A stretch of 62,217 bases of DNA from a virus. The position numbers and the translations under genes are program-made. Within the stretch, counting starts at the first letter, position 1. Each line of letters opens with the position of its first letter. The notes beneath the pieces are model-generated. The model had not been told where the DNA came from. It searched no databases and saw only the letters and a program-made list of their open reading frames with translations. This document shows positions 1 through 62,217 of this stretch, piece after piece. Where the stretch lies: positions 1 to 62,217 of IMG/VR virus record IMGVR_UViG_3300013307_000006; one strand, given 5' to 3'.

Positions 1-123
1 CCGCGGAAGATCACCAGGGACATCAACAATCACCCAATCCTGGTCCTGGGTCCGCCGGGCTGCGGCAAGACCAGCTTGACGAATCAGGAAGAGGGCGTCT
101 TGACCCTCCAGTGGGACAAGCCC
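1..123. repeat. 123-bp terminal direct repeat, left copy
   Basis: These bases are identical to 62095-62217. The reading frame continues across the junction, so the repeat marks a circular or permuted molecule or an assembly overlap, not a gene duplication. Confidence 0.97.
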
Positions 124-855
124 AACGACACGTACGGCTTCAATGAGCAGCACGTTGTCGCCTGGGAGCAGATGCAGACCTGGGCGACGTTGCTGACCCA
201 GCACGCTCTTGAGTGCGAGCGGACGGGCAAGAAATTCCCGTACCGCCGGGTCCAGATCGACGGCATGGGGACGATGAGCCGGGTGTGTACGGATTGGACA
301 TGCCAGAACAAGCTCGGTGGCATCTTGCATCCGAACGCAGAGAAGAACTACGGTCTGGGATCGGACGTGGTGAATCGGATGTTCACCGAAGTGATCGACA
401 AGTTCCTGGCCCTGCCCTGCGGCGTGGTGTTCGTATCCCACGTCAAGAACAAGGAAGTTGAGACGGATGAAGGGGACGGGGCAAAGATCAAGCGCCTGTC
501 CACCGATATGCGTGGTGCGATGGAGGGCATCCTTGTTGGCAAGTGCCATATCGTCATTAACATCGGCTATCTGCCGAACAAGGCGCGCATTGCCCGGATT
601 CGTGGTGATGATAGCTACCTCGCCAAGTGCAACCTGAAGGGGTGTTTTATGACCCCCGATGGGCGCTACGTCGAGGAAGTCTTCCTGGATAAGGTGGGTC
701 CGGAGAAGGCATGGGCGAACATCATGCGGGCGTTCAGGAACGAACAGCGGTGGGCCACCGTGAAGGAAATGGTGGAAATGGGCAAGCCAAAAGCACCGCC
801 ACCCTCGCCGCCACCGGCCAGCGGGACCGCCGAAGAGGAACCGCCGCTGACCTAG
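1..855 (+). CDS. Sak4/RecA-like P-loop ATPase (C-terminal part, continues from 61981)
   Basis: This is the 3' part of a gene whose start lies at 61981; joined across the terminal repeat it makes about 322 residues. The Walker A motif GPPGCGKTS is at codons 17-25 of the window and a Walker B-like strand (VQIDGMGTM) follows about 60 residues later. The family resembles phage AAA_24/Sak4 RecA-like NTPases that work with a single-strand binding protein in recombination and replication. The next gene encodes an SSB-like protein, which fits that pairing. The C-terminus is a proline-rich tail. The assignment to an ATPase is firm; Sak4 is inference. Confidence 0.85.
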   Translation, partial: PRKITRDINNHPILVLGPPGCGKTSLTNQEEGVLTLQWDKPNDTYGFNEQHVVAWEQMQTWATLLTQHALECERTGKKFPYRRVQIDGMGTMSRVCTDWTCQNKLGGILHPNAEKNYGLGSDVVNRMFTEVIDKFLALPCGVVFVSHVKNKEVETDEGDGAKIKRLSTDMRGAMEGILVGKCHIVINIGYLPNKARIARIRGDDSYLAKCNLKGCFMTPDGRYVEEVFLDKVGPEKAWANIMRAFRNEQRWATVKEMVEMGKPKAPPPSPPPASGTAEEEPPLT

Positions 856-865
856 AGTGGACCCA

Positions 866-884
866 ACACCGAAAATTTCGGTGT
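866..884. repeat. Repeat A palindrome, ACACCGAAAATTTCGGTGT
   Basis: Full 19-bp form, with 9-bp arms around one central base. It lies 11 bases after the ATPase stop and about 100 bases before the SSB-like start. Confidence 0.9.
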
Positions 885-982
885 GGTCAGACGCCGAGTG
901 TTGGCGTCAGTTGTGGAGTCTATGGATAAGAGCCGAAACGTATCGGTTCTTCGATGAATGGTTCTCTAGAGAGGAAGCCGAA

Positions 983-2032
983 ATGGCTAAGCAACAGCAG
1001 CAGAAGGCGGGGCTCGCCCCGAGCATGTTCCAGAAGTACCTCGCGCCGATGAAGGGCGCGTGGGATGAGGGCAAGGAAAAGGCGAAGAAAGGCGGTCAGG
1101 CGCTCGGCACCGGCCCGTTCTTCTGCCGGCTCGTGGCCCTGTACCCCAAGGAAATGCCGATCAAGCAGAACGGCAAGGACACCGGCCAGAAGTGCCTGGG
1201 TGTCGTGGCGAAGTTCACGGTCGTCACCGGTCAGGCGACCGGCGGCTCGTGCTGGAAGGTCTGGACGTTCAAGGACACGGAGAACAAGACCGCCCGCGAA
1301 TACTTCCAGGACTTCCAGGCGGACCTCGTGAAGATGGGGCTCCACAACATCGACTCCATTTCCGAGGCGGACCTCCAGCAGGCGATGTCGGACCTCGCCG
1401 CCACGACCCCCGGTGTCAAGATCAACCGGACCAACGACCGCAACGGCTACACCGACCAGAACGGCAACGTCCGCATCAACACCTGGATCGAGGGCTCGGT
1501 CACGGAGAATGACCTGATCGGCCTGGGTGCCATGCCCCGCCAGGGCGGCCCCGCGAGCATGGGCGGTGCGATGATCGAGGAACCGCCGGAAGGGATCGAG
1601 GAACCCCACGAGCCGGAACTGGCGCACATTCCGGGCGAGGTTCCACCCCCCGCTCCCGCTCGCCCGGCGCAGGCGGCAGCGCCGAAGCCGGCTCCCGCAG
1701 CGCCCGCAGCCCCGGCGGCTGCTCCCGCCCGCCCGCCGCGCACGGCCGCTCCCGCGGTTGCCGAACCCGTCGAGTTGGACGTGGGCGGCGAAGCCGAGCC
1801 GGGTCTGGACGAACCCGGCCCTGACGCTGAGGAACCGCCGCTGGAAGACGACAACGTGATTGCGGTGGGCAAGACCGTCCAGTTCCGCAACCCGAAGACC
1901 AAGCAGATGAGCATTGGCACCGTCCAGGGCCGCCACAGCAGTAACAAGGGCTGGCTCATCCGGGACAACAACAACCCCGCCGACAAGTTCGGTGTGGGTG
2001 ACGACAACGCCGAATTGAAGCTGGTCAGCTAG
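983..2032 (+). CDS. Single-stranded DNA-binding protein, DUF669-like
   Basis: A 349-residue protein. The first 190 residues form a compact domain with the layout of phage DUF669/gp2.5-type SSBs. A long Pro/Ala-rich linker (about residues 205-275) follows, then an acidic stretch and a small basic beta-rich C-terminal module. The ATG at 983 follows GAGAGGAAG; the frame is open upstream to a GTG at 857, but that extension would translate repeat A and has no good ribosome site. The gene sits directly after the Sak4-like ATPase and before other replication genes, as expected for an SSB. The C-terminal module is unusual for the family. Confidence 0.6.
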   Translation: MAKQQQQKAGLAPSMFQKYLAPMKGAWDEGKEKAKKGGQALGTGPFFCRLVALYPKEMPIKQNGKDTGQKCLGVVAKFTVVTGQATGGSCWKVWTFKDTENKTAREYFQDFQADLVKMGLHNIDSISEADLQQAMSDLAATTPGVKINRTNDRNGYTDQNGNVRINTWIEGSVTENDLIGLGAMPRQGGPASMGGAMIEEPPEGIEEPHEPELAHIPGEVPPPAPARPAQAAAPKPAPAAPAAPAAAPARPPRTAAPAVAEPVELDVGGEAEPGLDEPGPDAEEPPLEDDNVIAVGKTVQFRNPKTKQMSIGTVQGRHSSNKGWLIRDNNNPADKFGVGDDNAELKLVS

Positions 2033-2128
2033 ATCGGCTAGCTGTCCAAACCGTTCTCACCGGAGCCCCGTCTTGAATTGGACCTCCAGGGCGGGGCTCC
2101 CCCCTTTTACTGTCTGGAGCGCACGAAC

Positions 2129-2464
2129 ATGGACCCGATCGAAACGATTCCCGGCGTCACTTTCAACCCCGAGACGGGCGAGACGACGATCAAGCCCCTC
2201 AACGGCCCGGAAGCCTGGAATGCCTTTATGGGCGTCACCAGCGTGATCCTGGCCGTGCTGCTGGACAAGGCCGAGGGTGACATGGAATCCGCGGTCATGG
2301 AGGAAGGGTTGCGGCCCCTCAACGACTTTACGGAGAAGTACGAGCAGAACGCACTCACCGCCGTGGGGTACGCGACCCTGCTCAAGCAGCGGCAGGACGG
2401 CTTCCAGAAGAAGCGCCGGCCGAAGTCCCTCTCTGATATTCTCAAGGAAATGGGGCGTCAATGA
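2129..2464 (+). CDS. Conserved phage protein of unknown function
   Basis: A 111-residue, mostly helical acidic protein starting at ATG 2129 behind a GGAG. The in-frame upstream extension to 2078 runs through a GC-rich spacer and is unlikely. The C-terminus is basic (QKKRRPKSL). It overlaps the next gene by 4 bases (ATGA), so the two are translationally coupled. No family recognised; its place between SSB and DNA polymerase suggests a replication accessory role. Confidence 0.7.
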   Translation: MDPIETIPGVTFNPETGETTIKPLNGPEAWNAFMGVTSVILAVLLDKAEGDMESAVMEEGLRPLNDFTEKYEQNALTAVGYATLLKQRQDGFQKKRRPKSLSDILKEMGRQ

Positions 2465-2649
2465 TCGCATTAGCTCAGTGGTGTGTATTACTATGGCAGT
2501 TGGGATTCGCCTTTGCCGCTATAGTCAAGGGGGCGAACGAAAACACCCCTAGTGCAGAGCGCCGCCAAGCTATACTAGAGATTGTGGTTCGCTTCCTGTC
2601 TCTGCTCGTCCTGGATACGGCAGGTTGCTTCAACCATATTCTCCATTGA
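2461..2649 (+). CDS. Small membrane protein
   Basis: A 62-residue hydrophobic protein whose ATG overlaps the previous stop (ATGA). Two hydrophobic segments (about residues 4-22 and 38-56) are separated by a short polar turn. The size and topology would fit a class II holin or another small inner-membrane protein, but it lies in the replication arm, far from the peptidase/hydrolase cassette. Function is therefore left open. Confidence 0.6.
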   Translation: MIALAQWCVLLWQLGFAFAAIVKGANENTPSAERRQAILEIVVRFLSLLVLDTAGCFNHILH

Positions 2650-2674
2650 CATCCACTTCCTGAGTCGCTAGGTT
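2646..2674 (+). promoter_or_regulatory. Possible sigma70 promoter
   Basis: A perfect -35 TTGACA (2646-2651) and a weak -10 TAGGTT (2669-2674) at 17-base spacing, upstream of the HNH and DNA polymerase genes. Confidence 0.4.
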
Positions 2675-2752
2675 TCCGAGTTGCACGCGCGAGAGGTCGC
2701 ACCCGAACGTCAGCCAACGCTCCCGTCATTCCTCCCCGTGCGACAAACTATC

Positions 2753-2798
2753 GAACCCTTCCCCAGAAAACCGGCGTTCACTTTCTGGGGAAGGGTTC
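2753..2798. repeat. Inverted pair of repeat B: perfect 17-bp hairpin
   Basis: GAACCCTTCCCCAGAAA (2753-2769) and its exact complement (2782-2798) flank a 12-base loop. This is the only perfect inverted pair of repeat B outside genes, and it lies 25 bases before the HNH endonuclease gene. Confidence 0.92.
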
Positions 2799-2822
2799 AT
2801 CACGCTCCACGTCGGTGGCGCT

Positions 2823-3344
2823 ATGGCACTTCCTCCCGTAGATATCCAGTTCTTGAAGTTGAACATGGTAGCCTATTCGACTGTCAAATCGTTCTGGGGG
2901 CGTGTATTTCTTACTGTGGATGAGGGCTGTTGGGAATGGCTCGGCTGGAAGGGAGGAAGTGATAAACGAGCCTTCATGTCACTAGGGGGAAAACAACTCA
3001 TCGTAGCTCGTGTAATCTGGGAGAAGGTATACGGCCCAATTCCGGCCGGTCAGTGCGTTCTCCATACTTGTGACAACCCTGTTTGTGTCCGACCTTCTCA
3101 TTTCTTCTTAGGCACCCGCGCTGATAACAACAAGGATCGGGCTCGGAAGGGCCGATCGGCTTGTTTGCGAGGCGATAAGAATGGTAACTCCCGGCTTACG
3201 CCTGTGCAAGTTGCGTACATCCGAGAGCACTTTCGTTCACGTTGGCCGAGCGGCAAAGGGAACGTCTCTGAATTGGCTCGGCAGTTCAAGGTAGATCACA
3301 CTACGATCTATCACATTGTTAGAGGGAAACAATGGAAATCCTAG
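2823..3344 (+). CDS. HNH homing endonuclease with C-terminal helix-turn-helix (1)
   Basis: A 173-residue free-standing endonuclease. The HNH core is at about residues 76-105 (HTCDNPVCVRPSHFFLG), preceded by the FWGRV...GCWEWLG region common to phage HNH proteins. The C-terminal 50 residues look like an HTH (ELARQFKVDHTTIYHIVRG) that would aid DNA targeting. It overlaps the DNA polymerase start by 13 bases and lies next to that gene, a common homing position. The repeat B hairpin lies just upstream. Start at ATG 2823; a downstream ATG at 2865 is possible. Confidence 0.9.
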   Translation: MALPPVDIQFLKLNMVAYSTVKSFWGRVFLTVDEGCWEWLGWKGGSDKRAFMSLGGKQLIVARVIWEKVYGPIPAGQCVLHTCDNPVCVRPSHFFLGTRADNNKDRARKGRSACLRGDKNGNSRLTPVQVAYIREHFRSRWPSGKGNVSELARQFKVDHTTIYHIVRGKQWKS

Positions 3345-5497
3345 TGCCGAAGCATCGCCACTTTCTTAGTGGCAACACTATTTATTACGATACAGAGTGC
3401 ACGGGTCGGCTTCCGTACAGGGGGGACAAGCCCTTCGCGTTCTCGTTCTGCAATGAGTACGAGTACGCATACTTTGAATTCGACGTGGACCCGCTCACCC
3501 GGCAGCCCATAGTCGGCAAGAAAGAGAAGGAAGACCTCGCGAAGATGGCGGCGCTGCTGGGGGACACCGCCATTCGCAAGGTGGGCTTCAACGTTCCTTT
3601 CGACTGCCACATGATGGACCAAGGGTATGGGATCAAGACCCTGGGTTGCATCTGGGATGTGTGGTGGATGGCGATTCTCGCGGACACCGCCGCGTTCCAG
3701 ACCGGCCTAAAGCCTATCTCCGATCGCTTGCGGTTGTCGGACAAGGACGATGAGAAGGAACTAGGGGATGCGGTCAAGGCGTGCCGCTCAGCCGTCCGCA
3801 AGATCGCCTGGAAGATCGCCGTCGATGAGACGGCCGAGGACGACAAGGACAAGGCGTATAAGGCGGACTACTGGTTGCCTCGTGCCGTCGCAAAGAGGGC
3901 TCCGAAGTCAATCCGAGACAAGCTGCTCGCCGCCTATCCGAATCTTGCCACCGTCAACGAGACGTATGCTAAGAAAGATGCGTTCCGCACCGGCGGCTGC
4001 TGCCATTTCTTCACCGGCATCCTAACCGAAGAAAACCTCTGGGAAGCGTTCAACCGCGAGCTTACGCTCATGCCGGTGACGTACCAGATGGAGGACGTGG
4101 GCGTTCGCATCTTCCCCGAGCGCTGCGCCGAGCTAGGCAAGGTCTGCGGCGAGAAGATCGAAGGGCTCCGTGTCCTGCTGACCAAAATTTTCGGTGTCTT
4201 CGGCAAGTCCATTCCGGACGATCGGCTCCGCGAACTACTCTTTGGCGAGAAGGGCAAGGTAATCCAGTACCCCGGCGGTGAAAAGCAAACCTGCCGCGGA
4301 TATCCGGTCCTGGCCCGGACCGAGAAGACCAAGCAGCCGCAGGTCAACAAGGACGTCCTGGCAGCCCTGGAGGACGACTTCAAGGAAGTGAAGCTGATCC
4401 AGGACTATAAGAAACACAAGAAAGTATGGGACGACTATGTATCGAAGTACATGCGGCATTGCTGCACGGATGCGGCCAAACAACTAATCATCCATGCCGG
4501 CGTGAAGCAGATCGCCGCCAGGACGACCCGGCAGTCCATTTCCGACCCGCCGCTCCAGCAGACCCCCAAGCGAGCCGCGGACGGGGACATTATGAAGCTG
4601 GTCCGCTGGGTCTTCGGCCCGCGGAAAGACTGCATCTGGATTCACGCGGACTATAAGAGCATTGAGCCCCGCGTGCTGGCGGAAGAGGCGGAAGAGGCGG
4701 ACATCCTCCACGTCTTCAATGTGGGGCAGCCGTCCGCCTACACGAAGACCGGCTGGACCAACGACCCGTACGAGGTCTTGGTCGAGCGCGTGTGCATCGC
4801 CACGGGCTGGACCCGCGAGTACATCGAATCACTGTTTAAGTCCCGCGGCGGCGCTCGGCAGGTATGCAAGAACAACTTTCTCGGCTGGACCTATGGCGAG
4901 GGCACGTACAAGCTCGCCCGCCAGCTAGGGTGTTCGCTGGCGGAAGCCTACGCCATCCTGGACGCGATGAAAGCCGCGTTCCCCGGCGTCATGCCGTTCA
5001 TGGCCCGGATGCAGGAAGAGGCTCGCCGCAACCGGTGCATTCGGAACCGCTACGGGTATCGCCTGGGCATTCCGCCGCCGGCGCTCATGCGCGACCCCGA
5101 GACGGGATTCTGGAAGTGGGTTGAGTTCTGGTACAAGGCGACGAACTACCTGATCCAATCGACGGCCGCGGCGCTGCTGAAGGAAGCCGCCATCCGGCTC
5201 GGCGCGCCCCCCGAGCGGTTCATCTGGAGTGAGCAGGATCAAGCCGTGCTGCGGGTGCCTCAGACGCCGGGCTATCTCCGCGGCAGCGGGTGCGAAATCG
5301 TCATGTCGATCCACGACGAGCTAATCATCGAATGCCCGGCTCGTCTCGCGATTCGCAATGAGAAGTTCATCCGGGGCATCGGGGAGGTCATGGCCGACAA
5401 TCAAGGGTACTTCAAACGTGTCAAGACCCCGGTGGATATGAACGTCACATGGGGCGCGTGGAGCAATCCCGTGCCTCTGGAAACTCTGTGGAACTGA
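3332..5497 (+). CDS. Family A DNA polymerase with 3'-5' exonuclease domain
   Basis: A 721-residue replicative polymerase. The N-terminal exonuclease shows Exo I (YYDTECTG) and Exo II (KVGFNVPFDCHMM). The polymerase domain shows motif A (HADYKSIEPR, about residue 440), motif B (RQVCKNNFLGWTYG, about 510) and motif C (SIHDELIIE, about 661). These carry the catalytic carboxylates and the nucleotide-binding Lys/Tyr. ATG 3332 overlaps the HNH gene by 13 bases. A degenerate repeat A copy lies in the coding sequence near residue 285 (LTKIFGVFG), between the exonuclease and polymerase parts. Primase-helicase and SSB genes are close by. Confidence 0.95.
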   Translation: MEILVPKHRHFLSGNTIYYDTECTGRLPYRGDKPFAFSFCNEYEYAYFEFDVDPLTRQPIVGKKEKEDLAKMAALLGDTAIRKVGFNVPFDCHMMDQGYGIKTLGCIWDVWWMAILADTAAFQTGLKPISDRLRLSDKDDEKELGDAVKACRSAVRKIAWKIAVDETAEDDKDKAYKADYWLPRAVAKRAPKSIRDKLLAAYPNLATVNETYAKKDAFRTGGCCHFFTGILTEENLWEAFNRELTLMPVTYQMEDVGVRIFPERCAELGKVCGEKIEGLRVLLTKIFGVFGKSIPDDRLRELLFGEKGKVIQYPGGEKQTCRGYPVLARTEKTKQPQVNKDVLAALEDDFKEVKLIQDYKKHKKVWDDYVSKYMRHCCTDAAKQLIIHAGVKQIAARTTRQSISDPPLQQTPKRAADGDIMKLVRWVFGPRKDCIWIHADYKSIEPRVLAEEAEEADILHVFNVGQPSAYTKTGWTNDPYEVLVERVCIATGWTREYIESLFKSRGGARQVCKNNFLGWTYGEGTYKLARQLGCSLAEAYAILDAMKAAFPGVMPFMARMQEEARRNRCIRNRYGYRLGIPPPALMRDPETGFWKWVEFWYKATNYLIQSTAAALLKEAAIRLGAPPERFIWSEQDQAVLRVPQTPGYLRGSGCEIVMSIHDELIIECPARLAIRNEKFIRGIGEVMADNQGYFKRVKTPVDMNVTWGAWSNPVPLETLWN
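4181..4195. repeat. Repeat A, variant, inside DNA polymerase
   Basis: ACCAAAATTTTCGGT, one mismatch from the palindrome; it encodes TKIFG at a probable domain boundary. It could be chance. Confidence 0.5.
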
Positions 5498-5499
5498 CT

Positions 5500-5790
5500 A
5501 TGGCAAAGCGACCATTCCCACAACTGACGACGGAATCGGAAAAGGTCCAAAAGGCTCGCATGGTGATCGAGCGCCTAGGGCTTGTATGCGTTGACAAAGA
5601 ACTTACCGTGCCGGTGCGGTTCAGCAGCATCGAGCTTCAGGAAACGCTTGGTGAGCAGGAATTCTTTGGGCTCGCCACGTTCCTTCGCATGGACCCCAAG
5701 GAACTGTACGATCTGGTTCGCGAATATCACATTGACGCCAGTGACGGCGACATCAAGATGGTCCGCACGGTCCCGATGGAGCGGAAGTAA
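5500..5790 (+). CDS. Hypothetical protein
   Basis: A 96-residue protein beginning 3 bases after the polymerase stop (TGACTATGG) and ending in TAATG shared with the next gene. It contains no recognised motif; secondary structure looks mixed alpha/beta. Tight packing shows it is co-translated with the polymerase and the DUF1643 protein. Confidence 0.75.
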   Translation: MAKRPFPQLTTESEKVQKARMVIERLGLVCVDKELTVPVRFSSIELQETLGEQEFFGLATFLRMDPKELYDLVREYHIDASDGDIKMVRTVPMERK

Positions 5791-6302
5791 TGATCCAGTG
5801 CTACGCACAAGGCGCGCGAATCAGCAAGTGCAACCAGTACCGCTACGACCTGCGGCGCTTCTGGGGCAAGGCTCCCTTCTGCCTGTGGGTCATGCTCAAT
5901 CCCAGCACGGCCGATGCGAACGTGAACGACCGGACTATCAGCAAGATCATGGGCTTTAGCGAGCGCTGGGGATTCGGTGGGCTCGTGGTCGTGAACCTGT
6001 TTGCCTTTCGATCTACGGACCCCGAACGGCTCCCCTATGTGACGGACCCGATCGGTCCCGACAACGACAAGTACATCCTGGGCTGGGTTGCCAAGCCCGA
6101 GATTTCGCGCGTGTTCGTCGGGTGGGGTGCGTACGGCAAGCTCCAGGACCGCGGGCTCCAGGTGGGTCGGATGCTCCAGGCTGCGGGCGCTGAAATGTGG
6201 TGCCTCTACGTGAACGGTGACGGGCACCCCAAGCACCCGCTTTACGTCGCCAACGACACGGCTCCCAAGCTGTGGCAACCGGGGCGAATCAGGGAGGATT
6301 GA
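5790..6302 (+). CDS. DUF1643 family protein
   Basis: A 170-residue protein with the family signature VMLNPSTADANVNDRTI near residues 33-49 and later G-rich and DND segments, as in phage and bacterial DUF1643 proteins. Their biochemical role is not established; the fold has been linked to glycosylase-like or nucleic-acid modification contexts only by association. ATG 5790 overlaps the upstream TAA by one base and the 3' end overlaps the next gene by one base (TGATG). Confidence 0.8.
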   Translation: MIQCYAQGARISKCNQYRYDLRRFWGKAPFCLWVMLNPSTADANVNDRTISKIMGFSERWGFGGLVVVNLFAFRSTDPERLPYVTDPIGPDNDKYILGWVAKPEISRVFVGWGAYGKLQDRGLQVGRMLQAAGAEMWCLYVNGDGHPKHPLYVANDTAPKLWQPGRIRED

Positions 6303-6823
6303 TGTTCTCGCCGGGACTGCCCATCGACATCCTTCCTTCCCCAGAAGAGTTGGTCCGTTTTCTGGGGAAGGTCACGGTCATGGACCTTCCGGGGACTAGC
6401 TCCCACGGCTGCTGGCGCTGGCGAGGTTCCAAGATCACCGGGACCGAGTACGGCCGAGTATGGCTCCGGAACAAGGTGTATCGAGCCCACCGGCTCAGCT
6501 TCGCGATTTTCGTGGGACCGTTGGAAGAGAATGACGACGTTCACCACAGGTGCAGGAATGAGTGGTGCATCAACCCGCGGCATCTGGAGGCGATGCCGCA
6601 TTGTGAGCATGGGGCTCATAGCTGTGAGGACAAGCTGAACGATCTTGTGGGTGTCTGCTACATGGGCGGTCCGATGGACGGGCAAGAGCGCCGCTTTCCG
6701 ATGGACAGCATCCCGGAGTTCTTTGAGATTAAGAGCTACGGGCAGGTGGACACGTATCGCTTCGATGGTGAAGGGTTAGAGTACGTGTACGACGGGTATC
6801 GCAAGGTCAAGTGCCGACGATAG
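6302..6823 (+). CDS. HNH endonuclease-like protein (2)
   Basis: A 173-residue protein. The central HNH-type core is WCINPRHLEAM with a preceding VHHRCRNE, the order seen in phage HNH nucleases. An unusual C-terminal extension of about 65 residues begins after CEHGAHSCED and contains a phage-type segment (GGPMDGQERRFP). An imperfect repeat B pair lies in the coding sequence (6335-6371) and encodes part of the N-terminus. The start is coupled to the DUF1643 gene (TGATG). The call may represent an HNH gene fused to an unrelated tail. Confidence 0.75.
   Translation: MFSPGLPIDILPSPEELVRFLGKVTVMDLPGTSSHGCWRWRGSKITGTEYGRVWLRNKVYRAHRLSFAIFVGPLEENDDVHHRCRNEWCINPRHLEAMPHCEHGAHSCEDKLNDLVGVCYMGGPMDGQERRFPMDSIPEFFEIKSYGQVDTYRFDGEGLEYVYDGYRKVKCRR
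6335..6371. repeat. Repeat B inverted pair within a coding sequence
   Basis: CCTTCCCCAGAA (6335-6346) and its complement (6360-6371), 13-base loop, inside the second HNH gene. Confidence 0.8.
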
Positions 6824-6827
6824 CGAT

Positions 6828-6842
6828 ACCGAAATTTTCGGT
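6828..6842. repeat. Repeat A palindrome, exact
   Basis: ACCGAAATTTTCGGT four bases after the HNH stop, followed by GTGTACCC; 34 bases upstream of the primase-helicase GTG. Confidence 0.9.
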
Positions 6843-6875
6843 GTACCCTTTAGGTCAGCCAGGACCGGAGGCATT

Positions 6876-8975
6876 GTGAAGGTGGCAGAAGAACAGAACA
6901 AGGGGGTTCGTCCCCCCGCGGAAAAGGACTTTCGGGCGACGTTTGAATGCCTGGGCTTGGAGCCCGGCGTGGACACCGGCGACGGCCAGAACGTGCGCTG
7001 TGAATGCCCGTTCTGTGAAAAGCCGGGCCACTTCTACCTGAACATTCGGACGGGCCAGTGGGATTGCAAGGTGTGTGGCCGCCAGGGCAACCACCTTGAC
7101 TTCCTGCGGGACGTGTCAAACTTCATGGAGGATTGGACCATCCTCCATCCGGAGAAGTGGAATGAACTTGCCCACGACCGCGGCATCCCCGCTGACGTGT
7201 TCAAAGAGCTTCAGGTCGTTTGGAACTTCCGCACCAACGAGTGGATTTTCCCCGTCTACTCGCCCACGGCAACGGTTCGCGACGTGCGACGGTGGTACGG
7301 CCGCGGCATCATGTCCACCGAGGGGTGCAACGTCCAGCTTGCCGGGCTCTATCGCTTGGCGAACGTGAAGGACCGCCACAAGCGCCGCATCTGGATTTGC
7401 GAAGGTGAGTGGGACGGCATGGCGATGCACTGGATGCTCCAGGCGGCTGGCAGCGGCGACCTGTGCGTGGCGGTGCCGGGCGCTGGCACGTTCAAGAAAG
7501 AGTGGATTCCCTACTTCCAGGATTGCCACGTCGTCTTCGTCTACGACAACGACGATTCCGGCGACAAGGGTTCCAGCAAGGCGTCCAAGCTGCTCCAGGG
7601 GATCACCCGCAAGCAGCAATTCATTTGCTGGCCTGAGACGTTCAAGAGCGGCTACGACCTTCGCGACCATGTGAAGGACGGTCGCGCTGCCGGTGCCGAG
7701 CCCCTCGTGATCTTGACCGAACTGGAAGCGCTGCTCCGCAACCAGCACCGCCGGTCCCTCACGGGCGATGCCACGGTCCCGTCTACACTGGACCGAGAAG
7801 TGGGTCCGCCCTGCTCGTTCAATGAGGTCGTGGACGTGTTCAAGCGGCACGTCAAGATCGACGCCGATTTCATGGACTGCTTGCGGCTGGCGCTGGCGGT
7901 GCCGCTGTCCAATCAGATGCCCGGCGAACCGCTGTGGTATTACGTGATCGGACCTTCTGGGGGAGGCAAGACGTTGATCCTGGGTTCGCTGGCGACCACG
8001 CCCGTCTGCTCATTTCATTCCAAGATCACGGGCAAGACCCTTGTATCCGGGTTCGCGCGTGATCCGGACCCGTCAATCCTGCCGAAGCTCAACGGGCTCA
8101 CCGCGGTATTCAAGGACGGCACCACGATCCTGGCGATGCACCCCGATGAGCGCCGGGAATTGTACAGCATCTTCCGCGAGGCGTACGACGGGCGCGTGGA
8201 CGCCCACTATGGCAACGGCGTCATTCGCCGCTACGAAGACCTCCACTTCAACGTGCTGATCGGCGTGACGCCGGCCATCCGGACGGAGAACCAGAGCGCC
8301 GTGGGTGAACGGTTCCTGGCTATTGAGCTTCGTGAAAACCTCGCGAGCCTCAACGACAAGCTGTACCAGTGCGTGGCGAATACGAGCAAAGAAAAGCAGA
8401 TGAACGATGAGCTATCGAACATCTGCGCTCGGTTCCTGAACCGCGAGATTGACCTGGACAACCTGCCGAAGATTCCCGAGCCGCACGTCCACCGCCTTGT
8501 CGCCATGGCCCAATTGATTGCCGTGCTGCGCGCGACCGTCGAGCGTGACCCGCGGGACAAGGACTTGAAGTACCGGGCCGTCAGCGAAACGGGTACGCGC
8601 GTGGTCAAGCAGTTGGCAAAGACCGCCATCGTCCTTGCCATCCAGGCGGGCAAGGCGGAAGTGGATAACGACGTGTGCCGGCTGCTGCGGAAGGTCATGG
8701 TCGATACCTGCATCGGCTTTCACATTGACGTGGTGAAGACCTTCGTGAGGAATCAGAACCGGCCCATGTCGGCGTCTGAGTTGGCGACCCTTTCGCAAAT
8801 TGACTACGTAACCCTGAACAAGCGGCTGGGAGACATGACGGTCCTGCGCATCCTGGACCAGCAGACGACCCAGCCCGAGGGGCGCTTCGGCGTCCCCACT
8901 CAGTCCTATCGCGTCTCTGAGCGCGTTTGGAACCTGTGGCATCAAGCACTAGACGGGGTGCCCCGTGGAACTTAG
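6876..8975 (+). CDS. Bifunctional DNA primase-helicase
   Basis: A 699-residue protein. A CHC2-type zinc finger lies at about residues 42-66 (CECPFC...WDCKVCG). A TOPRIM-like region follows, with the acidic motif ICEGEWDG near 175 and the metal-binding YDNDDSGDKG near 225. The ATPase part has Walker A GPSGGGKT at about 359-366. The C-terminal 70 residues look like a winged helix. This arrangement matches phage primase-helicases that open and prime the replication fork. GTG 6876 follows CGGAGG. Repeat A lies just upstream. The helicase superfamily cannot be settled by eye. Confidence 0.88.
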   Translation: MKVAEEQNKGVRPPAEKDFRATFECLGLEPGVDTGDGQNVRCECPFCEKPGHFYLNIRTGQWDCKVCGRQGNHLDFLRDVSNFMEDWTILHPEKWNELAHDRGIPADVFKELQVVWNFRTNEWIFPVYSPTATVRDVRRWYGRGIMSTEGCNVQLAGLYRLANVKDRHKRRIWICEGEWDGMAMHWMLQAAGSGDLCVAVPGAGTFKKEWIPYFQDCHVVFVYDNDDSGDKGSSKASKLLQGITRKQQFICWPETFKSGYDLRDHVKDGRAAGAEPLVILTELEALLRNQHRRSLTGDATVPSTLDREVGPPCSFNEVVDVFKRHVKIDADFMDCLRLALAVPLSNQMPGEPLWYYVIGPSGGGKTLILGSLATTPVCSFHSKITGKTLVSGFARDPDPSILPKLNGLTAVFKDGTTILAMHPDERRELYSIFREAYDGRVDAHYGNGVIRRYEDLHFNVLIGVTPAIRTENQSAVGERFLAIELRENLASLNDKLYQCVANTSKEKQMNDELSNICARFLNREIDLDNLPKIPEPHVHRLVAMAQLIAVLRATVERDPRDKDLKYRAVSETGTRVVKQLAKTAIVLAIQAGKAEVDNDVCRLLRKVMVDTCIGFHIDVVKTFVRNQNRPMSASELATLSQIDYVTLNKRLGDMTVLRILDQQTTQPEGRFGVPTQSYRVSERVWNLWHQALDGVPRGT

Positions 8976-9297
8976 TCCCGAACTAATGGAGCCGGTACAG
9001 ACGGCGCGGCTGCTCGCGGCAAAGATGGATGCCGACATGACGGCTGCGGCCATTTGGGAGCGCCCCGAGAAGTATGCATACTGGATGTACATGATCGGGG
9101 TCTACCAGTACCGAGCTATCCACAATCGAAACGCCGCAGAGAACACCTATACTCCCGGCACCCCAGCCCACGCGATGTACCACATGAGCTTTAAGTACGC
9201 CATGCGGGCGTACAGCCGGTATATGTGCCAGTTCGTGTTTTGGTTGGAAGGCGGCAAAGGGAAGATTCCACCGGAGGCAGAATGTCACAGGAACTAG
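8965..9297 (+). CDS. Hypothetical protein
   Basis: A 110-residue helical protein rich in Tyr, Met and Trp, using GTG 8965 and overlapping the primase-helicase end by 11 bases; ATG 8986 is an alternative start. It overlaps the next gene by 16 bases. No family recognised. Confidence 0.65.
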   Translation: MELSPELMEPVQTARLLAAKMDADMTAAAIWERPEKYAYWMYMIGVYQYRAIHNRNAAENTYTPGTPAHAMYHMSFKYAMRAYSRYMCQFVFWLEGGKGKIPPEAECHRN

Positions 9298-9662
9298 GCA
9301 AGGTGTGCCCGGCATGTAACGGGACTGGCGAAAAGTGGGTGGACGACGCTATCGACCATGCCGGCGCTGCGGCCGAGGCAATGGGTCATGTCCCCCCTTG
9401 TCGCATGTGCGACGGAACCGGGCATATGCCGAAGCTGGACCCGGTGAAGGAAGCCGAGAACGCCAAGACTGTGTTTGCCCGCCTGAGCGGCCAAGAACCG
9501 TGCCTGCACGTCTACCTGAAACTTCCAGGTAAGAAAGGCGCTGTAGCTCGGATATGGCTGGGCACGCTCCCCTACATGACCGATCCGGTCAAGATCGCCG
9601 CGGAGTGCAAGCGCCAGTGGCCGGTCCAGTACGCCAGGGGGATTAAGGTCTTGAGCCACTGA
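9282..9662 (+). CDS. Zinc-finger protein with DnaJ-type CxxCxGxG motifs
   Basis: A 126-residue protein starting at ATG 9282 behind GGAGG. Two CxxCxGTG motifs (CPACNGTG near residue 9 and CRMCDGTG near 40) form one DnaJ-like zinc-binding module. The rest is a small alpha/beta region. It is the last gene of the rightward arm before the bidirectional terminator. Function unknown. Confidence 0.75.
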   Translation: MSQELGKVCPACNGTGEKWVDDAIDHAGAAAEAMGHVPPCRMCDGTGHMPKLDPVKEAENAKTVFARLSGQEPCLHVYLKLPGKKGAVARIWLGTLPYMTDPVKIAAECKRQWPVQYARGIKVLSH

Positions 9663-9672
9663 CCCAAGCCCC

Positions 9673-9699
9673 GTGCAAACGTTCTAAAAACGACGCTGG
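9673..9699. repeat. Repeat C, copy 1
   Basis: A 27-base element beginning GTGCAAACGTTC and ending CTAAAAACGACGCTGG-like. It matches 38417-38443 with one mismatch and in both places borders a hairpin. Confidence 0.85.
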
Positions 9700-9705
9700 C
9701 GAACG

Positions 9706-9747
9706 AAAAGACCCTCAGACGGCCCGTAGGTCGTCCGAGGGTCTTTT
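9706..9747. terminator. Bidirectional intrinsic terminator between the two arms
   Basis: AAAAGACCCTC and GAGGGTCTTTT arms with an almost fully paired inner stem and a CGTA loop. T-runs flank both sides, so it can stop the rightward and the leftward arm. Confidence 0.92.
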
Positions 9748-9781
9748 ATTGGGAAATCGCGTTTTCTGGGAGAGGGCAGGT

Positions 9782-10798
9782 TTAGGGCTTGGGACCGAAA
9801 TTTTCGGTGTAGGGGTATAGCTGGTTCCATTCCGCGTGGCGTCGGGCACAGCCGCAATCCGCACCAGTCATTTTCTTGTACCACCGCGGGAACCAATCCG
9901 AACCCTTCCCCAGAAAACGGGCCACCGTGTCCCCCACGCCCTTGTCTTCCTTGCTGCTGAGTTTCTTCACGACCTGTGCCCATTGCGGCCACTCGCCGGG
10001 GTTCTTAACGGGTCCAATCACCCCCAGCGGAATGATCGGGTCCACGGTGATATTCGGATTGGCCGGCGGGAAGGGCGGGGTCTGTTCGTCCTGATCCAGC
10101 CGCTTGCGGCGGTTCGGACCCCAGCCCGTTTCCCAGAAGTGAATCGCGTAGGCGTCGGGGTGAGCTTGCCGTAGCTCGTCCAGGGACAGGTAGCGCTCAT
10201 TGTGAACGTTGGCGTAGTTGCTTGGCATCCACGAGAAGGGGCACAGTTCCTTCGGGGGAGCGGTGTAGACATCCGGGTTCGCTTGATACTTGCGGTAGAT
10301 GCCCGAGAACGAATACCACCCGTACGATCCGGGCACGTATGCGATGTTCTTGCCCACGTACATTCCCAGCCCGTACGCCATGACCTCTTTGAAGATCGGA
10401 TGCCCTGGCGTACTAGCGAGGAATGCCTGGGGGACGATGCCCACCTTGAGGTCCGTGGGCATGGCGGCCCCGATGAGGTTCCGACCTTCCACAAGCAGCG
10501 GGTCCAGAGGCTTGAGGCTCGCATAGTCGAGGTCCGCGTACACGCCGCCGAACTGGTCGAGGACCATGAGCCGGCCAAGATCGCCCCGCATGATGCCGGG
10601 GAATGTCTGGGGCTGATCGAAGACTGGCAAATGGTCCGGGTACTTGTCCGCGGCGAGCTTCCGCAGATCGGCGTCCGTCCAGAACTGATAGGTCCAGGTC
10701 GGATGATTGTCCTTCCAGCTTTGCATCCACTGAGGCTGGAAGTAAGCCGGCAGGTTGTTTGCCGTCTTGTACATCTGGTGGATGGTGTGGGGAATCAT
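9782..10798 (-). CDS. Glycosyltransferase family 32-like protein
   Basis: A 338-residue protein with the N-terminal IPHTIHQMYKT start typical of GT32/OCH1-like enzymes, FWTDADL near residue 39, and the DxD motif in GGVYADLDY (residues 85-92) that binds the metal-nucleotide sugar. It would transfer a sugar to a surface glycan or phage structure. It is the last gene of the late arm, overlapping the tail-tip gene by 4 bases (ATGA). The C-terminus is encoded by repeat A (YTENFG). Repeat B lies in the frame near residue 295 (FLGKG). Confidence 0.88.
   Translation of the reverse strand: MIPHTIHQMYKTANNLPAYFQPQWMQSWKDNHPTWTYQFWTDADLRKLAADKYPDHLPVFDQPQTFPGIMRGDLGRLMVLDQFGGVYADLDYASLKPLDPLLVEGRNLIGAAMPTDLKVGIVPQAFLASTPGHPIFKEVMAYGLGMYVGKNIAYVPGSYGWYSFSGIYRKYQANPDVYTAPPKELCPFSWMPSNYANVHNERYLSLDELRQAHPDAYAIHFWETGWGPNRRKRLDQDEQTPPFPPANPNITVDPIIPLGVIGPVKNPGEWPQWAQVVKKLSSKEDKGVGDTVARFLGKGSDWFPRWYKKMTGADCGCARRHAEWNQLYPYTENFGPKP
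9794..9808. repeat. Repeat A palindrome, exact, at a coding 3' end
   Basis: Encodes TENFG four codons before the glycosyltransferase stop. Confidence 0.9.
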
Positions 10799-13700
10799 AG
10801 CCCGTCCGTCCTGTTGATCTGGGTGAAACCGCCCACCACGTCACCTTTGGCGACGGCGTAGACTTCGCTGATCTTATACCCCTGGACGCTACTGCGCACG
10901 GAGCCTGAGTCAACGCATCCCGGACAGTTCGGAGTGGCAAGGCTTCCGAGCGGGGCACTTCGCCAATTGACAGTTTGCGTCGGACCCTGAGCGTCCCACT
11001 TCACAAACGTTCCATTTGCCACGGCATCGCCCATGGCGTCAAAGCTACACACCGGGTTGGACGTGGTGGCGCAGTAGGGCACCGCCTTGTTCCAGAAATC
11101 CACGCTGATCGCAAACCGGATCGGTTTGCACCCGAACGTGAAATTGGCGTAGGCGTACTGCCGCTCGATCTGGCTCGTGGCGTACTCACCGTCATAGGTG
11201 CAGGTGCCACGGGCAAACGGCGCAGAGTCAAAAGACGATGATCCGCTGTTGATCGTGCTGGCACCCCACAAGCCTTTGGCCTTGGCACAGGCGTCACCGT
11301 CACCGATGATCGGGTCCGTGTCGCCAGCGGCAAAGAAATAGTTCTCTTCAAAGTTGGCGGTCCACCCGTCGATGGCGAACCGTACCCAGCGCAGCACGTT
11401 GAGGACTTGATACAGTTCGTTGTAGATGAGCGGACAGATGATGTCCCGGTCCATGAAGCGGCCGTGACGCTTTTGAATGTACGCGAGGTTTTCGGACGGG
11501 TCCACGAAGTTCGTGGGAGAGGTCACGCCCTTCCGCACCACGTCAGCGCCGGTCGGACGCTGCCACTTCGTATTGGCCGAATCACGCTGGATCGTCGTAC
11601 CGGGCATGAATTCAACGATGCGGTAGGTCATGGTGTTGTCCACCGTGAGCCCACTGACCGGCGTGAAGAAAATCGTGTCCTCACAGTTGCCAACGATCGG
11701 GGTCGTGACCTTGGACCCGTCAGCCTTAGTGATCTCCAGGGTCCGCTCAGCCCACCGGTTCAGAATGTAGACTTCCTTGATCCGGTAGGTGAGCCCGGCG
11801 GCGCTGACCGGCAACGGTTCATTCCAGGACACCGTGCAGGTCGTAGCGTTGCCGGCGGTGATGAGCCGCTTGTACGTGATCGTGCCGCCGTGACCGTCCG
11901 GTGCATCGACCTCCACAGTGAATCCGACCCATGAGCCGGTGAAGCCGATGAAGCGGCTCGCGTTCCAGTAGCAATGCAGCGGGTTCGTCGGGCTGCTCGG
12001 ATTCGATTCGACCTTGGTGGAATCGGTCAGGCTGGTCGTGCTGCCGCTCGTGGCGGTCCCGGTTTCCGCACGGGTGCCGTTCTTACCGACCGTGAAGAAA
12101 GCGTGATCGAACCAGTTCTTGCTCGTGTCCTGGAGGTAGAACGTTCCGCCGGCTGTGACCGCGCCGCCCTTCTGCTGATTGACAAGGTACTGGTTCTTGT
12201 CGATGAGCAAGCCGTTGTAGAAGTGGTCATAGAACGGAGCCATTTCATTCAGGACATGGCCGGTTTCAGGCGCACCGCTGCTGCTAATGGACGGATCGAA
12301 CGGGCCATCGCCCACGTAGATTGCCACGTCCAGCGCGTTGAACGCCGTGCTGGCATCGGTCCCATCCCAGGCGTAGCCCTGGCGGACGTGAGGATCGCCG
12401 CCGTCCTGTTTCCGTTCGATGTAGTGATCGGACGGCGCGCGCTTCTGGTACGAGCCCACACCCGTGCAGCCCTGGTGCGTGAAGTCCACGACGGTGGGGG
12501 TGCCGTAGACGTTCACAACGCCGTCGATGATCTGATAGTCCGGAATGAATCCGATCTGAGTGTAGAGTCGCTTGACCCGCCGGAAGACAAATCGGGTCCA
12601 GCCCGTGGACATAATGATCGTCTTCCCGCTGTCATGCTCCACGGGTCCAGTGGAGTTTCGTTGCTGGAACGCATTGGAGGTTAGACCCTGAAGGGTCGTA
12701 GCGTTCAGCATCAAGCCATAGCCGCCGTTCAACGTTCCATCCGAGTGACGGATCGAGTAGTGAACGTCGATCGGGTACGCCATGCCCGTGGGCAAGGTGA
12801 AGCCGGTGATGTTGATTTGATTGTTGACACTCCCGTCGTCACCGCTCGCGCCGACAACATTTCCGGTCGTGACCGATTGCCAGTTGATGTTTGCGAGGCG
12901 GAACATTTCCGCCGGGTTGATCTTCGGCAGTCCGTTGATCCCCGTGTAGTCCTTCGCCTCGCAAAAGAGCCAGGACAGGTCTTCACATGCAAGCTGGAGC
13001 CCGTGAATCTGCTTGTACAGGTCCGGGTTCTTGACCTGTCCAGGCGACTTGTTCGTTCCGCAGTCAAGATCACCCTGCTCGATCGGGTTCTCGATGATGT
13101 AGTCGTAATCGTAGATCGGCTGATTGAACGTGCCGCACGACGGGCCAGGGAGCCCCACAATCATGGGGATCGTGCTGACTGGCATGAGCACACTACCCAC
13201 GCCGTCATTGAAGACGCTGTGGGTCGCAAACCCTTCGCGAACTGTGCGCGTCCAAGCCCACACAACGGGGTCTTGGCGGCCAGGATAGGCGCGTGCGCCG
13301 GCAGCGACCACGCAATAGGCTTGGCCGTACTTGGGAACCCAGGTCTGGGCTGCCCAAAATAAGGTGTTCTTCGTGTTACTGGTGATCGTGACGCGCTTGA
13401 GTAGCCCGTCCGTTGCCGAGTACACGAGCAGATCGCGGCCGACGTGTTCGTTAGGGGTCCAACCCTTCGTGTCGTCGCGCATGAACGAAGTGGCCGGCGA
13501 ATCCGGCAACAGGGTGCCAGCATCGTCATGCTCACCCGTGTATTGGGGCACGACCCCGAAAGCGTACTCGCGGTCGTTGGGCCATTCCGAGCCCCAATTG
13601 CGAGCCGCCCACCACAGCGCGTACCCCCACCCCGTAATCGTTGCTCGTTTGCCGATCAACGAAGTGAAGGGAGTGCCAGTGAGTTGATTGGAGGTCCAAT

Positions 13701-14127
13701 AGTCGGACATATTCGGCACGGTGACTACACCGGCCGTAGTGTTGCTCTGGATGGGGAGCCCGCTGATGTTCTTTGCCGGGTCGTTGTCGTCAATGTTCAG
13801 GAACCACGGGTATGCGCCGTTATGTCCGGGGTTCTGGCTCGTGGGTGAATCGTCAATACAGAACCACGGCACCTGATAGACGTGACCGCTGGGCGTCCCG
13901 TTGACGCAGAACGTCGCTGCCGGTCCCCCTGGGGTGGCGCTGAGAGTCACGGTCGTGGCCGTCGCGGCAATCACGAAGCCGTCAAAGAACACCTTAGTGG
14001 GAGTGGGCCAGTCACACAGCGCCGCGAGGTTCGCCCGCTGCTGGACGCCGTTAATGAGTTCGTTGACCAGCGGCCAATGCCCCATCCAATCGGTGTTGAC
14101 AACCGGCCAACGGGTGGACCACGCCAT
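10795..14127 (-). CDS. Large tail-tip/central fibre protein
   Basis: A 1110-residue structural protein, the largest in the window. It is rich in beta-forming, Trp, Gly, Asn and Thr segments and has no enzymatic motif that I recognise. Its position after tape measure and two distal tail genes, and before the glycosyltransferase, matches a tail-tip or central fibre (receptor-contact) protein. ATG 14127 (MAWSTRWPVV) is 9 bases after the previous stop. It overlaps the downstream gene by 4 bases. Function is inferred from order and composition. Confidence 0.7.
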   Translation of the reverse strand: MAWSTRWPVVNTDWMGHWPLVNELINGVQQRANLAALCDWPTPTKVFFDGFVIAATATTVTLSATPGGPAATFCVNGTPSGHVYQVPWFCIDDSPTSQNPGHNGAYPWFLNIDDNDPAKNISGLPIQSNTTAGVVTVPNMSDYWTSNQLTGTPFTSLIGKRATITGWGYALWWAARNWGSEWPNDREYAFGVVPQYTGEHDDAGTLLPDSPATSFMRDDTKGWTPNEHVGRDLLVYSATDGLLKRVTITSNTKNTLFWAAQTWVPKYGQAYCVVAAGARAYPGRQDPVVWAWTRTVREGFATHSVFNDGVGSVLMPVSTIPMIVGLPGPSCGTFNQPIYDYDYIIENPIEQGDLDCGTNKSPGQVKNPDLYKQIHGLQLACEDLSWLFCEAKDYTGINGLPKINPAEMFRLANINWQSVTTGNVVGASGDDGSVNNQINITGFTLPTGMAYPIDVHYSIRHSDGTLNGGYGLMLNATTLQGLTSNAFQQRNSTGPVEHDSGKTIIMSTGWTRFVFRRVKRLYTQIGFIPDYQIIDGVVNVYGTPTVVDFTHQGCTGVGSYQKRAPSDHYIERKQDGGDPHVRQGYAWDGTDASTAFNALDVAIYVGDGPFDPSISSSGAPETGHVLNEMAPFYDHFYNGLLIDKNQYLVNQQKGGAVTAGGTFYLQDTSKNWFDHAFFTVGKNGTRAETGTATSGSTTSLTDSTKVESNPSSPTNPLHCYWNASRFIGFTGSWVGFTVEVDAPDGHGGTITYKRLITAGNATTCTVSWNEPLPVSAAGLTYRIKEVYILNRWAERTLEITKADGSKVTTPIVGNCEDTIFFTPVSGLTVDNTMTYRIVEFMPGTTIQRDSANTKWQRPTGADVVRKGVTSPTNFVDPSENLAYIQKRHGRFMDRDIICPLIYNELYQVLNVLRWVRFAIDGWTANFEENYFFAAGDTDPIIGDGDACAKAKGLWGASTINSGSSSFDSAPFARGTCTYDGEYATSQIERQYAYANFTFGCKPIRFAISVDFWNKAVPYCATTSNPVCSFDAMGDAVANGTFVKWDAQGPTQTVNWRSAPLGSLATPNCPGCVDSGSVRSSVQGYKISEVYAVAKGDVVGGFTQINRTDGL

Positions 14128-14136
14128 GGCGAACCT

Positions 14137-14754
14137 CTACGTGAGAGACGGCACCGCGGTAATGTAGCTCCATTGCCGCGTGTGAGCCGCTTCAGTGACT
14201 AGGACTTGACCCGGATACTGCCCCACGCCCACGTCTTCACACACAAACGCAAAGCGTTGAACAATGGTATTGCTGGACGTGTCACTCGTGCGACCACGAA
14301 CCGGATAGAGGATTACAGGTGTCCCCACACGTAAAACATGGGTGCCCGATCCGGCAGGGCCACCCGGTTGGCGCTCAGACCAATTTGTAGCAGGCCAGAT
14401 CGTGTTAGAGAGGTCTGTACCGCTGGCGGGATACCCCCTATCCATGTCCACGGGAAGTCCCCACTTGTCTGCAATCACATAGCTAACCCATACCCAATAC
14501 TGCTCATTGGTGAAATCTGCCTCCCCGCTCGGACCAGTGCTCCATATTACTCCCAAAACACCATTCGATGGAATGAAGTCATCAGGGAGGTCGATTGCCG
14601 AGCCGTTGGGTCCACCCCGGATGCCAGCGCCGGGCTTGCCCATGATGTTAATGCGACCTTGGCGGGCTAGCTGAGCCGTCTGATTCAGCTTAGCGGCCGT
14701 GATCTGCTCGCCGCTGGTCCAAAGTTCAACGGGTTTGGTCTTCTGGGAGGACAT
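14137..14754 (-). CDS. Minor tail protein
   Basis: A 205-residue protein starting at MSSQKTKPVELW (ATG 14754); the frame extends upstream to 14805 but that overlaps the previous gene. The opening (VELWTSGEQITAAKLNQTA) resembles trimeric tail-fibre or baseplate adaptor N-termini. The rest is beta-rich. Placed between distal tail and tail-tip genes; exact role unknown. Confidence 0.65.
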   Translation of the reverse strand: MSSQKTKPVELWTSGEQITAAKLNQTAQLARQGRINIMGKPGAGIRGGPNGSAIDLPDDFIPSNGVLGVIWSTGPSGEADFTNEQYWVWVSYVIADKWGLPVDMDRGYPASGTDLSNTIWPATNWSERQPGGPAGSGTHVLRVGTPVILYPVRGRTSDTSSNTIVQRFAFVCEDVGVGQYPGQVLVTEAAHTRQWSYITAVPSLT

Positions 14755-14758
14755 AGGA

Positions 14759-15640
14759 TCACATGATGCCGGACAAGTCGGTTTTGGTCGGCGCGCCGGG
14801 TCCAACGCCGAAGACTGTGGGAAAGTTCACGGTGTTGTAGAGGTCCACACGTACCGCACCGGTACAAGTAGTGGAATCTTCCGAAAATGCCGCATAGGGC
14901 TTGATGACTAAAGCGTTAAACTTTACGGGATCGATAGTCACTTCAATCCCGGTATCATCTTCCACGATGGCAAACTCAGCCCATGAAAGTTCATCCCGCG
15001 TACTGAATGTGACACTGTAGGTGTAGGTGATCCCGCCGTCCGGTGTGCTGCCATCAATGTCCGTCACCATCCAGTACCCCGCGTCAAGCCCCATCCATGG
15101 GGCATCGTTTACGCATTTCTTCGCCTGGAGGACCGCATCGCGAGCCGTGAAATTCATCGTCTTCGTGAAGGTGATATTACGAATCACTCGGTACATCGGA
15201 AGATGCACCAGTTTTGGTAAGAGGCGAGCGGTAATGCCAGGAGCGGGGTTGGGGTCAAGCCATTTTCCATAGATCGGTTTTCTGGTCCCCGGATTGATAA
15301 CCGTGGTAATCGGCTCTAGGGACAGGTGGTCCCGAATTTGGAGTGCCCCGAGCCAGCGATAGGTCACGAAGATGTCTGCGAGCAGAGCGCTCCGCGGCTT
15401 GATCTGCCGTGCCACACAGACCCACTCATGCCAAGTGCTGCTGAGGATATCGCCCCATGCCGGCATGTTTGGAATCGTGGTCGTGTCCAGAGCATTGAAG
15501 AGAATTCGGGAATCGGCATTCACCTTCAGCGCCGGGAGGTCCGTACTTTGAATGTGCAGCAAGCCGGTTCGGATAAAGTAACCGCTGGTGGTAGACGCAT
15601 AGAGGTCCGTCCCTTCCACCGTGTCCATCTGGGCGTACAT
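14759..15640 (-). CDS. Distal/minor tail protein
   Basis: A 293-residue beta-rich protein directly downstream of the tape-measure gene, the usual position of the distal tail protein. The start at ATG 15640 follows a GGGAGG site, and repeats B and A lie in tandem upstream (15677-15693 and 15657-15671). No sequence signature settles the family. Confidence 0.65.
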   Translation of the reverse strand: MYAQMDTVEGTDLYASTTSGYFIRTGLLHIQSTDLPALKVNADSRILFNALDTTTIPNMPAWGDILSSTWHEWVCVARQIKPRSALLADIFVTYRWLGALQIRDHLSLEPITTVINPGTRKPIYGKWLDPNPAPGITARLLPKLVHLPMYRVIRNITFTKTMNFTARDAVLQAKKCVNDAPWMGLDAGYWMVTDIDGSTPDGGITYTYSVTFSTRDELSWAEFAIVEDDTGIEVTIDPVKFNALVIKPYAAFSEDSTTCTGAVRVDLYNTVNFPTVFGVGPGAPTKTDLSGIM

Positions 15641-15656
15641 GATGCCTCCCGGTGAT

Positions 15657-15671
15657 ACCGAAAATTTCGGT
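15657..15671. repeat. Repeat A palindrome, exact
   Basis: Between the tape-measure stop and the distal tail start; repeat B is 5 bases further upstream in the direction of transcription. Confidence 0.9.
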
Positions 15672-15676
15672 GTCCG

Positions 15677-15693
15677 CTTTCTGGGGAAGGGTC
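15677..15693 (-). repeat. Repeat B
   Basis: GACCCTTCCCCAGAAAG read on the minus strand, in the tape measure-distal tail junction. Confidence 0.85.
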
Positions 15694-15696
15694 GGA

Positions 15697-18513
15697 TTAT
15701 GCGGCGCGGGCCGGCACCCCGCCCTGTACAACTTGGATGAGACGCTGAAGCAAGCCAGGGACGGAGTTATTGGTGCTGCCCTTCTCTCCGGTGAAGTCGG
15801 TGCTGTTCATGTTGCCTTTGAGGGATCGGATGCCGTTTTCAAAACTCTGTAGTACATTGCTTGGGTTCGATCCCTCTTTATTGCCGGGGGCAATCTCGAA
15901 AAGACTTCTTGCCCGAAAATGTAACCCCTGAACATATTGTGCCCGCTGAGCCGCGAGGTTGTTGATGCCTTCCTGGCGGGCGTTGTTGGCGAAGTTGATC
16001 CGCTCTTGCTGGTTCCCCAGGGATTCATCCCGCATCAAGGACTGAGCCGTCAGTTCGGCGCTGCCGGCCGTTTCCATGATGCTGGCCCGACGCCGCGTGT
16101 CAGCGGCACCGGGACCGACCGCGGTTGCCAGCATACCACTCACCGCCAAGCTCAGAGCTTGTCGGCCGCCAAGGGCAACTTGGCGGTCACGGATTTCCTG
16201 CATCGACACTTGCTGCTGGAGCCGAGCGTGTTCCTCTTGCTGCTTGCCGAACGGGGAAATCTTGGCGAGGTCCATCTGCCCTTGGAAGGTGCTTTGGATC
16301 GCCTGATAAGGGTCACGGTTCAATCGAGCCTGGAGATTGCCCGACTGCATTCGGAAGCCGATCGTCTGCCGCTGGATGTCTTCGCCTTCTAGACGGCGCT
16401 GCATTTCCACGTTCTCACGCGCGCGGGACTGCATGTCCGCCGGCAACAGGGATGCCTCTTCCTGCCCTTGGCGGTAACGGGCCGTCGCTTCCGCTTCCGG
16501 GTCATGGGCGAGGCGAGCGGACAAGACCCCGTGCGTGCCCGAAATGCCGATTCGCATCTGGGTCATGGACCGGTCGGCTTGAGCCTGAATCTGAAGGGTC
16601 TGATTGCGAACCTGGACGTTGCGAGTCTGCCGCTGGAGATTGATCCCCGGCGCAATGGCATCCACACTTGCTTGGCCGCCTTTGGTGAATGCTTCACGTA
16701 GTTGGTTGTCCTCTTCGGTGGTCTGGGCCTGATTAGCATTCTGGACCGCTTGGATGGCGACGGCTGCCTGAGCGCGCGGATCACCTATAGCTGATCCGAT
16801 AAGGACCAACTGCCGCTGTGCCTGGGATAATGCCACTCCCCCAGAAGCAACGCCGCTCGTGCGAGTCAGGGCGAGGTCTTCCACCAGTTCGCGCTGGTGG
16901 GTGTCGGCAATGGTCTTGTTCCGCTGCTCGTCTTCCTGACGGCGCTGGCCGGCGAGGTTCCGCTGTCGCAGGGCGTTCCCCTGGATGGCGTTCTCTTCAC
17001 CCTCCACGTCCACGCCCGATTCGGCAATCTGCAATCCGACAAGCCCCAGCGCCGCATTAACGAACGCACGGCGGGTACGGCTCTGGGTGTCCCGAGCCAA
17101 AAGGTCCGCCCGAGCGTCGCGCGCTTCTCTCCCGGATGCCTCACCGGCTTCGGCTTCACGACTACGAGCTTCGCGATTTTTACTATCCTGTTCTTCCGTG
17201 ATTCGCTGGGATTCACGAGCAAAGCCGCGAGGAGCGGACATGATCCGAGATTGCTGGAGCAGGGCGTACCGCTGGTCCCCGCTCTGCTGTCGAGTCGCCA
17301 TGAGAGAGTTGGCGACGTTGATGGACGCGCCGGCGCGGGCCATGTCGGTGCCCGCCCCAGAAATCATATTGGCCGCACCAAAGATCAAACCGCCCGCGAA
17401 CGGGATGGATTCCGCAAGGTGCTGGGTCGTCTGGAACTGAGCATTCGCGACCGCCATCTGATCGCTACCGGCGCTCGCCAGGGCTGCCGGCTCGTTCGCC
17501 AGGGCCATGGTCGCGTTGCTGGCACCGCGGATCGCCTCCATGAGCAAGAAGCGCCGGTAGAAGACGGACATTTGCCCGTTGTTCCCGCGGCCGAACAACG
17601 TGGGCAGGTTCCGTCGAGCCCACGTTGCATTGGTCGCCCGCTCGCCAGCAAACAGCCGATTCGTCTCTTCAGTCGGGCCGAAACCCGGACCGTGAGGCTC
17701 ATTGACACCCGCGTTCTGCTCGGCCAGGGTTTCCGCCCGCTGGCGGTTGTAATCGGCGTCCGGCCCGTCGCCGGGACCGTACATCGGAAGGCGGTCTTGG
17801 CGCAGTTGGGCTTGACGGTTCAGCGTGCGCGCGCGACGACGGCTGCTGCCACCTTGGGTGGCAGACAGTGGATCATTACCATATCCGCCAGAAGGGAAGT
17901 CAAAGGCAATGGATTGACTTGCCGCGTTCTCAAAGAACGCTTCCCGCTCTGCACGTTCCTCAGCAAGGTTCTCGTACGCTTGGGCGTACGGGCCATAGCC
18001 AGGACCGTGGGGCTGGGACAGGTTGCGGCGGCGAGCCTGAGCTTGACGGCCTAGTGCCCGTCCGCGGCGACGGCTGAAACCACCGCCGCCAGCAGACAGA
18101 GGATCGTCGCCGTAGTCGCCGGATGACATATCGAACGACATGCCGGCGCTAGCAGCTTCCGCATAAGCGGCATCCCGTGCGTTCCGCTCGTTAGCCCACC
18201 CGAATGCGTTGGCGCGGATTTCCGCACCTTCCACCTGCCGGTTGCTACGGCGCATCCGGGCGGCTAGCTCGTACGTGCTATTGAAGGAAGTTTGTTGAGC
18301 ATCTTGCTGATCGCCCTGCCGCTCAATAGCACGGGACGCCCGTTCACGGGCGGCGCTGCTGCCACTCGTGCCGGGCGTCCCGCTGTTGCTAAACGTCGTA
18401 CCTTCGCTAGCAGCCCGCCCCAGGTTTTGAAGCTCCTGGTACGGCTGGGTCATGTCCAGCACGCCGCGGATCATGAGGACAGGATCGCCCCCGCCCTGCG
18501 CTGCTTCTGCCAT
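15697..18513 (-). CDS. Tape measure protein
   Basis: A 938-residue, strongly helical, Gln/Ala/Arg-rich protein that would set tail length (about 140 nm by the usual 0.15 nm per residue rule). A Gly/Ala-rich hydrophobic segment lies near residues 340-400. Two imperfect tandem repeats of about 75 residues (SFDMSSGDYGDDPLSA and AFDFPSGGYGNDPLSA as landmarks) lie near 125-270. It directly follows the chaperone frameshift genes, as in lambda-like tails. Confidence 0.9.
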   Translation of the reverse strand: MAEAAQGGGDPVLMIRGVLDMTQPYQELQNLGRAASEGTTFSNSGTPGTSGSSAARERASRAIERQGDQQDAQQTSFNSTYELAARMRRSNRQVEGAEIRANAFGWANERNARDAAYAEAASAGMSFDMSSGDYGDDPLSAGGGGFSRRRGRALGRQAQARRRNLSQPHGPGYGPYAQAYENLAEERAEREAFFENAASQSIAFDFPSGGYGNDPLSATQGGSSRRRARTLNRQAQLRQDRLPMYGPGDGPDADYNRQRAETLAEQNAGVNEPHGPGFGPTEETNRLFAGERATNATWARRNLPTLFGRGNNGQMSVFYRRFLLMEAIRGASNATMALANEPAALASAGSDQMAVANAQFQTTQHLAESIPFAGGLIFGAANMISGAGTDMARAGASINVANSLMATRQQSGDQRYALLQQSRIMSAPRGFARESQRITEEQDSKNREARSREAEAGEASGREARDARADLLARDTQSRTRRAFVNAALGLVGLQIAESGVDVEGEENAIQGNALRQRNLAGQRRQEDEQRNKTIADTHQRELVEDLALTRTSGVASGGVALSQAQRQLVLIGSAIGDPRAQAAVAIQAVQNANQAQTTEEDNQLREAFTKGGQASVDAIAPGINLQRQTRNVQVRNQTLQIQAQADRSMTQMRIGISGTHGVLSARLAHDPEAEATARYRQGQEEASLLPADMQSRARENVEMQRRLEGEDIQRQTIGFRMQSGNLQARLNRDPYQAIQSTFQGQMDLAKISPFGKQQEEHARLQQQVSMQEIRDRQVALGGRQALSLAVSGMLATAVGPGAADTRRRASIMETAGSAELTAQSLMRDESLGNQQERINFANNARQEGINNLAAQRAQYVQGLHFRARSLFEIAPGNKEGSNPSNVLQSFENGIRSLKGNMNSTDFTGEKGSTNNSVPGLLQRLIQVVQGGVPARAA

Positions 18514-18526
18514 GACTGGCCTGCCT

Positions 18527-18886
18527 TTACACTACCTCGATCACCGCTTTCTCATCGTCGGGCACTTCTGCAAACATCTGCTCGTGGTACTCATCCGAGA
18601 ACGGGTCCACGTAGTATGCTGGCAAGTGGTGCTGCCACGTCAAGCGTGCGTTGTCGAGCTTGGTCTTCCAGTGCAGAACGTCTTCGTCAGTCCAGTGGTC
18701 GTTCATCCAGCGCTTGGTCCCGGCGATGCTGTTGTACAGTTTCTCGAACTGTGCAATGGTCAGCTTCAACGGATTCAAGCTCGGATACGCCATGTGGAAT
18801 TCGGACAGCGCGTCCCCCCAATCCTGGGCAATCGCTTCTAGCCGATTGGCTAGCCTTGCCGCGACTGCCCTTCCGAAGGGTCTTGC
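18527..18886 (-). CDS. Tail assembly chaperone, T part reached by -1 frameshift
   Basis: This frame is open from 18886 with no own start until ATG 18793 (MAYPSLNPLK, 88 residues). It overlaps the end of the upstream chaperone in the -1 frame, and reads LANRLEAIAQDWGDALSEF immediately after the point of overlap, natural protein sequence that an ATG 18793 start would discard. This is the lambda G/GT arrangement, where a fraction of ribosomes slip to make a G-T fusion that folds the tape measure. Slippage must occur between 18853 and 18886; I do not see a canonical heptamer. Confidence 0.75.
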   Translation of the reverse strand, partial: ARPFGRAVAARLANRLEAIAQDWGDALSEFHMAYPSLNPLKLTIAQFEKLYNSIAGTKRWMNDHWTDEDVLHWKTKLDNARLTWQHHLPAYYVDPFSDEYHEQMFAEVPDDEKAVIEVV

Positions 18887-19452
18887 TCACCGCCTTGCTG
18901 CTGCTCGTCGGTGATGTCCTCTTCCATGCGCGGGGCCATGGGCGTGAGGTCGTACAGGTCCGCAATGTCGAACGCGACCTGGGACAGCTTGGACAGCCCA
19001 TTCTCCGTGAAGACCTTGTGCTGAAGCTGCTTCAGCAGATCGGGGGTCGTCACGTCGTCACCCTTGACCCATTCGACACACCGAAATTTTCGGTCCGGCT
19101 TGCCGTCCTTGCCTTTGCGGGTGTCGATCTTCTCCGTCCGCTTGACGGCGAAGACCCTGGCTTCGGGGAGCTTGGCTCCGATCACTTCCTTTGCCCCCTC
19201 CATCGACTGCACGGCGACCTTGAGGTCCGCGGGCGTCAGCGGATAGGGCGGGTTCATGACGTTGAAGTTGCGGACTTCGTTGTCCGTCATGTCCTTGGTC
19301 TGACCCTGCCGCCAGCGCTCGGCCAGGACGGCACCGTAGCTGATGCCGTCTTCCAAAGTGTAGCGGGGAATCTCCAGGAAATACTTGGGCTTGTTGTCCT
19401 CGCCCAAGATGCCGAGGATGTACGGAGCGCGGACGCTCTGAAGAAAGAACAT
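18850..19452 (-). CDS. Tail assembly chaperone, G part
   Basis: A 200-residue protein beginning MFFLQS at ATG 19452 behind GGGAGG. It lies immediately upstream of the tape-measure gene with an overlapping -1 frame at its 3' end, the hallmark of the tail chaperone pair. The C-terminus is acidic and Gln-rich. An exact repeat A lies in the coding sequence near residue 120-125 (DRKFRCVEW). An inverted repeat B pair lies upstream (19480-19514). Confidence 0.78.
   Translation of the reverse strand: MFFLQSVRAPYILGILGEDNKPKYFLEIPRYTLEDGISYGAVLAERWRQGQTKDMTDNEVRNFNVMNPPYPLTPADLKVAVQSMEGAKEVIGAKLPEARVFAVKRTEKIDTRKGKDGKPDRKFRCVEWVKGDDVTTPDLLKQLQHKVFTENGLSKLSQVAFDIADLYDLTPMAPRMEEDITDEQQQGGEQDPSEGQSRQG
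19080..19094. repeat. Repeat A palindrome, exact, mid-gene
   Basis: Inside the tail chaperone gene, encoding part of RKFR; the clearest exact copy in the middle of a coding region. Confidence 0.9.
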
Positions 19453-19479
19453 TGGATTGCCTCCCAAACGATTCACTCA

Positions 19480-19514
19480 CCCCAGAAAGCGTTACGAGGC
19501 GCTTTCTGGGGAAG
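19480..19514. repeat. Repeat B inverted pair
   Basis: CCCCAGAAAGC (19480-19490) and GCTTTCTGGGG (19501-19511) with a 10-base loop, between the tail gene at 19521 and the chaperone start. Confidence 0.85.
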
Positions 19515-19520
19515 GATGGA

Positions 19521-19955
19521 TTACTTAGCCGGTTGTTCGTTCTCCGCGGGCGTAATGTCCACGTAAAACTCACTGTTGATCCGGCCTTGGTCCAAGCCAA
19601 GCGATTCGGCGGCGTGCCCGGAGATAGTGAATTTCACGCTTCCGCTAGGTGTGGCAGCGTAGAAACGCTTGTTTTCCTCGCTGCCGCTAGTGACAGGAGT
19701 AAACTCCACCGTCCGGGACTTGTCATCGTCGTACAGACCGGCAGTGATCGAGATAAGCTTCATTTTGCAACGTGTGCGATTCATATTCAGTCCCTTTTTA
19801 GCTTCCGCCAAGATGGCGGCAGCGTGTTGTACGATCGTCTCACTGGATGGTGCATCATCCAGTGGCCCTAGAACTAATTCTCGCTGTGTAGTGCCGCAAT
19901 AAATGCACTTTCCGCCGAGACGATCGAATTGATGATGACATGCGGGTGTCTTCAT
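19521..19955 (-). CDS. Zinc-ribbon plus beta-domain protein
   Basis: A 144-residue protein. Residues 1-25 form a small zinc ribbon (CHHQFDRLGGKCIYCG), a module common in phage proteins. The rest, from MNRTRCKMKLISI (residue 57), is a separate beta-rich domain with its own AAGGGA site, so an internal start may give an 88-residue product. It lies between tail tube and tail chaperone genes; role unknown. Confidence 0.65.
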   Translation of the reverse strand: MKTPACHHQFDRLGGKCIYCGTTQRELVLGPLDDAPSSETIVQHAAAILAEAKKGLNMNRTRCKMKLISITAGLYDDDKSRTVEFTPVTSGSEENKRFYAATPSGSVKFTISGHAAESLGLDQGRINSEFYVDITPAENEQPAK

Positions 19956-19979
19956 TGCGGTCCTTGGGAAGGGATTGGA

Positions 19980-20417
19980 CTAGCTCAGCTTCCAGGTCAG
20001 GACGTACAAGCCCTTGGACAGGAAGCGAGCGCCCACGCGGCACGTCGCGTTCACGAGACGATCGACGTAGGCTTCGGTGAAGTTCGTGGAGCAGGACAGG
20101 ACGCAACCGGTGCTAAACGTCGCCACGATCGACGCACCTTGCGGGCAGGGAATGAGCGGGCCGCTGGCCGGACCGCCTTTCTTGCCGATACCGGAAATCT
20201 CACCGACGATCTGGGACCGGCCGGGTTCCTGGTCTGCAACACCTTCGATCGAGAAGGTGTCGGCGGTGGTCATTTCGACCACTTCGCGAATCCGGATCAT
20301 GTCCAGGATCACGTTGTAGTCGATGGTATTGACGCCGTTGTCGATGGTGAAGTGGCACGTCCCGTCCTTGCCGTTGATCGGCTTAGAGGTCGTGTCAACC
20401 AAGGTCGGGCTGGGCAT
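19980..20417 (-). CDS. Probable major tail tube protein
   Basis: A 145-residue beta-rich protein. Size, predicted beta-barrel composition and position after the gp10-like tail completion gene and before the chaperones match siphovirus tail tube subunits. No direct motif can be cited. Start at ATG 20417. Confidence 0.6.
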   Translation of the reverse strand: MPSPTLVDTTSKPINGKDGTCHFTIDNGVNTIDYNVILDMIRIREVVEMTTADTFSIEGVADQEPGRSQIVGEISGIGKKGGPASGPLIPCPQGASIVATFSTGCVLSCSTNFTEAYVDRLVNATCRVGARFLSKGLYVLTWKLS

Positions 20418-20426
20418 GGGTACTCC

Positions 20427-20834
20427 CTAGACAAAAACAGGCTGAGAAAGCGATTCGGCAAACAGCGCCTTGAACTCGTCAAAGTTGTCGAGGATGTCCT
20501 GATAGGACCGTCCCCACCACGGCCGCCCGCCATGGTTCGGGTCTTTGAACTCCAGGAACGCAGCGTGAATCACGTCGGTATAGATGAAGATGTCGATGAT
20601 CCGATCCATGGAAACCGGGTCCGTTGCTTTGACCGATCGCCACAGGGCTCCAGATTCGCGGCGGGGATATTCGCCTTTGACGGAGCGGATCACGGTGCGA
20701 CCGCGGTACTCCACGGGAACGCCGATATTCTCGCGGATTGCCTCGATACGCTTCTCGGCAAAGCGGCGCATGGCGGTCATGCCTGCCTGCTCCAGCTTCG
20801 CCCACGCCGACGCGACGAATGCTTCATTCGCCAC
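20427..20834 (-). CDS. Tail completion protein, HK97 gp10-like
   Basis: A 135-residue protein. The helical N-terminus is followed by RGRTVIRSVKGEYPRRESGALWRSVKA and AAFLEFKDPNHGGRPW, which resembles HK97 gp10-family proteins (S/G-L...V.........HA...EFG). ATG 20834 overlaps the preceding stop. The position in the head-tail connector block supports the call. Confidence 0.68.
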   Translation of the reverse strand: MANEAFVASAWAKLEQAGMTAMRRFAEKRIEAIRENIGVPVEYRGRTVIRSVKGEYPRRESGALWRSVKATDPVSMDRIIDIFIYTDVIHAAFLEFKDPNHGGRPWWGRSYQDILDNFDEFKALFAESLSQPVFV

Positions 20835-21346
20835 TAGCTGGCCTGCTCGCCCGGCTTCACCCCACGCTCGGCAGGCGTGGTCTGGGTGAGGGGCTTGGCC
20901 GCGCCGCCCACCGCACCGCCGATCTGCTTGCTCAGTTCGGGGTCGGGCTCCACGAAGCCGCGAGGCGGCTGCTCCAGCAGGGCGTCGATCTGTTCCTGGG
21001 TGAGGGGTTCGGCCTTGGCCGGCTTGCCTTCCGCGAGGTTCGGCTGCGGATACTCGGACTGGCGCTCCGGAGCTTGTTCCTTGGCCTTGTCGTCCACTTC
21101 GATTTCCGGGAGGTCTTCCTTCCGGACCAGATGGGCACTGCTCGCGCTCATGCGGAGCAAATGGCTCCGGTGGTGGACGCGAACTTTCTTGGCGGTACGG
21201 TCAAAGTGCCCGTGCTTGCCAAGGTGAAGCGCGATCATTTCCGCGGTCACGCCCGGAACGCCCGCCGCGCCGCAGCCGTGGAGTTCCGGCTTGCTGCCCG
21301 GCTTGGCGAGCTTGGGGGTGACTTCCAGAACGAAGGTTTGCTGCAT
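20834..21346 (-). CDS. Head-tail region protein of unknown function
   Basis: A 170-residue protein with a short N-terminal domain and a long, charged, Pro-rich C-terminal half that looks disordered. It lies between two connector proteins. Start ATG 21346, five bases after the previous stop. No family recognised. Confidence 0.65.
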   Translation of the reverse strand: MQQTFVLEVTPKLAKPGSKPELHGCGAAGVPGVTAEMIALHLGKHGHFDRTAKKVRVHHRSHLLRMSASSAHLVRKEDLPEIEVDDKAKEQAPERQSEYPQPNLAEGKPAKAEPLTQEQIDALLEQPPRGFVEPDPELSKQIGGAVGGAAKPLTQTTPAERGVKPGEQAS

Positions 21347-21351
21347 GGTGA

Positions 21352-21927
21352 TTAAGCAGCGCCGTCAAGCGCCGCTTCCTCGATTTCGGTTTGGATGGAA
21401 AGGGTGAGGACGATCTGCCATCGCTTGATCTGGGTCTGATCGTCAACGGTCAAACCGCAGGTGAAGCGAAACGTCACGCCCGTTACCCACTTGAGCCCCA
21501 AGCTCGCTCCGGCCCGCCGGATCACGCGAAGGGTTCGCGTAAGCAGGGGGCCGAAGTCGTCCAAGCGTTCGGTCTGACTCGTGAGGGTGAGCCGGAAGTC
21601 CCAGGTGGCACGCTCAATGTAATTGACCGTGTTGTGGTCCTGGGCCGGCATCTGGAAGTCCTTCCAGGTTGCCGGATTCAGCGGATCGTCCGGGTCCGCG
21701 TATGTCGCCATGACCGCGTTCTCAGTCGCCATGGACGAATTCCCACCTACCGGTCCCTCCAGGATGGCTTGCGGGAAATCTCCATCCCCCTCGATGGCTT
21801 TCTCAGGGTCTTGGGTGCCCTGGATGTCAGCGAAATGGATGAAGTTGATGTCAGCGACCGGCCAATCCTTGTCCTCGCGGAGCAAGGTAACGAGCCGGGT
21901 ATAGACAGTGGTGACTGGATCAATCAT
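21352..21927 (-). CDS. Head-tail connector/tail terminator-like protein
   Basis: A 191-residue alpha/beta protein opening with a helix (VYTRLVTLLRED) and closing with beta strands. This layout, and the position before the gp10-like gene, suggest a tail terminator. No diagnostic residue pattern is visible, so the assignment is by order. Confidence 0.55.
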   Translation of the reverse strand: MIDPVTTVYTRLVTLLREDKDWPVADINFIHFADIQGTQDPEKAIEGDGDFPQAILEGPVGGNSSMATENAVMATYADPDDPLNPATWKDFQMPAQDHNTVNYIERATWDFRLTLTSQTERLDDFGPLLTRTLRVIRRAGASLGLKWVTGVTFRFTCGLTVDDQTQIKRWQIVLTLSIQTEIEEAALDGAA

Positions 21928-21998
21928 GGCTTAATAGGCGGCAGGGACGGTCACGTTAGCAACCATCCCTGCTCACCCTTGTAAGGGAGGACCGCGCC

Positions 21999-22655
21999 TT
22001 ACTTCTCGGTCTTGCGGCCACGGCTCGCGGGCCGGTGGGCGTTGTCCGCTGGCTCGTTCTCCGCGACCTCCGAAACGCCCGTGCCCGGCTTTTCCTCCAG
22101 GTCCACCGGTTCGGCGGCCTTGGGTGCGGCCGGCGTCGGCGGGGGTTCCTGACCGGGAGCCGGAAACATCTTGTCCACCGTGCCACCAAGCGGTTCGGGC
22201 TCGATCGGGGGCTCGTCGTTGGCGTGCAATTCCTTGTCGGTCTTCGGCGGGACCGCAACCTGGACGTTCGGCTGGGACTCGGCGCGCTGGGCGTCGGTCT
22301 GCTGCACGACGGGCACCTGCCCTGGCAGCGGGCCGGGCGCGTGCGGGGTCTGGACCTGGGCCATCTGAGCCGGCGAGCCGTCCGGGTTGACGTACACGGG
22401 CTCGCGCCACCCGCCCGCAACCGGGTGGGCCAGGGCCACGAGCGGCGCGATGTCGGCACCGGGGATGGCAGTCAGCGGGGTCTTGTCGTCCACCAGCACA
22501 CCCCCGCCGTTGCGGAGAATGTGGTTGATGTCGGCGCGGTGGGTTTCGACAAGATGCTGCTCGGAAAGGACCGTCCCTTCCATGTAGGGGCCGATGGTGG
22601 CGTTGGGCGCGACCATGATGCGACGGCCACCCGTCTTCTGGATAATGTCGGACAT
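21999..22655 (-). CDS. Capsid-proximal protein with proline-rich tail
   Basis: A 218-residue protein: a structured first 90 residues, then a Pro/Glu/Ala-rich disordered region ending in a basic stretch (SRGRKTEK). It is the first gene after the major capsid gene, separated by a terminator-like hairpin and a repeat A copy. Start ATG 22655 follows CCGGAG. Role in head completion or decoration is inference. Confidence 0.6.
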   Translation of the reverse strand: MSDIIQKTGGRRIMVAPNATIGPYMEGTVLSEQHLVETHRADINHILRNGGGVLVDDKTPLTAIPGADIAPLVALAHPVAGGWREPVYVNPDGSPAQMAQVQTPHAPGPLPGQVPVVQQTDAQRAESQPNVQVAVPPKTDKELHANDEPPIEPEPLGGTVDKMFPAPGQEPPPTPAAPKAAEPVDLEEKPGTGVSEVAENEPADNAHRPASRGRKTEK

Positions 22656-22673
22656 TGCTTGCTCCGGTAAGAC

Positions 22674-22688
22674 ACCGAAAATTTCGGT
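22674..22688. repeat. Repeat A palindrome, exact
   Basis: Sits downstream of the post-capsid hairpin and 19 bases upstream of ATG 22655. Confidence 0.9.
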
Positions 22689-22709
22689 ATCGCGCGCCTC
22701 GCGAAAACG

Positions 22710-22750
22710 AACGGGGACGGCTGGCGGCGCTACGAACCAGCCGCCCCGTT
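22710..22750 (-). terminator. Terminator-like hairpin after the capsid gene
   Basis: AACGGGG(A)CGGCTGG pairs with CCAGCCG-CCCCGTT, 14 bp with one bulge. On the minus strand it is followed by CGTTTTCG, a short T-run. Confidence 0.6.
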
Positions 22751-22759
22751 CTGCAACGG

Positions 22760-22774
22760 ACTTCCTGGGGAAGG
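22760..22774 (-). repeat. Repeat B variant
   Basis: TTCCTGGGGAAGGA on plus, directly after the capsid stop. Confidence 0.7.
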
Positions 22775-22775
22775 A

Positions 22776-23837
22776 CTACCCGAAGAAGCAGATGATGACC
22801 GCGGACGGGTAGTAGAACGCCGGGCCGCCGTTGTGGCCGCGATGGAATTCGATGTTCGCCGGGGTGCGAACCTCACCGTTGCGACCGTTGGCGCGGTCGA
22901 TCGTGTAGCTGTAGCTGCCCGGCGCGCCGCCCGCGCTGATGTTGCGGGTCATGATGTAGTTGCCGATCGCGACGTTGCCGGGGCGCTGACCGATCAATAC
23001 GCCGACGCCATCGGGGATGAACTTCTGGAACACGCCACCGCGCTTCGGCGGCTTGTTGTAGTACCCGCCGTCGTACACCCGGATGTTGGCGAGGTTCTGC
23101 CCGCCGAAATACCCGTTGGCGTTCACGAGGTTGTTCAGCGTCGCGCCCATGTTGTTGCGACGGCCGCCGAGGTCCAGGTTGTTGGCGTTGTTTAGCATCC
23201 GGTTGGCCGTGACCTGATTCATGTAGATCGTGGCACCGGCACCGAAGTTCACCGACCGACCGGCAGCCGTACCGCGCTGCTGGAGGTTCTGGAGGTCCAG
23301 GATCGGCGTGGCCGTCGCACTGGTGGACCACGGCACCAGCGGCGTGTAACTCTGGAAGCTGTACACGTCCTTGTAACCCACCTGCTGACCATCATCGCCG
23401 TCGATGAGGATTTGCAGGACGCCCGTGGTGAGCAGGGTCCAGATCGAGGACTCGATCCGGTCGTTCTCGCGCTGGATGAGGATGCGGTCCGCTTCCGCGG
23501 CGAGGTCGTTGATGGTGATATTCGTGCTGGGAATATCGAAATTCCCGGCACGAATCATGAGTTCCGTCTCGGTCACGTCGTAGTATTCACCGAAGACACC
23601 CGGCTCATACTCGTACGTGGTCGAGCCGACGCGCTGCACGCGCGTGGGCTTGCCGTCCAGACCGCGAAGGTGCTGGAGCCCGCCGTACACGTCGGCTTGG
23701 GTCCAGCGGACCTTGTAAAATTCGCTGGTCGTGATCGGCATGATTTCCAAGCCGAGGCGACCAGCGCGGTCCTGGACAATCCATTCCGGTTGAATAACCC
23801 GCGTGCGGGTTGCAGTAGTGGGGTAGGTGAACGGCAT
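22776..23837 (-). CDS. Major capsid protein, HK97 fold (lambda E-like)
   Basis: A 353-residue protein. It has the length and secondary structure of lambda E-type major capsid proteins, with an N-arm (TTATRTRVIQPEWIVQD), a central helical spine rich in acidic and Arg residues (AAEADRILIQRENDRIESSIW) and a long beta-rich E-loop/A-domain. It follows the protease/scaffold and decoration genes, the standard order. A hairpin precedes the start and a terminator-like hairpin follows the stop, so it may have its own mRNA ends. Confidence 0.85.
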   Translation of the reverse strand: MPFTYPTTATRTRVIQPEWIVQDRAGRLGLEIMPITTSEFYKVRWTQADVYGGLQHLRGLDGKPTRVQRVGSTTYEYEPGVFGEYYDVTETELMIRAGNFDIPSTNITINDLAAEADRILIQRENDRIESSIWTLLTTGVLQILIDGDDGQQVGYKDVYSFQSYTPLVPWSTSATATPILDLQNLQQRGTAAGRSVNFGAGATIYMNQVTANRMLNNANNLDLGGRRNNMGATLNNLVNANGYFGGQNLANIRVYDGGYYNKPPKRGGVFQKFIPDGVGVLIGQRPGNVAIGNYIMTRNISAGGAPGSYSYTIDRANGRNGEVRTPANIEFHRGHNGGPAFYYPSAVIICFFG

Positions 23838-23866
23838 GGTGCCGACTCCCTGAAAAGGTTACTGAC

Positions 23867-23904
23867 GAAGCGGCGAGTGGTGTTGCCGGGTGCCTCGCCG
23901 CTTC
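23867..23904 (-). terminator. Stem-loop upstream of the capsid gene
   Basis: GAAGCGGCGAG pairs exactly with CTCGCCGCTTC (11 bp, 16-base loop) and overlaps repeat B (CTTCTGGGGAAGG). Weak T-run; it may be an RNA processing or stability element, not a terminator. Confidence 0.5.
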
Positions 23905-23973
23905 TGGGGAAGGCACCGCGTTTTTCAACGTGGTGGGGAACAGCGCCGTGCGTGTTGTGCTGTGGGCCAGGGA

Positions 23974-24714
23974 CTACACGTCCCAGAACCCGTTCGGCAG
24001 GACGATGGCGGTCGGGCGGGTCGCGGAAATGTCCGCGAAGCTACGACCGCTGGCAGCGGTCGTGACCGTCTTCGGGATCGAACCCGTACCGGTGGCGCTG
24101 GGCGTGAGGTTCAGCGCCGTGCCGGTATTGACCGACGTGACGATGAACGTCGTGGTGCCGCTGGGCACGCCGAGGTTGACCAGGATCGGGTTCGCCTTCC
24201 AGGCGGCCGTGAGCCCGGTGACAACGGCCGCCGCGGTGGCGGTCGTGACCGTGAAGCTGATCGAGGTCGGGGCACCGGGGCCACCGGTGTAGGTGATCGT
24301 GTACACGTCGCCGGCCGTCACGGTGGTCGGCGTGAACGTGTCCACTTCACCCGCGACGGGGGTACGAGTCGTCACATCCTGCGGGTTCGCGATGCAATGC
24401 TCGTAGTAGGGCATCGTCATGAAGCCCGACTGACGGATGTTCGCGACGGCGCTGACAGCGGTGCCGATGAAGCAGCGGCCGTTCGCGTCGGTCACGAAGT
24501 CGTACTTGCTGAAGCCCATGAAGGTCTGGGTGCCGTCACCGGCACCGGGGACCATGGGGTAGAGCAGCTTGTCCGCCGTCTTCTGCCCGAGGGACATACC
24601 GGCGGTGAAGGTAGTGCTGGGGGCGAACCGGCCGGCGGACCACACCGCAAGGTGCGGGCTCTGGGCTGGGACGAAGATACGCCCCAGATCATATTGTTCA
24701 ATCGTGTCGATCAT
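23974..24714 (-). CDS. Head decoration protein
   Basis: A 246-residue Thr/Ala/Gly-rich beta protein between the protease/scaffold and the capsid genes, the place of lambda gpD. The first 120 residues look like a decoration domain; residues about 125-215 look like an extra Ig/BIG-like module (DTFTPTTVTAGDVYTITY start). Decoration proteins with added Ig-like domains are known. Start ATG 24714. Confidence 0.7.
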   Translation of the reverse strand: MIDTIEQYDLGRIFVPAQSPHLAVWSAGRFAPSTTFTAGMSLGQKTADKLLYPMVPGAGDGTQTFMGFSKYDFVTDANGRCFIGTAVSAVANIRQSGFMTMPYYEHCIANPQDVTTRTPVAGEVDTFTPTTVTAGDVYTITYTGGPGAPTSISFTVTTATAAAVVTGLTAAWKANPILVNLGVPSGTTTFIVTSVNTGTALNLTPSATGTGSIPKTVTTAASGRSFADISATRPTAIVLPNGFWDV

Positions 24715-24785
24715 TGGGAGGCTCCGTTAAAGACAACGCGGTGAAGTAGCGAAGGGATTGGCTGACCCCTGAATGAACGCGGAAG

Positions 24786-24800
24786 ACCGAAATTTTCGGT
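24786..24800. repeat. Repeat A palindrome, exact
   Basis: In the 93-base gap between protease/scaffold stop and decoration start. Confidence 0.9.
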
Positions 24801-24807
24801 ACGCTGG

Positions 24808-25458
24808 CTAGGCGACCTTGACCTCTGGAAACACGGCGCGGAACTGGTCCGGCGTGTAAGCCGGGAGCCCCTGGCTCGTGCGGAGCTTGTTGGCCGCCTC
24901 GATGGTCATGGGCGTGCCGGTGTTGTCGAACGCGAAGGGCTTATCGCCTTCGCTGCCCGGAATGTCGCGCGGGGCCGGCTGATCCTTGCTGAGGTTCTTC
25001 CCCAGGTCCGTGGGCTTGCCGTCCTCGAAAGCCGCCAAGACCTTCTGATACGGGAAGCTCCCGTCTTCCGCCTTAACGAACATCGCCTCGATCGGCTGGG
25101 CATCGTCGGACAGCAGACCCGTCTTCAGGTCCACGGTGCCGGCGGCGAGGAACGATGCGCACAGGTTCTTGGCTGCGATGGCGGTGAGCCCGCGCTTTTC
25201 CTGGAGCAGTTGGACGCGCTCCACCGCCATGGTGCAACGGCTCCGGAGCAGGTCCGGGTCCATGGCGCTGACGCCGCCCGAGCCACCCTTCGCCTTGGTC
25301 TTGACGGCCTTATCGAGGTCCGCCTTCAGCTTGCCGTTCCGCTTCGCCATGTTCTTGGCAAGGCGGAAGGCGACACGATCCGCGTTGTCGGCGGTGACGG
25401 TCACGTTGTCGCCGGCCATCGCTTGAAGTTCCTCAAGCTGTGCTTCGGTCCAGTCCAT
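24808..25458 (-). CDS. Nested capsid scaffold protein (internal start)
   Basis: An in-frame ATG at 25458 (MDWTEAQLEELQ) has a strong AGGAGT seven bases upstream and lies just after a Pro/Ser linker. The 216-residue product would be the free scaffold, exactly as Nu3 lies within lambda C. The region contains an alternating Lys/Asp helix segment around residues 35-60. Inference from site strength and the lambda precedent. Confidence 0.75.
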   Translation of the reverse strand: MDWTEAQLEELQAMAGDNVTVTADNADRVAFRLAKNMAKRNGKLKADLDKAVKTKAKGGSGGVSAMDPDLLRSRCTMAVERVQLLQEKRGLTAIAAKNLCASFLAAGTVDLKTGLLSDDAQPIEAMFVKAEDGSFPYQKVLAAFEDGKPTDLGKNLSKDQPAPRDIPGSEGDKPFAFDNTGTPMTIEAANKLRTSQGLPAYTPDQFRAVFPEVKVA

Positions 25459-26481
25459 GGTGGGACTCCTGTTACTGGCGGCCGGTGATGGTTTCCCTTC
25501 GCCGGGGCCGCGCTTGGCCGGCTGCGGGTTTTCGTTCATGTGGGCACGGGCATAGTCCCATGCCTCATCCGACGTGCAGACTGCATCGCACAGACCAACC
25601 TTGACCGCCTGCTGGCCGATGTAGACGCGAGCCGTGGCGGCATCGTCAATCTGTGCCTTGCTCATCTTCCGGCCGGACTGCACTTCCGCCTTGAAGACGT
25701 TGGCAAACGAGTCAACGCGGTGCTGGAGTTCTGCCCGTTGTTCGGGCGTGATCTTCCGGCCCGGCGCGCCGATCGCCTTGAACTTGCCACTGTCTAGGAC
25801 GATGGGCTTAACGGAGCCCTTCCGCCCGGCTCCGCTGGCATCCACGAGTTGGGACTTGATACCCAGCGAACCAACTTGAGCAGCCGGCCCACAGGTGAAG
25901 CGAGTACCTTGGGTCGCGACCCACAGGGCAGCGCTGGCGGCCGTATCCTCCGCGTGGACGTAGACGGGCATGACCTTGGCCGTCTTTCGGATCGACGCCG
26001 CCAGTTCAGCCGTACCCTCCAGGGTGCCGCCGGGGCTATCCACGTCGATGAACACGGCATGCGCCTTGCCGTCCGCTTTGAGCGCCCGAGCTTGACGCAG
26101 GGCGTCACGCATACGCATCGTGGAACTGCCCCCCAGGACCGCCGACATCGACGTGTCGAACTTGGTCATGGGTCCGTTGATGGACAGTCGCACGATGCCA
26201 TCCTGGAGCGTGAACGGCTGACGGCTCATGGATGCCGCGATACTGGCGCTCTTAGCCTGGGTCTGCCGAAGCTCCCCGCTCGTGAGGATCGCCCACCCGG
26301 TATCCCGCCATTGCTCTAGGACGTTGGCCGCCACGAGCCAATCCCCGTACACGGTGTCCATGCGGCAGCCCGTGATCGGATGGTGCTTGGCTTCGCGGCG
26401 CTCGTGCCGGCCTTTGACCTTGGTCTTGGCCGTCTTGCCATGAATAACCTTGCCGCGCTTGGTGAAGTAGACGAAGGGCAT
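24808..26481 (-). CDS. S49-family prohead protease with C-terminal scaffold domain
   Basis: A 557-residue protein. The N-terminal SppA/ClpP-fold domain shows FIDVDSPGGTLEGTAEL (about residues 143-159) and the probable nucleophile region EDTAASAALWVATQG near 180. The C-terminal 216 residues are charged and helical, as expected for a scaffold. It would mature the prohead from inside. Between portal and decoration/capsid genes, as in lambda C. Start ATG 26481 follows repeat B and CGGAG. Confidence 0.88.
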   Translation of the reverse strand: MPFVYFTKRGKVIHGKTAKTKVKGRHERREAKHHPITGCRMDTVYGDWLVAANVLEQWRDTGWAILTSGELRQTQAKSASIAASMSRQPFTLQDGIVRLSINGPMTKFDTSMSAVLGGSSTMRMRDALRQARALKADGKAHAVFIDVDSPGGTLEGTAELAASIRKTAKVMPVYVHAEDTAASAALWVATQGTRFTCGPAAQVGSLGIKSQLVDASGAGRKGSVKPIVLDSGKFKAIGAPGRKITPEQRAELQHRVDSFANVFKAEVQSGRKMSKAQIDDAATARVYIGQQAVKVGLCDAVCTSDEAWDYARAHMNENPQPAKRGPGEGKPSPAASNRSPTMDWTEAQLEELQAMAGDNVTVTADNADRVAFRLAKNMAKRNGKLKADLDKAVKTKAKGGSGGVSAMDPDLLRSRCTMAVERVQLLQEKRGLTAIAAKNLCASFLAAGTVDLKTGLLSDDAQPIEAMFVKAEDGSFPYQKVLAAFEDGKPTDLGKNLSKDQPAPRDIPGSEGDKPFAFDNTGTPMTIEAANKLRTSQGLPAYTPDQFRAVFPEVKVA

Positions 26482-26491
26482 GTCCGGACTC

Positions 26492-26508
26492 CGTTTTCTG
26501 GGGGAGGG
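26492..26508 (-). repeat. Repeat B variant
   Basis: GACCCTCCCCCAGAAAA on the minus strand, between portal stop and protease start. Confidence 0.8.
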
Positions 26509-26514
26509 TCAGGG

Positions 26515-28266
26515 TTAGTTGTGGCTGTGACCGTTCATCCGGCCACCGAGCAGCGCCGCGGCACGGCGAGCAGGTTGCGGGCGCTTGAGCGGTTGACCGT
26601 TCCCCTTGGTCGGGCGTCCGCCCGCGGGAGCCTTGGTCGAGCCCTTGCCGTTGCCGTTCCCGGCAGTCTGCTTGGCCGCCGCCTGCTTGGCCTGTAGCTG
26701 CATCTTCTGCTGCTTTTCCTGTTTCTTCTCGATCCGGCCCACGTCAAATTTGCTGTCCGAGACACGAATGTCCAGGTTCGCAAGCTCGGCGTTCACGTCC
26801 ATGGTCCGCAGCATTTCCATGGCGATGTCGGGATCGTTCAGGGCGGCCAGGAAGAATGCCTTGACGTATTCCCGCTTGTTGTCGGTGATCGACGGGGGCA
26901 TGATCCGAACACTGCCGCGGGCAATCTCGCCGCCGTTCAGGACCAGGATCGCGTCCACGACCACCTGCATCGCGCGGGCAAAGCCTTGGTCCTCCAATTG
27001 GCTGACCTTGGAACTGGTATCCTTATGCTCGCCGGTGTTGGCTTTGCCGTCACCGTTCCGCATCCCCACGCCGGCCGGACGCATCCCGCCAGCGAAGATA
27101 CCCTCGATCGCCTCACGCTTACGATTGAGGATACCCTCGATCGCCGGCGCGTTGGTGCCGTGGTTCAGCAGTTCAAAGTTGATGAGGGACTTCTGAGCCA
27201 GTTCTGCGATGATCTTGGCCGTTTCAATCTTGTTGACGTTAGTGATCGGAAGGGACAGGCTCGGAATGCCAACACCGGGAGCGCCCGTCGCAAGGCGCTC
27301 GATAATCGTCTGGATGTAGCTCCCGTAGCTAATGCTCTTGGTCGTTCCGTCCGGCTGAATCTGCTGGAACGAGCCGGCCGGGTAGGTAATCACCGTCTGG
27401 ATGCCGGTGATCTTGCCGATGAGACGAGCGGCCTGCTGTTCGCAATCAAGCAGGCTACGGAACGCGAACGTCCGAATGTTTTCGAGCCAGGACCGACCGT
27501 ACAGGTAGCCGGCTTCCGCGTTGTACGTGTACTTGAATGCCTTGTACGGCGCTGCCAGGCGCACGTTCGGAGCCGTCTGACCGGTGATCTGGTTCGGGCG
27601 GTAGTTGATGAGCCCCGAGAAATCACCGTTCTGGTCGCGGAGGCATTCAGTCACGTCCACGAGCAGGGGCTTGATCCGCTGAAGCCACCAGCGGAATCCC
27701 TTCCGCTCCCAGATCATTTCACCAGGAGCCATGCCGTGGTCACGCCCACGCATGAAGAAATCATTCATTAAGTCCCAGCGGAGCGGGTCCAGCATGTCCC
27801 GAATGAACGTGACGTATTTCTTACCGATAGCGTTGACCGCCACGTACTCCCACTTGTTGCACAGCACGTCCGCCGTCGCGATGGCTCGGACAAGCTGGAC
27901 GTACTCGTTGGCGAGCATGAAGCGGTAGACGGGGTGCGTGCCGGTGTACAAACTGCCATAGCCGGCGTAGCCCATCGGGTTGGCGAAGTTACCGCCGTTG
28001 CCGAAGAAAAACGCCGGGGCACCTTCCACGCTGGGCGGGAAAGCCCCGCCGCTGGACAAGGACCACAGGGGGATGCGTTCGTACGGCATCCCAAAGCCAC
28101 CACCGCCGCCACTACCGGTGTGCCCTTCGCTGGCGATTTGCTCGCCGGTCGTTTGATCGGCAAGGCTCGCGGGCGTCGGACGCTCGGCATACCGCCCCTT
28201 CTCATCGCGATGCGGGTCCGGCGCGGCCGGGTAAGAGTAATCGTCGCGGGGAACGCGGTTCGCCAT
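26515..28266 (-). CDS. Portal protein, DUF935/Mu gp29-like
   Basis: A 583-residue protein between terminase and prohead protease. It has a disordered, Gly-rich N-terminus (to about 60), a portal core with the wing/stem helical region, and a Lys/Gln-rich C-terminus. It would form the dodecameric DNA gate. The ATG at 28266 is only six bases from repeat A (GGTGTACTCATGG) and has no Shine-Dalgarno sequence. Confidence 0.8.
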   Translation of the reverse strand: MANRVPRDDYSYPAAPDPHRDEKGRYAERPTPASLADQTTGEQIASEGHTGSGGGGGFGMPYERIPLWSLSSGGAFPPSVEGAPAFFFGNGGNFANPMGYAGYGSLYTGTHPVYRFMLANEYVQLVRAIATADVLCNKWEYVAVNAIGKKYVTFIRDMLDPLRWDLMNDFFMRGRDHGMAPGEMIWERKGFRWWLQRIKPLLVDVTECLRDQNGDFSGLINYRPNQITGQTAPNVRLAAPYKAFKYTYNAEAGYLYGRSWLENIRTFAFRSLLDCEQQAARLIGKITGIQTVITYPAGSFQQIQPDGTTKSISYGSYIQTIIERLATGAPGVGIPSLSLPITNVNKIETAKIIAELAQKSLINFELLNHGTNAPAIEGILNRKREAIEGIFAGGMRPAGVGMRNGDGKANTGEHKDTSSKVSQLEDQGFARAMQVVVDAILVLNGGEIARGSVRIMPPSITDNKREYVKAFFLAALNDPDIAMEMLRTMDVNAELANLDIRVSDSKFDVGRIEKKQEKQQKMQLQAKQAAAKQTAGNGNGKGSTKAPAGGRPTKGNGQPLKRPQPARRAAALLGGRMNGHSHN

Positions 28267-28272
28267 GAGTAC

Positions 28273-28287
28273 ACCAAAAATTTCGGT
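28273..28287. repeat. Repeat A, one-mismatch copy, abutting the portal start
   Basis: ACCAAAAATTTCGGT on plus; ends six bases before the portal ATG. Confidence 0.85.
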
Positions 28288-28319
28288 ATGGGTGGTAGAT
28301 CAACAGTGACGCTAGTGCG

Positions 28320-28655
28320 CTACGAAGCATCCCCGTTTATTACAAAGCCATGCCAGTTACAGCCGCTCGTCAGTAGCACGCTGTATGCTCCCGGACCTAC
28401 AAACGTCAAATCATGTAAGCCCGTACCTGACGGATTCCATCGGCCGGGCTTAGGGGCTTGAGCATCAGACACCCCGCGTCCAACAAACCAACACAAGACT
28501 GAATGGGTGCCCACCTTTCCCTTGTTGGCGACAAAACACTTTGGACACAGAAACATGACACCCTGAGCTTCGGCAAGCGATTCAACGTGATGATAAGACT
28601 TGCCATCAGGTGCGAGTCGCCCTACAAAACGAGCGTCAAGGTCGGTTAATTTCAT
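28320..28655 (-). CDS. Small Cys-containing protein, DUF6527-like
   Basis: A 111-residue protein with CPKC near residue 37, then HSVLCWF...GRW and DLTF...LTSGCNWHGFVING at the end, a conserved pattern in phage and bacterial small proteins that I associate with DUF6527. It starts five bases after the terminase stop with no visible ribosome site, so reinitiation is likely. Function unknown. Confidence 0.65.
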   Translation of the reverse strand: MKLTDLDARFVGRLAPDGKSYHHVESLAEAQGVMFLCPKCFVANKGKVGTHSVLCWFVGRGVSDAQAPKPGRWNPSGTGLHDLTFVGPGAYSVLLTSGCNWHGFVINGDAS

Positions 28656-28659
28656 GATG

Positions 28660-30126
28660 CTAGAACTGCCGAAGGCGAGGGTTGTCCACGATCACAGGTG
28701 CTTCAGCGTAGACCTCGATCTGCGTCCCGCCGATGTCGTCCGCATAGCAGATGAGATAGCGGAGCGCATCCATGCCGTGGTTGTCCTTGTCGATCGGCAC
28801 TTCCTTGAGGGACTTCTCCGAATCCTGCTTGGGGGGCTTCGGATAACGGTAGTTCGCGAATTCATCCAGCGTGGAAGCCGGGAGCTTTTCCTCTTCCAGG
28901 TCTTCGTCATGCTCCACTCGCATATCCACCACGAAGTAGACCCGCGGACGAAGCTGGCCGTCACTGTGCATCGAATCCTGGAGCCGGCGCTTGACTGCTT
29001 CGATGCCGGGCTCGATTTCCTTGAACGCCGGAGCGCTGTCAATGCCTTCCTTGTCCAGGGTCGCACGGTCTTCGCGGTCGTGGTCCGCGACGGTCATTTC
29101 CACGTTGCCGTCCCCGTCTGACAGTTGCTTGATGCCCTTGTGAAGGAGGGTCTTTTCTCCCGTGTCCGGATCGGTTTCCCACACACCCGATGCGTGTTCG
29201 GCTACGATCCGCTTGGTCATGTAGATTTCACGGAAGACGTACAGATCGCCGTCCGGATCGAGCGCACCCCAGAGGCACACAAACGGGTTCTGGAAGCCAA
29301 AGTCGATCGCCCGGACCTTCCGCCAATCCCTCCAGGGTTTCTTCTCGAAAGCCTCGCGGGTAATGACGTGCTTCTCCATGCTGAATTCGGGGTACACGGC
29401 ACCTTCGGCCACGACCCACTTGCCTTCCAGCAGCCGTTGGCGGCGAACGCCCGTTAGCCGGCGAAGACGGTTGTTGATGTAGCGCTCACCCTGCTCCGTG
29501 TACTTGCCGAGCTTGATGTCAAAGAACACCGGATTGTCCCGGTGCGTCGTCGGGATACGGGTCATGGTCCCCTTGGACGCACGACGGTTAAGCCAGTGAT
29601 TGGGCGCGTCTGGGTTACAGTCGCACACGATCTGGCTATAGGGAATCACGCCGACACGGCGGTCCATGCGGCTTGTGAGGAATTCAAAGTCCTTCTCGGT
29701 CAATTCTGTCGCCTCGAAAGCGAAAACCGCATCGTACTCGGCGGACATGATCTTTTCGGGCTTGTCCAAGCCCGCAACGACTAGCTCTGACCCGTTTTTC
29801 AGCGTGTAGCTCTCACGCATCTTACGGCTCGGACCCTGGAGCAAGTACGAGCCTTCGGGAACGACCCATTCCTCGAAAATCTGGAGGACGGTCTGGGTCA
29901 TGCTCTCGCGCGTCTTACGTGCGAGCAGGATGCGGCTCCCCGGATACTTCATTGCCATGAGGTATGCCTTTTCCAAGGCACACCGGGTCTTGCCCGTACC
30001 AGCCGGACCCTCCAACAAGACTTCAGAGTCTTTGCACCCCCAGAAACGGCGAAGGTTGCCCTGGGGCTTGAACCGACGATTCGGGTTCCGCTTGCGGGGA
30101 GCCTCTTTAACGTCCGCGTCAGTCAC
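28660..30126 (-). CDS. terL: Terminase large subunit
   Basis: A 488-residue packaging motor. Walker A is LLEGPAGTGKTR (about residues 37-48), the Walker B-like region is YDAVFAFEATEL near 135, and the nuclease domain has AIDFGFQNP near 260 with a distal DNHGMDALRY near 460. It cuts and translocates DNA into the prohead. ATG 30126 overlaps the small-subunit stop (ATGA). Order TerS-TerL-portal-protease-capsid is canonical. Confidence 0.95.
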   Translation of the reverse strand: MTDADVKEAPRKRNPNRRFKPQGNLRRFWGCKDSEVLLEGPAGTGKTRCALEKAYLMAMKYPGSRILLARKTRESMTQTVLQIFEEWVVPEGSYLLQGPSRKMRESYTLKNGSELVVAGLDKPEKIMSAEYDAVFAFEATELTEKDFEFLTSRMDRRVGVIPYSQIVCDCNPDAPNHWLNRRASKGTMTRIPTTHRDNPVFFDIKLGKYTEQGERYINNRLRRLTGVRRQRLLEGKWVVAEGAVYPEFSMEKHVITREAFEKKPWRDWRKVRAIDFGFQNPFVCLWGALDPDGDLYVFREIYMTKRIVAEHASGVWETDPDTGEKTLLHKGIKQLSDGDGNVEMTVADHDREDRATLDKEGIDSAPAFKEIEPGIEAVKRRLQDSMHSDGQLRPRVYFVVDMRVEHDEDLEEEKLPASTLDEFANYRYPKPPKQDSEKSLKEVPIDKDNHGMDALRYLICYADDIGGTQIEVYAEAPVIVDNPRLRQF

Positions 30127-30536
30127 GGTGCATCCTCACCTTCGGTCGGCGTGCCTTCCTCGTACTGCTTGACAGGGACGTTCAGGTCGATTCCTTGAGT
30201 AACCTTGCCCTCCGTCCGCTCCAGGTATTCCTTGAAGTGCGGAAGGCTCCCGCGCTCCATCTGCCGCACGTAGGCGTCGGCGGCATCATCGAAGCGAGTC
30301 TCGAATTTGCCGTTTTTCTTCAGACTCTTCATCTGAAGGATTTCGGAAATCCGAGTCGTCATGCGCTTGCCCTTGGGCGCTCCCTGGGGGTTTCCGGACT
30401 GCCCCGCGGGGAATTGCTGCTCCGCAATGGCCGCGGGCACTACGGCTGTTGCCGCCTCCAGATCGACGGGTTCCGCTTTCTGGGGAAGGGGCTCGGTCTT
30501 GACGACGGACACTGTGACTTTCTTGTTTCGCGCCAT
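30123..30536 (-). CDS. Terminase small subunit-like protein (DUF5681)
   Basis: A 137-residue protein with the DUF5681 signature GQSGNPQGAPKGKRM near residues 45-60, common just before terL. ATG 30536 sits seven bases after repeat A (GGTGTACCCATGG) with no Shine-Dalgarno sequence; the open frame upstream would translate the palindrome. Repeat B lies in frame and encodes PLPQKAE. It would recognise the packaging site. Confidence 0.75.
   Translation of the reverse strand: MARNKKVTVSVVKTEPLPQKAEPVDLEAATAVVPAAIAEQQFPAGQSGNPQGAPKGKRMTTRISEILQMKSLKKNGKFETRFDDAADAYVRQMERGSLPHFKEYLERTEGKVTQGIDLNVPVKQYEEGTPTEGEDAP
30474..30490 (-). repeat. Repeat B within the terminase small subunit gene
   Basis: Encodes PLPQKA near the N-terminus. 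Confidence 0.75.
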
Positions 30537-30542
30537 GGGTAC

Positions 30543-30557
30543 ACCAAAAATTTCGGT
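30543..30557. repeat. Repeat A, one-mismatch copy, abutting a start codon
   Basis: Same variant as at 28273; ends six bases before ATG 30536 and two bases before the preceding stop. Confidence 0.85.
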
Positions 30558-30559
30558 CC

Positions 30560-31516
30560 CTAGCCCGGCTGGATGATGGACGGTGGGAACTGCCACATGC
30601 CGTCCATGTAGCGAACCACGCAGCCGCCGCCAAAGTTACGGGCGATTACCGGCGTGCCGTCGAATCCCTGAACGGCTTCGGGCATTTGAGCCCACTGGCC
30701 GTACTTGTATAGAGCCATTTCCAGGTAAGCGGCATCCAGCATTGCCCCGTAGTCCGGACCCGTGGGAGTGGCCGCGCGGCGTCCTGGCAAGCTGCGGTTC
30801 GGGGCTCGGAGCCCTAGCAGGTGACAGAACGCAATCACCTTGGCCCAATTCGCCACGCGAGGGGGCACCTTGCCGCCGTTGGGCGTGAAGTCCAGCGGAA
30901 TCTTTAGACAGCCGCCGTAGAGGGTGCCGTGGATTTCGTCAGTCGCGTAGTCGAATGCGTTTTGGATCGCGTAGAAGTTCGGTTGCCCGCGCTGAAGCGG
31001 CTGGGAGCCGGCGACGGTCTGCATCGTCTGGTCCTTGTTGGACGCCAGGACGATGTTGTTCATTCCGTAGTCGTTTACGAATTCGATCCAGTTGACGTAG
31101 AGAGAGGTCGGCGTCCCGTTGGTGATAACGATCCCGCCATTACCGGGCGTTCCGAACGCACCTGCCACGATGGCGTCGAGGTTTGGGTCGGACAGCAGAA
31201 TCCCGTTCTTGACCCAGCCGAGTGTTTGACGGGATGCCAACACGAGCGTGGGGCTGTCAAAACCCGCAGCGTCCTGTGTCGGGACTTGGCGGGCTCCCCA
31301 GGTGAACGGCAGCCCGGTCACGGCGTCATTCAAGGACAGGGTGGGGGTCGCGAAAAACGATCCGTTACCTAGTCCCGTTCCAATATTGATTTCCTCTGTG
31401 AACGGAAATTCGGCTGCGGTAGACCCGTCCGGATTCCACACCCGTCCGCGGACCAGCGCGCCGACATTGGCCGGACCCTCAACGCCGTAAAATGGAATGA
31501 TGCTGCTGTTCGGCAT
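30560..31516 (-). CDS. Structural protein of unknown function
   Basis: A 318-residue beta-rich protein between tail-fibre-associated genes and terminase. Segments such as WVKNGILLSDP and FGTPGNGG suggest a virion component, but no family is recognised. It could be a fibre, a head protein or a tail appendage. Start ATG 31516. Confidence 0.65.
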   Translation of the reverse strand: MPNSSIIPFYGVEGPANVGALVRGRVWNPDGSTAAEFPFTEEINIGTGLGNGSFFATPTLSLNDAVTGLPFTWGARQVPTQDAAGFDSPTLVLASRQTLGWVKNGILLSDPNLDAIVAGAFGTPGNGGIVITNGTPTSLYVNWIEFVNDYGMNNIVLASNKDQTMQTVAGSQPLQRGQPNFYAIQNAFDYATDEIHGTLYGGCLKIPLDFTPNGGKVPPRVANWAKVIAFCHLLGLRAPNRSLPGRRAATPTGPDYGAMLDAAYLEMALYKYGQWAQMPEAVQGFDGTPVIARNFGGGCVVRYMDGMWQFPPSIIQPG

Positions 31517-31531
31517 GGTGCGTGCCTCGCC

Positions 31532-32038
31532 TTATTGAAGCGGGGGGTTCGCCAAGTCCACCCAAGCTAATCGGGCCGTGTTCGCGTCCTGCAACGCTTT
31601 CTGATACGCCGTCTGAGCGGCCGTCAGCGCGTTGTTGTCGATCGGGTCTTCGTTCTCGACTTGCTGCAACGTCGCGAGGGCGGCATCCGCCGCGGCTTGC
31701 GTGCTGTCCATGACCGCCTTGCGGCGCGTCTCTTCGGCGTCCCATTCCTGGACGACCGTGAACAACATCTGCATAAACGCGGCACCAGAGGGAAGTACGG
31801 TTGCGACAGCGTAAGCGTCCCGCGTGTGCTTCCGTTCCGTGCCCTCCGCATACGTCCGCGTGCCGTCCTGCGCTTCAGCATAGCGGCATAGAACGATATC
31901 GACGGACGGATGATTGTCCGGGCTGGATTTCTCGCCGGCCGCGCTGATGTGGAAGTCGTCAATATGGAGCTTGTTGGCCCCTTGCACGACTTGCGGAACC
32001 AGGACCGTGATATCCGTTGGATTCGTGGTGATGGGCAT
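31532..32038 (-). CDS. Hypothetical protein, coiled-coil C-terminus
   Basis: A 168-residue protein: an alpha/beta N-terminal half and a helical C-terminal half rich in Ala/Gln/Asp heptads (about residues 105-155). It lies two bases downstream of the sulfotransferase-like gene, so the two are probably made together. No family recognised. Confidence 0.65.
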   Translation of the reverse strand: MPITTNPTDITVLVPQVVQGANKLHIDDFHISAAGEKSSPDNHPSVDIVLCRYAEAQDGTRTYAEGTERKHTRDAYAVATVLPSGAAFMQMLFTVVQEWDAEETRRKAVMDSTQAAADAALATLQQVENEDPIDNNALTAAQTAYQKALQDANTARLAWVDLANPPLQ

Positions 32039-32040
32039 CG

Positions 32041-32595
32041 CTACGTTCCTTTTCGGTGCCGGTACAAGTTTGGGTCCACCGTGGCCGCTGCCTTGTGAAC
32101 GTCAATCGGCCAGTGTGCGAGTTTTTGAAACTCTCTCACGGGGTTAGCTACGACGGCGGCATAGTCCAGAATCACGAGGTCGGCGTGAAGCGTTAGGTTC
32201 AGGTGGCAGAGGTCTTCACTCACGTTTCGGCGGTAGTGATCTAGTTCTATGGGTGAGCCGCCCACGGTCGGGTATGACCACTTTATCTCTTCGGGGTCAC
32301 GCCGCATGTACACGGCCGCGTAACGTTCTTCCGGGGGAAGGGCGTGGAGATTACCGTGAACGACCTTGACCACCTCACCCCTGAGCTGTGACCACCAAAG
32401 ATTGTGAAGACCGTAGCACTCGTAAAACCCATGCGGGTTGGGCACATACCCGTGAACCGGACACTGAGCGTTCCGCCGTTGGTCTTCGGTCCCGTCAAAC
32501 ACGGCAGGGATACCGCCCGTGTCAAGGGCACGCATCATCATCGACGTGCCCGAGCGGGGAAAACCGCAGACGAGATAGATCGGCTTGCGCGTCAT
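32041..32595 (-). CDS. Sulfotransferase-like protein
   Basis: A 184-residue protein with the 5'-phosphosulfate-binding loop VCGFPRSGTSMM at residues 9-20, the hallmark of PAPS-dependent sulfotransferases. A later YMRRDPEEIKWS segment resembles the 3'-phosphate-binding region. It is short for the family. It would move sulfate from PAPS to a glycan or protein hydroxyl. ATG 32595 overlaps the fibre gene stop (ATGA), tying it to the tail-fibre operon. Confidence 0.82.
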   Translation of the reverse strand: MTRKPIYLVCGFPRSGTSMMMRALDTGGIPAVFDGTEDQRRNAQCPVHGYVPNPHGFYECYGLHNLWWSQLRGEVVKVVHGNLHALPPEERYAAVYMRRDPEEIKWSYPTVGGSPIELDHYRRNVSEDLCHLNLTLHADLVILDYAAVVANPVREFQKLAHWPIDVHKAAATVDPNLYRHRKGT

Positions 32596-33278
32596 GTCCC
32601 GTCCCACGCTTGGACGATGGTGGCGTAGCGGGCGTATCCCGCGTTTGCGGTCCACCCGCACGAGTAGCTCCCCGAAGCCGACGTCACAAGTTGGTATGCC
32701 CACGCCAATCCCGCGTGCGCCCCGCTCGGCTTCGTCAATGCGCTAAAGCCTCCCGTCGGACCCGCCGTGATCGTGTTCGTGTAGACCGTGGTGGCGGCCA
32801 TCAACAGCACCGGATTCCCCGCGGCCGGCGTCACTGAGGGCGTCGAAACGGAAGCGCCGGTCCCGCTGTTCGTGCTGCCGCCGTCCGGTACGCCCGTCGC
32901 AGGCATCCCGGACCACTCGGTGATGTTCACGTCGCAAACGGCGTAAACGTTGCTGATGACGAGGTTGACCGTCGTCCCGGCGCTGGTGACGTTGTCGGCG
33001 CCCCACAGTTCAATTCGGGCCGGCGTCGTGTTGGAGATTCCCGCGAACTTCGTCCACGTAGCGCCCGTGCTCGACACGGACGTGATCGTCGCGTTGTTGA
33101 TGCTGTGAAACAGCAGTCGCAGCGCGTTGCCGTTCGTCGGCGCGGGGATCGTGATCGTCTTCGGTGTGCCGCCGCTGGCCGTGCGGGCCACCGTCTGATT
33201 CACGAGCGCAATGCCCGCGCCACCGCCTCCACCTCCGCCGCCAGCCGGCGACGAGAACATGCCGACTGGAATGATCAT
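32592..33278 (-). CDS. Tail fibre-associated protein
   Basis: A 228-residue Gly/Thr/Ser-rich beta protein with a run of glycines at residues 12-21 (PAGGGGGGGG) and a hydrophobic Ala-rich middle. It starts at ATG 33278, overlapping the large fibre stop by four bases (ATGA). The longer frame to 33524 lies inside the fibre gene and is rejected. Likely a fibre tip or accessory domain. Confidence 0.65.
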   Translation of the reverse strand: MIIPVGMFSSPAGGGGGGGGAGIALVNQTVARTASGGTPKTITIPAPTNGNALRLLFHSINNATITSVSSTGATWTKFAGISNTTPARIELWGADNVTSAGTTVNLVISNVYAVCDVNITEWSGMPATGVPDGGSTNSGTGASVSTPSVTPAAGNPVLLMAATTVYTNTITAGPTGGFSALTKPSGAHAGLAWAYQLVTSASGSYSCGWTANAGYARYATIVQAWDGT

Positions 33279-35860
33279 GCGAACGCCTTCAGGCTGGTGC
33301 CCCGTAGCTTGGTCCCGTCGTAGTAGAACGTCAGCAGGTCCACCGCATTGGCGGTGGTCGTGAGCGTCGGCGCCGACCCGCCCGGCCATGAATAAAGGGT
33401 GTCGTAACTCAGCGTGCGGCTGCCCGTGGCGTCCTGCTTCACGATCAACAGGTAGGTCGCACCGGTCTGGAGGTTCGTCGGATTCTGGAGCGTGCGGTTG
33501 CCGCCGAGCGTGACGCTCGCACACCCGCCGCTATTGGCGTTCCAAGTGATCGTGGCCGCATCGGTGAGCGTTTGCTGCGTTTGTTGAAACTGTTTAGCCG
33601 ACGAGTTACCAGAGTTAGTGATCCCGGTCGTCGTAACAGTTCCCGAAAACGTACCGGTGGTTGCGGCCATTGTGCCGCTGAAATTCCCACTGACCGCAGT
33701 GAGCGCCCCGACCGTCGCGGCGTACGTGCCGGTACTCAGCGTGCCGGTGAGCGTGAAGCCGCTCGCGTTGAACACGCCCACGTCGTTGTTGGCGACGCGG
33801 AGGTTTACCGTGCCGCCGCTGTTGACGATCGTGATCGTGCCGGCGGTGTTGGCGAGGAAACTGAAGTTGGTCCCGCTCGCATTCGTGCCGGTGTTGTTGC
33901 CCGACCAGACGCCGACGTACCCGCCGACGTTCGAGCCGCTCACCTGCCACGGGATGCTTCCCGTCGAGAACGTCGCGCCATCCGGCGAAGAGAATCCGGC
34001 GGCGCCAAAAGCGCCGACCAGGGCGCCGGCGACGTAGAAGCTGTGCGCGGCGCCCGTCGGTACCTGGTACTCGAGGTTGAACGCACTGACGCCCCACCCG
34101 TAGGAGTTGGGCGAGCCGTCGTAATACGCTTTGATCGTCTGGTTGCCGACGCTGCCGGCGGTGTTCGTGCCGACCGTCGTGAAGTGGATCTGCCCGCCGA
34201 CCGTCCCGTTGCCCGAAACGTTGAGCCAGGGAAGCGAGGTGCCGTCGTCAATCGAGTCGGAAGCGCCGGCGCTGTAGAGCCCCGGGCAGACGCCGCCGAA
34301 ATAGTTGTTCCGCCCGACCTTGGCCACGACGGCGTGGTTGTTGGCGAACGTGATCGCGGCCTTGCCGACGCACGACACGCCGACGAGCGTGTTGTTGTCG
34401 ATGACGAAGCCGCTCAGCGTGCTGTCCGCGCCCGGCCCGATGTAGATCGGCTCAAACCCGGCGTCCTGAGCGAAGATCTCATTGCCCGAGATCGTGACGT
34501 AATTGAACTGCGACGTGGCGTCGGCCGACTCGATGCGGATCCCGTTGCTGTGCACCTCGTCGATCGAGTTTCCTTCGATGAACAACTGCCCGGTCGTGAC
34601 GCCGTGGCCGACATAGGCCCAAATGCCGTGGCCTTTGTAGTCGACGACCTTGTTGTTGAGGATCCGCAGCCCGCCGCCGCCCTCCCACTTGATCGCGGCG
34701 GGGGACGCCGACCCGTTCGACCAGAACCAACTGTTGACGATCGTGCAGTCGCCCCAATCCTTATTGAGAGCGTTGTCGATGCGGATGCCGTAATTGATCG
34801 GGCCGAGTGAATACAGCCCGTCAATGACACCACTCGTCCCGACGTTCACGTCAACGTTGTTATAAAACCGTTCAACCGTCACATTGTGAATCATGGGACG
34901 GGCGGCAACGTCGGCGGAATTGAAGTAGAGGCCGTGGCAGTTGCTACCCGGCGTCCCCACCGCCGTGTTGAGCAAATCGATATCACGGACCATCGCCAGT
35001 GGATTGGTCAGCGTGAAGAGAGTGCTCGATGCGCTGGTGCATTTAACGATCGACGCGGGCGTTCCACTCCGACCGTTAGACGATGCCGCGCCCTCAATCA
35101 CGATCGGTTTACTGAAGACGAAACCGCCAGTGGTCTTGAATGACTTACCGGGCGGGAAGTAAAGACGCCCGCCGTTGGTAGGAATCGCGTTGTACGCATT
35201 CAACACGGCCGCGGTGTCGTCCGCGGTGTCGTCCCCGGCCGCACCGTAGTGCATCGGGTTGTAAATGCCGGTAATGGAAGACGCAAACGAAAGGTTTGTG
35301 ACGTTACTGAGTCCCACCGCCGCGGCGTTCAACACCTGCCAGCTTTTATCACCCCGCCAGTATTGGGTGTTGTTCCCTCCCGCAATCGTCGGCTCGGCAC
35401 CCGCTTGAACGGCCGTGACGGCGTGCGGGTTGCCGTGGTCAGCCATGTGGCTGTTCAGGTTCGCCTGCAAACCGGCCGTCAGCACGTCCACCTGATTTGC
35501 CGTGTACACACTAAGCTGAGCGGCGGTGACGTTGTGCGGGTTATTGGTGTTGTTGACGTGCGCTGTGAGATTCGTCTGGACCGTTGCCGCCAAGCCCGCC
35601 GCGTCAAACTCGCTGACGTTGTGAGTCGCAATGGTCCCGAGCCCGGCAACGTTACTGGCCGTCAGCAGTTTCCACGACACGTCACCGGCCAGGTATTGAT
35701 TGGCCGAGCCCCCGGCAGGTAAGCCCGCGCCGCCACCGCCACTGCCCACGTTCTTGACGATGGCGAGGTCTTCGGGGCCGGTTCCCGGACGGCGCAGAAT
35801 CCCATCGGCACCGATGAGATTGAATGCGGCCCTCACAATGTCCTTGATGGCATTGGGCAT
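33275..35860 (-). CDS. Tail fibre/spike with beta-helix (pectate-lyase fold) domain
   Basis: An 861-residue protein. Residues 1-200 hold fibre repeats with HNVTAAQL and HAVTAVQAGA, typical of phage fibre shafts. The GAAGDDTADDTAAVLNAY motif near 210 starts a pectate-lyase-like right-handed beta-helix seen in tailspikes that bind or cut polysaccharide. The C-terminal third is Gly/Thr-rich and may trimerise. ATG 35860 is eight bases after repeat A. It probably decides host range. Confidence 0.85.
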   Translation of the reverse strand: MPNAIKDIVRAAFNLIGADGILRRPGTGPEDLAIVKNVGSGGGGAGLPAGGSANQYLAGDVSWKLLTASNVAGLGTIATHNVSEFDAAGLAATVQTNLTAHVNNTNNPHNVTAAQLSVYTANQVDVLTAGLQANLNSHMADHGNPHAVTAVQAGAEPTIAGGNNTQYWRGDKSWQVLNAAAVGLSNVTNLSFASSITGIYNPMHYGAAGDDTADDTAAVLNAYNAIPTNGGRLYFPPGKSFKTTGGFVFSKPIVIEGAASSNGRSGTPASIVKCTSASSTLFTLTNPLAMVRDIDLLNTAVGTPGSNCHGLYFNSADVAARPMIHNVTVERFYNNVDVNVGTSGVIDGLYSLGPINYGIRIDNALNKDWGDCTIVNSWFWSNGSASPAAIKWEGGGGLRILNNKVVDYKGHGIWAYVGHGVTTGQLFIEGNSIDEVHSNGIRIESADATSQFNYVTISGNEIFAQDAGFEPIYIGPGADSTLSGFVIDNNTLVGVSCVGKAAITFANNHAVVAKVGRNNYFGGVCPGLYSAGASDSIDDGTSLPWLNVSGNGTVGGQIHFTTVGTNTAGSVGNQTIKAYYDGSPNSYGWGVSAFNLEYQVPTGAAHSFYVAGALVGAFGAAGFSSPDGATFSTGSIPWQVSGSNVGGYVGVWSGNNTGTNASGTNFSFLANTAGTITIVNSGGTVNLRVANNDVGVFNASGFTLTGTLSTGTYAATVGALTAVSGNFSGTMAATTGTFSGTVTTTGITNSGNSSAKQFQQTQQTLTDAATITWNANSGGCASVTLGGNRTLQNPTNLQTGATYLLIVKQDATGSRTLSYDTLYSWPGGSAPTLTTTANAVDLLTFYYDGTKLRGTSLKAFA

Positions 35861-35868
35861 GTCGGTAC

Positions 35869-35883
35869 ACCAAAAATTTCGGT
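35869..35883. repeat. Repeat A, one-mismatch copy, upstream of the tail fibre start
   Basis: Same ACCAAAAATTTCGGT variant as at the portal and terminase starts. Confidence 0.85.
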
Positions 35884-35885
35884 AT

Positions 35886-36725
35886 CTACTGCTGAGGCAT
35901 GTCCAGGGCAGCCAAAGCACCGGAAGCATCCGCCTGGACGCCATCGAATCCTTCCCAGCCGCGACCGATCATGTCGGGGAACCACCATACGCCGGCAACG
36001 CCGTCACGCTTGAAGGTGATCCATTCCAGGATGATTTCTTGGGCAGTCGGACCCCGCATCTTCGGGGACAACGGCGTCCCGCTAGCGTCGTTCTGCTTGG
36101 TCCAGTCCTGGAGTCCGATGTCTTGATTGCTGCATTCCGCAATTGCGTAGACCGGTTTACCATTGGCCGCCTGCTTGATCTTCGCCACCACTCCGTTGAT
36201 GTCCGCCACCGCGTTCTGGCTCGTCTGTGCCCCGTAATTGAAGGGGTACAGGTCGAAACAGACGAAATCGACGGGCGAGCAGTAGGCTTGATAGGCCGCG
36301 ACGGATAGCCAGGGAACCCGGTTGCCGTCGAAATTCACGCCGAGCGGCTTGCTCGGCACGATAGCACGGGCAGCCAAGGCCCGATCCACAATTCCGCCAG
36401 GGGTGACATTTCCTCCCCCGTCCGGCTCGTCCGGCGCGACCATGACCCCGACGATTACCGAGTCGTTATTGTCGGACGGGTCGATCGCCGTACTCTGGAT
36501 AATGCCCGTGAGCCCGGCTTGCTTGAGCGCCACCTTCCATTGTTGCTTGGTGACGGCTCCGTTCTCAGACTCGTACCCTAAGATCGTGGTGACACCGCGG
36601 TCATGCCACTTCTGGAAGCTCGACGTGGGCTGATACCAGACGCAGACGGTGTTCGCCGGCAATCCACCCGCGTAAGCGGCTGCGGACACGCACAGGGCGA
36701 AGAGGAAGGCGATGAGACGGCGCAT
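35886..36725 (-). CDS. Secreted glycoside hydrolase-like protein
   Basis: A 279-residue protein with a Sec signal peptide (MRRLIAFLFALCVSAAAYA, cleavage before GG). The mature part opens with VCVWYQPTSSFQKWHDRGVTTILGYE and includes VDFVCFDLYPFNYG and GVAGVWWFPD, consistent with a TIM-barrel hydrolase, though family and catalytic acids are not certain. ATG 36725 follows repeat B. It may be exported to attack the host envelope. Confidence 0.65.
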   Translation of the reverse strand: MRRLIAFLFALCVSAAAYAGGLPANTVCVWYQPTSSFQKWHDRGVTTILGYESENGAVTKQQWKVALKQAGLTGIIQSTAIDPSDNNDSVIVGVMVAPDEPDGGGNVTPGGIVDRALAARAIVPSKPLGVNFDGNRVPWLSVAAYQAYCSPVDFVCFDLYPFNYGAQTSQNAVADINGVVAKIKQAANGKPVYAIAECSNQDIGLQDWTKQNDASGTPLSPKMRGPTAQEIILEWITFKRDGVAGVWWFPDMIGRGWEGFDGVQADASGALAALDMPQQ

Positions 36726-36739
36726 GATAGCGGGGCTCA

Positions 36740-36752
36740 CTTTCTGGGGAAG
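36740..36752 (-). repeat. Repeat B
   Basis: CTTCCCCAGAAAG read on minus, between the membrane-anchored protein and the secreted hydrolase-like gene. Confidence 0.8.
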
Positions 36753-36756
36753 AGGG

Positions 36757-37353
36757 TCAAAGGGTTTGCTCGATCCAAGCGGCATATTCTTTCAGCCGCG
36801 ACTCCAAGTTTTCGGGCTTGTCACAGTGATCGAAGTCCAGCCCGATGAATCCGACCGGCTTCCCTGCCTTGAAGATGGTCTGCCGGGCTCCAGCCCTGAC
36901 ACCCGTTTCTTCCATCATCTGACGGAAGTTGCTCAGGTGAAGCGAATCCACACAAAACCACCCAGGTCCATCATCCTGGATGTACTTCATTTCGTCCGCG
37001 ATGGTCGAAATCAGGACGGCTTTGAACCGTCCCGTCTCGTGGCTCACTCCGTCCCTGACCACTTCCGCCACGCGGCTCTTGCGGAGGATGTCCGAGCCGT
37101 CCACGTACTGATCGCCGTTGTGGAACTTACTGAGATAAGCCCGCATCGCGTTGTACTCGATGCGAAGGCGCTCCAGGATTTCCGTCTGGATGGCGCTCTG
37201 CTCGGTTGTCTCGTGGATAGGATGGTGGGGCTGACTACGGCTTGCTCGCTTCCGCTTAATCCAGTCGTTGCCCCAGATGAGCAGGGCGGTGATTCCGGAG
37301 TAAATGAAGACGCCTAGCGCCTCCCCGAGCGTAGGAATGCTACCGTGGGCCAT
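36757..37353 (-). CDS. Membrane-anchored GAF-like domain protein
   Basis: A 198-residue protein with one transmembrane helix near residues 15-32 followed by a basic stop-transfer (KRKRASR), giving a cytoplasmic C-terminal domain. That domain includes YLSKFHNGDQY and GKPVGFIGLDFD, which look like a GAF-type fold. Start ATG 37353; the frame upstream runs through the terminator and is rejected. Role in lysis or membrane sensing is open. Confidence 0.6.
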   Translation of the reverse strand: MAHGSIPTLGEALGVFIYSGITALLIWGNDWIKRKRASRSQPHHPIHETTEQSAIQTEILERLRIEYNAMRAYLSKFHNGDQYVDGSDILRKSRVAEVVRDGVSHETGRFKAVLISTIADEMKYIQDDGPGWFCVDSLHLSNFRQMMEETGVRAGARQTIFKAGKPVGFIGLDFDHCDKPENLESRLKEYAAWIEQTL

Positions 37354-37399
37354 TACAAACTCGCACCCCTTTGACGACGGGGAAAAGAGGAATAACAAG

Positions 37400-37430
37400 A
37401 GCCCCCGCCGGTTCGGGACCGGCGGGGGCT
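37400..37430 (-). terminator. Strong intrinsic terminator
   Basis: A 13-bp perfect stem (AGCCCCCGCCGGT) with a 5-base loop. On the minus strand it is followed by CTTGTTATTCC. It closes the lysis sub-operon. Confidence 0.82.
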
Positions 37431-37455
37431 GACACAGCACGCACGAACGGCAAAT

Positions 37456-37470
37456 ACCGAAAATTTCGGT
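37456..37470. repeat. Repeat A palindrome, exact, touching a stop codon
   Basis: Begins on the base after the TAG of the 77-residue protein gene and lies 25 bases before the terminator. Confidence 0.9.
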
Positions 37471-37704
37471 CTACCCGCGGAGCGGGTGCCCCTTGGCGAG
37501 CTTCATGTTCGCCGCGTGCATCGCCTTCAGGGCGTCCCAGCGGAGGTCGGCGGCGTACCGCGCGTTCACGGCGTCGGTAAGTTCCTGCCACTGTGCGTCA
37601 GTCGGGGCGGTGTCGCCGGACTGCTGCATCTGCTGGAACACCGCGATGAGTTGCGGGAAGTCCTGGAGGACGGAGAGGACCATGAGAAGGATTTGTGCCC
37701 ACAT
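37471..37704 (-). CDS. Small protein with hydrophobic N-terminus
   Basis: A 77-residue protein: a hydrophobic N-terminal helix (MWAQILLMVLSVLQ) and a helical polar remainder. Last gene before the strong terminator, within the presumed lysis cassette. It could be a membrane-associated accessory. No family recognised. Confidence 0.6.
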   Translation of the reverse strand: MWAQILLMVLSVLQDFPQLIAVFQQMQQSGDTAPTDAQWQELTDAVNARYAADLRWDALKAMHAANMKLAKGHPLRG

Positions 37705-37868
37705 GGTTGCGACCTTTCTTGAAAAGCAAAGGGGTGGGTGAACGTACGGGACCGGCCTGAATAGGGGGAAGGATCAAGTTCCGGGTTCCCCGCTTCTCCG
37801 TCCACCCGCCCCCTCACACGAACTGGAGTGTCACGGCACCGGGCAGATGCCGCCCAATCGACGCCATC
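37705..37868. other. Short intergenic stretch in the lysis region
   Basis: 164 bases. No confident gene, hairpin or repeat; a 17-codon frame follows the lipoprotein stop, but nothing supports it. Confidence 0.5.
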
Positions 37869-38396
37869 CTAGCGCCGGTTGAATTGTGATGCGTCGTAAC
37901 CGCGTACGGCGCTTGGCGGCACGTAGCCGCTGGGTGACGGGGGCGAAGCCCGCAAGGCTCGCGGGGCGAGCCCCAGGTCTTTGACCTTGACGGGCTGTGT
38001 TGCCGGCATGTGCTTGGCTTCCGCCGCCTTGGCGTTGGCTTGGGCAATGGGACCGAGCGCGGCGAAGAACTGGTCCAGGACCAGATTGAATGCCGTCTGG
38101 GTCGTGCCCGGCGTCCTCGCCATGGTCGTGAGTTGGTCCGCGGAGGCACGCGCCGACTTGACGTAGGGGTCAAGGTCGTCATGCAAGCCGCGGTCCAGTA
38201 ATCCCGCGTCGAACCCGTCCATGAGACGGTTCTCCGCGTCGGACAGCACCTTGCTCTCGAACACCGCCGTGGCTCGCATCTGGTTCTGGCTGAGGGGCTG
38301 GGTGGCGGCTGAGCCGGTGCAGCCAGTTTGTGATAACAGGCTCATGCAGCCCAGGGCGAGGATCGCGAGAATCGAAAAGAGGCGTAACCGGCACAT
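37869..38396 (-). CDS. Putative lipoprotein
   Basis: A 175-residue protein with an N-terminal hydrophobic signal and two candidate lipid-attachment cysteines (ILALGC and QTGC, the latter before TGSAATQP). Neither is a perfect lipobox. The C-terminal region is Pro/Ser-rich. It lies in the lysis cassette, so an outer-spanin-like role is possible. Repeat C lies 21 bases upstream of its ATG. Confidence 0.6.
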   Translation of the reverse strand: MCRLRLFSILAILALGCMSLLSQTGCTGSAATQPLSQNQMRATAVFESKVLSDAENRLMDGFDAGLLDRGLHDDLDPYVKSARASADQLTTMARTPGTTQTAFNLVLDQFFAALGPIAQANAKAAEAKHMPATQPVKVKDLGLAPRALRASPPSPSGYVPPSAVRGYDASQFNRR

Positions 38397-38416
38397 GGGG
38401 GCTCCGGTAAAGGGTT

Positions 38417-38443
38417 GTGCAAACGATCTAAAAACGACGCTGG
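38417..38443. repeat. Repeat C, copy 2
   Basis: Matches 9673-9699 at 26 of 27 bases; upstream of the lipoprotein gene and 13 bases from a hairpin. Confidence 0.85.
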
Positions 38444-38456
38444 AAGGCGATTAAGA

Positions 38457-38485
38457 GGTCCAAAGGGCTACGAACCCTTTGGACC
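38457..38485. terminator. Stem-loop next to repeat C
   Basis: GGTCCAAAGGG pairs exactly with CCCTTTGGACC (11 bp, 7-base loop). The plus side is followed by ATTGTTTT; the minus side has only TCTTAAT, so termination of the late arm here may be partial. Confidence 0.65.
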
Positions 38486-38523
38486 ATTGTTTTCGCGTGA
38501 AATCGCCAAATCCAATTCAGGGC

Positions 38524-38760
38524 TTACGCGCCCTGGGGTGGCACCGGGGTCGGCGTCGGGGTGTTGGCGGCCAGGGCCGCGGCGAGCGCCTGCTTGTTGG
38601 CTTCGGCCTGCTGGAAGATGGCGTCCACCTGCGCCGGGTCCGCACCGTTCGCCAGCGCGTCCGCCACCTGCTGACGGAGCCCACTGACGAGCGTGCCGAC
38701 GCCGCTGATGAGGTCGCGCTCGGCGTTCACGTCATTCTGGATGTCCTGAAGCGTTGCCAT
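38524..38760 (-). CDS. Small helical protein
   Basis: A 78-residue protein with a coiled-coil-like helix (about residues 4-60) and a Thr/Pro tail. ATG 38760 follows AGGAAG. An in-frame ATG at 38841 would add 27 residues but has a poorer site, and a GACCCTTGAGGGTC hairpin lies between them. No family recognised. Confidence 0.6.
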   Translation of the reverse strand: MATLQDIQNDVNAERDLISGVGTLVSGLRQQVADALANGADPAQVDAIFQQAEANKQALAAALAANTPTPTPVPPQGA

Positions 38761-38854
38761 GATCTTCCTGTTCTGACCCTCAAGGGTCTGTAGAAAGCCG
38801 AGGACTCGGCTCTTAAACGAGACACGATTGAACCACGACATGGGCGTCACCGCC

Positions 38855-39622
38855 TTACCCCATGACCCTGCGCAGGGACCAGAAGTCACTGGTCATGTCC
38901 GACACGATGTACGGGTACGGCATGAGGCAGTAGCCGCCCTGCCCCCAATCCGGACCCCACGAGTTACGAACGAGGAACGTCTGGGTCGGATCGTCATAGC
39001 CCCACAGGGCCATGCAATGACCGCCGAGTTCCGCTTCTCCCGGTTCCGGCATTGTGACGATGCCGGTCCTGGCCGTCTCTTCGGACTCAAACGACTCGTA
39101 CAGTTCAGTCCCGAACACCACGGGTAGCCCGCCGGCCAGAGCGGACCGCAGCATGTTCAGGTTTGGCACCACGCGCCGGTACGAAATTGCCCGGTGAGCC
39201 AGCGCGTTGTCGTAACACAACTGGAGCGGCTTGGTGATGAACTGGCCGATGTCGTACGGCCATTCCGTTTCCGGGCAGACGCCGAACTGGCCGATCGACT
39301 TGATGCCGTCGCGAATCTCCGCGCCGGCGTCTTCGTTCACCGTGCCTTCCATGTAGCGCTCGTTCCAATAGATGAACAAGCGCGACGGCATGAAGTCCGC
39401 GGGGCACTTCTGGAAGACCATATCGAACTGGTAAGCCGCGGCGATGCCGTTCGCCGTGCAGCTTCCAAGCTCGCCCTGGTCGTACACCGGGACGTTGCAA
39501 TGATCCCGGAGGTCCACATGGAACGGGCGCTGGACCATGAGCAGGGGCGGAAGCATGAGCTTCACGTCCCGCGGGTCCGGGCGGTCGGGCTTCCAGCCGA
39601 GTCCTTTTCGCGTGAGTGCCAT
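38855..39622 (-). CDS. Papain-like (C1 family) cysteine peptidase
   Basis: A 255-residue protein with the peptidase C1A active-site set: DQGELGSCTANGIAAA (Gln49, Cys55), GGHCMALWGYDD (His near 203) and VRNSWGPDWGQGGY (Asn near 219). No signal peptide. C1A peptidases are rare in phages; the neighbouring holin-like gene suggests a lysis or envelope-degrading role, but virion maturation is also possible. Repeats B and A lie upstream of ATG 39622. Confidence 0.88.
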   Translation of the reverse strand: MALTRKGLGWKPDRPDPRDVKLMLPPLLMVQRPFHVDLRDHCNVPVYDQGELGSCTANGIAAAYQFDMVFQKCPADFMPSRLFIYWNERYMEGTVNEDAGAEIRDGIKSIGQFGVCPETEWPYDIGQFITKPLQLCYDNALAHRAISYRRVVPNLNMLRSALAGGLPVVFGTELYESFESEETARTGIVTMPEPGEAELGGHCMALWGYDDPTQTFLVRNSWGPDWGQGGYCLMPYPYIVSDMTSDFWSLRRVMG

Positions 39623-39633
39623 GACCAGGGTTC

Positions 39634-39649
39634 ACCTTTCTGGGGAAGG
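39634..39649 (-). repeat. Repeat B
   Basis: Directly joined to repeat A (39650-39664), upstream of the peptidase gene. Confidence 0.85.
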
Positions 39650-39664
39650 ACCGAAATTTTCGGT
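39650..39664. repeat. Repeat A palindrome, exact, fused to repeat B
   Basis: A and B are contiguous here in the order A then B along the minus strand. Confidence 0.9.
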
Positions 39665-39668
39665 CGGA

Positions 39669-39980
39669 CTACGGGACGGGATGTCGCAAACTCAACACCG
39701 CGGTCAGGTGAGCCGCCTTGACGGTGGCGCTGGCCTGAACCGCGGCCTTGTGGCTGCTCACGAAGACGTACGCGAACAAGCTGCCGCACGCCACCGCAGC
39801 GCCCATGACCGCGGCCTTCTGCTCCCCGCTGATCGGCAGGAAAGCCAGGATCGCCGTGACAACCGCCGTGATCGCGCCCGTGATAAGGGCGTAGCGATAG
39901 TCGGGGCTGACGACGACCGGCGGAACCGGGACCGGATCGGTTGCCGGGAGGATGGGGAGGTTCGGAAGGGGGTCTGCCAT
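39669..39980 (-). CDS. Holin-like protein with two membrane helices
   Basis: A 103-residue protein with two transmembrane segments (about residues 30-48 and 57-76) split by a short charged turn (ISGEQK), a short Pro-rich N-terminus and a polar C-terminus. Size and topology match class II holins, and the next gene encodes a peptidase. The longer frame to 40154 runs inside the upstream gene and is rejected. Confidence 0.68.
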   Translation of the reverse strand: MADPLPNLPILPATDPVPVPPVVVSPDYRYALITGAITAVVTAILAFLPISGEQKAAVMGAAVACGSLFAYVFVSSHKAAVQASATVKAAHLTAVLSLRHPVP

Positions 39981-39985
39981 GGTGA

Positions 39986-40489
39986 TTATACACCTTCGCC
40001 GATAGCGGTGACTTGGACGTTCGGCGTACCGGCAACCGCCGTCAGTCCGACGATCTTGTGGGTCGCGTCCACGACGGACCCATTCTGGACCATCTGGAGA
40101 AGGATGAATTCCCCCGGACCCAGGGTAACGGTCCCGTTGATCTTGCTGGACCACCCGTTGGTGCCGTTGAAGGTCACGGTGACGGAGTTCACCGCGTCCT
40201 TGTTCTGGATGAGGAATTCCTTGATCTTGGACAGGTTGATGGCAGCGCCACCGAGCCCGCCCGCGAACGCGGTCAGATCGATGTTGAGGATGGTCCCGGA
40301 GGTCGCGAAGACCTTATCCGCGACCTTCTGCGCGAAGCCGGACGTGGTGGTCGTGCCGACGCCCGTGCCGTCACTCAGGGTCCAGTACCCGCTGAAGCTG
40401 GACCCGTGAACGTCCGAGCCGCCGGCCGGGTTCGCAATGGACTCGGCGGCGGACATGGAAATCTGAAGCGTGCCGTTGGACAGGGACAT
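39986..40489 (-). CDS. Virion-type beta protein
   Basis: A 167-residue Ser/Gly/Thr-rich protein starting at ATG 40489 (MSLSNGTLQISM) after CGGAG. The pattern resembles structural proteins that decorate heads or fibres (FNGTNGWSSKINGTVTLGPGEF). It ends five bases before the holin-like ATG. Function not assigned. Confidence 0.6.
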   Translation of the reverse strand: MSLSNGTLQISMSAAESIANPAGGSDVHGSSFSGYWTLSDGTGVGTTTTSGFAQKVADKVFATSGTILNIDLTAFAGGLGGAAINLSKIKEFLIQNKDAVNSVTVTFNGTNGWSSKINGTVTLGPGEFILLQMVQNGSVVDATHKIVGLTAVAGTPNVQVTAIGEGV

Positions 40490-40584
40490 GGCGATCTCCG
40501 GGGGTAAGGGAGCGGCAGGGAGCCGGACAAGACCTAACGGGGTGCATGAGCCCCGGAGATTCGTCACGCACTCCCAAGCCGCAT

Positions 40585-41313
40585 CTAGTCGATGAATTCA
40601 GCGCCAGTGTACTTCGTAGTGAACTTCGGACCGATCTTGAATACGATCTGGTCCTTACTCCGCGCCTCCCATTCCGCACTGAGCTTCGCGGCAGCTTCCT
40701 TGAGCCGGATCGTGTTGATGTTCACCGTGTAGTCCACGCCGTCCATGGTGAACTTGACCTCATCCTGGGGACGGAGCTTGATTGCTGGGAGGTTCTTGAA
40801 GCTACGGGGTGGTCGGGCCAGGGTGATAACGCCACGAATGTAGCGCTGGGTGTACCGTCGGTGGTAGACCGCCACTTCGTCCGTGATGAACTTACCGGGG
40901 TTGTTGATGTCCGGCACGTCGTCTCGTGTCTCGTAGTGCGAGAACACGGATTCCACCTTCGTGCCGTTGAACTTCTCCCAGAGGACGCCTACCCAGCCGC
41001 CCATGAGGTCCAGTTCGTTGCAGCAGGTGAAGACGTTCTTACCGTCGAGGAAAATCTCCATCCCAGGGAATGCGTCGTGGAACGGGGGTGTCTCGTGGAT
41101 TTTGAAGTAGCTCACGCCGGGGGTGCCGACGATCGGCGGACGGACGACCGAAATTTTCGGTGGGCTAGTAGCCGGTGGGGGGCAGGTAGTTGTCGTAGGG
41201 GTCGCGGGGCGGCCAGTCCGGGAAGTCGCGCGGGAATGAGAGCCCATGAACGCGAGCGGAAGTGCCGTCGTCGTGGCGAGCAGGAATTGACGCCGGTTGA
41301 AGCGGTGCGACAT
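40585..41313 (-). CDS. Tat-signal leader joined to an unknown domain
   Basis: A 242-residue frame from ATG 41313 behind AAGGAA. The start (MSHRFNRRQFLLATTTALPLAFM) is a twin-arginine signal. Residues about 25-50 are Thr/Pro-rich, then repeat A encodes PPKISV, and a folded domain follows from about residue 64. In the +1 frame the leader region instead reads to a natural-looking end (FPRDFPDWPPRDPYDNYLPP, stop at 41165). Two genes, or a frameshift, may be present; a GTG start (VSYFKIHETPP) just after repeat A could begin the second. Confidence 0.55.
   Translation of the reverse strand: MSHRFNRRQFLLATTTALPLAFMGSHSRATSRTGRPATPTTTTCPPPATSPPKISVVRPPIVGTPGVSYFKIHETPPFHDAFPGMEIFLDGKNVFTCCNELDLMGGWVGVLWEKFNGTKVESVFSHYETRDDVPDINNPGKFITDEVAVYHRRYTQRYIRGVITLARPPRSFKNLPAIKLRPQDEVKFTMDGVDYTVNINTIRLKEAAAKLSAEWEARSKDQIVFKIGPKFTTKYTGAEFID
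41147..41161. repeat. Repeat A palindrome, exact, at a domain boundary
   Basis: Separates the Tat leader region from the downstream domain; encodes PKIS. Confidence 0.9.
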
Positions 41314-41345
41314 GATCGGGTTCCTTGCGGATCGTGTCTCGTTTA

Positions 41346-41966
41346 TCACGGCTGTGTCGTCGCCATGGGCTGTGCATCGGAAAGCCTCACGATGTATTCG
41401 GCGGGAATGTGGACCTCTGCAAACCCCAATTCTAGCTTGAACTGGCAGAGCGGGCGTTCGGGATCGTGCTGGACGATTTGCCCCTCGAAATTCACAAACG
41501 GGCCGTCAATGACGCGAATCGGCTCACCAGGACGGTACTTGCATAGCTTCAGGGAGCGCTCGCGGTAGATCGCGGCCATTTCTCGCTTCATCTTGACCTG
41601 CACGGCCGTCTTTAGAACCCCGTGGACGAAGCGAGCCGTCCGGACCTCGTACTCCATCGGCGTGACGGACGTGTAGTACCCCTCTTGGATGGGCTCGTGG
41701 TGGGCTTGAAAGAAAAGGATGCCGTCGAATAAGGGCAACAATACCGTGTTCCCGCTGTCCGTTTTACTTCGGACGTAGGGCAGGAAGTACGAAATGCCGT
41801 GCTGGAGCAGCCACCATGCGACCGCCTTTTCTTTCCGCGAACCCACCAAGGCTACAGCCCAGGGGCAGGGACCAAAAATTTCCGGGTCCACCCACGTCCA
41901 CACCTTGGGGGCTTCCCCCCGTGACCCAAGGTGCAATTCCGGCGGATTATCATTCAGTGCAAGCAC
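41346..41966 (-). CDS. NusG/RfaH-like transcription elongation factor
   Basis: A 206-residue protein. The NGN-like domain begins at CPWAVALVGSRKEKAVAWWLLQHGISYFLPYVR and the C-terminal KOW domain contains YRPGEPIRVIDGPFVNFEGQIV. NusG paralogs bind RNA polymerase and prevent pausing or termination. GTG 41966 is preferred to GTG 42026 because a promoter (-35 42043-42048, -10 42020-42025) would start RNA near 42013. A degenerate repeat A lies in its N-terminal linker (DPEIFGP). It sits near the head of the late arm. Confidence 0.85.
   Translation of the reverse strand: MLALNDNPPELHLGSRGEAPKVWTWVDPEIFGPCPWAVALVGSRKEKAVAWWLLQHGISYFLPYVRSKTDSGNTVLLPLFDGILFFQAHHEPIQEGYYTSVTPMEYEVRTARFVHGVLKTAVQVKMKREMAAIYRERSLKLCKYRPGEPIRVIDGPFVNFEGQIVQHDPERPLCQFKLELGFAEVHIPAEYIVRLSDAQPMATTQP
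41871..41886. repeat. Repeat A, degenerate, within the NusG-like gene
   Basis: ACCAAAAATTTCCGGG, encoding PEIFG just before the NGN-like domain. Confidence 0.5.
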
Positions 41967-42019
41967 GCCGGGGGTTCCTGGGAATGGTCCCGTGGATCGC
42001 AGAAATGCCCACCGCGAGT

Positions 42020-42048
42020 ATTCCACGAACTATTCCTAAAATTGTCAA
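42020..42048 (-). promoter_or_regulatory. Promoter of the NusG-like gene
   Basis: TTGACA (42043-42048), 17-base spacer, TGGAAT (42020-42025), with A/T-rich sequence upstream. Confidence 0.65.
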
Positions 42049-42428
42049 GTAGTATTTTGAGAATTTTTCACGGGCCGCCGGACGGTCACTTCCACCCTGA
42101 ACTTGACGTGATCCCGCCCCAAGACCGCTTCGCCCGTCGCCAAGCTGGCGTGGACGCGCGTGAGCGCCAGGCTCGATAACTCGTAACGGCCGCCCACGAA
42201 GATCGAGGACGCATCGCTAGCCGGCATACACGAGCGGCTTCCATCGGCGTGCTGGCCGTGAACGCCCTTCGGCGCTGCCGTGATTTCGATGTACCCGAAC
42301 ACTGTGGGCTCGCCTTCGATCACGAGGTTCCCGTGGTGCCAGAACGCGGGCAAGGTGTTCTCCCGCGTGCAGACATCGCGGTACGGCGTTTCGGGAAGAA
42401 TGCCGGTGTCGTTGGGGTCTTGGCTCAT
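42045..42428 (-). CDS. Hypothetical protein
   Basis: A 127-residue beta-rich protein overlapping the beta-helix gene by four bases (ATGA). The C-terminus (KFRVEVTVRRPVKNSQNTT) overlaps the promoter of the NusG-like gene. No family recognised. Confidence 0.7.
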   Translation of the reverse strand: MSQDPNDTGILPETPYRDVCTRENTLPAFWHHGNLVIEGEPTVFGYIEITAAPKGVHGQHADGSRSCMPASDASSIFVGGRYELSSLALTRVHASLATGEAVLGRDHVKFRVEVTVRRPVKNSQNTT

Positions 42429-43168
42429 GACGCTCCCTGAAATTTACAGAGCTTCCCGAAGCGAGACGCTTGGTCGAGCAGAACGCCCTTCGGGAAGACA
42501 TTCTTGACCACAGTGATTCGGTCCATGATCCCGTAGACCTTTTCGTGGCCCGTGGGGTAATAGTCCACGACGTAGATGTCGGTGTCCGCGCCGTAGCTGC
42601 TGTTCATCTGGATGTCGTGACCGAGCCCGCCAGCACAGGTGATGTAGCATCGGGAATTCATGCCCCGGTTTTGGAGGACCGTAACCTTCGGAGGGAAGGG
42701 GCCGTCGATGCAAATGTGAGTACACGTATCGCTTCGGCTGCGGTTGTACGTGTGGCAAAGCTCGATAATGACGTGCTTCTGGAGCGTGGCCGGCTCATCC
42801 CCGTAGATGTTGATGAGGTCTTCGGAGTCGCCGGGCGTGGCGGCGGGGATGTCACCGCCCAGGGCATCGACCCAGCAGTAGTGAATGAGTCCGCCGCAGT
42901 TGATCGCCTGGATGCCGTGGCCGTCTGATCCGCCCACCGGGTTCCGCATCCCCTGGACGAAGAGGTTCACGAGCCGGAACCCCTCGCACTTATTCAGGCG
43001 AATCCCGCAGGTGCCCCCGGTCAGCGCCACGTCGGACAGCGTGAAGCCAGGAACACCCACGACCTCCACGTTCTCACGGGTGAAATCGGCGGACTTGACC
43101 ACGTACCGGCCACCGACCTTCATAGGGGCGGCACGCTTGTACACGTCGAGGGGACTTATGGCTTGCAC
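42425..43168 (-). CDS. Right-handed beta-helix protein
   Basis: A 247-residue protein with repeated short beta strands and Asn/Gly turns (GIRLNKCEGFRLVNLFVQGMRN, HGIQAINCGGLIHYCWV, landmarks near 55-100), the pattern of pectate-lyase/parallel beta-helix folds in tailspikes. It is far from the main fibre genes and lacks fibre attachment repeats, so it may be a separate spike or a polysaccharide-binding factor. It overlaps the small upstream gene by 13 bases. Confidence 0.65.
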   Translation of the reverse strand: MQAISPLDVYKRAAPMKVGGRYVVKSADFTRENVEVVGVPGFTLSDVALTGGTCGIRLNKCEGFRLVNLFVQGMRNPVGGSDGHGIQAINCGGLIHYCWVDALGGDIPAATPGDSEDLINIYGDEPATLQKHVIIELCHTYNRSRSDTCTHICIDGPFPPKVTVLQNRGMNSRCYITCAGGLGHDIQMNSSYGADTDIYVVDYYPTGHEKVYGIMDRITVVKNVFPKGVLLDQASRFGKLCKFQGAS

Positions 43169-43374
43169 GGGGGTTCATCCTTTCTAGCGTCGTTCTCGTG
43201 AGGGGCGATGGCACACAGGGCTCGCACGAGACGGGTCAGGCGCATCCATTCACGGTAGGCGGCTTCAGTCTTTCCTCCCAGAAGGTGCAACTGTACCGTT
43301 TGGGCGGACGTGTGGATGTCGGTTGCGGCATCCATGACACGTCCGGCGTCCGCAAGCAACTTTCCCGCATCCAT
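43156..43374 (-). CDS. Small helical protein
   Basis: A 72-residue protein with a GGGGGAG ribosome site. It is helical with a short polar C-terminus. No family recognised. Confidence 0.6.
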   Translation of the reverse strand: MDAGKLLADAGRVMDAATDIHTSAQTVQLHLLGGKTEAAYREWMRLTRLVRALCAIAPHENDARKDEPPCKP

Positions 43375-43386
43375 GGCTCCCCCGGA

Positions 43387-43713
43387 TTAAAGGTCCAGGA
43401 ACCAGAGGACTTTGTTAGAGTCTTTCGTTGTCACGCATCGGCCGATGTTGAACGTGGCAGGGCGGCCCGCCGCCTCCCAATGCACGTACGCCAGCATTGC
43501 CATCTGCCGGGCTGCTAGGGCTCGCATTCGATTTTCCCATTTCGAGGACATGGCAGTCTTGGGGATGGACCATTGGAAGAATCCCCCCGTCCGAACGCTG
43601 TAGTAGGTGTCCGGGCTGGGGGTCTTGTTGGTCAGGTTGACCTTCTGAGTGCCGAATTCGTTCCCCAGGAAGTCCCGGACCGTGTTGAACTCGTTCTGAA
43701 CTGCCGTTGGCAT
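43387..43713 (-). CDS. Hypothetical protein
   Basis: A 108-residue protein starting at ATG 43713 after repeat B and TGGAG. It has an alpha/beta pattern (EFNTVRDFLGNEFGTQKVN; RMRALAARQMAMLAYVHWEA). The gene upstream (43945) stays open through 300 bases of this one in another frame; this frame looks like the real protein there. Confidence 0.7.
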   Translation of the reverse strand: MPTAVQNEFNTVRDFLGNEFGTQKVNLTNKTPSPDTYYSVRTGGFFQWSIPKTAMSSKWENRMRALAARQMAMLAYVHWEAAGRPATFNIGRCVTTKDSNKVLWFLDL

Positions 43714-43945
43714 GGTGGGGCTCCATTTTCTGGGGAAGGGTCACATGGAATTCGGGTAAGTCGCGGGTTACGTCGTAGGTGGGGACGGAAATTTTCGGTG
43801 TGCAGTCCGGACAGGCGTACTTTATTCGCTGGGGGTACTCCGCGAGAATGGCGGTCCAACCCTTGGGCCACGGGTCGCCTTCATCCAGGCGGATTCCGCG
43901 GCATTCGCAGAAGTCACAAATTAGGTATTGAACGGTCCGAAGCAT
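43415..43945 (-). CDS. Zinc-ribbon protein with overrunning 3' end
   Basis: A 176-codon frame. Only the first 50-70 residues look real: a zinc ribbon CDFCECRG...CPDC, then repeat A encoding TPKISV. The rest overlaps the next gene in another frame for about 300 bases and has the biased composition of a shadow frame. The natural stop may have been lost when repeats A and B arrived, or a sequencing indel is present. Confidence 0.6.
   Translation of the reverse strand: MLRTVQYLICDFCECRGIRLDEGDPWPKGWTAILAEYPQRIKYACPDCTPKISVPTYDVTRDLPEFHVTLPQKMEPHHANGSSERVQHGPGLPGERIRHSEGQPDQQDPQPGHLLQRSDGGILPMVHPQDCHVLEMGKSNASPSSPADGNAGVRALGGGGPPCHVQHRPMRDNERL
43725..43741 (-). repeat. Repeat B
   Basis: GACCCTTCCCCAGAAAA on minus, just upstream of ATG 43713. 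Confidence 0.85.
43785..43799. repeat. Repeat A, one-mismatch copy
   Basis: ACGGAAATTTTCGGT; 44 bases upstream of the repeat B copy in the same junction. Confidence 0.85.
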
Positions 43946-44045
43946 AATGCCCCTTCTCTTCCGATGGAAAGGTGGTGGGTGAGGCTCATGCTGCCTTCCC
44001 GGTCCGGATCATAGTGGCGGTGGATTTGATAGCCATGGTGGGGGA

Positions 44046-44075
44046 ATTGGAGCATGGGAGGGGGAGGGGTGTCAA
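44046..44075 (-). promoter_or_regulatory. Candidate late-arm promoter
   Basis: TTGACA (44070-44075), 18-base C-rich spacer, TCCAAT (44046-44051), with A/T-rich upstream element 44080-44110. It lies just after a terminator and before the first gene of the late block. Confidence 0.6.
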
Positions 44076-44114
44076 GCGGAAATTGAAGAAATTATGAATT
44101 TATAGAAATAAAGA

Positions 44115-44141
44115 AAGAGCCTCGAAATTATCGAGGCTCTT
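44115..44141 (-). terminator. Intrinsic terminator
   Basis: AAGAGCCTCGA pairs with TCGAGGCTCTT, 5-base loop; minus strand continues TCTTTATTTC. It ends the 44170 gene. Confidence 0.9.
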
Positions 44142-44169
44142 GATCTTGGGGTTTTCGTTGCTAGGGGCG

Positions 44170-44697
44170 TTACTGCTCGTTAGGTTTGTCGTGGTCGGCT
44201 GCCATGTCTCGCAAGGCATCGGCAATGGCGTTCTGGTCGTGGCCGCAGCGCTCAACGAGGTCTTGGCCTTTCTTGGTGAGCTTGGCGGTGAACGTCACGA
44301 CACCGGGAGGGATCGGCAGAGACTTGGCGTCGGCGGGGCACTGGATGCTCAGTTGCCAATGCACGTCGCCGGTAATGGGGTCGTCGTACGTCCGGGCGTT
44401 GGAGATGTAAAGCGTGTCGGGGAACCACCACGCCGTCCACCACATGCGGACGGCTGCTTCCATGAGGTTCCAGATTTGGACGTGCGCGAGGTCTTTCTGG
44501 TCGCCTTCCTTGCGGCGGACGATCCCGCATAAAAGAACTCCCCCGCGGTCTTCGGCGTCGGGAACGGGGACGGGGAAGTTAATCGCGGTCATGTCGTGGT
44601 AGTGTGCCCAGACGCCGCTTATCACGTCGAGCCTCACGTCGTCGGTGTACCTGCTCTCCGCGTCGAAAGGCTCGAAAGGGTTAAAAGTGTGTGACAT
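44170..44697 (-). CDS. Hypothetical protein, own transcription unit
   Basis: A 175-residue acidic alpha/beta protein. It is the first leftward gene, bounded by its own promoter and a strong terminator, which points to an immediate-early role. The sequence has several Trp residues (WWTAWWFPDTLY). No family recognised. Confidence 0.7.
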   Translation of the reverse strand: MSHTFNPFEPFDAESRYTDDVRLDVISGVWAHYHDMTAINFPVPVPDAEDRGGVLLCGIVRRKEGDQKDLAHVQIWNLMEAAVRMWWTAWWFPDTLYISNARTYDDPITGDVHWQLSIQCPADAKSLPIPPGVVTFTAKLTKKGQDLVERCGHDQNAIADALRDMAADHDKPNEQ

Positions 44698-45057
44698 GAT
44701 TGTGAAGTGTGACGGGACGGGATGGGGGAGGCAAGAGGAAAATTGATAAAATTCATAATATACACTTTGTGTTGACGCTTAAGGTGGGGAATTGATGAGA
44801 TTATGAATTTCGGGTGGTTTTCTCTAGTGAGTATGCCCAACTACGCACGCCTCCGAACGAATTCCTTACGCCATTCACAAACCGGGGGGGACTATCAGCG
44901 GACCTGGACCACGTTCCCACAGGTCCGGTGCGAGCGGCGGAAAAGAAATTTATGAAGTTGTCAAGTTTTCTCTTGATTTGCCGATTATGAAGCGTAAGGT
45001 ATCGGAAGTGGCGAACGTCGCCGCTGACACCGAAATTTTCCGGATCGAGGTCTTATC
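44698..45057. promoter_or_regulatory. Divergent control region between the arms
   Basis: 360 bases, A/T-rich compared with neighbours. It holds a leftward promoter (-35 44729-44734 TTGCCT, -10 CACACT 44706-44711) and a rightward promoter (-35 44973-44978 TTGATT, -10 TAAGGT 44995-45000). Repeat A is in the rightward leader. A 40-codon frame at 44833-44955 has a weak start and is not called. Confidence 0.75.
45029..45043. repeat. Repeat A variant in the rightward leader
   Basis: ACCGAAATTTTCCGG between promoter and first rightward gene. Confidence 0.8.
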
Positions 45058-45483
45058 ATGCGTATCTCTGATTTCTCCATCGTGGATCATGGCATTGAGA
45101 ATAGCCAGTATTTCCAAGGATGTGGCGTGGCGTTCACATCCTACTCACACGTCACAACTGGCATCGGCGCTAACTTCGCTGAGGCTATCGAGGACGCTAT
45201 CGAGCAAATCGCGAGCGGCGGAACAGCGGACGATACGGATTGGACGGACCTGAGCAAGCGCATCCTGAAACAAATCGGCCGGCGCACCCTTCCGAAGCGC
45301 CCACAGGTCCGCGCGTCCGATAACGAAGATACGTACTATCACGTTTCCATCCGGTACAACGTGGAATCCGTCCCGCCGACTGCCGCACAACTGGCCGAAC
45401 GGCCCGACCCGGTTCCGACGGTGCCGGAGGTTGATCCGGACGACACCGTAGAACATCCGGAACGATTTGACGACATGGCGTGA
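45058..45483 (+). CDS. First gene of the early arm, hypothetical
   Basis: A 141-residue protein. A helical segment (about residues 35-55) follows a short beta start; the C-terminal 35 residues are Pro/Asp/Glu-rich. ATG 45058 follows GAGG. No family recognised. Being first behind the rightward promoter suggests early takeover or a regulator. Confidence 0.7.
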   Translation: MRISDFSIVDHGIENSQYFQGCGVAFTSYSHVTTGIGANFAEAIEDAIEQIASGGTADDTDWTDLSKRILKQIGRRTLPKRPQVRASDNEDTYYHVSIRYNVESVPPTAAQLAERPDPVPTVPEVDPDDTVEHPERFDDMA

Positions 45484-45490
45484 ACCTGGA

Positions 45491-45513
45491 TTCCCTCGCC
45501 TCACGGGGCGAGG
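45491..45513 (+). other. Short stem-loop between early genes
   Basis: CCCTCGCC pairs with GGCGAGGG. No T-run follows; it may modulate expression. Confidence 0.45.
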
Positions 45514-45567
45514 GTATCCCGATTCCCGCGTGGGAACGGCCAGTAGACTCTAACGGGAGCAGCGGCA

Positions 45568-45909
45568 ATGGCGGAATACAACGGCTGGACGAATTATGAA
45601 ACATGGGCAGTAAACTTGTGGCTCGGCAACGATGAGGCACAATATCGTCATTGGTCGCAGGAAGCGCAATCGGCATGGGATGATGCGACCGCAGATCGAA
45701 CGTTTACGCGAGAAGAGAATGCCGCTATCGCGCTTGTCGAAATGCTCGAAACGTATCATGACGAAAACATCCCTTCAGGCATAGACGGCACCGTGTATGC
45801 CGATCTACTTTCCGCCGCATTGTCGGAAGTGAATTGGAAAGAGATTGCTGATGGCTTGCTGGAATCGGTCGATAAGGAAGAAGGGAAAGAGGAAGAAGTA
45901 ACCAAATAA
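45568..45909 (+). CDS. DUF7249-like protein
   Basis: A 113-residue acidic protein with the YNGWTNYETWAVNLWLGND opening characteristic of a small family in phages and plasmids (DUF7249 as I recall it). Function unknown. Ribosome site GGGAGC precedes ATG 45568. Confidence 0.75.
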   Translation: MAEYNGWTNYETWAVNLWLGNDEAQYRHWSQEAQSAWDDATADRTFTREENAAIALVEMLETYHDENIPSGIDGTVYADLLSAALSEVNWKEIADGLLESVDKEEGKEEEVTK

Positions 45910-45952
45910 CCTAACGTCCGATCGACCCCCGCCCTTCCACGGAGCACAAGTC

Positions 45953-46285
45953 ATGCAAACCAAAACCCCAAACATCAATCAAATCCTTTCCCGTCCCGAG
46001 TACAACGCCAGTTCCCGCTACGGCGCTCAAATGGGCCGGAGAAATCAGACACAAGGCGCGCCCGAGTTACTTCACGTTCAGCGCGTGAAGTTTATCGACG
46101 GGGACTATGACGCGGGCGGCGCATATTGGGGCGGGGGTGGGATTCCGCTCTATTGCGGATTCTCCGGACCTGAAACGACGAACGATGAACCCATCATGGT
46201 TTTCGTTCGCGCCCGATCCGCGGAAGAAGCCAAGGTACTAATTGCCGACGAACTACCGGAAGAAGGTTTCACGTTTCTCGGATAG
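45953..46285 (+). CDS. Hypothetical protein
   Basis: A 110-residue alpha/beta protein with a Gly-rich loop (AYWGGGGIPLYCGF). No family recognised; one of a run of small early genes, a common place for host-takeover proteins. Confidence 0.65.
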   Translation: MQTKTPNINQILSRPEYNASSRYGAQMGRRNQTQGAPELLHVQRVKFIDGDYDAGGAYWGGGGIPLYCGFSGPETTNDEPIMVFVRARSAEEAKVLIADELPEEGFTFLG

Positions 46286-46376
46286 GACGTGTTCCGCTTT
46301 CCTCCCCCTCCCCCGCTTGGCGGGGGTGGATAGCGTCACACCTCCGAACCGCGTTCACTTTCTGGGAGAAGCCACA

Positions 46377-46784
46377 ATGGATCGGGAAACCCTGAGCCTT
46401 TACCGCCGGTTCCGCAAGTCTTCGCCGTTCATGCTCGTCGGCCACATGGCCCGCCAAGCGCTTGACGCCGCAAAAACTCTCAAGCGCTTTCGCGAGTTGG
46501 AATCGGCCGGTCTCGTTAAGCTAGAGGTCGAACCCGATTACGATTTCGACTGGTCCGACCTTGACGAAGAATGCCGAAAGCAATACGGGGATGACGGGGC
46601 ATGGACCACACTCACCTATTGGCGCGCGTCTGAGGTCGATGAATGGCAACTGGCCGACTGTTGCAGCGGACACGTCGGGTACGATAACCCCGCCAGTCCC
46701 TTCGAAAACTGTTACGTGATTGACGAGATGAGGGAAGCAATTCGCCAGTACGAAAACGCTACGCTAGGCTCCCTCCCGATCTAA
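46377..46784 (+). CDS. Hypothetical protein
   Basis: A 135-residue protein with an N-terminal helix and acidic middle, start ATG 46377 behind a partial repeat B (TTTCTGGGAGAAG, 46358-46370). The frame upstream to 46242 overlaps the preceding gene and is rejected. No family recognised. Confidence 0.65.
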   Translation: MDRETLSLYRRFRKSSPFMLVGHMARQALDAAKTLKRFRELESAGLVKLEVEPDYDFDWSDLDEECRKQYGDDGAWTTLTYWRASEVDEWQLADCCSGHVGYDNPASPFENCYVIDEMREAIRQYENATLGSLPI

Positions 46785-46868
46785 TCCGCCGGTCGAATTC
46801 CCCTTCTCGCGCCTTGCCCCTGCCGGGCGCGAGTAGGGCAATTCCGCCCTTCCCGAAAGGTTCCTCCC

Positions 46869-47036
46869 ATGCGCCGGATAATCGGATATCTCATTTGGGG
46901 CGATTCCAAAACCAAAACCCCGATTTGCCGTAAGCGTAAACGCAAAGACGGATACCTGGAATATCGATCTGCCCACACTGGCCGTTGGATTTGCCCCGTC
47001 TATTGCCGGCAAGCTTGCGAATTCGTCACGGAATAG
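46869..47036 (+). CDS. Small Cys-rich basic protein
   Basis: A 55-residue protein at ATG 46869 behind AAAGG. It has a basic cluster (CRKRKRKDG) and WICPVYCRQACEF, four Cys able to bind zinc. It could bind nucleic acid. Compact and well placed between neighbours. Confidence 0.6.
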   Translation: MRRIIGYLIWGDSKTKTPICRKRKRKDGYLEYRSAHTGRWICPVYCRQACEFVTE

Positions 47037-47086
47037 GCCCATCGCCAATTCTCGCACCGACCCCTTTACTCTCCCGGAGGTCCGCC

Positions 47087-47299
47087 ATGCTTTCCGATTC
47101 CCGCATCGTCGCGCATTTCCTCAGCCAGGCTATCGCCACGTTCGCCGATGCGAATAAGCGCCGCCAGCTTGCCCATGAGTTGCGCCGCATCCGTAACACC
47201 ACAGGTCGCGCCGCCGCTCGCCTTGTGCTCGTACAAACGTCCGGCGCTTACCTTAGCCAGCAAGCGGACCGCGCGGCCCGTTGCAATCACGCCGATTAA
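47087..47299 (+). CDS. Small helical basic protein
   Basis: A 70-residue, Arg/Ala-rich helical protein with a strong CGGAGG site before ATG 47087. No family recognised. Confidence 0.65.
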   Translation: MLSDSRIVAHFLSQAIATFADANKRRQLAHELRRIRNTTGRAAARLVLVQTSGAYLSQQADRAARCNHAD

Positions 47300-47322
47300 G
47301 ACCTAGACCTGGAGTGTATCAC

Positions 47323-47634
47323 ATGGATCATGCGCCAGATTGTTTGTGCTGCGCGTGTCAAATCGCGAGGGATGGGGTTCCGTGTCATTGCGCGGCGTGC
47401 CGTCTGTGGCGAGCCACTTATGGCGTGAAACTGGCATCGGCATCGGGTCCACCAGCACCAGCACCACCGGAACGCAACGGCACATTGCCCCCCGCCTGGA
47501 TGGATGCCATTTCCGCCGCTGTGGAGCTAGGCGCTAAACGTGCAGCTATTGAACGCAAAGCAATAGCTCTGGCCTTGCAATTCCCCCGCGCAACCAATGA
47601 CGAAGCGCTGCGGTTATTGTTCGGCAGCGAATAG
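47323..47634 (+). CDS. Cys-rich N-terminus small protein
   Basis: A 103-residue protein. The first 30 residues carry CLCCACQ and CHCAACRLW, a probable zinc-binding knuckle. A Pro-rich linker and a helical C-terminus follow. ATG 47323 follows CTGGAG. Last gene before a terminator. Confidence 0.65.
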   Translation: MDHAPDCLCCACQIARDGVPCHCAACRLWRATYGVKLASASGPPAPAPPERNGTLPPAWMDAISAAVELGAKRAAIERKAIALALQFPRATNDEALRLLFGSE

Positions 47635-47639
47635 CTGAC

Positions 47640-47654
47640 ACCGAAAATTTCGGT
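47640..47654. repeat. Repeat A palindrome, exact
   Basis: Between the stop at 47634 and a terminator hairpin. Confidence 0.9.
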
Positions 47655-47663
47655 CCTGTTTCA

Positions 47664-47694
47664 AACCCCCGGTGCCCTTGCGCCGGGGGTTTTT
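47664..47694 (+). terminator. Intrinsic terminator
   Basis: AACCCCCGG pairs with CCGGGGGTT, followed by a run of five T. Confidence 0.9.
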
Positions 47695-47699
47695 CCTTC

Positions 47700-48278
47700 T
47701 CTGGATTTGACTGATTCTCCGGAGGGTATGGTAATGACTCCAGAGCTATCCCCTTACCTTCTACCTAATACTTGTTAGTATTATGTTAGTTATAAGAGAA
47801 CATGATAAGCATATACCTTAATAATAGCTGGAGTTAGGGGGGAAGCGGGGGGGAGCTTCACTTAGAAGGTAGCTCGGCCGCCCTTGCGTCACACACTACT
47901 ACACCCCCCAGCTATTGGGCAAATCCAGAACCAAACCTGCCTCAGCCGCATTATTTGCGAAATACGCGCATCCTGGCACCCCCGTCTCTGGATTTGGACC
48001 TTGCAATTATCGCCAAATCCATCCAGCGGCCCCTTGCGTCCTGGCCCAAGCTACAAGTCTGCCGCATAGCGCCTTGCATTTGCTGGGGAAGGATCGGCCG
48101 CGAACCGACCGAGCTATTGGTCAGACTCCATTGCTTGCACTTGCGATGTCAGCCGAGCCCTTGCGCGCAAGTCACCTTGCGCCTTGCACCTGGACGCCAA
48201 GGGGAACCGAGCTTCCGGAACAAAGAACCGAAATTTTCGGTCCCTTGCAATTTATTCTGGATTTCCCGGATTTTAGAT
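47700..48278. other. Noncoding, AT-rich and repeat-rich region; origin candidate
   Basis: No convincing gene. An AT-rich core (about 47760-47825) holds TAATACT-TGTT-AGTATTA (47766-47783) and is flanked by the inverted pair ACTCCAGAGCTAT (47737-47749) and ATAGCTGGAGT (47824-47834). The rest carries about eight CCTTGC-type hexamers. It resembles an unwinding element plus iterons, but this is inference. Confidence 0.55.
48227..48241. repeat. Repeat A palindrome, exact
   Basis: Inside the noncoding region, 37 bases before the 48279 promoter. Confidence 0.9.
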
Positions 48279-48315
48279 TTGCAAGTCCAGGCACAACTTG
48301 ATAATATTCTCAAGT
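48279..48315 (+). promoter_or_regulatory. Promoter with operator-like inverted repeat
   Basis: TTGCAA (48279-48284), 17-base spacer, TAATAT (48302-48307). ACTTGA...TCAAGT (48296-48315) spans the -10 and start point, where a repressor could act. Confidence 0.72.
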
Positions 48316-48349
48316 CATGAGATGTCACTCGGAGAAAGGCAGGTGAACC

Positions 48350-48445
48350 ATGGCGCGAGCAGCGAAGGACCGCCCTGCAACCAAGTCCCAGGAACAACGG
48401 TCCGAGTTGCCGCCTACTCAACCCTTGCAAAAGGTTCAGACCTAG
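48350..48445 (+). CDS. Possible 31-residue leader peptide
   Basis: ATG 48350 follows AGGTG and the frame ends at 48445, 21 bases before a long stem-loop. The peptide is basic and Gln/Pro-rich. It could be a real mini-protein or a leader whose translation controls the hairpin. Low conservation evidence, so low confidence. Confidence 0.4.
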   Translation: MARAAKDRPATKSQEQRSELPPTQPLQKVQT

Positions 48446-48466
48446 CTCTGGACCCTGGCTCCTACT

Positions 48467-48524
48467 GCGGGGCTCCAGGAGCGTGATGGCAATAGCCGTG
48501 ACGTGGTTGGACCTGGAGCCCCGC
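48467..48524 (+). terminator. Long stem-loop, possible attenuator
   Basis: GCGGGGCTCCAGG (48467-48479) and CCTGGAGCCCCGC (48512-48524), 13 perfect pairs, 32-base loop, then TTTCTTTATCC. Confidence 0.7.
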
Positions 48525-48554
48525 TTTCTTTATCCCCGAAAGGAATCAACGTCC

Positions 48555-48794
48555 ATGGCTGAATCGACCAAGGTGACGTGTCACTCGTGCAAACGGTTCA
48601 TTGGCTTCCTCCAGCCGGACGGCACCGGGCCGATCCTGGACTGTGACAGCAAGGGGTGCCCGCTCGCCAAGCCCCTTGCGAAGTATCAGCCGCGGGAAAT
48701 CCCCGTGCGGCTCGGCCTAGGCGCTGGCAGGGAGTTACCCATCCCCAGAGAACCCGCCAACCCGTTCACCGCTGCATACGAACCGGAGGATTGA
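48555..48794 (+). CDS. Small zinc-binding protein
   Basis: A 79-residue protein with CHSCKRF and CDSKGCPLA, a probable zinc ribbon. ATG 48555 follows AAAGGAA. It overlaps the next gene by one base. No family recognised. Confidence 0.68.
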   Translation: MAESTKVTCHSCKRFIGFLQPDGTGPILDCDSKGCPLAKPLAKYQPREIPVRLGLGAGRELPIPREPANPFTAAYEPED

Positions 48795-48964
48795 TGTCCG
48801 CGAAGTTTCGACCCAAACACGGCTGGACGTACATGACGAACCTTGCCACGTCCACCAACGGCCAGGGGCTTACGGTCAAGGCGGCGACTCACGCCACGTC
48901 TGACCTCATCCTGAAGAAACAACAGGCGGCTCAGCGCCGAGCCCTATACCACCGGAGGAAGTAG
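48794..48964 (+). CDS. Small basic protein
   Basis: A 56-residue basic protein (ending QRRALYHRRK) with CGGAGGA before ATG 48794 and TGATG coupling. Possibly nucleic-acid binding. Confidence 0.6.
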   Translation: MSAKFRPKHGWTYMTNLATSTNGQGLTVKAATHATSDLILKKQQAAQRRALYHRRK

Positions 48965-48965
48965 C

Positions 48966-49883
48966 ATGGAGCCTATCGAGCTTATCGGTGGGGGGCAGTT
49001 CATGCCGATGGACCTGGAGCCATTCCTGGACCGTTCCCACAGGGTAGACCCTGCCTCTTTGCCGGACCTTCCAGCCGGTATCACCCTCGCGGACCTCACC
49101 TATACCATGTGGGAGCGGTTCAAGCAGGACCAAGAGGACAAGACCGCCAAGCGCTTGCTTGCGGAAATCCAGGTCCGCACCGTGGGCTATTTGCCCGCGT
49201 ACGATCCGGACACCGGGTATGACCAGTTCGGATATGACCAATTCGACCAGGACCACGAAGGGCGCGGCCGTGACGGTCTGACGAACGAAGAACGCAATCA
49301 AGACCCGGCAGACCGCGGGCCGCAAGGCCAAGCCGCGCCGATCCAGAAGGAAGTTCGCTACGCCCGCCATGGCGGCATCGACCGCCGCATGTACAACAAG
49401 GGCATTCCGAAGAATAAAGCGAACATGAACGGGCAGATCGTTCGAGCGGTGGACGGATCGGACCGCACCCTGGACCAAGTTTATTTCGATTTGTTTGCAA
49501 ATAATGAGTGCTTTCCGCCCGTGGACCGTCTCACCGACGATGAGCTACTTGCGCGCCTGAGGGAGCTATTCCCCAATCGTCACTTCCGCCAAGGCGGCCG
49601 GCAGAGTGACGCCGTGACCTACAACCGGTGGCGCTACAACAAAGGCAAGCTCGCGTGCCAGCGCGGCACCCTGCCGGCTTACCCAAGCCACCGCTACGTC
49701 CGCACCGATGGGATCATGCTGAAGACCACCGTGCGGGGCAAGTGCATCGAGCGCTGGGACTTCACCGAAGTCTATAAAGGCCGCCAGATGCGGCGAGAAC
49801 TTAACGAACAGCAAAACCAACAGCGGCAAGAGCCGCAGAATGATGAAGACCATGAAACTTTGGATCACCAGCACGAACCGTGA
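48966..49883 (+). CDS. Hypothetical protein
   Basis: A 305-residue protein. A helical N-terminal third, an Asp/Gln-rich linker near 85-110 (FGYDQFDQDHEG), a basic middle, and a Gln/Asn/His-rich C-terminus. Nothing catalytic is visible. It overlaps the next gene by 44 bases. Possibly a DNA-binding or assembly protein. Confidence 0.65.
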   Translation: MEPIELIGGGQFMPMDLEPFLDRSHRVDPASLPDLPAGITLADLTYTMWERFKQDQEDKTAKRLLAEIQVRTVGYLPAYDPDTGYDQFGYDQFDQDHEGRGRDGLTNEERNQDPADRGPQGQAAPIQKEVRYARHGGIDRRMYNKGIPKNKANMNGQIVRAVDGSDRTLDQVYFDLFANNECFPPVDRLTDDELLARLRELFPNRHFRQGGRQSDAVTYNRWRYNKGKLACQRGTLPAYPSHRYVRTDGIMLKTTVRGKCIERWDFTEVYKGRQMRRELNEQQNQQRQEPQNDEDHETLDHQHEP

Positions 49884-50220
49884 AGAGGACGCCAAGCACC
49901 TGGAATCCCTGGGCGTGGTCCTGGGTCGGAACGAAGACGGCACCCTGAAATGGATTCCCGACGCCCACGCAAACAAAGCCCATGGCGTACCGGGCCGCGG
50001 GGACTTCCACGACTGTGAGGCTTCCCCGGACGCCCTGGGGAAGCTGGACCCATTTTGGATGCACCGCTATATCTGGGGTCCGGAGAAGGGCAGCGACCCA
50101 TTCCAGACGCCCAACATCCACACCCGGCAGGTAGGTCCGACCCTGGAGCCTTACGACGAAGAAAAAGCCAAACAGACGCCGACGCACCTGCCGGAAGAAC
50201 CGGACGGCACCCCCGAGTGA
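49840..50220 (+). CDS. Hypothetical protein
   Basis: A 126-residue protein (ATG 49840 or 49843) overlapping the upstream gene. It has an alpha/beta start (MKLWITSTNREEDAKHLESLG) and a Pro/Glu-rich end. No family recognised. Confidence 0.6.
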   Translation: MMKTMKLWITSTNREEDAKHLESLGVVLGRNEDGTLKWIPDAHANKAHGVPGRGDFHDCEASPDALGKLDPFWMHRYIWGPEKGSDPFQTPNIHTRQVGPTLEPYDEEKAKQTPTHLPEEPDGTPE

Positions 50221-50222
50221 GG

Positions 50223-50237
50223 ACCGAAATTTTCGGT
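50223..50237. repeat. Repeat A palindrome, exact, near a start codon
   Basis: Followed by GTTACA then ATG 50244; no Shine-Dalgarno sequence lies between. Confidence 0.9.
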
Positions 50238-50243
50238 GTTACA

Positions 50244-50468
50244 ATGGATGAGCCCGCTGTTCAACGAGCTATCACCAAGCTCACCTGTGCTGCCCTGGCC
50301 GATCCCGACGCGCCAGGATGGCGTGCAACTATTCTAAAACGTCGCCGGGAGCTTTTGGACCTCATATGCCCGACACAGAACCCATCCGAGCCGCAATCCG
50401 CTGGTGGTGTGGCCTTTCCGAGCCCTGGCGGTGTAAGCTCCGAGCCGCGACCCTTAAACGGGCCATGA
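50244..50468 (+). CDS. Small helical protein
   Basis: A 74-residue protein with a helical first half (AVQRAITKLTCAAL; ATILKRRRELLDL) and a Pro/Ser-rich tail. ATG 50244 sits six bases after repeat A. It overlaps the next frame by up to 103 bases. Confidence 0.6.
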   Translation: MDEPAVQRAITKLTCAALADPDAPGWRATILKRRRELLDLICPTQNPSEPQSAGGVAFPSPGGVSSEPRPLNGP

Positions 50469-50722
50469 CTGAGACGGAGATACTGAAGCGGGACGCCCTG
50501 ACCCATCTGACGGCCATGATGGATGGGCTGCAAAAATCCTCCCCTTCCCCAGAAGAGGCGGCCCGTCAATTTGGGCAAGTGGTCCAGGATTTGCTTGACG
50601 GAGCGGCCCCGCCACCGCTCACCACACCGGTCCGTCCGCCCATGCCGGACCCCAACATGCAACTGCCAGGACCGAAATTTTCGGTATCCGATGAGGACGA
50701 CGAGGATTACGGCGAGCCGTAG
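50366..50722 (+). CDS. Hypothetical protein
   Basis: A 118-residue protein from ATG 50366; ATG 50465, which overlaps the upstream stop (ATGA), is an equally possible start and would give 85 residues. The C-terminus is encoded by an exact repeat A (PKFSV) and ends DEDDEDYGEP, an acidic tail. Repeat B also lies in frame near the middle (SPSPEE). Confidence 0.55.
   Translation: MPDTEPIRAAIRWWCGLSEPWRCKLRAATLKRAMTETEILKRDALTHLTAMMDGLQKSSPSPEEAARQFGQVVQDLLDGAAPPPLTTPVRPPMPDPNMQLPGPKFSVSDEDDEDYGEP
50671..50685. repeat. Repeat A palindrome, exact, at a coding 3' end
   Basis: Encodes PKFSV twelve codons before the stop. Confidence 0.9.
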
Positions 50723-50753
50723 CCAGCAATTTATAATTTTCACAATTTCTCTC

Positions 50754-50782
50754 TTGCTTTGCCGATTCAGCCATGGTAGACT
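50754..50782 (+). promoter_or_regulatory. Sigma70-type promoter with A/T-rich upstream element
   Basis: TTGCTT (50754-50759), 17-base spacer, TAGACT (50777-50782); upstream ATTTATAATTTTC. Confidence 0.7.
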
Positions 50783-50807
50783 CCGTGCATCGAAATGGAG
50801 GTCCACT

Positions 50808-51023
50808 ATGGTGACGAACGTTCAAGTCATTGCCCGCACCCGTGACCGAGCCAAGGCCGAACAGACGGCCCGTATGCTGGCCGGTGCGTCCGGGCGCTGT
50901 CTCGGCACCCGTAAGTACGACGCCCGCACCTGGGAGGTCGTGACCCAAACCGAGCTTCCCGTGAAGGAATACAACGCCCTGGTCGCGTTGACCAAGGCAT
51001 TCCACAACCTCCCGAGGAACTAA
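50808..51023 (+). CDS. Hypothetical protein
   Basis: A 71-residue basic alpha/beta protein with GGAGG before ATG 50808, behind a good promoter. No family recognised. Confidence 0.68.
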   Translation: MVTNVQVIARTRDRAKAEQTARMLAGASGRCLGTRKYDARTWEVVTQTELPVKEYNALVALTKAFHNLPRN

Positions 51024-51024
51024 C

Positions 51025-51510
51025 GTGGAAAACCGACAAACCAGTTTCGATGTCTACAAAGCAACGGGAGGAATGCTTACCCGAGAGCAATGGGAGCGAC
51101 ATCGCGACAATGTGCTTCCGTATAAGGAGATGAAGCCCGTGAACTACCCGGAAGACGTGCGCGTGCCCTTCGGGGCGTTTCAGGATCAAACGCTCGGTGA
51201 CGTGCTGGAGGATCAACCGTCCTACCTGGACTGGCTCGCCAGCATCGAAATCAAGAGCCCGGACTTCCGGGAAGCCGTCCGAGCCATGTGTGCCAAGTAC
51301 GCATCGGACATCGCCAAGGCGATTGATCCGTCCGGTGCCATGCTCCCGTCCAGGGCGAAGGTGTACGTCCTGGAGCAGGGAAACGGCGAGTGGATTCTGA
51401 CCAAGGAACACCACCACCGTTTCCGAATGGGCAAGGATGAGGCGGACGCCGTAGACCGGGCCGTGACCGTGGCCGAATCCGAGTACGCCAAGCTGCTCAT
51501 CAAGAGGTAA
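51025..51510 (+). CDS. DUF3820-like protein
   Basis: A 161-residue protein from GTG 51025. The segment VPFGAFQDQTLGDVLEDQPSYLDWLAS resembles the DUF3820 motif (PFGKYKG...YL.WL) found with exonucleases and phage proteins. Its C-terminal half has an EHHHRFRMGKDEAD segment. Function inferred only by similarity. Confidence 0.6.
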   Translation: MENRQTSFDVYKATGGMLTREQWERHRDNVLPYKEMKPVNYPEDVRVPFGAFQDQTLGDVLEDQPSYLDWLASIEIKSPDFREAVRAMCAKYASDIAKAIDPSGAMLPSRAKVYVLEQGNGEWILTKEHHHRFRMGKDEADAVDRAVTVAESEYAKLLIKR

Positions 51511-51514
51511 TCGC

Positions 51515-51760
51515 GTGGCTAAGCGGGCTCCGAAACATCTACGCTGCCAGCATTGCAAGCTCTATTGTGACTTGCGGTGTGCTGGCACCATCAAGGTGAA
51601 CGGAGCCCGCTACCACACCCGTTGTTTGCTCGTGGCGAACCCCAAGCGCCGAAAGAAATGGACCGGCCGCCGTTTGTCCCCAGAGGCAGCGGCCGAAATT
51701 TTCGGTGGCAGAACCGCTTTCTGGGAAGGGATAGCAAAAGAGGAATTTGAACGAATCTAA
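51515..51760 (+). CDS. Zinc-finger protein carrying repeats A and B in its end
   Basis: An 81-residue protein from GTG 51515 with CQHCKLYCDLRC and a later C, likely zinc-binding, followed by a basic stretch (KRRKKWTGRR). The C-terminus is encoded by repeat A (AEIFGG) and repeat B (RTAFWEG). The start is weakly supported by context. Confidence 0.62.
   Translation: MAKRAPKHLRCQHCKLYCDLRCAGTIKVNGARYHTRCLLVANPKRRKKWTGRRLSPEAAAEIFGGRTAFWEGIAKEEFERI
51692..51706. repeat. Repeat A, one-mismatch copy, coding
   Basis: GCCGAAATTTTCGGT, 11 bases before a repeat B variant (51717-51729). Confidence 0.82.
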
Positions 51761-51762
51761 CC

Positions 51763-51790
51763 TTGATAGTTTCTATCGGGGTGATATACT
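51763..51790 (+). promoter_or_regulatory. Promoter predicting a leaderless mRNA
   Basis: TTGATA (51763-51768), 16-base spacer, TATACT (51785-51790); ATG of the next gene is at 51797, about where RNA would start. Confidence 0.72.
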
Positions 51791-51796
51791 GCCTAG

Positions 51797-52360
51797 ATGC
51801 AGTTCACTCCCGAGTTCCGACGACGTTTTTGGTCTAAAGTCATCAAGGATGGACCTATCCCTGCTCATCGCCCTGAACTTGGCGTGTGCTGGCTTTGGAC
51901 CGCTGGAAGAACCAAAGCGGGATATGGACAGATTCAAGCTAGGAAAGTTGCGGCTGCGCCAATCCTTGCTCATCGGGCAGCGTGGGAAATGGAGCATGGT
52001 CCCACGTCGTTGCATGTTCTCCACCAATGTGACAACCCAGCGTGTGTACGGCCATCACATTTGATAGAAGGCACACAGCGGGATAATAACCAAGACAGGC
52101 ATAGGAAGGGACGGACGGCTTCAGGGGATCGGAATGGCGCAAGGACAAAGCCGTGGGCTAATCCATTTTTTCGGAATCGGGGATCGGGGCTGCGGGGCGA
52201 GCGACACCCCATGGCAAAACTATCAAGTGCACAAGTTCAAGCCATCAAGGAACGGTTTGCAAAGGGAGGAATCCGAAAGGCAACATTAGCGAGGGAGTAC
52301 GGCGTTAGCCAGACTCAGATTGGCAGGATCATCAAAGGAGTCTCATATGGCGAAAATTAA
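51797..52360 (+). CDS. HNH homing endonuclease with helix-turn-helix (3)
   Basis: A 187-residue protein. N-terminal FWSKV...CWLWTAG, HNH core LHQCDNPACVRPSHLIEGT, and a C-terminal HTH-like segment (TLAREYGVSQTQIGRIIKG). It is related to the first HNH protein in order and motifs. It overlaps the next gene by 14 bases and has its own promoter, in keeping with a recently acquired mobile gene. Confidence 0.9.
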   Translation: MQFTPEFRRRFWSKVIKDGPIPAHRPELGVCWLWTAGRTKAGYGQIQARKVAAAPILAHRAAWEMEHGPTSLHVLHQCDNPACVRPSHLIEGTQRDNNQDRHRKGRTASGDRNGARTKPWANPFFRNRGSGLRGERHPMAKLSSAQVQAIKERFAKGGIRKATLAREYGVSQTQIGRIIKGVSYGEN

Positions 52361-53351
52361 ATACTCTAATATTCGGATGAATGCGGAACGGTCAATTGTG
52401 GTAGACCGAGTTAATCGCATCGTGACTGAATATCGACAACAAGGATACTCCCTTAGTCTTCGCCAAGTTTATTATTTATTCGTTTCTCGCAACTGGATTG
52501 CTAACAAGCAATCCGAGTACAAGCGCCTGGGTGACATCATCAACGACGGCCGCATGGCCGGCTTGATCGACTGGAATGCCATCGAGGACCGCACGCGGGA
52601 ACTGGATGGGAACACGCATTGGGACAGCCCGCAGAGCATCATCCGGGCGGTGTCCCAGCAGTACATGATCGACAAGTGGGTGGGGCAGACCTACCGGCCG
52701 GAAGTCTGGGTGGAGAAGGACGCCCTGGAGGGTGTGGTGGGGCAAGCCGCGCGAGCCCTGGACATTCATTTCTTCTCGTGCCGCGGGTACACGTCTCAGA
52801 CGGCCATGCACGACCACGCGGAGCGCCTGAAGGGCTACATGGCTGACGGCCAGCGCCCGGTGATTCTGCACCTGGGTGACCACGACCCCAGCGGTATCGA
52901 CATGAGCCGCGACATCCAGGACCGGCTCAACACGTTCACGATCACGGATTGGGCCAGGGAGGAAATGGAGGACGCCGAGACGGCCCCCGAATTCCAGGAC
53001 GACATCCTGGACGACATCGAACAGCGCTGCGGCCAGCGCGGTGTGGTGGTCAAACGGATCGCCCTGACCATGGCTCAGGTCCGCCAGTACAACCCGCCAC
53101 CGAATCCGGCCAAGCCCACCGACGCCCGGTACGAGGGCTATCGCCGGCAGTACGGCGATGAGTGCTGGGAGCTAGACGCCCTGGAGCCGAGCGTGATTGA
53201 CAAGCTCATCCGGGATGAGGTCGGCAAGCTCCGCGAGGATCGCCCGTACCGCGAGCGGCAGAACAAGGAACGGACCCAGAAGTCCCTGCTCGCCGCCACG
53301 TCCGACCGCTGGGATGATGTCACGGATTTCCTGACTGGCACCCCCGGCTAA
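52347..53351 (+). CDS. Spo11/topoisomerase VI-A-like protein ('Mini-A')
   Basis: A 334-residue protein. The N-terminal winged-helix region has LSLRQVYYLFV with candidate catalytic Tyr42/Tyr43. The TOPRIM region has VWVEKDALEGV (Glu123) and HLGDHDPSGIDM (Asp178, Asp180), the metal-binding set of Top6A/Spo11. It lacks a partner B subunit gene. Such short A-subunit relatives occur in phages and mobile elements. ATG 52347 follows AAAGGAG. It would cleave DNA by tyrosine attack, if active. Confidence 0.82.
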   Translation: MAKIKYSNIRMNAERSIVVDRVNRIVTEYRQQGYSLSLRQVYYLFVSRNWIANKQSEYKRLGDIINDGRMAGLIDWNAIEDRTRELDGNTHWDSPQSIIRAVSQQYMIDKWVGQTYRPEVWVEKDALEGVVGQAARALDIHFFSCRGYTSQTAMHDHAERLKGYMADGQRPVILHLGDHDPSGIDMSRDIQDRLNTFTITDWAREEMEDAETAPEFQDDILDDIEQRCGQRGVVVKRIALTMAQVRQYNPPPNPAKPTDARYEGYRRQYGDECWELDALEPSVIDKLIRDEVGKLREDRPYRERQNKERTQKSLLAATSDRWDDVTDFLTGTPG

Positions 53352-53352
53352 T

Positions 53353-53367
53353 ACCGAAATTTTCCGG
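53353..53367. repeat. Repeat A variant after the Mini-A gene
   Basis: ACCGAAATTTTCCGG, one base after the stop. Confidence 0.8.
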
Positions 53368-53404
53368 ACCTGGACGGGAAATTGAGAAATTTAAGAATTC
53401 CCAC

Positions 53405-53434
53405 TTGCCTTCCGTCTCAGGTCCGTGATATATT
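53405..53434 (+). promoter_or_regulatory. Promoter predicting a leaderless mRNA
   Basis: TTGCCT (53405-53410), 18-base spacer, TATATT (53429-53434); GTG start at 53441. A/T-rich element upstream (AATTGAGAAATTTAAGAATT). Confidence 0.68.
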
Positions 53435-53440
53435 CCACCC

Positions 53441-53719
53441 GTGCAGTTCGAGAAGGTTGACAAGAACCGATGGGAAGCGTGGGACGGTCGGGACCGGTAT
53501 GAAATTGTGAAGTACCGGGGCGAATACTGCTGCATCAAGAATGAGTCCATCTGGTTCGATACCGTCCATGACCTGGAAACCGCCGTGGCGACCAGCAATG
53601 AGGAACAAGCCCACCAAGAGTGGCACAGCAACAACCCTGAGAATGAACAACTAAACCGCCGGGCGAGGGAGCAACGCGAGCGGGAGCGGAGGGTGCCCAA
53701 GCTATGGCGGGGAAGGTAA
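53441..53719 (+). CDS. Hypothetical protein, likely leaderless
   Basis: A 92-residue protein from GTG 53441, six bases after the -10 box. It has a beta-rich N-terminal half and a basic helical end (RRAREQRERERRVPKLWRGR), which may bind nucleic acid. Confidence 0.65.
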   Translation: MQFEKVDKNRWEAWDGRDRYEIVKYRGEYCCIKNESIWFDTVHDLETAVATSNEEQAHQEWHSNNPENEQLNRRAREQRERERRVPKLWRGR

Positions 53720-53728
53720 GAGACGGAC

Positions 53729-54217
53729 ATGAAACGCGAGTACGAAGTCAAGTCCGCCGAACAAAAGCCCCCGCGGTCCCCCAATTTGCCAACTGAAGCC
53801 GAGCGCCTTGCGGCCGTGAAGGGTAAGCTGGAGCCGCGGACGGTGAAGGGGAAGAAATCCCAGACGGACCTCGCCAGGACCGGCGTGAACGACATGCCGG
53901 TGGGGCATCCCCTGGGGGTGACAACGGGTTTGCCGGTGTACATGGCAATCTGCTATATGTTCCAGCAGAACGAGCGGGCCAAGCGGCAGCGCGACCTGGG
54001 CAACGATAAAGCTGAAGTCCTGACCGACAAGCAACTGAGCGCGTGGCTCAAGTCAGAGTTTCCAGGACGCAAGGCGAGCTATTGGGACAAGGTTCAGTTT
54101 CTCCGGTACAACTACAACCACGGATTTTTCACGCAAAAGGTGACACCGGAAGTGGTCAGTCACCGGTATGACAGCGGCGGCCAGTGTATCGACCCGGTAT
54201 ACCGCCGTGAGAAGTAG
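53729..54217 (+). CDS. Hypothetical protein
   Basis: A 162-residue protein with a charged disordered N-terminus and a helical C-terminal half ending PEVVSHRYDSGGQCIDPVYRR. The stop at 54217 abuts repeat A. No family recognised. Confidence 0.65.
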   Translation: MKREYEVKSAEQKPPRSPNLPTEAERLAAVKGKLEPRTVKGKKSQTDLARTGVNDMPVGHPLGVTTGLPVYMAICYMFQQNERAKRQRDLGNDKAEVLTDKQLSAWLKSEFPGRKASYWDKVQFLRYNYNHGFFTQKVTPEVVSHRYDSGGQCIDPVYRREK

Positions 54218-54232
54218 ACCGAAAATTTTGGT
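54218..54232. repeat. Repeat A variant upstream of the ParB-like gene
   Basis: ACCGAAAATTTTGGT, beginning on the base after a stop codon. Confidence 0.8.
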
Positions 54233-54247
54233 GTCCAAAGGTTGGAC
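54233..54247. promoter_or_regulatory. Inverted repeat GTCCAA-AGG-TTGGAC
   Basis: Perfect 6-bp arms directly next to repeat A and 52 bases before the ParB-like start; a possible operator. Confidence 0.5.
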
Positions 54248-54298
54248 ATCCATATCAACCCAGCGGCGGTTAGCCGCGAATCGTAAGAGGATCGTGTT

Positions 54299-55489
54299 AT
54301 GGCTGGCGCTACCGAACAAGTCGCACTGACGCCCCTGAAGAACTTCGCGGAGGTCGATCCGACCCTGATCGTGGTCGATCCCAAGATCAACAGCCGGACC
54401 GTCCGGCCCGATCGTGTCAAGAGCATGGTCGAGAGCTACAAGCAGCGCGGCCAGGACACGCCCGTCCGGGTCGTGCTGATCGACGGCAAGTACAAGCTCG
54501 TGTTCGGGTACACCCGGCACGCGGCGGCCGTCGAGTACAACAAGGAACACCCCGACGCGCCGATGAAGCTGAAGATCGAGGTCGTCCGCAACGTGGACGA
54601 AAAGGCCGCCTACATTTCGTCGGTGGTCGAGAACTTCGAGCGCACCGACCCGACGCCGATCGAACTGGCGACTCAGGCGAAGACCCTGGAGCAGGACTTC
54701 GGCATGGCCCCCGGCGATGTCGCCAAGGTCTTCGGCAAGCCCGGCTCGGACGGCGTGGATTGGGTGAACCAGATTCAGAAGTTGCTCACCCTGCCGGCCA
54801 AGGCGCAGAAGATGGTCGAGCAGAAGCAACTGCCGACGATCGCCGCCCTGGAGCTTGTGGGGCTCCCCGAGAAGGAAGTGGCGGACATCCTGGACAAGGC
54901 TCCGCGCTTCGGCCCCGAGAACCGCATTAAGGGCGAGGCGGTCCGCACCGCGGCCCGCGAGGTCAAGCGGAAGACCGGCACCGGCGGCAAGGGCAAGAAC
55001 GCCAGCACCGCCAACGCGGAAGAGGGCAAGCCCGTCCGCAAGGCGAGTGAGGTCGTGGAAGCCATCGCGAACCTGACCGGCCCCGGCGAGGACGAGCCGG
55101 TCCGTACGCTCGCCAAGAAAATCCTGGCGTTCAAGGACGGCAAGATCGGCGTCGATGCCCTGGAGCGCGCCTTCCGGACCCTGGGCGGCGCGATCGAAGA
55201 GAACGCCACCGCCAAGGCCAGCGCCCGTGAGGTCGCGGAGAAGGCGGAAATGAAGACCAAGGCTGAGAAGGCGGCCAAGGCCGCTGCCGCCAAGGCCGCC
55301 AAGGACGCCGCCAAGCCCAAGCCGGCCCCCAAGGCTCCCAAGGCCAAGGGCGGCAAGGGCAAGGCCGCTACGACCGCCGCTCCCGCAGCGCCGGCCGCTG
55401 CCGCCCCGGCTCCCGTCGCCGCCGCGCCCGCGCCGGCCGCCGGTCCGCAGCCGGTCGCGGTCGATGAGGTCGATCCGCCGTTGAGCTAG
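54299..55489 (+). CDS. ParB-like protein with histone H1-like tail
   Basis: A 396-residue protein. The ParB/Srx domain (about 15-110) has FGYTRHAAA and VVENFERTDPTPIE. A KorB-like helical region follows. From about residue 285 to the end it is Lys/Ala/Pro-rich (KAAKAAAAKAAKDAA), like histone H1 tails. It may spread on DNA and compact it, or act in partition or regulation. ParB proteins with H1-like tails are uncommon. ATG 54299. Confidence 0.85.
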   Translation: MAGATEQVALTPLKNFAEVDPTLIVVDPKINSRTVRPDRVKSMVESYKQRGQDTPVRVVLIDGKYKLVFGYTRHAAAVEYNKEHPDAPMKLKIEVVRNVDEKAAYISSVVENFERTDPTPIELATQAKTLEQDFGMAPGDVAKVFGKPGSDGVDWVNQIQKLLTLPAKAQKMVEQKQLPTIAALELVGLPEKEVADILDKAPRFGPENRIKGEAVRTAAREVKRKTGTGGKGKNASTANAEEGKPVRKASEVVEAIANLTGPGEDEPVRTLAKKILAFKDGKIGVDALERAFRTLGGAIEENATAKASAREVAEKAEMKTKAEKAAKAAAAKAAKDAAKPKPAPKAPKAKGGKGKAATTAAPAAPAAAAPAPVAAAPAPAAGPQPVAVDEVDPPLS

Positions 55490-55509
55490 CACAGTGCTTC
55501 GCGTTGCTC

Positions 55510-55541
55510 AGGGGCGGGTCAAGTACCAGTGACCCGCCCCT
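55510..55541 (+). terminator. Terminator-like stem-loop
   Basis: AGGGGCGGGTCA pairs with TGACCCGCCCCT, 8-base loop; followed by TGCATTTC, a weak T-run. Confidence 0.7.
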
Positions 55542-55550
55542 TGCATTTCG

Positions 55551-55566
55551 ACCCCTTCCCCAGAAA
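55551..55566 (+). repeat. Repeat B
   Basis: CCCCTTCCCCAGAAAG, then AAAGG and ATG 55582. Confidence 0.85.
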
Positions 55567-55581
55567 GACGAAAGGTCGGCC

Positions 55582-56406
55582 ATGTCCGAATTCTTCCCCG
55601 AGCCCGATGTGCGCGCGTCGGAACCCGCAACGCACGTCGTCAACAGCACGCACGTCATTCACAAGTCCACCGTCCGCATCCCGCTCCCGGAAATCATCGC
55701 CCTGCTCAAGCAGCGCGGGCTTGTGATCCCCGGCGACGCGCAATTGTCCGCGAGCCTGGACGTGGACGAGAACGTCCTGCTGATCGTCTGGTCCACCGAG
55801 AACCCGAACCGGCAGACGGCGGCGATTATCCCCATGCCGCTGGTCCATCGCCCGGACCCGGACTTGACCGCTTTCGAGCCCCCGGATGCTGACGAGCAGC
55901 GCGAGCCCTTGCCGGTGCCGCCATTTTCTGGGGAAGGTCCGCGGACCTGGACCGACTCCAGCAACGCAACGCCGATCCAGGACATCCAGCAGATGATGCG
56001 GCAGCAGCGTGAGCAGGAACGCGCTCTGGAGCCTCCGAAGTGCCCCAGATGCGGCCAGCACATGGTCACGTCCGAGACGGCGCGGAATGCCTGGACGTGC
56101 CTGAACCAATCGTGTTCTTCCGTCCGGCATTGGGACAAGGATGAGCCGATCCCCGAGTACACCGGCGAGCAGCCGGAAGTGCCCGCGGCGCTTAAGCGGA
56201 CGGAGCCTGACAGGATCAAGGTCGAATCCGCGGGCCGCAGCGCCACGATTAGCCTGCCGGCCACTGTGAACCTCCAGGAACTTATCCACGACATCAAGGC
56301 GGCCGTCGATCGCCAGTACGCGCAGCGCGACCTGGACGCCATCCAGGCGGGGATGCCGCCAGCGCCGGTGCCGGACAACGGTGAGCCGGTCAAGTCCGAA
56401 CATTAA
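55582..56406 (+). CDS. Zinc-ribbon protein
   Basis: A 274-residue protein starting at ATG 55582; the in-frame extension upstream translates repeat B. A zinc ribbon CPRCGQHMVTSETARNAWTC...C lies near 150-175, flanked by Pro-rich linkers. Repeat B lies in frame near residue 115 (PPFSGEGP). No known family. Confidence 0.66.
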   Translation: MSEFFPEPDVRASEPATHVVNSTHVIHKSTVRIPLPEIIALLKQRGLVIPGDAQLSASLDVDENVLLIVWSTENPNRQTAAIIPMPLVHRPDPDLTAFEPPDADEQREPLPVPPFSGEGPRTWTDSSNATPIQDIQQMMRQQREQERALEPPKCPRCGQHMVTSETARNAWTCLNQSCSSVRHWDKDEPIPEYTGEQPEVPAALKRTEPDRIKVESAGRSATISLPATVNLQELIHDIKAAVDRQYAQRDLDAIQAGMPPAPVPDNGEPVKSEH

Positions 56407-56416
56407 AATTTTCGGA
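56404..56416. repeat. Repeat A, degenerate half-site
   Basis: TTAAAATTTTCGG over the stop of the zinc-ribbon gene; only the right arm is conserved. Confidence 0.4.
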
Positions 56417-56423
56417 TCAAGTC

Positions 56424-56452
56424 TTGACATGCGCCGTCGTCTGTGGGATACG
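56424..56452 (+). promoter_or_regulatory. Candidate promoter of the helicase block
   Basis: TTGACA (56424-56429) with a weak -10 (GATACG, 56447-56452). Confidence 0.5.
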
Positions 56453-56521
56453 TGTTGGTCACTAGGGCGTTCTGGCTGACCCCTGGGTGGCACGGGCAAC
56501 CGTGACATCGACCTTTCACGC

Positions 56522-56550
56522 GAACCCCGCTGGCGGCACCAGCGGGGTTC
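56522..56550 (+). terminator. Intrinsic terminator/attenuator at a start codon
   Basis: GAACCCCGCTGG pairs exactly with CCAGCGGGGTTC (12 bp), followed by TTGTTT and the helicase ATG at 56557. Confidence 0.82.
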
Positions 56551-56556
56551 TTGTTT

Positions 56557-58020
56557 ATGCGTGATCCGCTCCCCTGGCATCCCGAGCCGTTGAAGTATCT
56601 GCGGCACGCCAGGAAGGCATTCCTGGGGATCGACAAGCGCCTGGGCAAGAGCTACCTCGCGTCCATGTGGACGCACTACCACCAATTCCCCCGTGTCCTC
56701 ATTGCGGCCCCCATGTCCGCCATCCCCGATTGGCTCCGCGGCCTGGAGGACGGTGACGGTGAAATCGCCTGGGACATGACCCAACACCGAAATTTTCAGG
56801 AATGGCTGGAGTGGGGGGACAAGCTCCCTGGCCGATTCTTCATCATCAATCACCACGGGTTGTTCTTGCCCAAAGGCCGCCGCATCAAATGCCACGTCTG
56901 CGGAGGCAAGGACATCGCGTGCAAGACGTGCTATGGTGCGGGAACCGTAACCCGGTCCTACATCATGCCCAACGTCCTGGCCGTCTATGATTGGCCCGCC
57001 GTGATCTGGGATGAGACGACGTTGATTCGCAACCCGCAGTCCCAGATGAACAACGTGGCTCATACCTGCCTGGGGTCCATACCCTGCCGGTGTGGCTTAT
57101 CCGGCGAGTACGTTCCCGAGACACCCCTGGACGTGTTTGAACAACTGCGCTGGGTGTTCGGCACGTTCATGGGTCACTCCAACTTTTGGAAATGGCGGAA
57201 CGAATACTTTGAACCGCTCGGCTATGGCTGGGAACCCAAGGTGGGGGTTCGCGAGCAAATCCGCAACGCCGTCAAGCAATGCGGATTCCTCATGCGTAAG
57301 CAGGACGTAGGGCTCGTGAATGAGACGTTCTACGAGCCGCGATACTGTGACCTTCCCCAGAAAGCGAAGCGCATTTATGACCACGCCGAAGCATGGATGG
57401 AGATACCGGGTGCCGATGGTCACGATACACTTTACACGAAGTATGCCGTGGCCGTTCGGACGTGGCTTTGCCGCCTCGCTGGAGGATACATGCCGGAGCG
57501 CCCGGACCTCCAATCCGACCACAAGCTCAAGCTGCTCTGGGAGGTTATCCAGGAACACCCTCACGAGCCCCTTGTGGTTTCTTTCCGGCACAATGCGGAA
57601 CTGGAAGCCGCGGAGGCTTTTCTCGCGCGCAAGGGCGAGACGACGATGGTACTCCGCGGCGCTCAGGACACACAGGTACGGCGAGACAATCAAGACCGCT
57701 TTCGTGACGGCCGTGCCCGTATCTGCCTTAAACAAGCTAAGGTCCATTTCGGCGCTGATCTGGCGGCTGCCGATACGATGATCCGCTACAGTTTGCCGGA
57801 CCGTTATGAGGACGTGAGCCAGGACCGTGATCGCATCTGGAATCCGTCTGTCAAGCGCCGGCCGCTGCTCTACATCGACCTCATCACGCGGGACACCGTG
57901 GATGAAGATTTGGTCCTGGCGTCTAAGCTCAAGGGGATTAACGCCCGATACTTCATGACCAAGGTGGATGAGTTGTTCACCCTTCGGTCGCAACTGAAAA
58001 GGAACATGGTGAAGAAATGA
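56557..58020 (+). CDS. SNF2-type DEAD/H helicase
   Basis: A 487-residue superfamily 2 ATPase. Walker A is degenerate (GIDKRLGKSYLA, residues 24-35), the DEAH-box equivalent is IWDETTL near 152, and the late arginine motif is SQDRDRIW near 430. A zinc insert (CHVCGGKDIACKTCYGAG) sits near 110-130. It is likely a dsDNA translocase in replication or recombination. Start ATG 56557 has no ribosome site because a terminator hairpin lies there. A degenerate repeat A is at 56786, repeat B at 57352. Confidence 0.85.
   Translation: MRDPLPWHPEPLKYLRHARKAFLGIDKRLGKSYLASMWTHYHQFPRVLIAAPMSAIPDWLRGLEDGDGEIAWDMTQHRNFQEWLEWGDKLPGRFFIINHHGLFLPKGRRIKCHVCGGKDIACKTCYGAGTVTRSYIMPNVLAVYDWPAVIWDETTLIRNPQSQMNNVAHTCLGSIPCRCGLSGEYVPETPLDVFEQLRWVFGTFMGHSNFWKWRNEYFEPLGYGWEPKVGVREQIRNAVKQCGFLMRKQDVGLVNETFYEPRYCDLPQKAKRIYDHAEAWMEIPGADGHDTLYTKYAVAVRTWLCRLAGGYMPERPDLQSDHKLKLLWEVIQEHPHEPLVVSFRHNAELEAAEAFLARKGETTMVLRGAQDTQVRRDNQDRFRDGRARICLKQAKVHFGADLAAADTMIRYSLPDRYEDVSQDRDRIWNPSVKRRPLLYIDLITRDTVDEDLVLASKLKGINARYFMTKVDELFTLRSQLKRNMVKK
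56786..56800. repeat. Repeat A, degenerate, in the helicase gene
   Basis: ACCGAAATTTTCAGG, encoding part of QHRNFQEW. Confidence 0.5.
57352..57366 (+). repeat. Repeat B within the helicase gene
   Basis: CCTTCCCCAGAAAG, encoding LPQKA. Confidence 0.7.
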
Positions 58021-58313
58021 CCGCCAAGCAATTCCTGGCCGCCAAGCGGAAGCTGGACCGAATGACGGCAAGCATCAAGACGGTCCTGAATGAACTGCGG
58101 GAAGCCGTGGTGTTCCCGCCGGATGAAAAGCTCCGTCGAGCGTGCAGCAAGGACATCAAGATCGGTGCGGTGATTTACTACAAGGAATCGGACTTTGGCC
58201 CCGTGTGGTATGTGATCGAGGAAGTCCATGCCCCGGATAGTGAGTTCAAGGCATTCACCGCGGACGATGGATGCCGGTACGGTCTGGACGGTGCGTTTGT
58301 GGAGAAGGCATGA
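58017..58313 (+). CDS. Hypothetical protein
   Basis: A 98-residue protein overlapping the helicase stop (ATGA) and the resolvase start (ATGA). N-terminal helix, then a beta-rich half. Expression is coupled to both neighbours; probably a recombination accessory. Confidence 0.7.
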   Translation: MTAKQFLAAKRKLDRMTASIKTVLNELREAVVFPPDEKLRRACSKDIKIGAVIYYKESDFGPVWYVIEEVHAPDSEFKAFTADDGCRYGLDGAFVEKA

Positions 58314-58810
58314 ACACATTCCTGTGTGTTGATCCAGGAACGCCATTCGGGTTTGCCCTGTGGGGTCAGTCGGTGAACTTCAACAAGCTCCCGCACACGC
58401 GCTGGGGCTCATACTTAGTGCGGGCTGGTGAATGTCGCCAAGAGGGGCATACATGGGTAGGGCGAGCCATGGAGGCGGCCAAGCAGTTGCATGTCCTGCT
58501 GGAGCAGACGAAGCCGTCCCACGTCTACATCGAAGAACCCACGTATATCGAAGGGCACGCGGCAGCGGCCAGGGGTGATCTGGTCAAGCTGTGCCGAACC
58601 GTGGGCCGCCTGGAGCAGGTGTGCGACGAGTGCAAGGTGCCCTGCATTATGATTCCCATGCGGGATTGGCTGGGGCAGTTGAGCAGCCAACAGGTCCGCC
58701 ATCGTGCGGAGGGATTGCTCGGCAGGGAATTCGTCGCGAAGTACCCCGGCGAGCATGAGCTTGACGCGGTGTGCATGGGACTCCACGTCCTGGACGTGTG
58801 GCCGAAGTGA
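58310..58810 (+). CDS. RuvC-like Holliday junction resolvase
   Basis: A 166-residue RNase H-fold protein. Acidic residues are in place in CVDPGTPFGFAL (Asp8), VYIEEPTYIEG (Glu near 75) and HELDAVCMGLHV (Asp near 152). It would cut branched replication and recombination intermediates before packaging. ATG 58310 overlaps the upstream stop. Confidence 0.85.
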   Translation: MNTFLCVDPGTPFGFALWGQSVNFNKLPHTRWGSYLVRAGECRQEGHTWVGRAMEAAKQLHVLLEQTKPSHVYIEEPTYIEGHAAAARGDLVKLCRTVGRLEQVCDECKVPCIMIPMRDWLGQLSSQQVRHRAEGLLGREFVAKYPGEHELDAVCMGLHVLDVWPK

Positions 58811-58817
58811 GGTTGAT

Positions 58818-59066
58818 ATGCGCCGGCTCGTGATCTGCGACCACCATTCGCACTATGACTATGCCCGGCGAAAGTGCGAATGGAATCCGAAGGAAACCGT
58901 CCGCGTGACCCGTCGTGAGCAGCTTGAGGGCATCGCGGGGGACGACATTGAAATCGTCGCCTACGGACCCTGTGAGACACAGAACGCCCATGATCTGATC
59001 CGGCTGGCGTACGAGAGGTCAAGAATGCGTCGATTCCCAACGCCCCGATATCTCCGCTCGGTCTAA
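58818..59066 (+). CDS. Hypothetical protein
   Basis: An 82-residue protein with GAGG before ATG 58818 and a His-rich start (CDHHSHYDYARRKCEW). It ends two bases before repeat A. No family recognised. Confidence 0.62.
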   Translation: MRRLVICDHHSHYDYARRKCEWNPKETVRVTRREQLEGIAGDDIEIVAYGPCETQNAHDLIRLAYERSRMRRFPTPRYLRSV

Positions 59067-59068
59067 GC

Positions 59069-59083
59069 ACCGAAAATTTCGGT
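59069..59083. repeat. Repeat A palindrome, exact, near a start codon
   Basis: ACCGAAAATTTCGGT followed by GTGGTTATGG; no Shine-Dalgarno sequence. Confidence 0.9.
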
Positions 59084-59089
59084 GTGGTT

Positions 59090-59290
59090 ATGGCATCATT
59101 TATTGTCAGCATCTTCATGGGCGCTTTGCGAACTTGGCTCGTGTTTGTGGCTTTGTACGCTCGTGTATCTATGTTCTTCCGGCAGGCACCGAAAGAGTCG
59201 GACACTATTTGTCGTGGTTGCCAGCGACGTACACGAATCGGAGCCACTTACTGCCCGGTGTGCGGGACATATATTCATTACGGAAAATAA
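59090..59290 (+). CDS. Membrane-anchored zinc-ribbon protein
   Basis: A 66-residue protein: one transmembrane helix (about residues 3-24), then a zinc ribbon ICRGCQRRTRIGATYCPVCG. ATG 59090 (or GTG 59084) lies at repeat A. TAATG couples it to the glycosylase gene. Confidence 0.68.
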   Translation: MASFIVSIFMGALRTWLVFVALYARVSMFFRQAPKESDTICRGCQRRTRIGATYCPVCGTYIHYGK

Positions 59291-59952
59291 TGCCAACACT
59301 ACCCCTTAGCGTGCTAAAGTCCACCGCGCCCGTATGGGCTCGGCATTTCACGTACTGGCACAACTGCACCCGATGCGAAATCGGGAAGTTTGCCAAGCAC
59401 CACGTCTTTGCTCGTGGGCGTTTGCCGTGCGACATCCTCTTTCTGGGGGAGGCTCCAGGCGACACGGAGAATGACGTGGGCTACCCCTTCCTGGGAAGGG
59501 CAGGGCAGATATTCGATCAGTTCGTGGCGGAACTAAGCGCCCGGCTCTGGTATCGGTCCCTGCCGAAAGAGCAGCAGATTGCAGAGCTATTCGTGGCGGA
59601 CGATCTGAAGGGCTCGGACAAGCTCCGCTGGGCTGTGGCGAACACGGTCCTGTGCCGGCCGGCGGATTCACCGGAGGATCATTTCCGTGAGCCCACCCCC
59701 GCGGAGAAAGCGAACTGCCGGCCAAGGCTGGAAGAGTTCGTCCGGACGATCGCACAACCCAAGGTGATCTTCCGGATGGGCAAGCACGCGCAGTCTGCGG
59801 ACCTGGGCGTGCCGGTCCTGGATATGTACCACCCGAGCTACATCTACCGGAATGGCGGCACGAAGCATCCCACCGGCCGGCGCATCTTCGATAACGAGCT
59901 TTCGCGGGCGCTGGAGTTTGTTAGGGAAAAGGTTAATTCACAAATTTCATAA
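59290..59952 (+). CDS. Uracil-DNA glycosylase, family 4/5 type
   Basis: A 220-residue protein with FeS-cluster cysteines (CTRCEIGK near 26-29 and later CRP), motif A FLGEAPGDTEND (about 51-62), NTVLCRP, and the C-terminal HPSY motif. It removes uracil, or may act on phage base damage. One-base overlap with the upstream gene. A rightward promoter follows its stop. Confidence 0.88.
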   Translation: MPTLPLSVLKSTAPVWARHFTYWHNCTRCEIGKFAKHHVFARGRLPCDILFLGEAPGDTENDVGYPFLGRAGQIFDQFVAELSARLWYRSLPKEQQIAELFVADDLKGSDKLRWAVANTVLCRPADSPEDHFREPTPAEKANCRPRLEEFVRTIAQPKVIFRMGKHAQSADLGVPVLDMYHPSYIYRNGGTKHPTGRRIFDNELSRALEFVREKVNSQIS

Positions 59953-59958
59953 TTCCCC

Positions 59959-59987
59959 TTGCATCGGTCTAGGCGGTGTGGTATGAT
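59959..59987 (+). promoter_or_regulatory. Strong promoter predicting a leaderless mRNA
   Basis: TTGCAT (59959-59964), 17-base spacer, TATGAT (59982-59987); ATG at 59995. AT-rich element AATTCACAAATTTCATAATT upstream. Confidence 0.78.
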
Positions 59988-59994
59988 GCCGCCC

Positions 59995-60339
59995 ATGGTC
60001 GATGAGGACGGAGTGACGCTTGTACTGAGTGACGGGGACCGAATCCTGTTCGACATCGGCGGCCTTTCTCCGGTTCGCGGCCGAATAGACGATCCGGACC
60101 CGAACGACGGAACCCACGTCCAGGTCAAGCCCGACGGTTACGACGTACGAATCCAAGTCCGCAGGGAAACAATCACATGGCTACCCGCATCACAAGCAAG
60201 CGCGCCAAGGTCAAGCTCCCCGATGAAGTCCGCGGACGCCGTGAACGTGTCTTGCGGCTCAACATGCTTGGACGCCGGCGCTGGAACGACACCACCGGCT
60301 ACCCGGTATTCCGCACCGGAGCCGGTGGAACTGTGGTGA
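59995..60339 (+). CDS. Hypothetical protein, probably leaderless, long overlap
   Basis: A 114-codon frame. The first 60 residues form a beta-rich domain (GVTLVLSDGDRILFDIGGL...VRIQVRRETITWL). The remaining part overlaps the nuclease gene by 163 bases in another frame and looks like a shadow, so the true end is doubtful. The start is eight bases after the -10 box. Confidence 0.55.
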   Translation: MVDEDGVTLVLSDGDRILFDIGGLSPVRGRIDDPDPNDGTHVQVKPDGYDVRIQVRRETITWLPASQASAPRSSSPMKSADAVNVSCGSTCLDAGAGTTPPATRYSAPEPVELW

Positions 60340-61418
60340 TCGACCCGCAGTACGTCGGCGTCTGGAGCCTGTGGCGTGATGGGGTCACGTCCTCCCTGCT
60401 GGAGTCGTTCGTCAACGACAAGGGCGTCACGGCGCTCAAGTACGTGCATGGCTGGACCGCCCGCGAGACGCCCATGGGGCTCGCCTGGGGCACCATGATG
60501 CACGACGTTCTGTATGGGCTGTACGAGCTATTCCCTGGCCTGAGCCACGACGCCATCATGGCCGGCATCGCAGAGCCCAAGGGACCGATCGAGGATGAGC
60601 TTTCGGCGTACGATGCGAAGTGGCGGGCCAGGAACCCGGACCCGTCCACCGAAGGGCTCCAGACCCATTACTCGTGCTTGGCCTATGCCCGCGCCGTCCT
60701 GCCGAGCTACATCAAGCGGTGGATTGGGGACTTCACCGGCAAGTACAGCTTCATGGAGAACACCGCGGTCAAGCCCGCGAGCTTCATTAGCACGGAGAAG
60801 GAATTCCGGGTGCCGTACGTTTACCCGGACGGCATGTGCGTGTGGCTTCGCGGCAAGCGCGATCTGGTGTTCCGGGACAAAGACGGCGAGGAATGGATTC
60901 AGGATACGAAGTGCCTGAGTCAAATCAACGACCGCGAAATCATTCGCTTCGCGCCGATCGACCAGCAGCAGAACATCTATATGTACGCCCGACTGATTGA
61001 GGGCGTTCGCGCCGGCCGCGGATTCGACGCCATGCCGATGGGCAACGTCAAGAACATCATTCGGCGGCCAGGGGAGAAGCGAAAGGAAGGGGAGGACTTT
61101 CCCGCGTTCATGGCTCGCGTCCGGGGCAACGTGTCGGACATGAGCAAGTGGGACGTGAAGGACAAGAAAGGCACGACCGGCTACTTCGTCCGATATATGT
61201 GCCAGATGCCCGAATCAGAATTGCTCGATTGGGCAGAGGGATGGTTGGACCCGCTCATGATGGAACTGCGCATGTGGTACGAGGGTACGATCCCGAACTA
61301 CACCACGCAGAAGGGGCTCAGCACGAAGTATGGCCCGAGTGATATGTTCGCGGCCATTGCGGAGAAGAATTTCAACAACCTGTACGTCCGAGACAAGCCC
61401 TTCCCGGAATTGGACTAG
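60177..61418 (+). CDS. PD-(D/E)XK nuclease, RecB/Cas4-like
   Basis: A 413-residue protein. The nuclease core has STEKEFRVP, RGKRDLVFRD (motif II Asp), WIQDTKCLS (D-x-K) and IDQQQNIYMYARLI (motif with Gln/Tyr), between about residues 200 and 275. This matches RecB-family exonucleases that pair with Sak4 and SSB in phage recombination. The C-terminal region is basic and aromatic. Start ATG 60177. The Sak4-like gene is close downstream. Confidence 0.8.
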   Translation: MATRITSKRAKVKLPDEVRGRRERVLRLNMLGRRRWNDTTGYPVFRTGAGGTVVIDPQYVGVWSLWRDGVTSSLLESFVNDKGVTALKYVHGWTARETPMGLAWGTMMHDVLYGLYELFPGLSHDAIMAGIAEPKGPIEDELSAYDAKWRARNPDPSTEGLQTHYSCLAYARAVLPSYIKRWIGDFTGKYSFMENTAVKPASFISTEKEFRVPYVYPDGMCVWLRGKRDLVFRDKDGEEWIQDTKCLSQINDREIIRFAPIDQQQNIYMYARLIEGVRAGRGFDAMPMGNVKNIIRRPGEKRKEGEDFPAFMARVRGNVSDMSKWDVKDKKGTTGYFVRYMCQMPESELLDWAEGWLDPLMMELRMWYEGTIPNYTTQKGLSTKYGPSDMFAAIAEKNFNNLYVRDKPFPELD

Positions 61419-61428
61419 CTCGGCAGAC

Positions 61429-61443
61429 ACCAAAAATTTCCGG
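61429..61443. repeat. Repeat A variant after the nuclease gene
   Basis: ACCAAAAATTTCCGG, then ACCTGGAGG as the next ribosome site. Confidence 0.8.
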
Positions 61444-61458
61444 ACCTGGAGGTCGTTC

Positions 61459-61725
61459 ATGTACGGATTCGTTTCAATCAAGGCGGTGGACCTCGCGGAC
61501 CCCCACGCGAAGGACCACGAGCTTTTCGTCCTGGCGACGGAAATCGTCGCGGTCATGCCCCGCAGCATCGACCTGAATGCCCCGGAGCGCCAGCGGACCG
61601 GTGAGAAACACCTGCTGCCCCGGTTGCTTCAGTTGACGTGCGTGCTGACCCGGACCGGTCAGCAGTACGCCACACGGGCCGAAGTCTCAGAAGTGATGGA
61701 GCAGATCGCGGAAGCGCTCCGCTAG
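61459..61725 (+). CDS. Hypothetical protein
   Basis: An 88-residue mixed alpha/beta protein starting at ATG 61459 after CTGGAGG. No family recognised; it lies inside the recombination gene block. Confidence 0.65.
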   Translation: MYGFVSIKAVDLADPHAKDHELFVLATEIVAVMPRSIDLNAPERQRTGEKHLLPRLLQLTCVLTRTGQQYATRAEVSEVMEQIAEALR

Positions 61726-61770
61726 GCGGGGATTCGTTTCCTGGGAGAGGCACACACGCAAGGTGAGGCT

Positions 61771-61941
61771 ATGAAAGGTTCGGCATTCGATGCGGTGGCG
61801 GAAGCTCGTGCGACCCGCCGTGAGAACCGCAAGCACAACGAAACGGCACCCGGCTACCGCAAGCGGTGCGTGAACGTGAAGAAACTCGCCGCTCGCGCCC
61901 GCAAGCGGGCCAAGATCGCCGGGGCGCTGCTGCTGAAGTAA
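61771..61941 (+). CDS. Small basic protein
   Basis: A 56-residue protein with very high Lys/Arg content (KKLAARARKRAKIAG) and one Cys. ATG 61771 follows AAGGTGAGG. A DNA-compacting or binding role is plausible. Flanked by repeat B variants at 61736-61750 and 61957-61970. Confidence 0.6.
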   Translation: MKGSAFDAVAEARATRRENRKHNETAPGYRKRCVNVKKLAARARKRAKIAGALLLK

Positions 61942-61956
61942 CGAGCCAGGGGAACC

Positions 61957-61970
61957 CCTCCCCAGAAAGA
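61957..61970 (+). repeat. Repeat B upstream of the ATPase start
   Basis: CCCCTCCCCAGAAAG, then AGAGGA and ATG 61981. Confidence 0.85.
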
Positions 61971-61980
61971 GGACGCCACT

Positions 61981-62217
61981 ATGGCAACCGTGACCCGATC
62001 CACCGTCCCCAAGCCCGCGGAGCCCGAAGTGGTTGCGGACATCATCGTGCGGGGTGGGCAGCCGATTTCGCTGCCGACATCCCTGCCCTTGGCTCCGCGG
62101 AAGATCACCAGGGACATCAACAATCACCCAATCCTGGTCCTGGGTCCGCCGGGCTGCGGCAAGACCAGCTTGACGAATCAGGAAGAGGGCGTCTTGACCC
62201 TCCAGTGGGACAAGCCC
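61981..62217 (+). CDS. Sak4/RecA-like P-loop ATPase (N-terminal part, continues at 1)
   Basis: ATG 61981 follows repeat B and AGAGGA. This N-terminal part has 79 codons, includes the Walker A motif (GPPGCGKTS), and continues in frame into position 124 of the window. The terminal repeat lies inside the gene. Confidence 0.88.
   Translation, partial: MATVTRSTVPKPAEPEVVADIIVRGGQPISLPTSLPLAPRKITRDINNHPILVLGPPGCGKTSLTNQEEGVLTLQWDKP
62095..62217. repeat. 123-bp terminal direct repeat, right copy
   Basis: Identical to 1-123. Confidence 0.97.

Follow-up and report, generated by a model that had tools for sequence, protein, structure and literature searches.

Lambda Q, a protein unrelated to NusG, is loaded at the late promoter, and several of the phage antiterminators studied so far borrow the NusG of their host. 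To our knowledge, the studied phage antiterminators (N, Q and p7) are themselves unrelated to NusG. NusG itself is a universal protein that travels with RNA polymerase. Within its family, RfaH, LoaP and UpxY keep RNA polymerase processive through long bacterial operons (PMC7819879, PMC12691694). RfaH activates long operons (PMC2871177), and UpxY is encoded along with the operon that it serves (PMC7593976, PMC7819879). In the open-access literature on the NusG family that we consulted, reviews included, TaA, UpxY, RfaH, ActX and LoaP are listed, and no phage class. A search of the open-access literature likewise returned no papers that treat NusG paralogs encoded by phages as regulators of late genes, which does not prove novelty, and phage genes of this type have already been labelled antitermination protein or NusG by annotators. 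The existence of such proteins is known; their systematic position ahead of the terminase and their role are, as far as we have seen, undescribed.

The DNA analysed here, hereafter the window, is the whole of the IMG/VR record IMGVR_UViG_3300013307_000006 (62,217 bases). It carries a direct repeat of 123 bases at its ends, and the genome is therefore probably complete, and either circular or terminally redundant. Replication genes (DNA polymerase, primase, helicase, topoisomerase-like and ParB-like) occupy the plus strand at either end of the record, whereas the virion genes, including that of the tail fibre, are on the minus strand between about 43.7 and 9.8 kb; the two arms converge on a strong, two-way terminator-like hairpin at 9709–9744. 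The virion arm is marked by the large terminase subunit (28660–30126, minus strand; phrog_2, E = 5.2e-35), the head maturation protease (24808–26481, minus strand) and the major head protein (22776–23837, minus strand; phrog_29, E = 7.4e-13). A scan of proteins from part of the window's open reading frames (ORFs) recognised neither a sigma factor nor an RNA polymerase, and an Rfam search of the window gave no match.

As the original prediction had it, an ORF is present at 41346–41966 on the minus strand, which is the late strand. GTG 41966, with AGGA about 8 nt 5' of it, is probably the start of the gene and yields a protein of 206 residues; read from the first GTG (42026), the frame extends over 41346–42026 and encodes 226 residues. 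Late genes continue for 31.6 kb downstream (41.3 to 9.78 kb), matching the approximately 32 kb proposed, and the terminase large subunit gene lies 11.2 kb downstream on the same strand. The proposed place near the head of the late arm is roughly right, but the gene is not the first of the arm: late-strand ORFs at 42045–43713, one of which seems to encode a beta-helix protein, come before it, and ahead of these ORFs, at the head of the arm and after the gene at 44170–44697, there is a terminator-like hairpin with a U-rich tail (44115–44141, minus strand). A promoter-like element, TTGACA-17-TGGAAT, is located upstream of the gene (42020–42048, minus strand) and could be its own candidate promoter; it was not called in a promoter scan of the window.

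The encoded protein is confirmed as a two-domain member of the NusG family, as had been proposed from its NGN and KOW parts. The NCBIfam UpxY model NF033644 aligns along its entire length (model positions 1–164 of 164) with residues 56–212 (E = 4.2e-12), and the nusG model TIGR00922 matches the KOW part only (E = 8.6e-6). The Pfam KOW match is weak (E = 0.008, under its cut-off) and Pfam NusG (PF02357) does not match the window protein, so that annotation with a single library could overlook the gene. PHROG 6386, ‘transcription antiterminator’, is also a weak match (E = 1.7e-5). A leave-one-out profile of 61 relatives, from which the window protein was excluded, recovers the NusG-like frame with E = 1.4e-16 and picks out no other frame in the six-frame translation of the window, the next best having an E-value of 0.81. 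Almost the whole family profile also aligns with NusG (2.5e-32) and RfaH (3.7e-30) of E. coli. The NGN domain (about residues 35–120; 41607–41864, minus strand) displays PLFDGILFF at the position of the PLFPGYLFV motif, and the KOW domain (about residues 146–200; 41367–41531, minus strand) is modelled as beta-strands.

Structure prediction, which the original prediction had named as a check against NusG and RfaH, points the same way. An AlphaFold2 model computed from a 62-row alignment of the window protein and its relatives has a mean pLDDT of 79.8 and a pTM of 0.53, with pLDDT values of about 86–95 across most of NGN and about 95 across KOW; the first 28 residues are not confident, and a single-sequence AlphaFold model (pLDDT 35) was useless. 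The top Foldseek matches of the model in the PDB are NusG, RfaH and archaeal Spt5 (best E = 1.3e-7). Whole-protein TM-scores are low, about 0.22–0.44 for the first ten matches, probably because the domains can swing relative to each other; KOW by itself superposes on the corresponding domain of M. tuberculosis NusG at 1.6 Å. Thus, the NGN fold of the NusG/Spt5 superfamily is predicted to be present by the full-length UpxY match, the family profile, the model and Foldseek, and the C-terminal KOW by the curated-model match, the model and Foldseek. The beta form of KOW in the model is compatible with alpha-to-beta switching of the RfaH type or with its absence.

None of three subfamilies with curated models accommodates the window protein. 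It stays below the curated cut-offs of housekeeping NusG (TIGR00922, 25.7 bits against 135.7), RfaH (TIGR01955, 13.8 against 144.5) and UpxY (NF033644, 46.4 against 100), and was rejected as a member of all three. UpxY, the antiterminator of Bacteroides capsule operons, provides the best curated model and has the same NGN and KOW domains, but its identity to the window protein is 25–30% at best, and it belongs to a capsule locus whereas the window gene lies in a phage late arm. RfaH of Enterobacteriaceae also has two domains and a PLFPxYLFV-like NGN core; however, its target operons carry an ops element, whereas the E. coli ops sequence GGCGGTAGNNTG, with at most one mismatch, occurs in the window at chance level (5 found against 4.18 expected), a count that a divergent element would escape. 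Housekeeping NusG shares the domain order and the predicted fold, but matches in KOW only and falls into another clade, and the window gene is phage-located. In a tree of 81 proteins, which includes what we take to be the E. coli NusG and RfaH sequences, housekeeping NusGs form a single clade (100/97), as do the Bacteroides UpxYs (100/100). The window protein is outside both; it is loosely placed among phage proteins, joins none of them in a well supported group, and has a branch of 3.03, which marks it as very divergent. In the same tree, RfaH/ActX and UpxY adjoin the phage NusG paralogs and not housekeeping NusG; support for this is weak, and descent of RfaH/ActX and UpxY from phage proteins is therefore not claimed.

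When viral and genome collections were searched with the window protein alone, no relatives were found; these came from an alignment-based profile scan of IMG/VR, which identified NusG-like genes on 127 contigs, 80 of which were fetched. Dropping near-duplicates at 80% identity left 60 non-redundant loci, in which the terminase was sought with profiles that started from PHROG-checked and terminase-related proteins. A large terminase is recognisable in 50 of the 60, and in 49 of these 50 it lies downstream of the NusG-like gene on the same strand, at a median distance of about 1.9 kb; it is upstream in one and on the opposite strand in none. Fifteen loci have no less than 9.9 kb of flanking DNA on either side; among these, the terminase is downstream in 13 and upstream or on the opposite strand in none. 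The choice of viral contigs favours the presence of a terminase but would not alone yield such one-sided placement. The isolates phi3LM21 and Nsp-JY10 have a NusG-type gene immediately ahead of the terminase module, and in the isolate yong2 it closes both the early operon and the record, so that the terminase would follow across the record ends. The NusG-annotated proteins of these three isolates and PHROG 6386 belong to the same domain family as the window protein, but in the isolates the gene precedes the terminase module, whereas the window gene is 11 kb away in a genome with two opposed arms. The leave-one-out match makes the window protein kin to this phage group, with loose placement in the tree, and its gene is likewise upstream of the terminase on the same strand, at 11.2 kb against the 10 kb applied to the group. 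The gap that follows the NusG-like gene in the relatives is not clearly bigger than other gaps, and intrinsic terminators are not enriched there between this gene and the terminase. A ‘Bacteriophage sp.’ record (MT836553, fecal, unverified) was not counted as a phage relative, its protein resembling Bacteroides UpxY.

Lambda Q lies between the early and late operons, as do the related phage genes, and the job proposed here is alike. This position makes a role as late-operon antiterminator or processivity factor well supported for the phage group, and the occurrence of a similar gene ahead of the virion genes in dozens of phages suggests that phages use NusG-type proteins of their own to sustain transcription through late genes. 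For the window protein, we consider it probable, at roughly 70%, that it is a specialised NusG paralog borne by the phage, which makes the host RNA polymerase resistant to pausing and termination along the late arm of about 32 kb. The NGN domain would bind the host polymerase during elongation and the KOW domain would contact a partner, whether the ribosome, another host factor or RNA; the resulting complex would resist pausing and termination and read the virion arm, and the protein would thereby serve as lambda Q does in late transcription, or as RfaH, LoaP and UpxY do for long operons. The antiterminator role envisaged in the original prediction is thus favoured by the relatives' genes lying directly ahead of the terminase. 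In the window itself, it is favoured by the gene's place on the late strand, with 31.6 kb of late genes and stable hairpins between genes downstream of it, and by the lack of a recognised sigma factor or RNA polymerase in the part of the ORFs that was scanned. The claim is weaker for the window protein than for the group, since the ORFs at 42045–43713 and the hairpin at 44141–44115 precede the gene and the terminase is 11.2 kb downstream. The distance to the terminase, the preceding ORFs, the poor U-tracts of the late-arm hairpins described below, the lack of intrinsic-terminator enrichment in the relatives, the failure to find a loading site and the branch of 3.03 all count against the role. 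Genomic position is not function, and antitermination is here a prediction: we infer polymerase binding, antitermination and the manner of loading for the window protein, as well as that it acts as its relatives do despite the greater terminase distance.

The same NGN domain would occupy the NusG site on RNA polymerase in a mimic devoid of operon specificity, which would displace host NusG, for example so that Rho no longer silences phage DNA, or so that transcription and translation in the host become uncoupled. Such a protein could be expressed apart from the late arm from the possible promoter of its own, and would fit with the fact that no operon-specific loading site was identified for the window protein when repeat A (see below) and ops were considered. 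However, the recurrent pre-terminase place in unrelated phages points to late-operon control, whereas a gene for general host takeover would be expected among early genes, whatever their position, and we regard this explanation as unlikely. Considerably less probable still is a passenger gene, recently acquired or decaying, with no role in the late arm. The very long branch would be in keeping with such an origin, as would the result that no NusG was found in the terminase-related contigs tested, although most of these are fragments and so show little; but the frame of 206 residues is intact, the core motifs of both NGN and KOW are present, the fold model is confident and the placement of the group's genes is recurrent.

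How the protein might be loaded is a separate matter. The original prediction tied it to a repeat A, by analogy with RfaH and ops, without giving its letters; we took repeat A to be the palindrome ACCGAAAWTTTCGGT. Both arms carry it, with about 25 copies in all; most lie at stop/start junctions, often right after a stop codon and 6–30 nt 5' of the next start (e.g. 868–882, 15657–15671, 28273–28287, 37456–37470, 47640–47654 and 59069–59083). A 15-nt hairpin is possible, and five of five informative intergenic variants retain pairing (through G-U) on the mRNA strand only, three of them being the same change and perhaps not independent; this is a small hint that repeat A works as RNA, as an intercistronic hairpin. 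Two copies lie 9 and 25 nt before strong hairpins (47663–47692 and 37430–37400, respectively). These features would suit an antiterminator of the RfaH type that uses repeat A as its loading site, perhaps by way of a hairpin in RNA or DNA. We nevertheless consider this improbable: so many copies in stop-start gaps of both arms are unlike a single leader element, and in a search for exact matches none of the other fetched loci, among them NusG-bearing phages, contained a copy. Because of this absence and of the early-arm copies, we do not connect repeat A with the NusG-like protein, and the proposed link is unsupported. The nearest parallel in the papers that we found is a 17-bp palindrome in Cluster O mycobacteriophages; Corndog has 34 copies of it (PMC4351075).

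The four hairpins that were said to lie in the path of the late transcript do exist, as stable stems on the late strand, all of them between genes (−16.6 to −31.9 kcal/mol, z = −3.3 to −5.7 relative to shuffled sequence). That at 38457–38485 (−22.2 kcal/mol) has a poor U-tract on the minus strand, and that at 37400–37430 (minus strand, −30.3 kcal/mol), 47 nt ahead of the predicted start of the gene at 36757–37353, has a moderate one. The major head protein gene is preceded by a hairpin with no U-tract (23869–23902, minus strand, −16.6 kcal/mol) and followed by another (22709–22751, minus strand, −31.9 kcal/mol), after which comes GTTCGTTTTCG or similar. Because the U-tracts are weak or absent, it is uncertain whether the four act as terminators. 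They may instead be elements of RNA stability or processing, which would make sense for the two that flank the major head protein gene.

If many phages use a NusG paralog of their own as a late switch, this would explain late control where no Q is recognisable, bear on the origin of RfaH, UpxY and LoaP, and put simple test cases at hand, phi3LM21 being an isolate. A broader and rather speculative extension is that specialised NusG paralogs form a widespread and so far undescribed class of phage late antiterminators, equivalent in role to lambda Q, that this phage pool gave rise to RfaH, ActX and UpxY or helped them to spread, and that the window phage is a variant in which one protein serves the whole 32-kb arm.

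Several further features of the genome were observed. A close whole relative of the window phage was sought, and the search yielded only two matches: a contig of 10,972 bases (L001), which has seven head-module genes in common with the window at 40–59% identity, and one of 7,062 bases from a different metagenome (L219), with 100% identity to the window protease gene. A second repeat, CCCTTCCCCAGAAA, is found mostly in gene sense, 13–15 nt 5' of several start codons (26495–26508, 36741–36754, 39637–39650, 43727–43740, 55553–55566 and others), and as inverted pairs at 2756/2782 and 6334/6359; its AGAAAG-GG could extend a Shine-Dalgarno site. Single-base shuffles of the sequence contain essentially no ACCGAAAWTTTCGGT or CCCTTCCCCAGAAA. 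The plus-strand genes include those of a DUF1643 protein (5790–6302, E = 3.2e-40), a protein of the uracil-DNA-glycosylase superfamily (59134–59952, E = 2.6e-21) and a ParB-like protein (54299–55489, HTH_ParB, E = 1.2e-5), the last in a phage that also carries a dispersed palindrome. Strong terminator-like hairpins lie inside the plus-strand arm at 47663–47692 and 55511–55540, with genes continuing downstream. On the same strand, a promoter-like CTTGACA at 56423 is followed by a strong hairpin with a U-rich tail (56522–56550), directly past which the helicase gene starts at 56557, so that the segment 56423–56557 looks like an attenuated leader.
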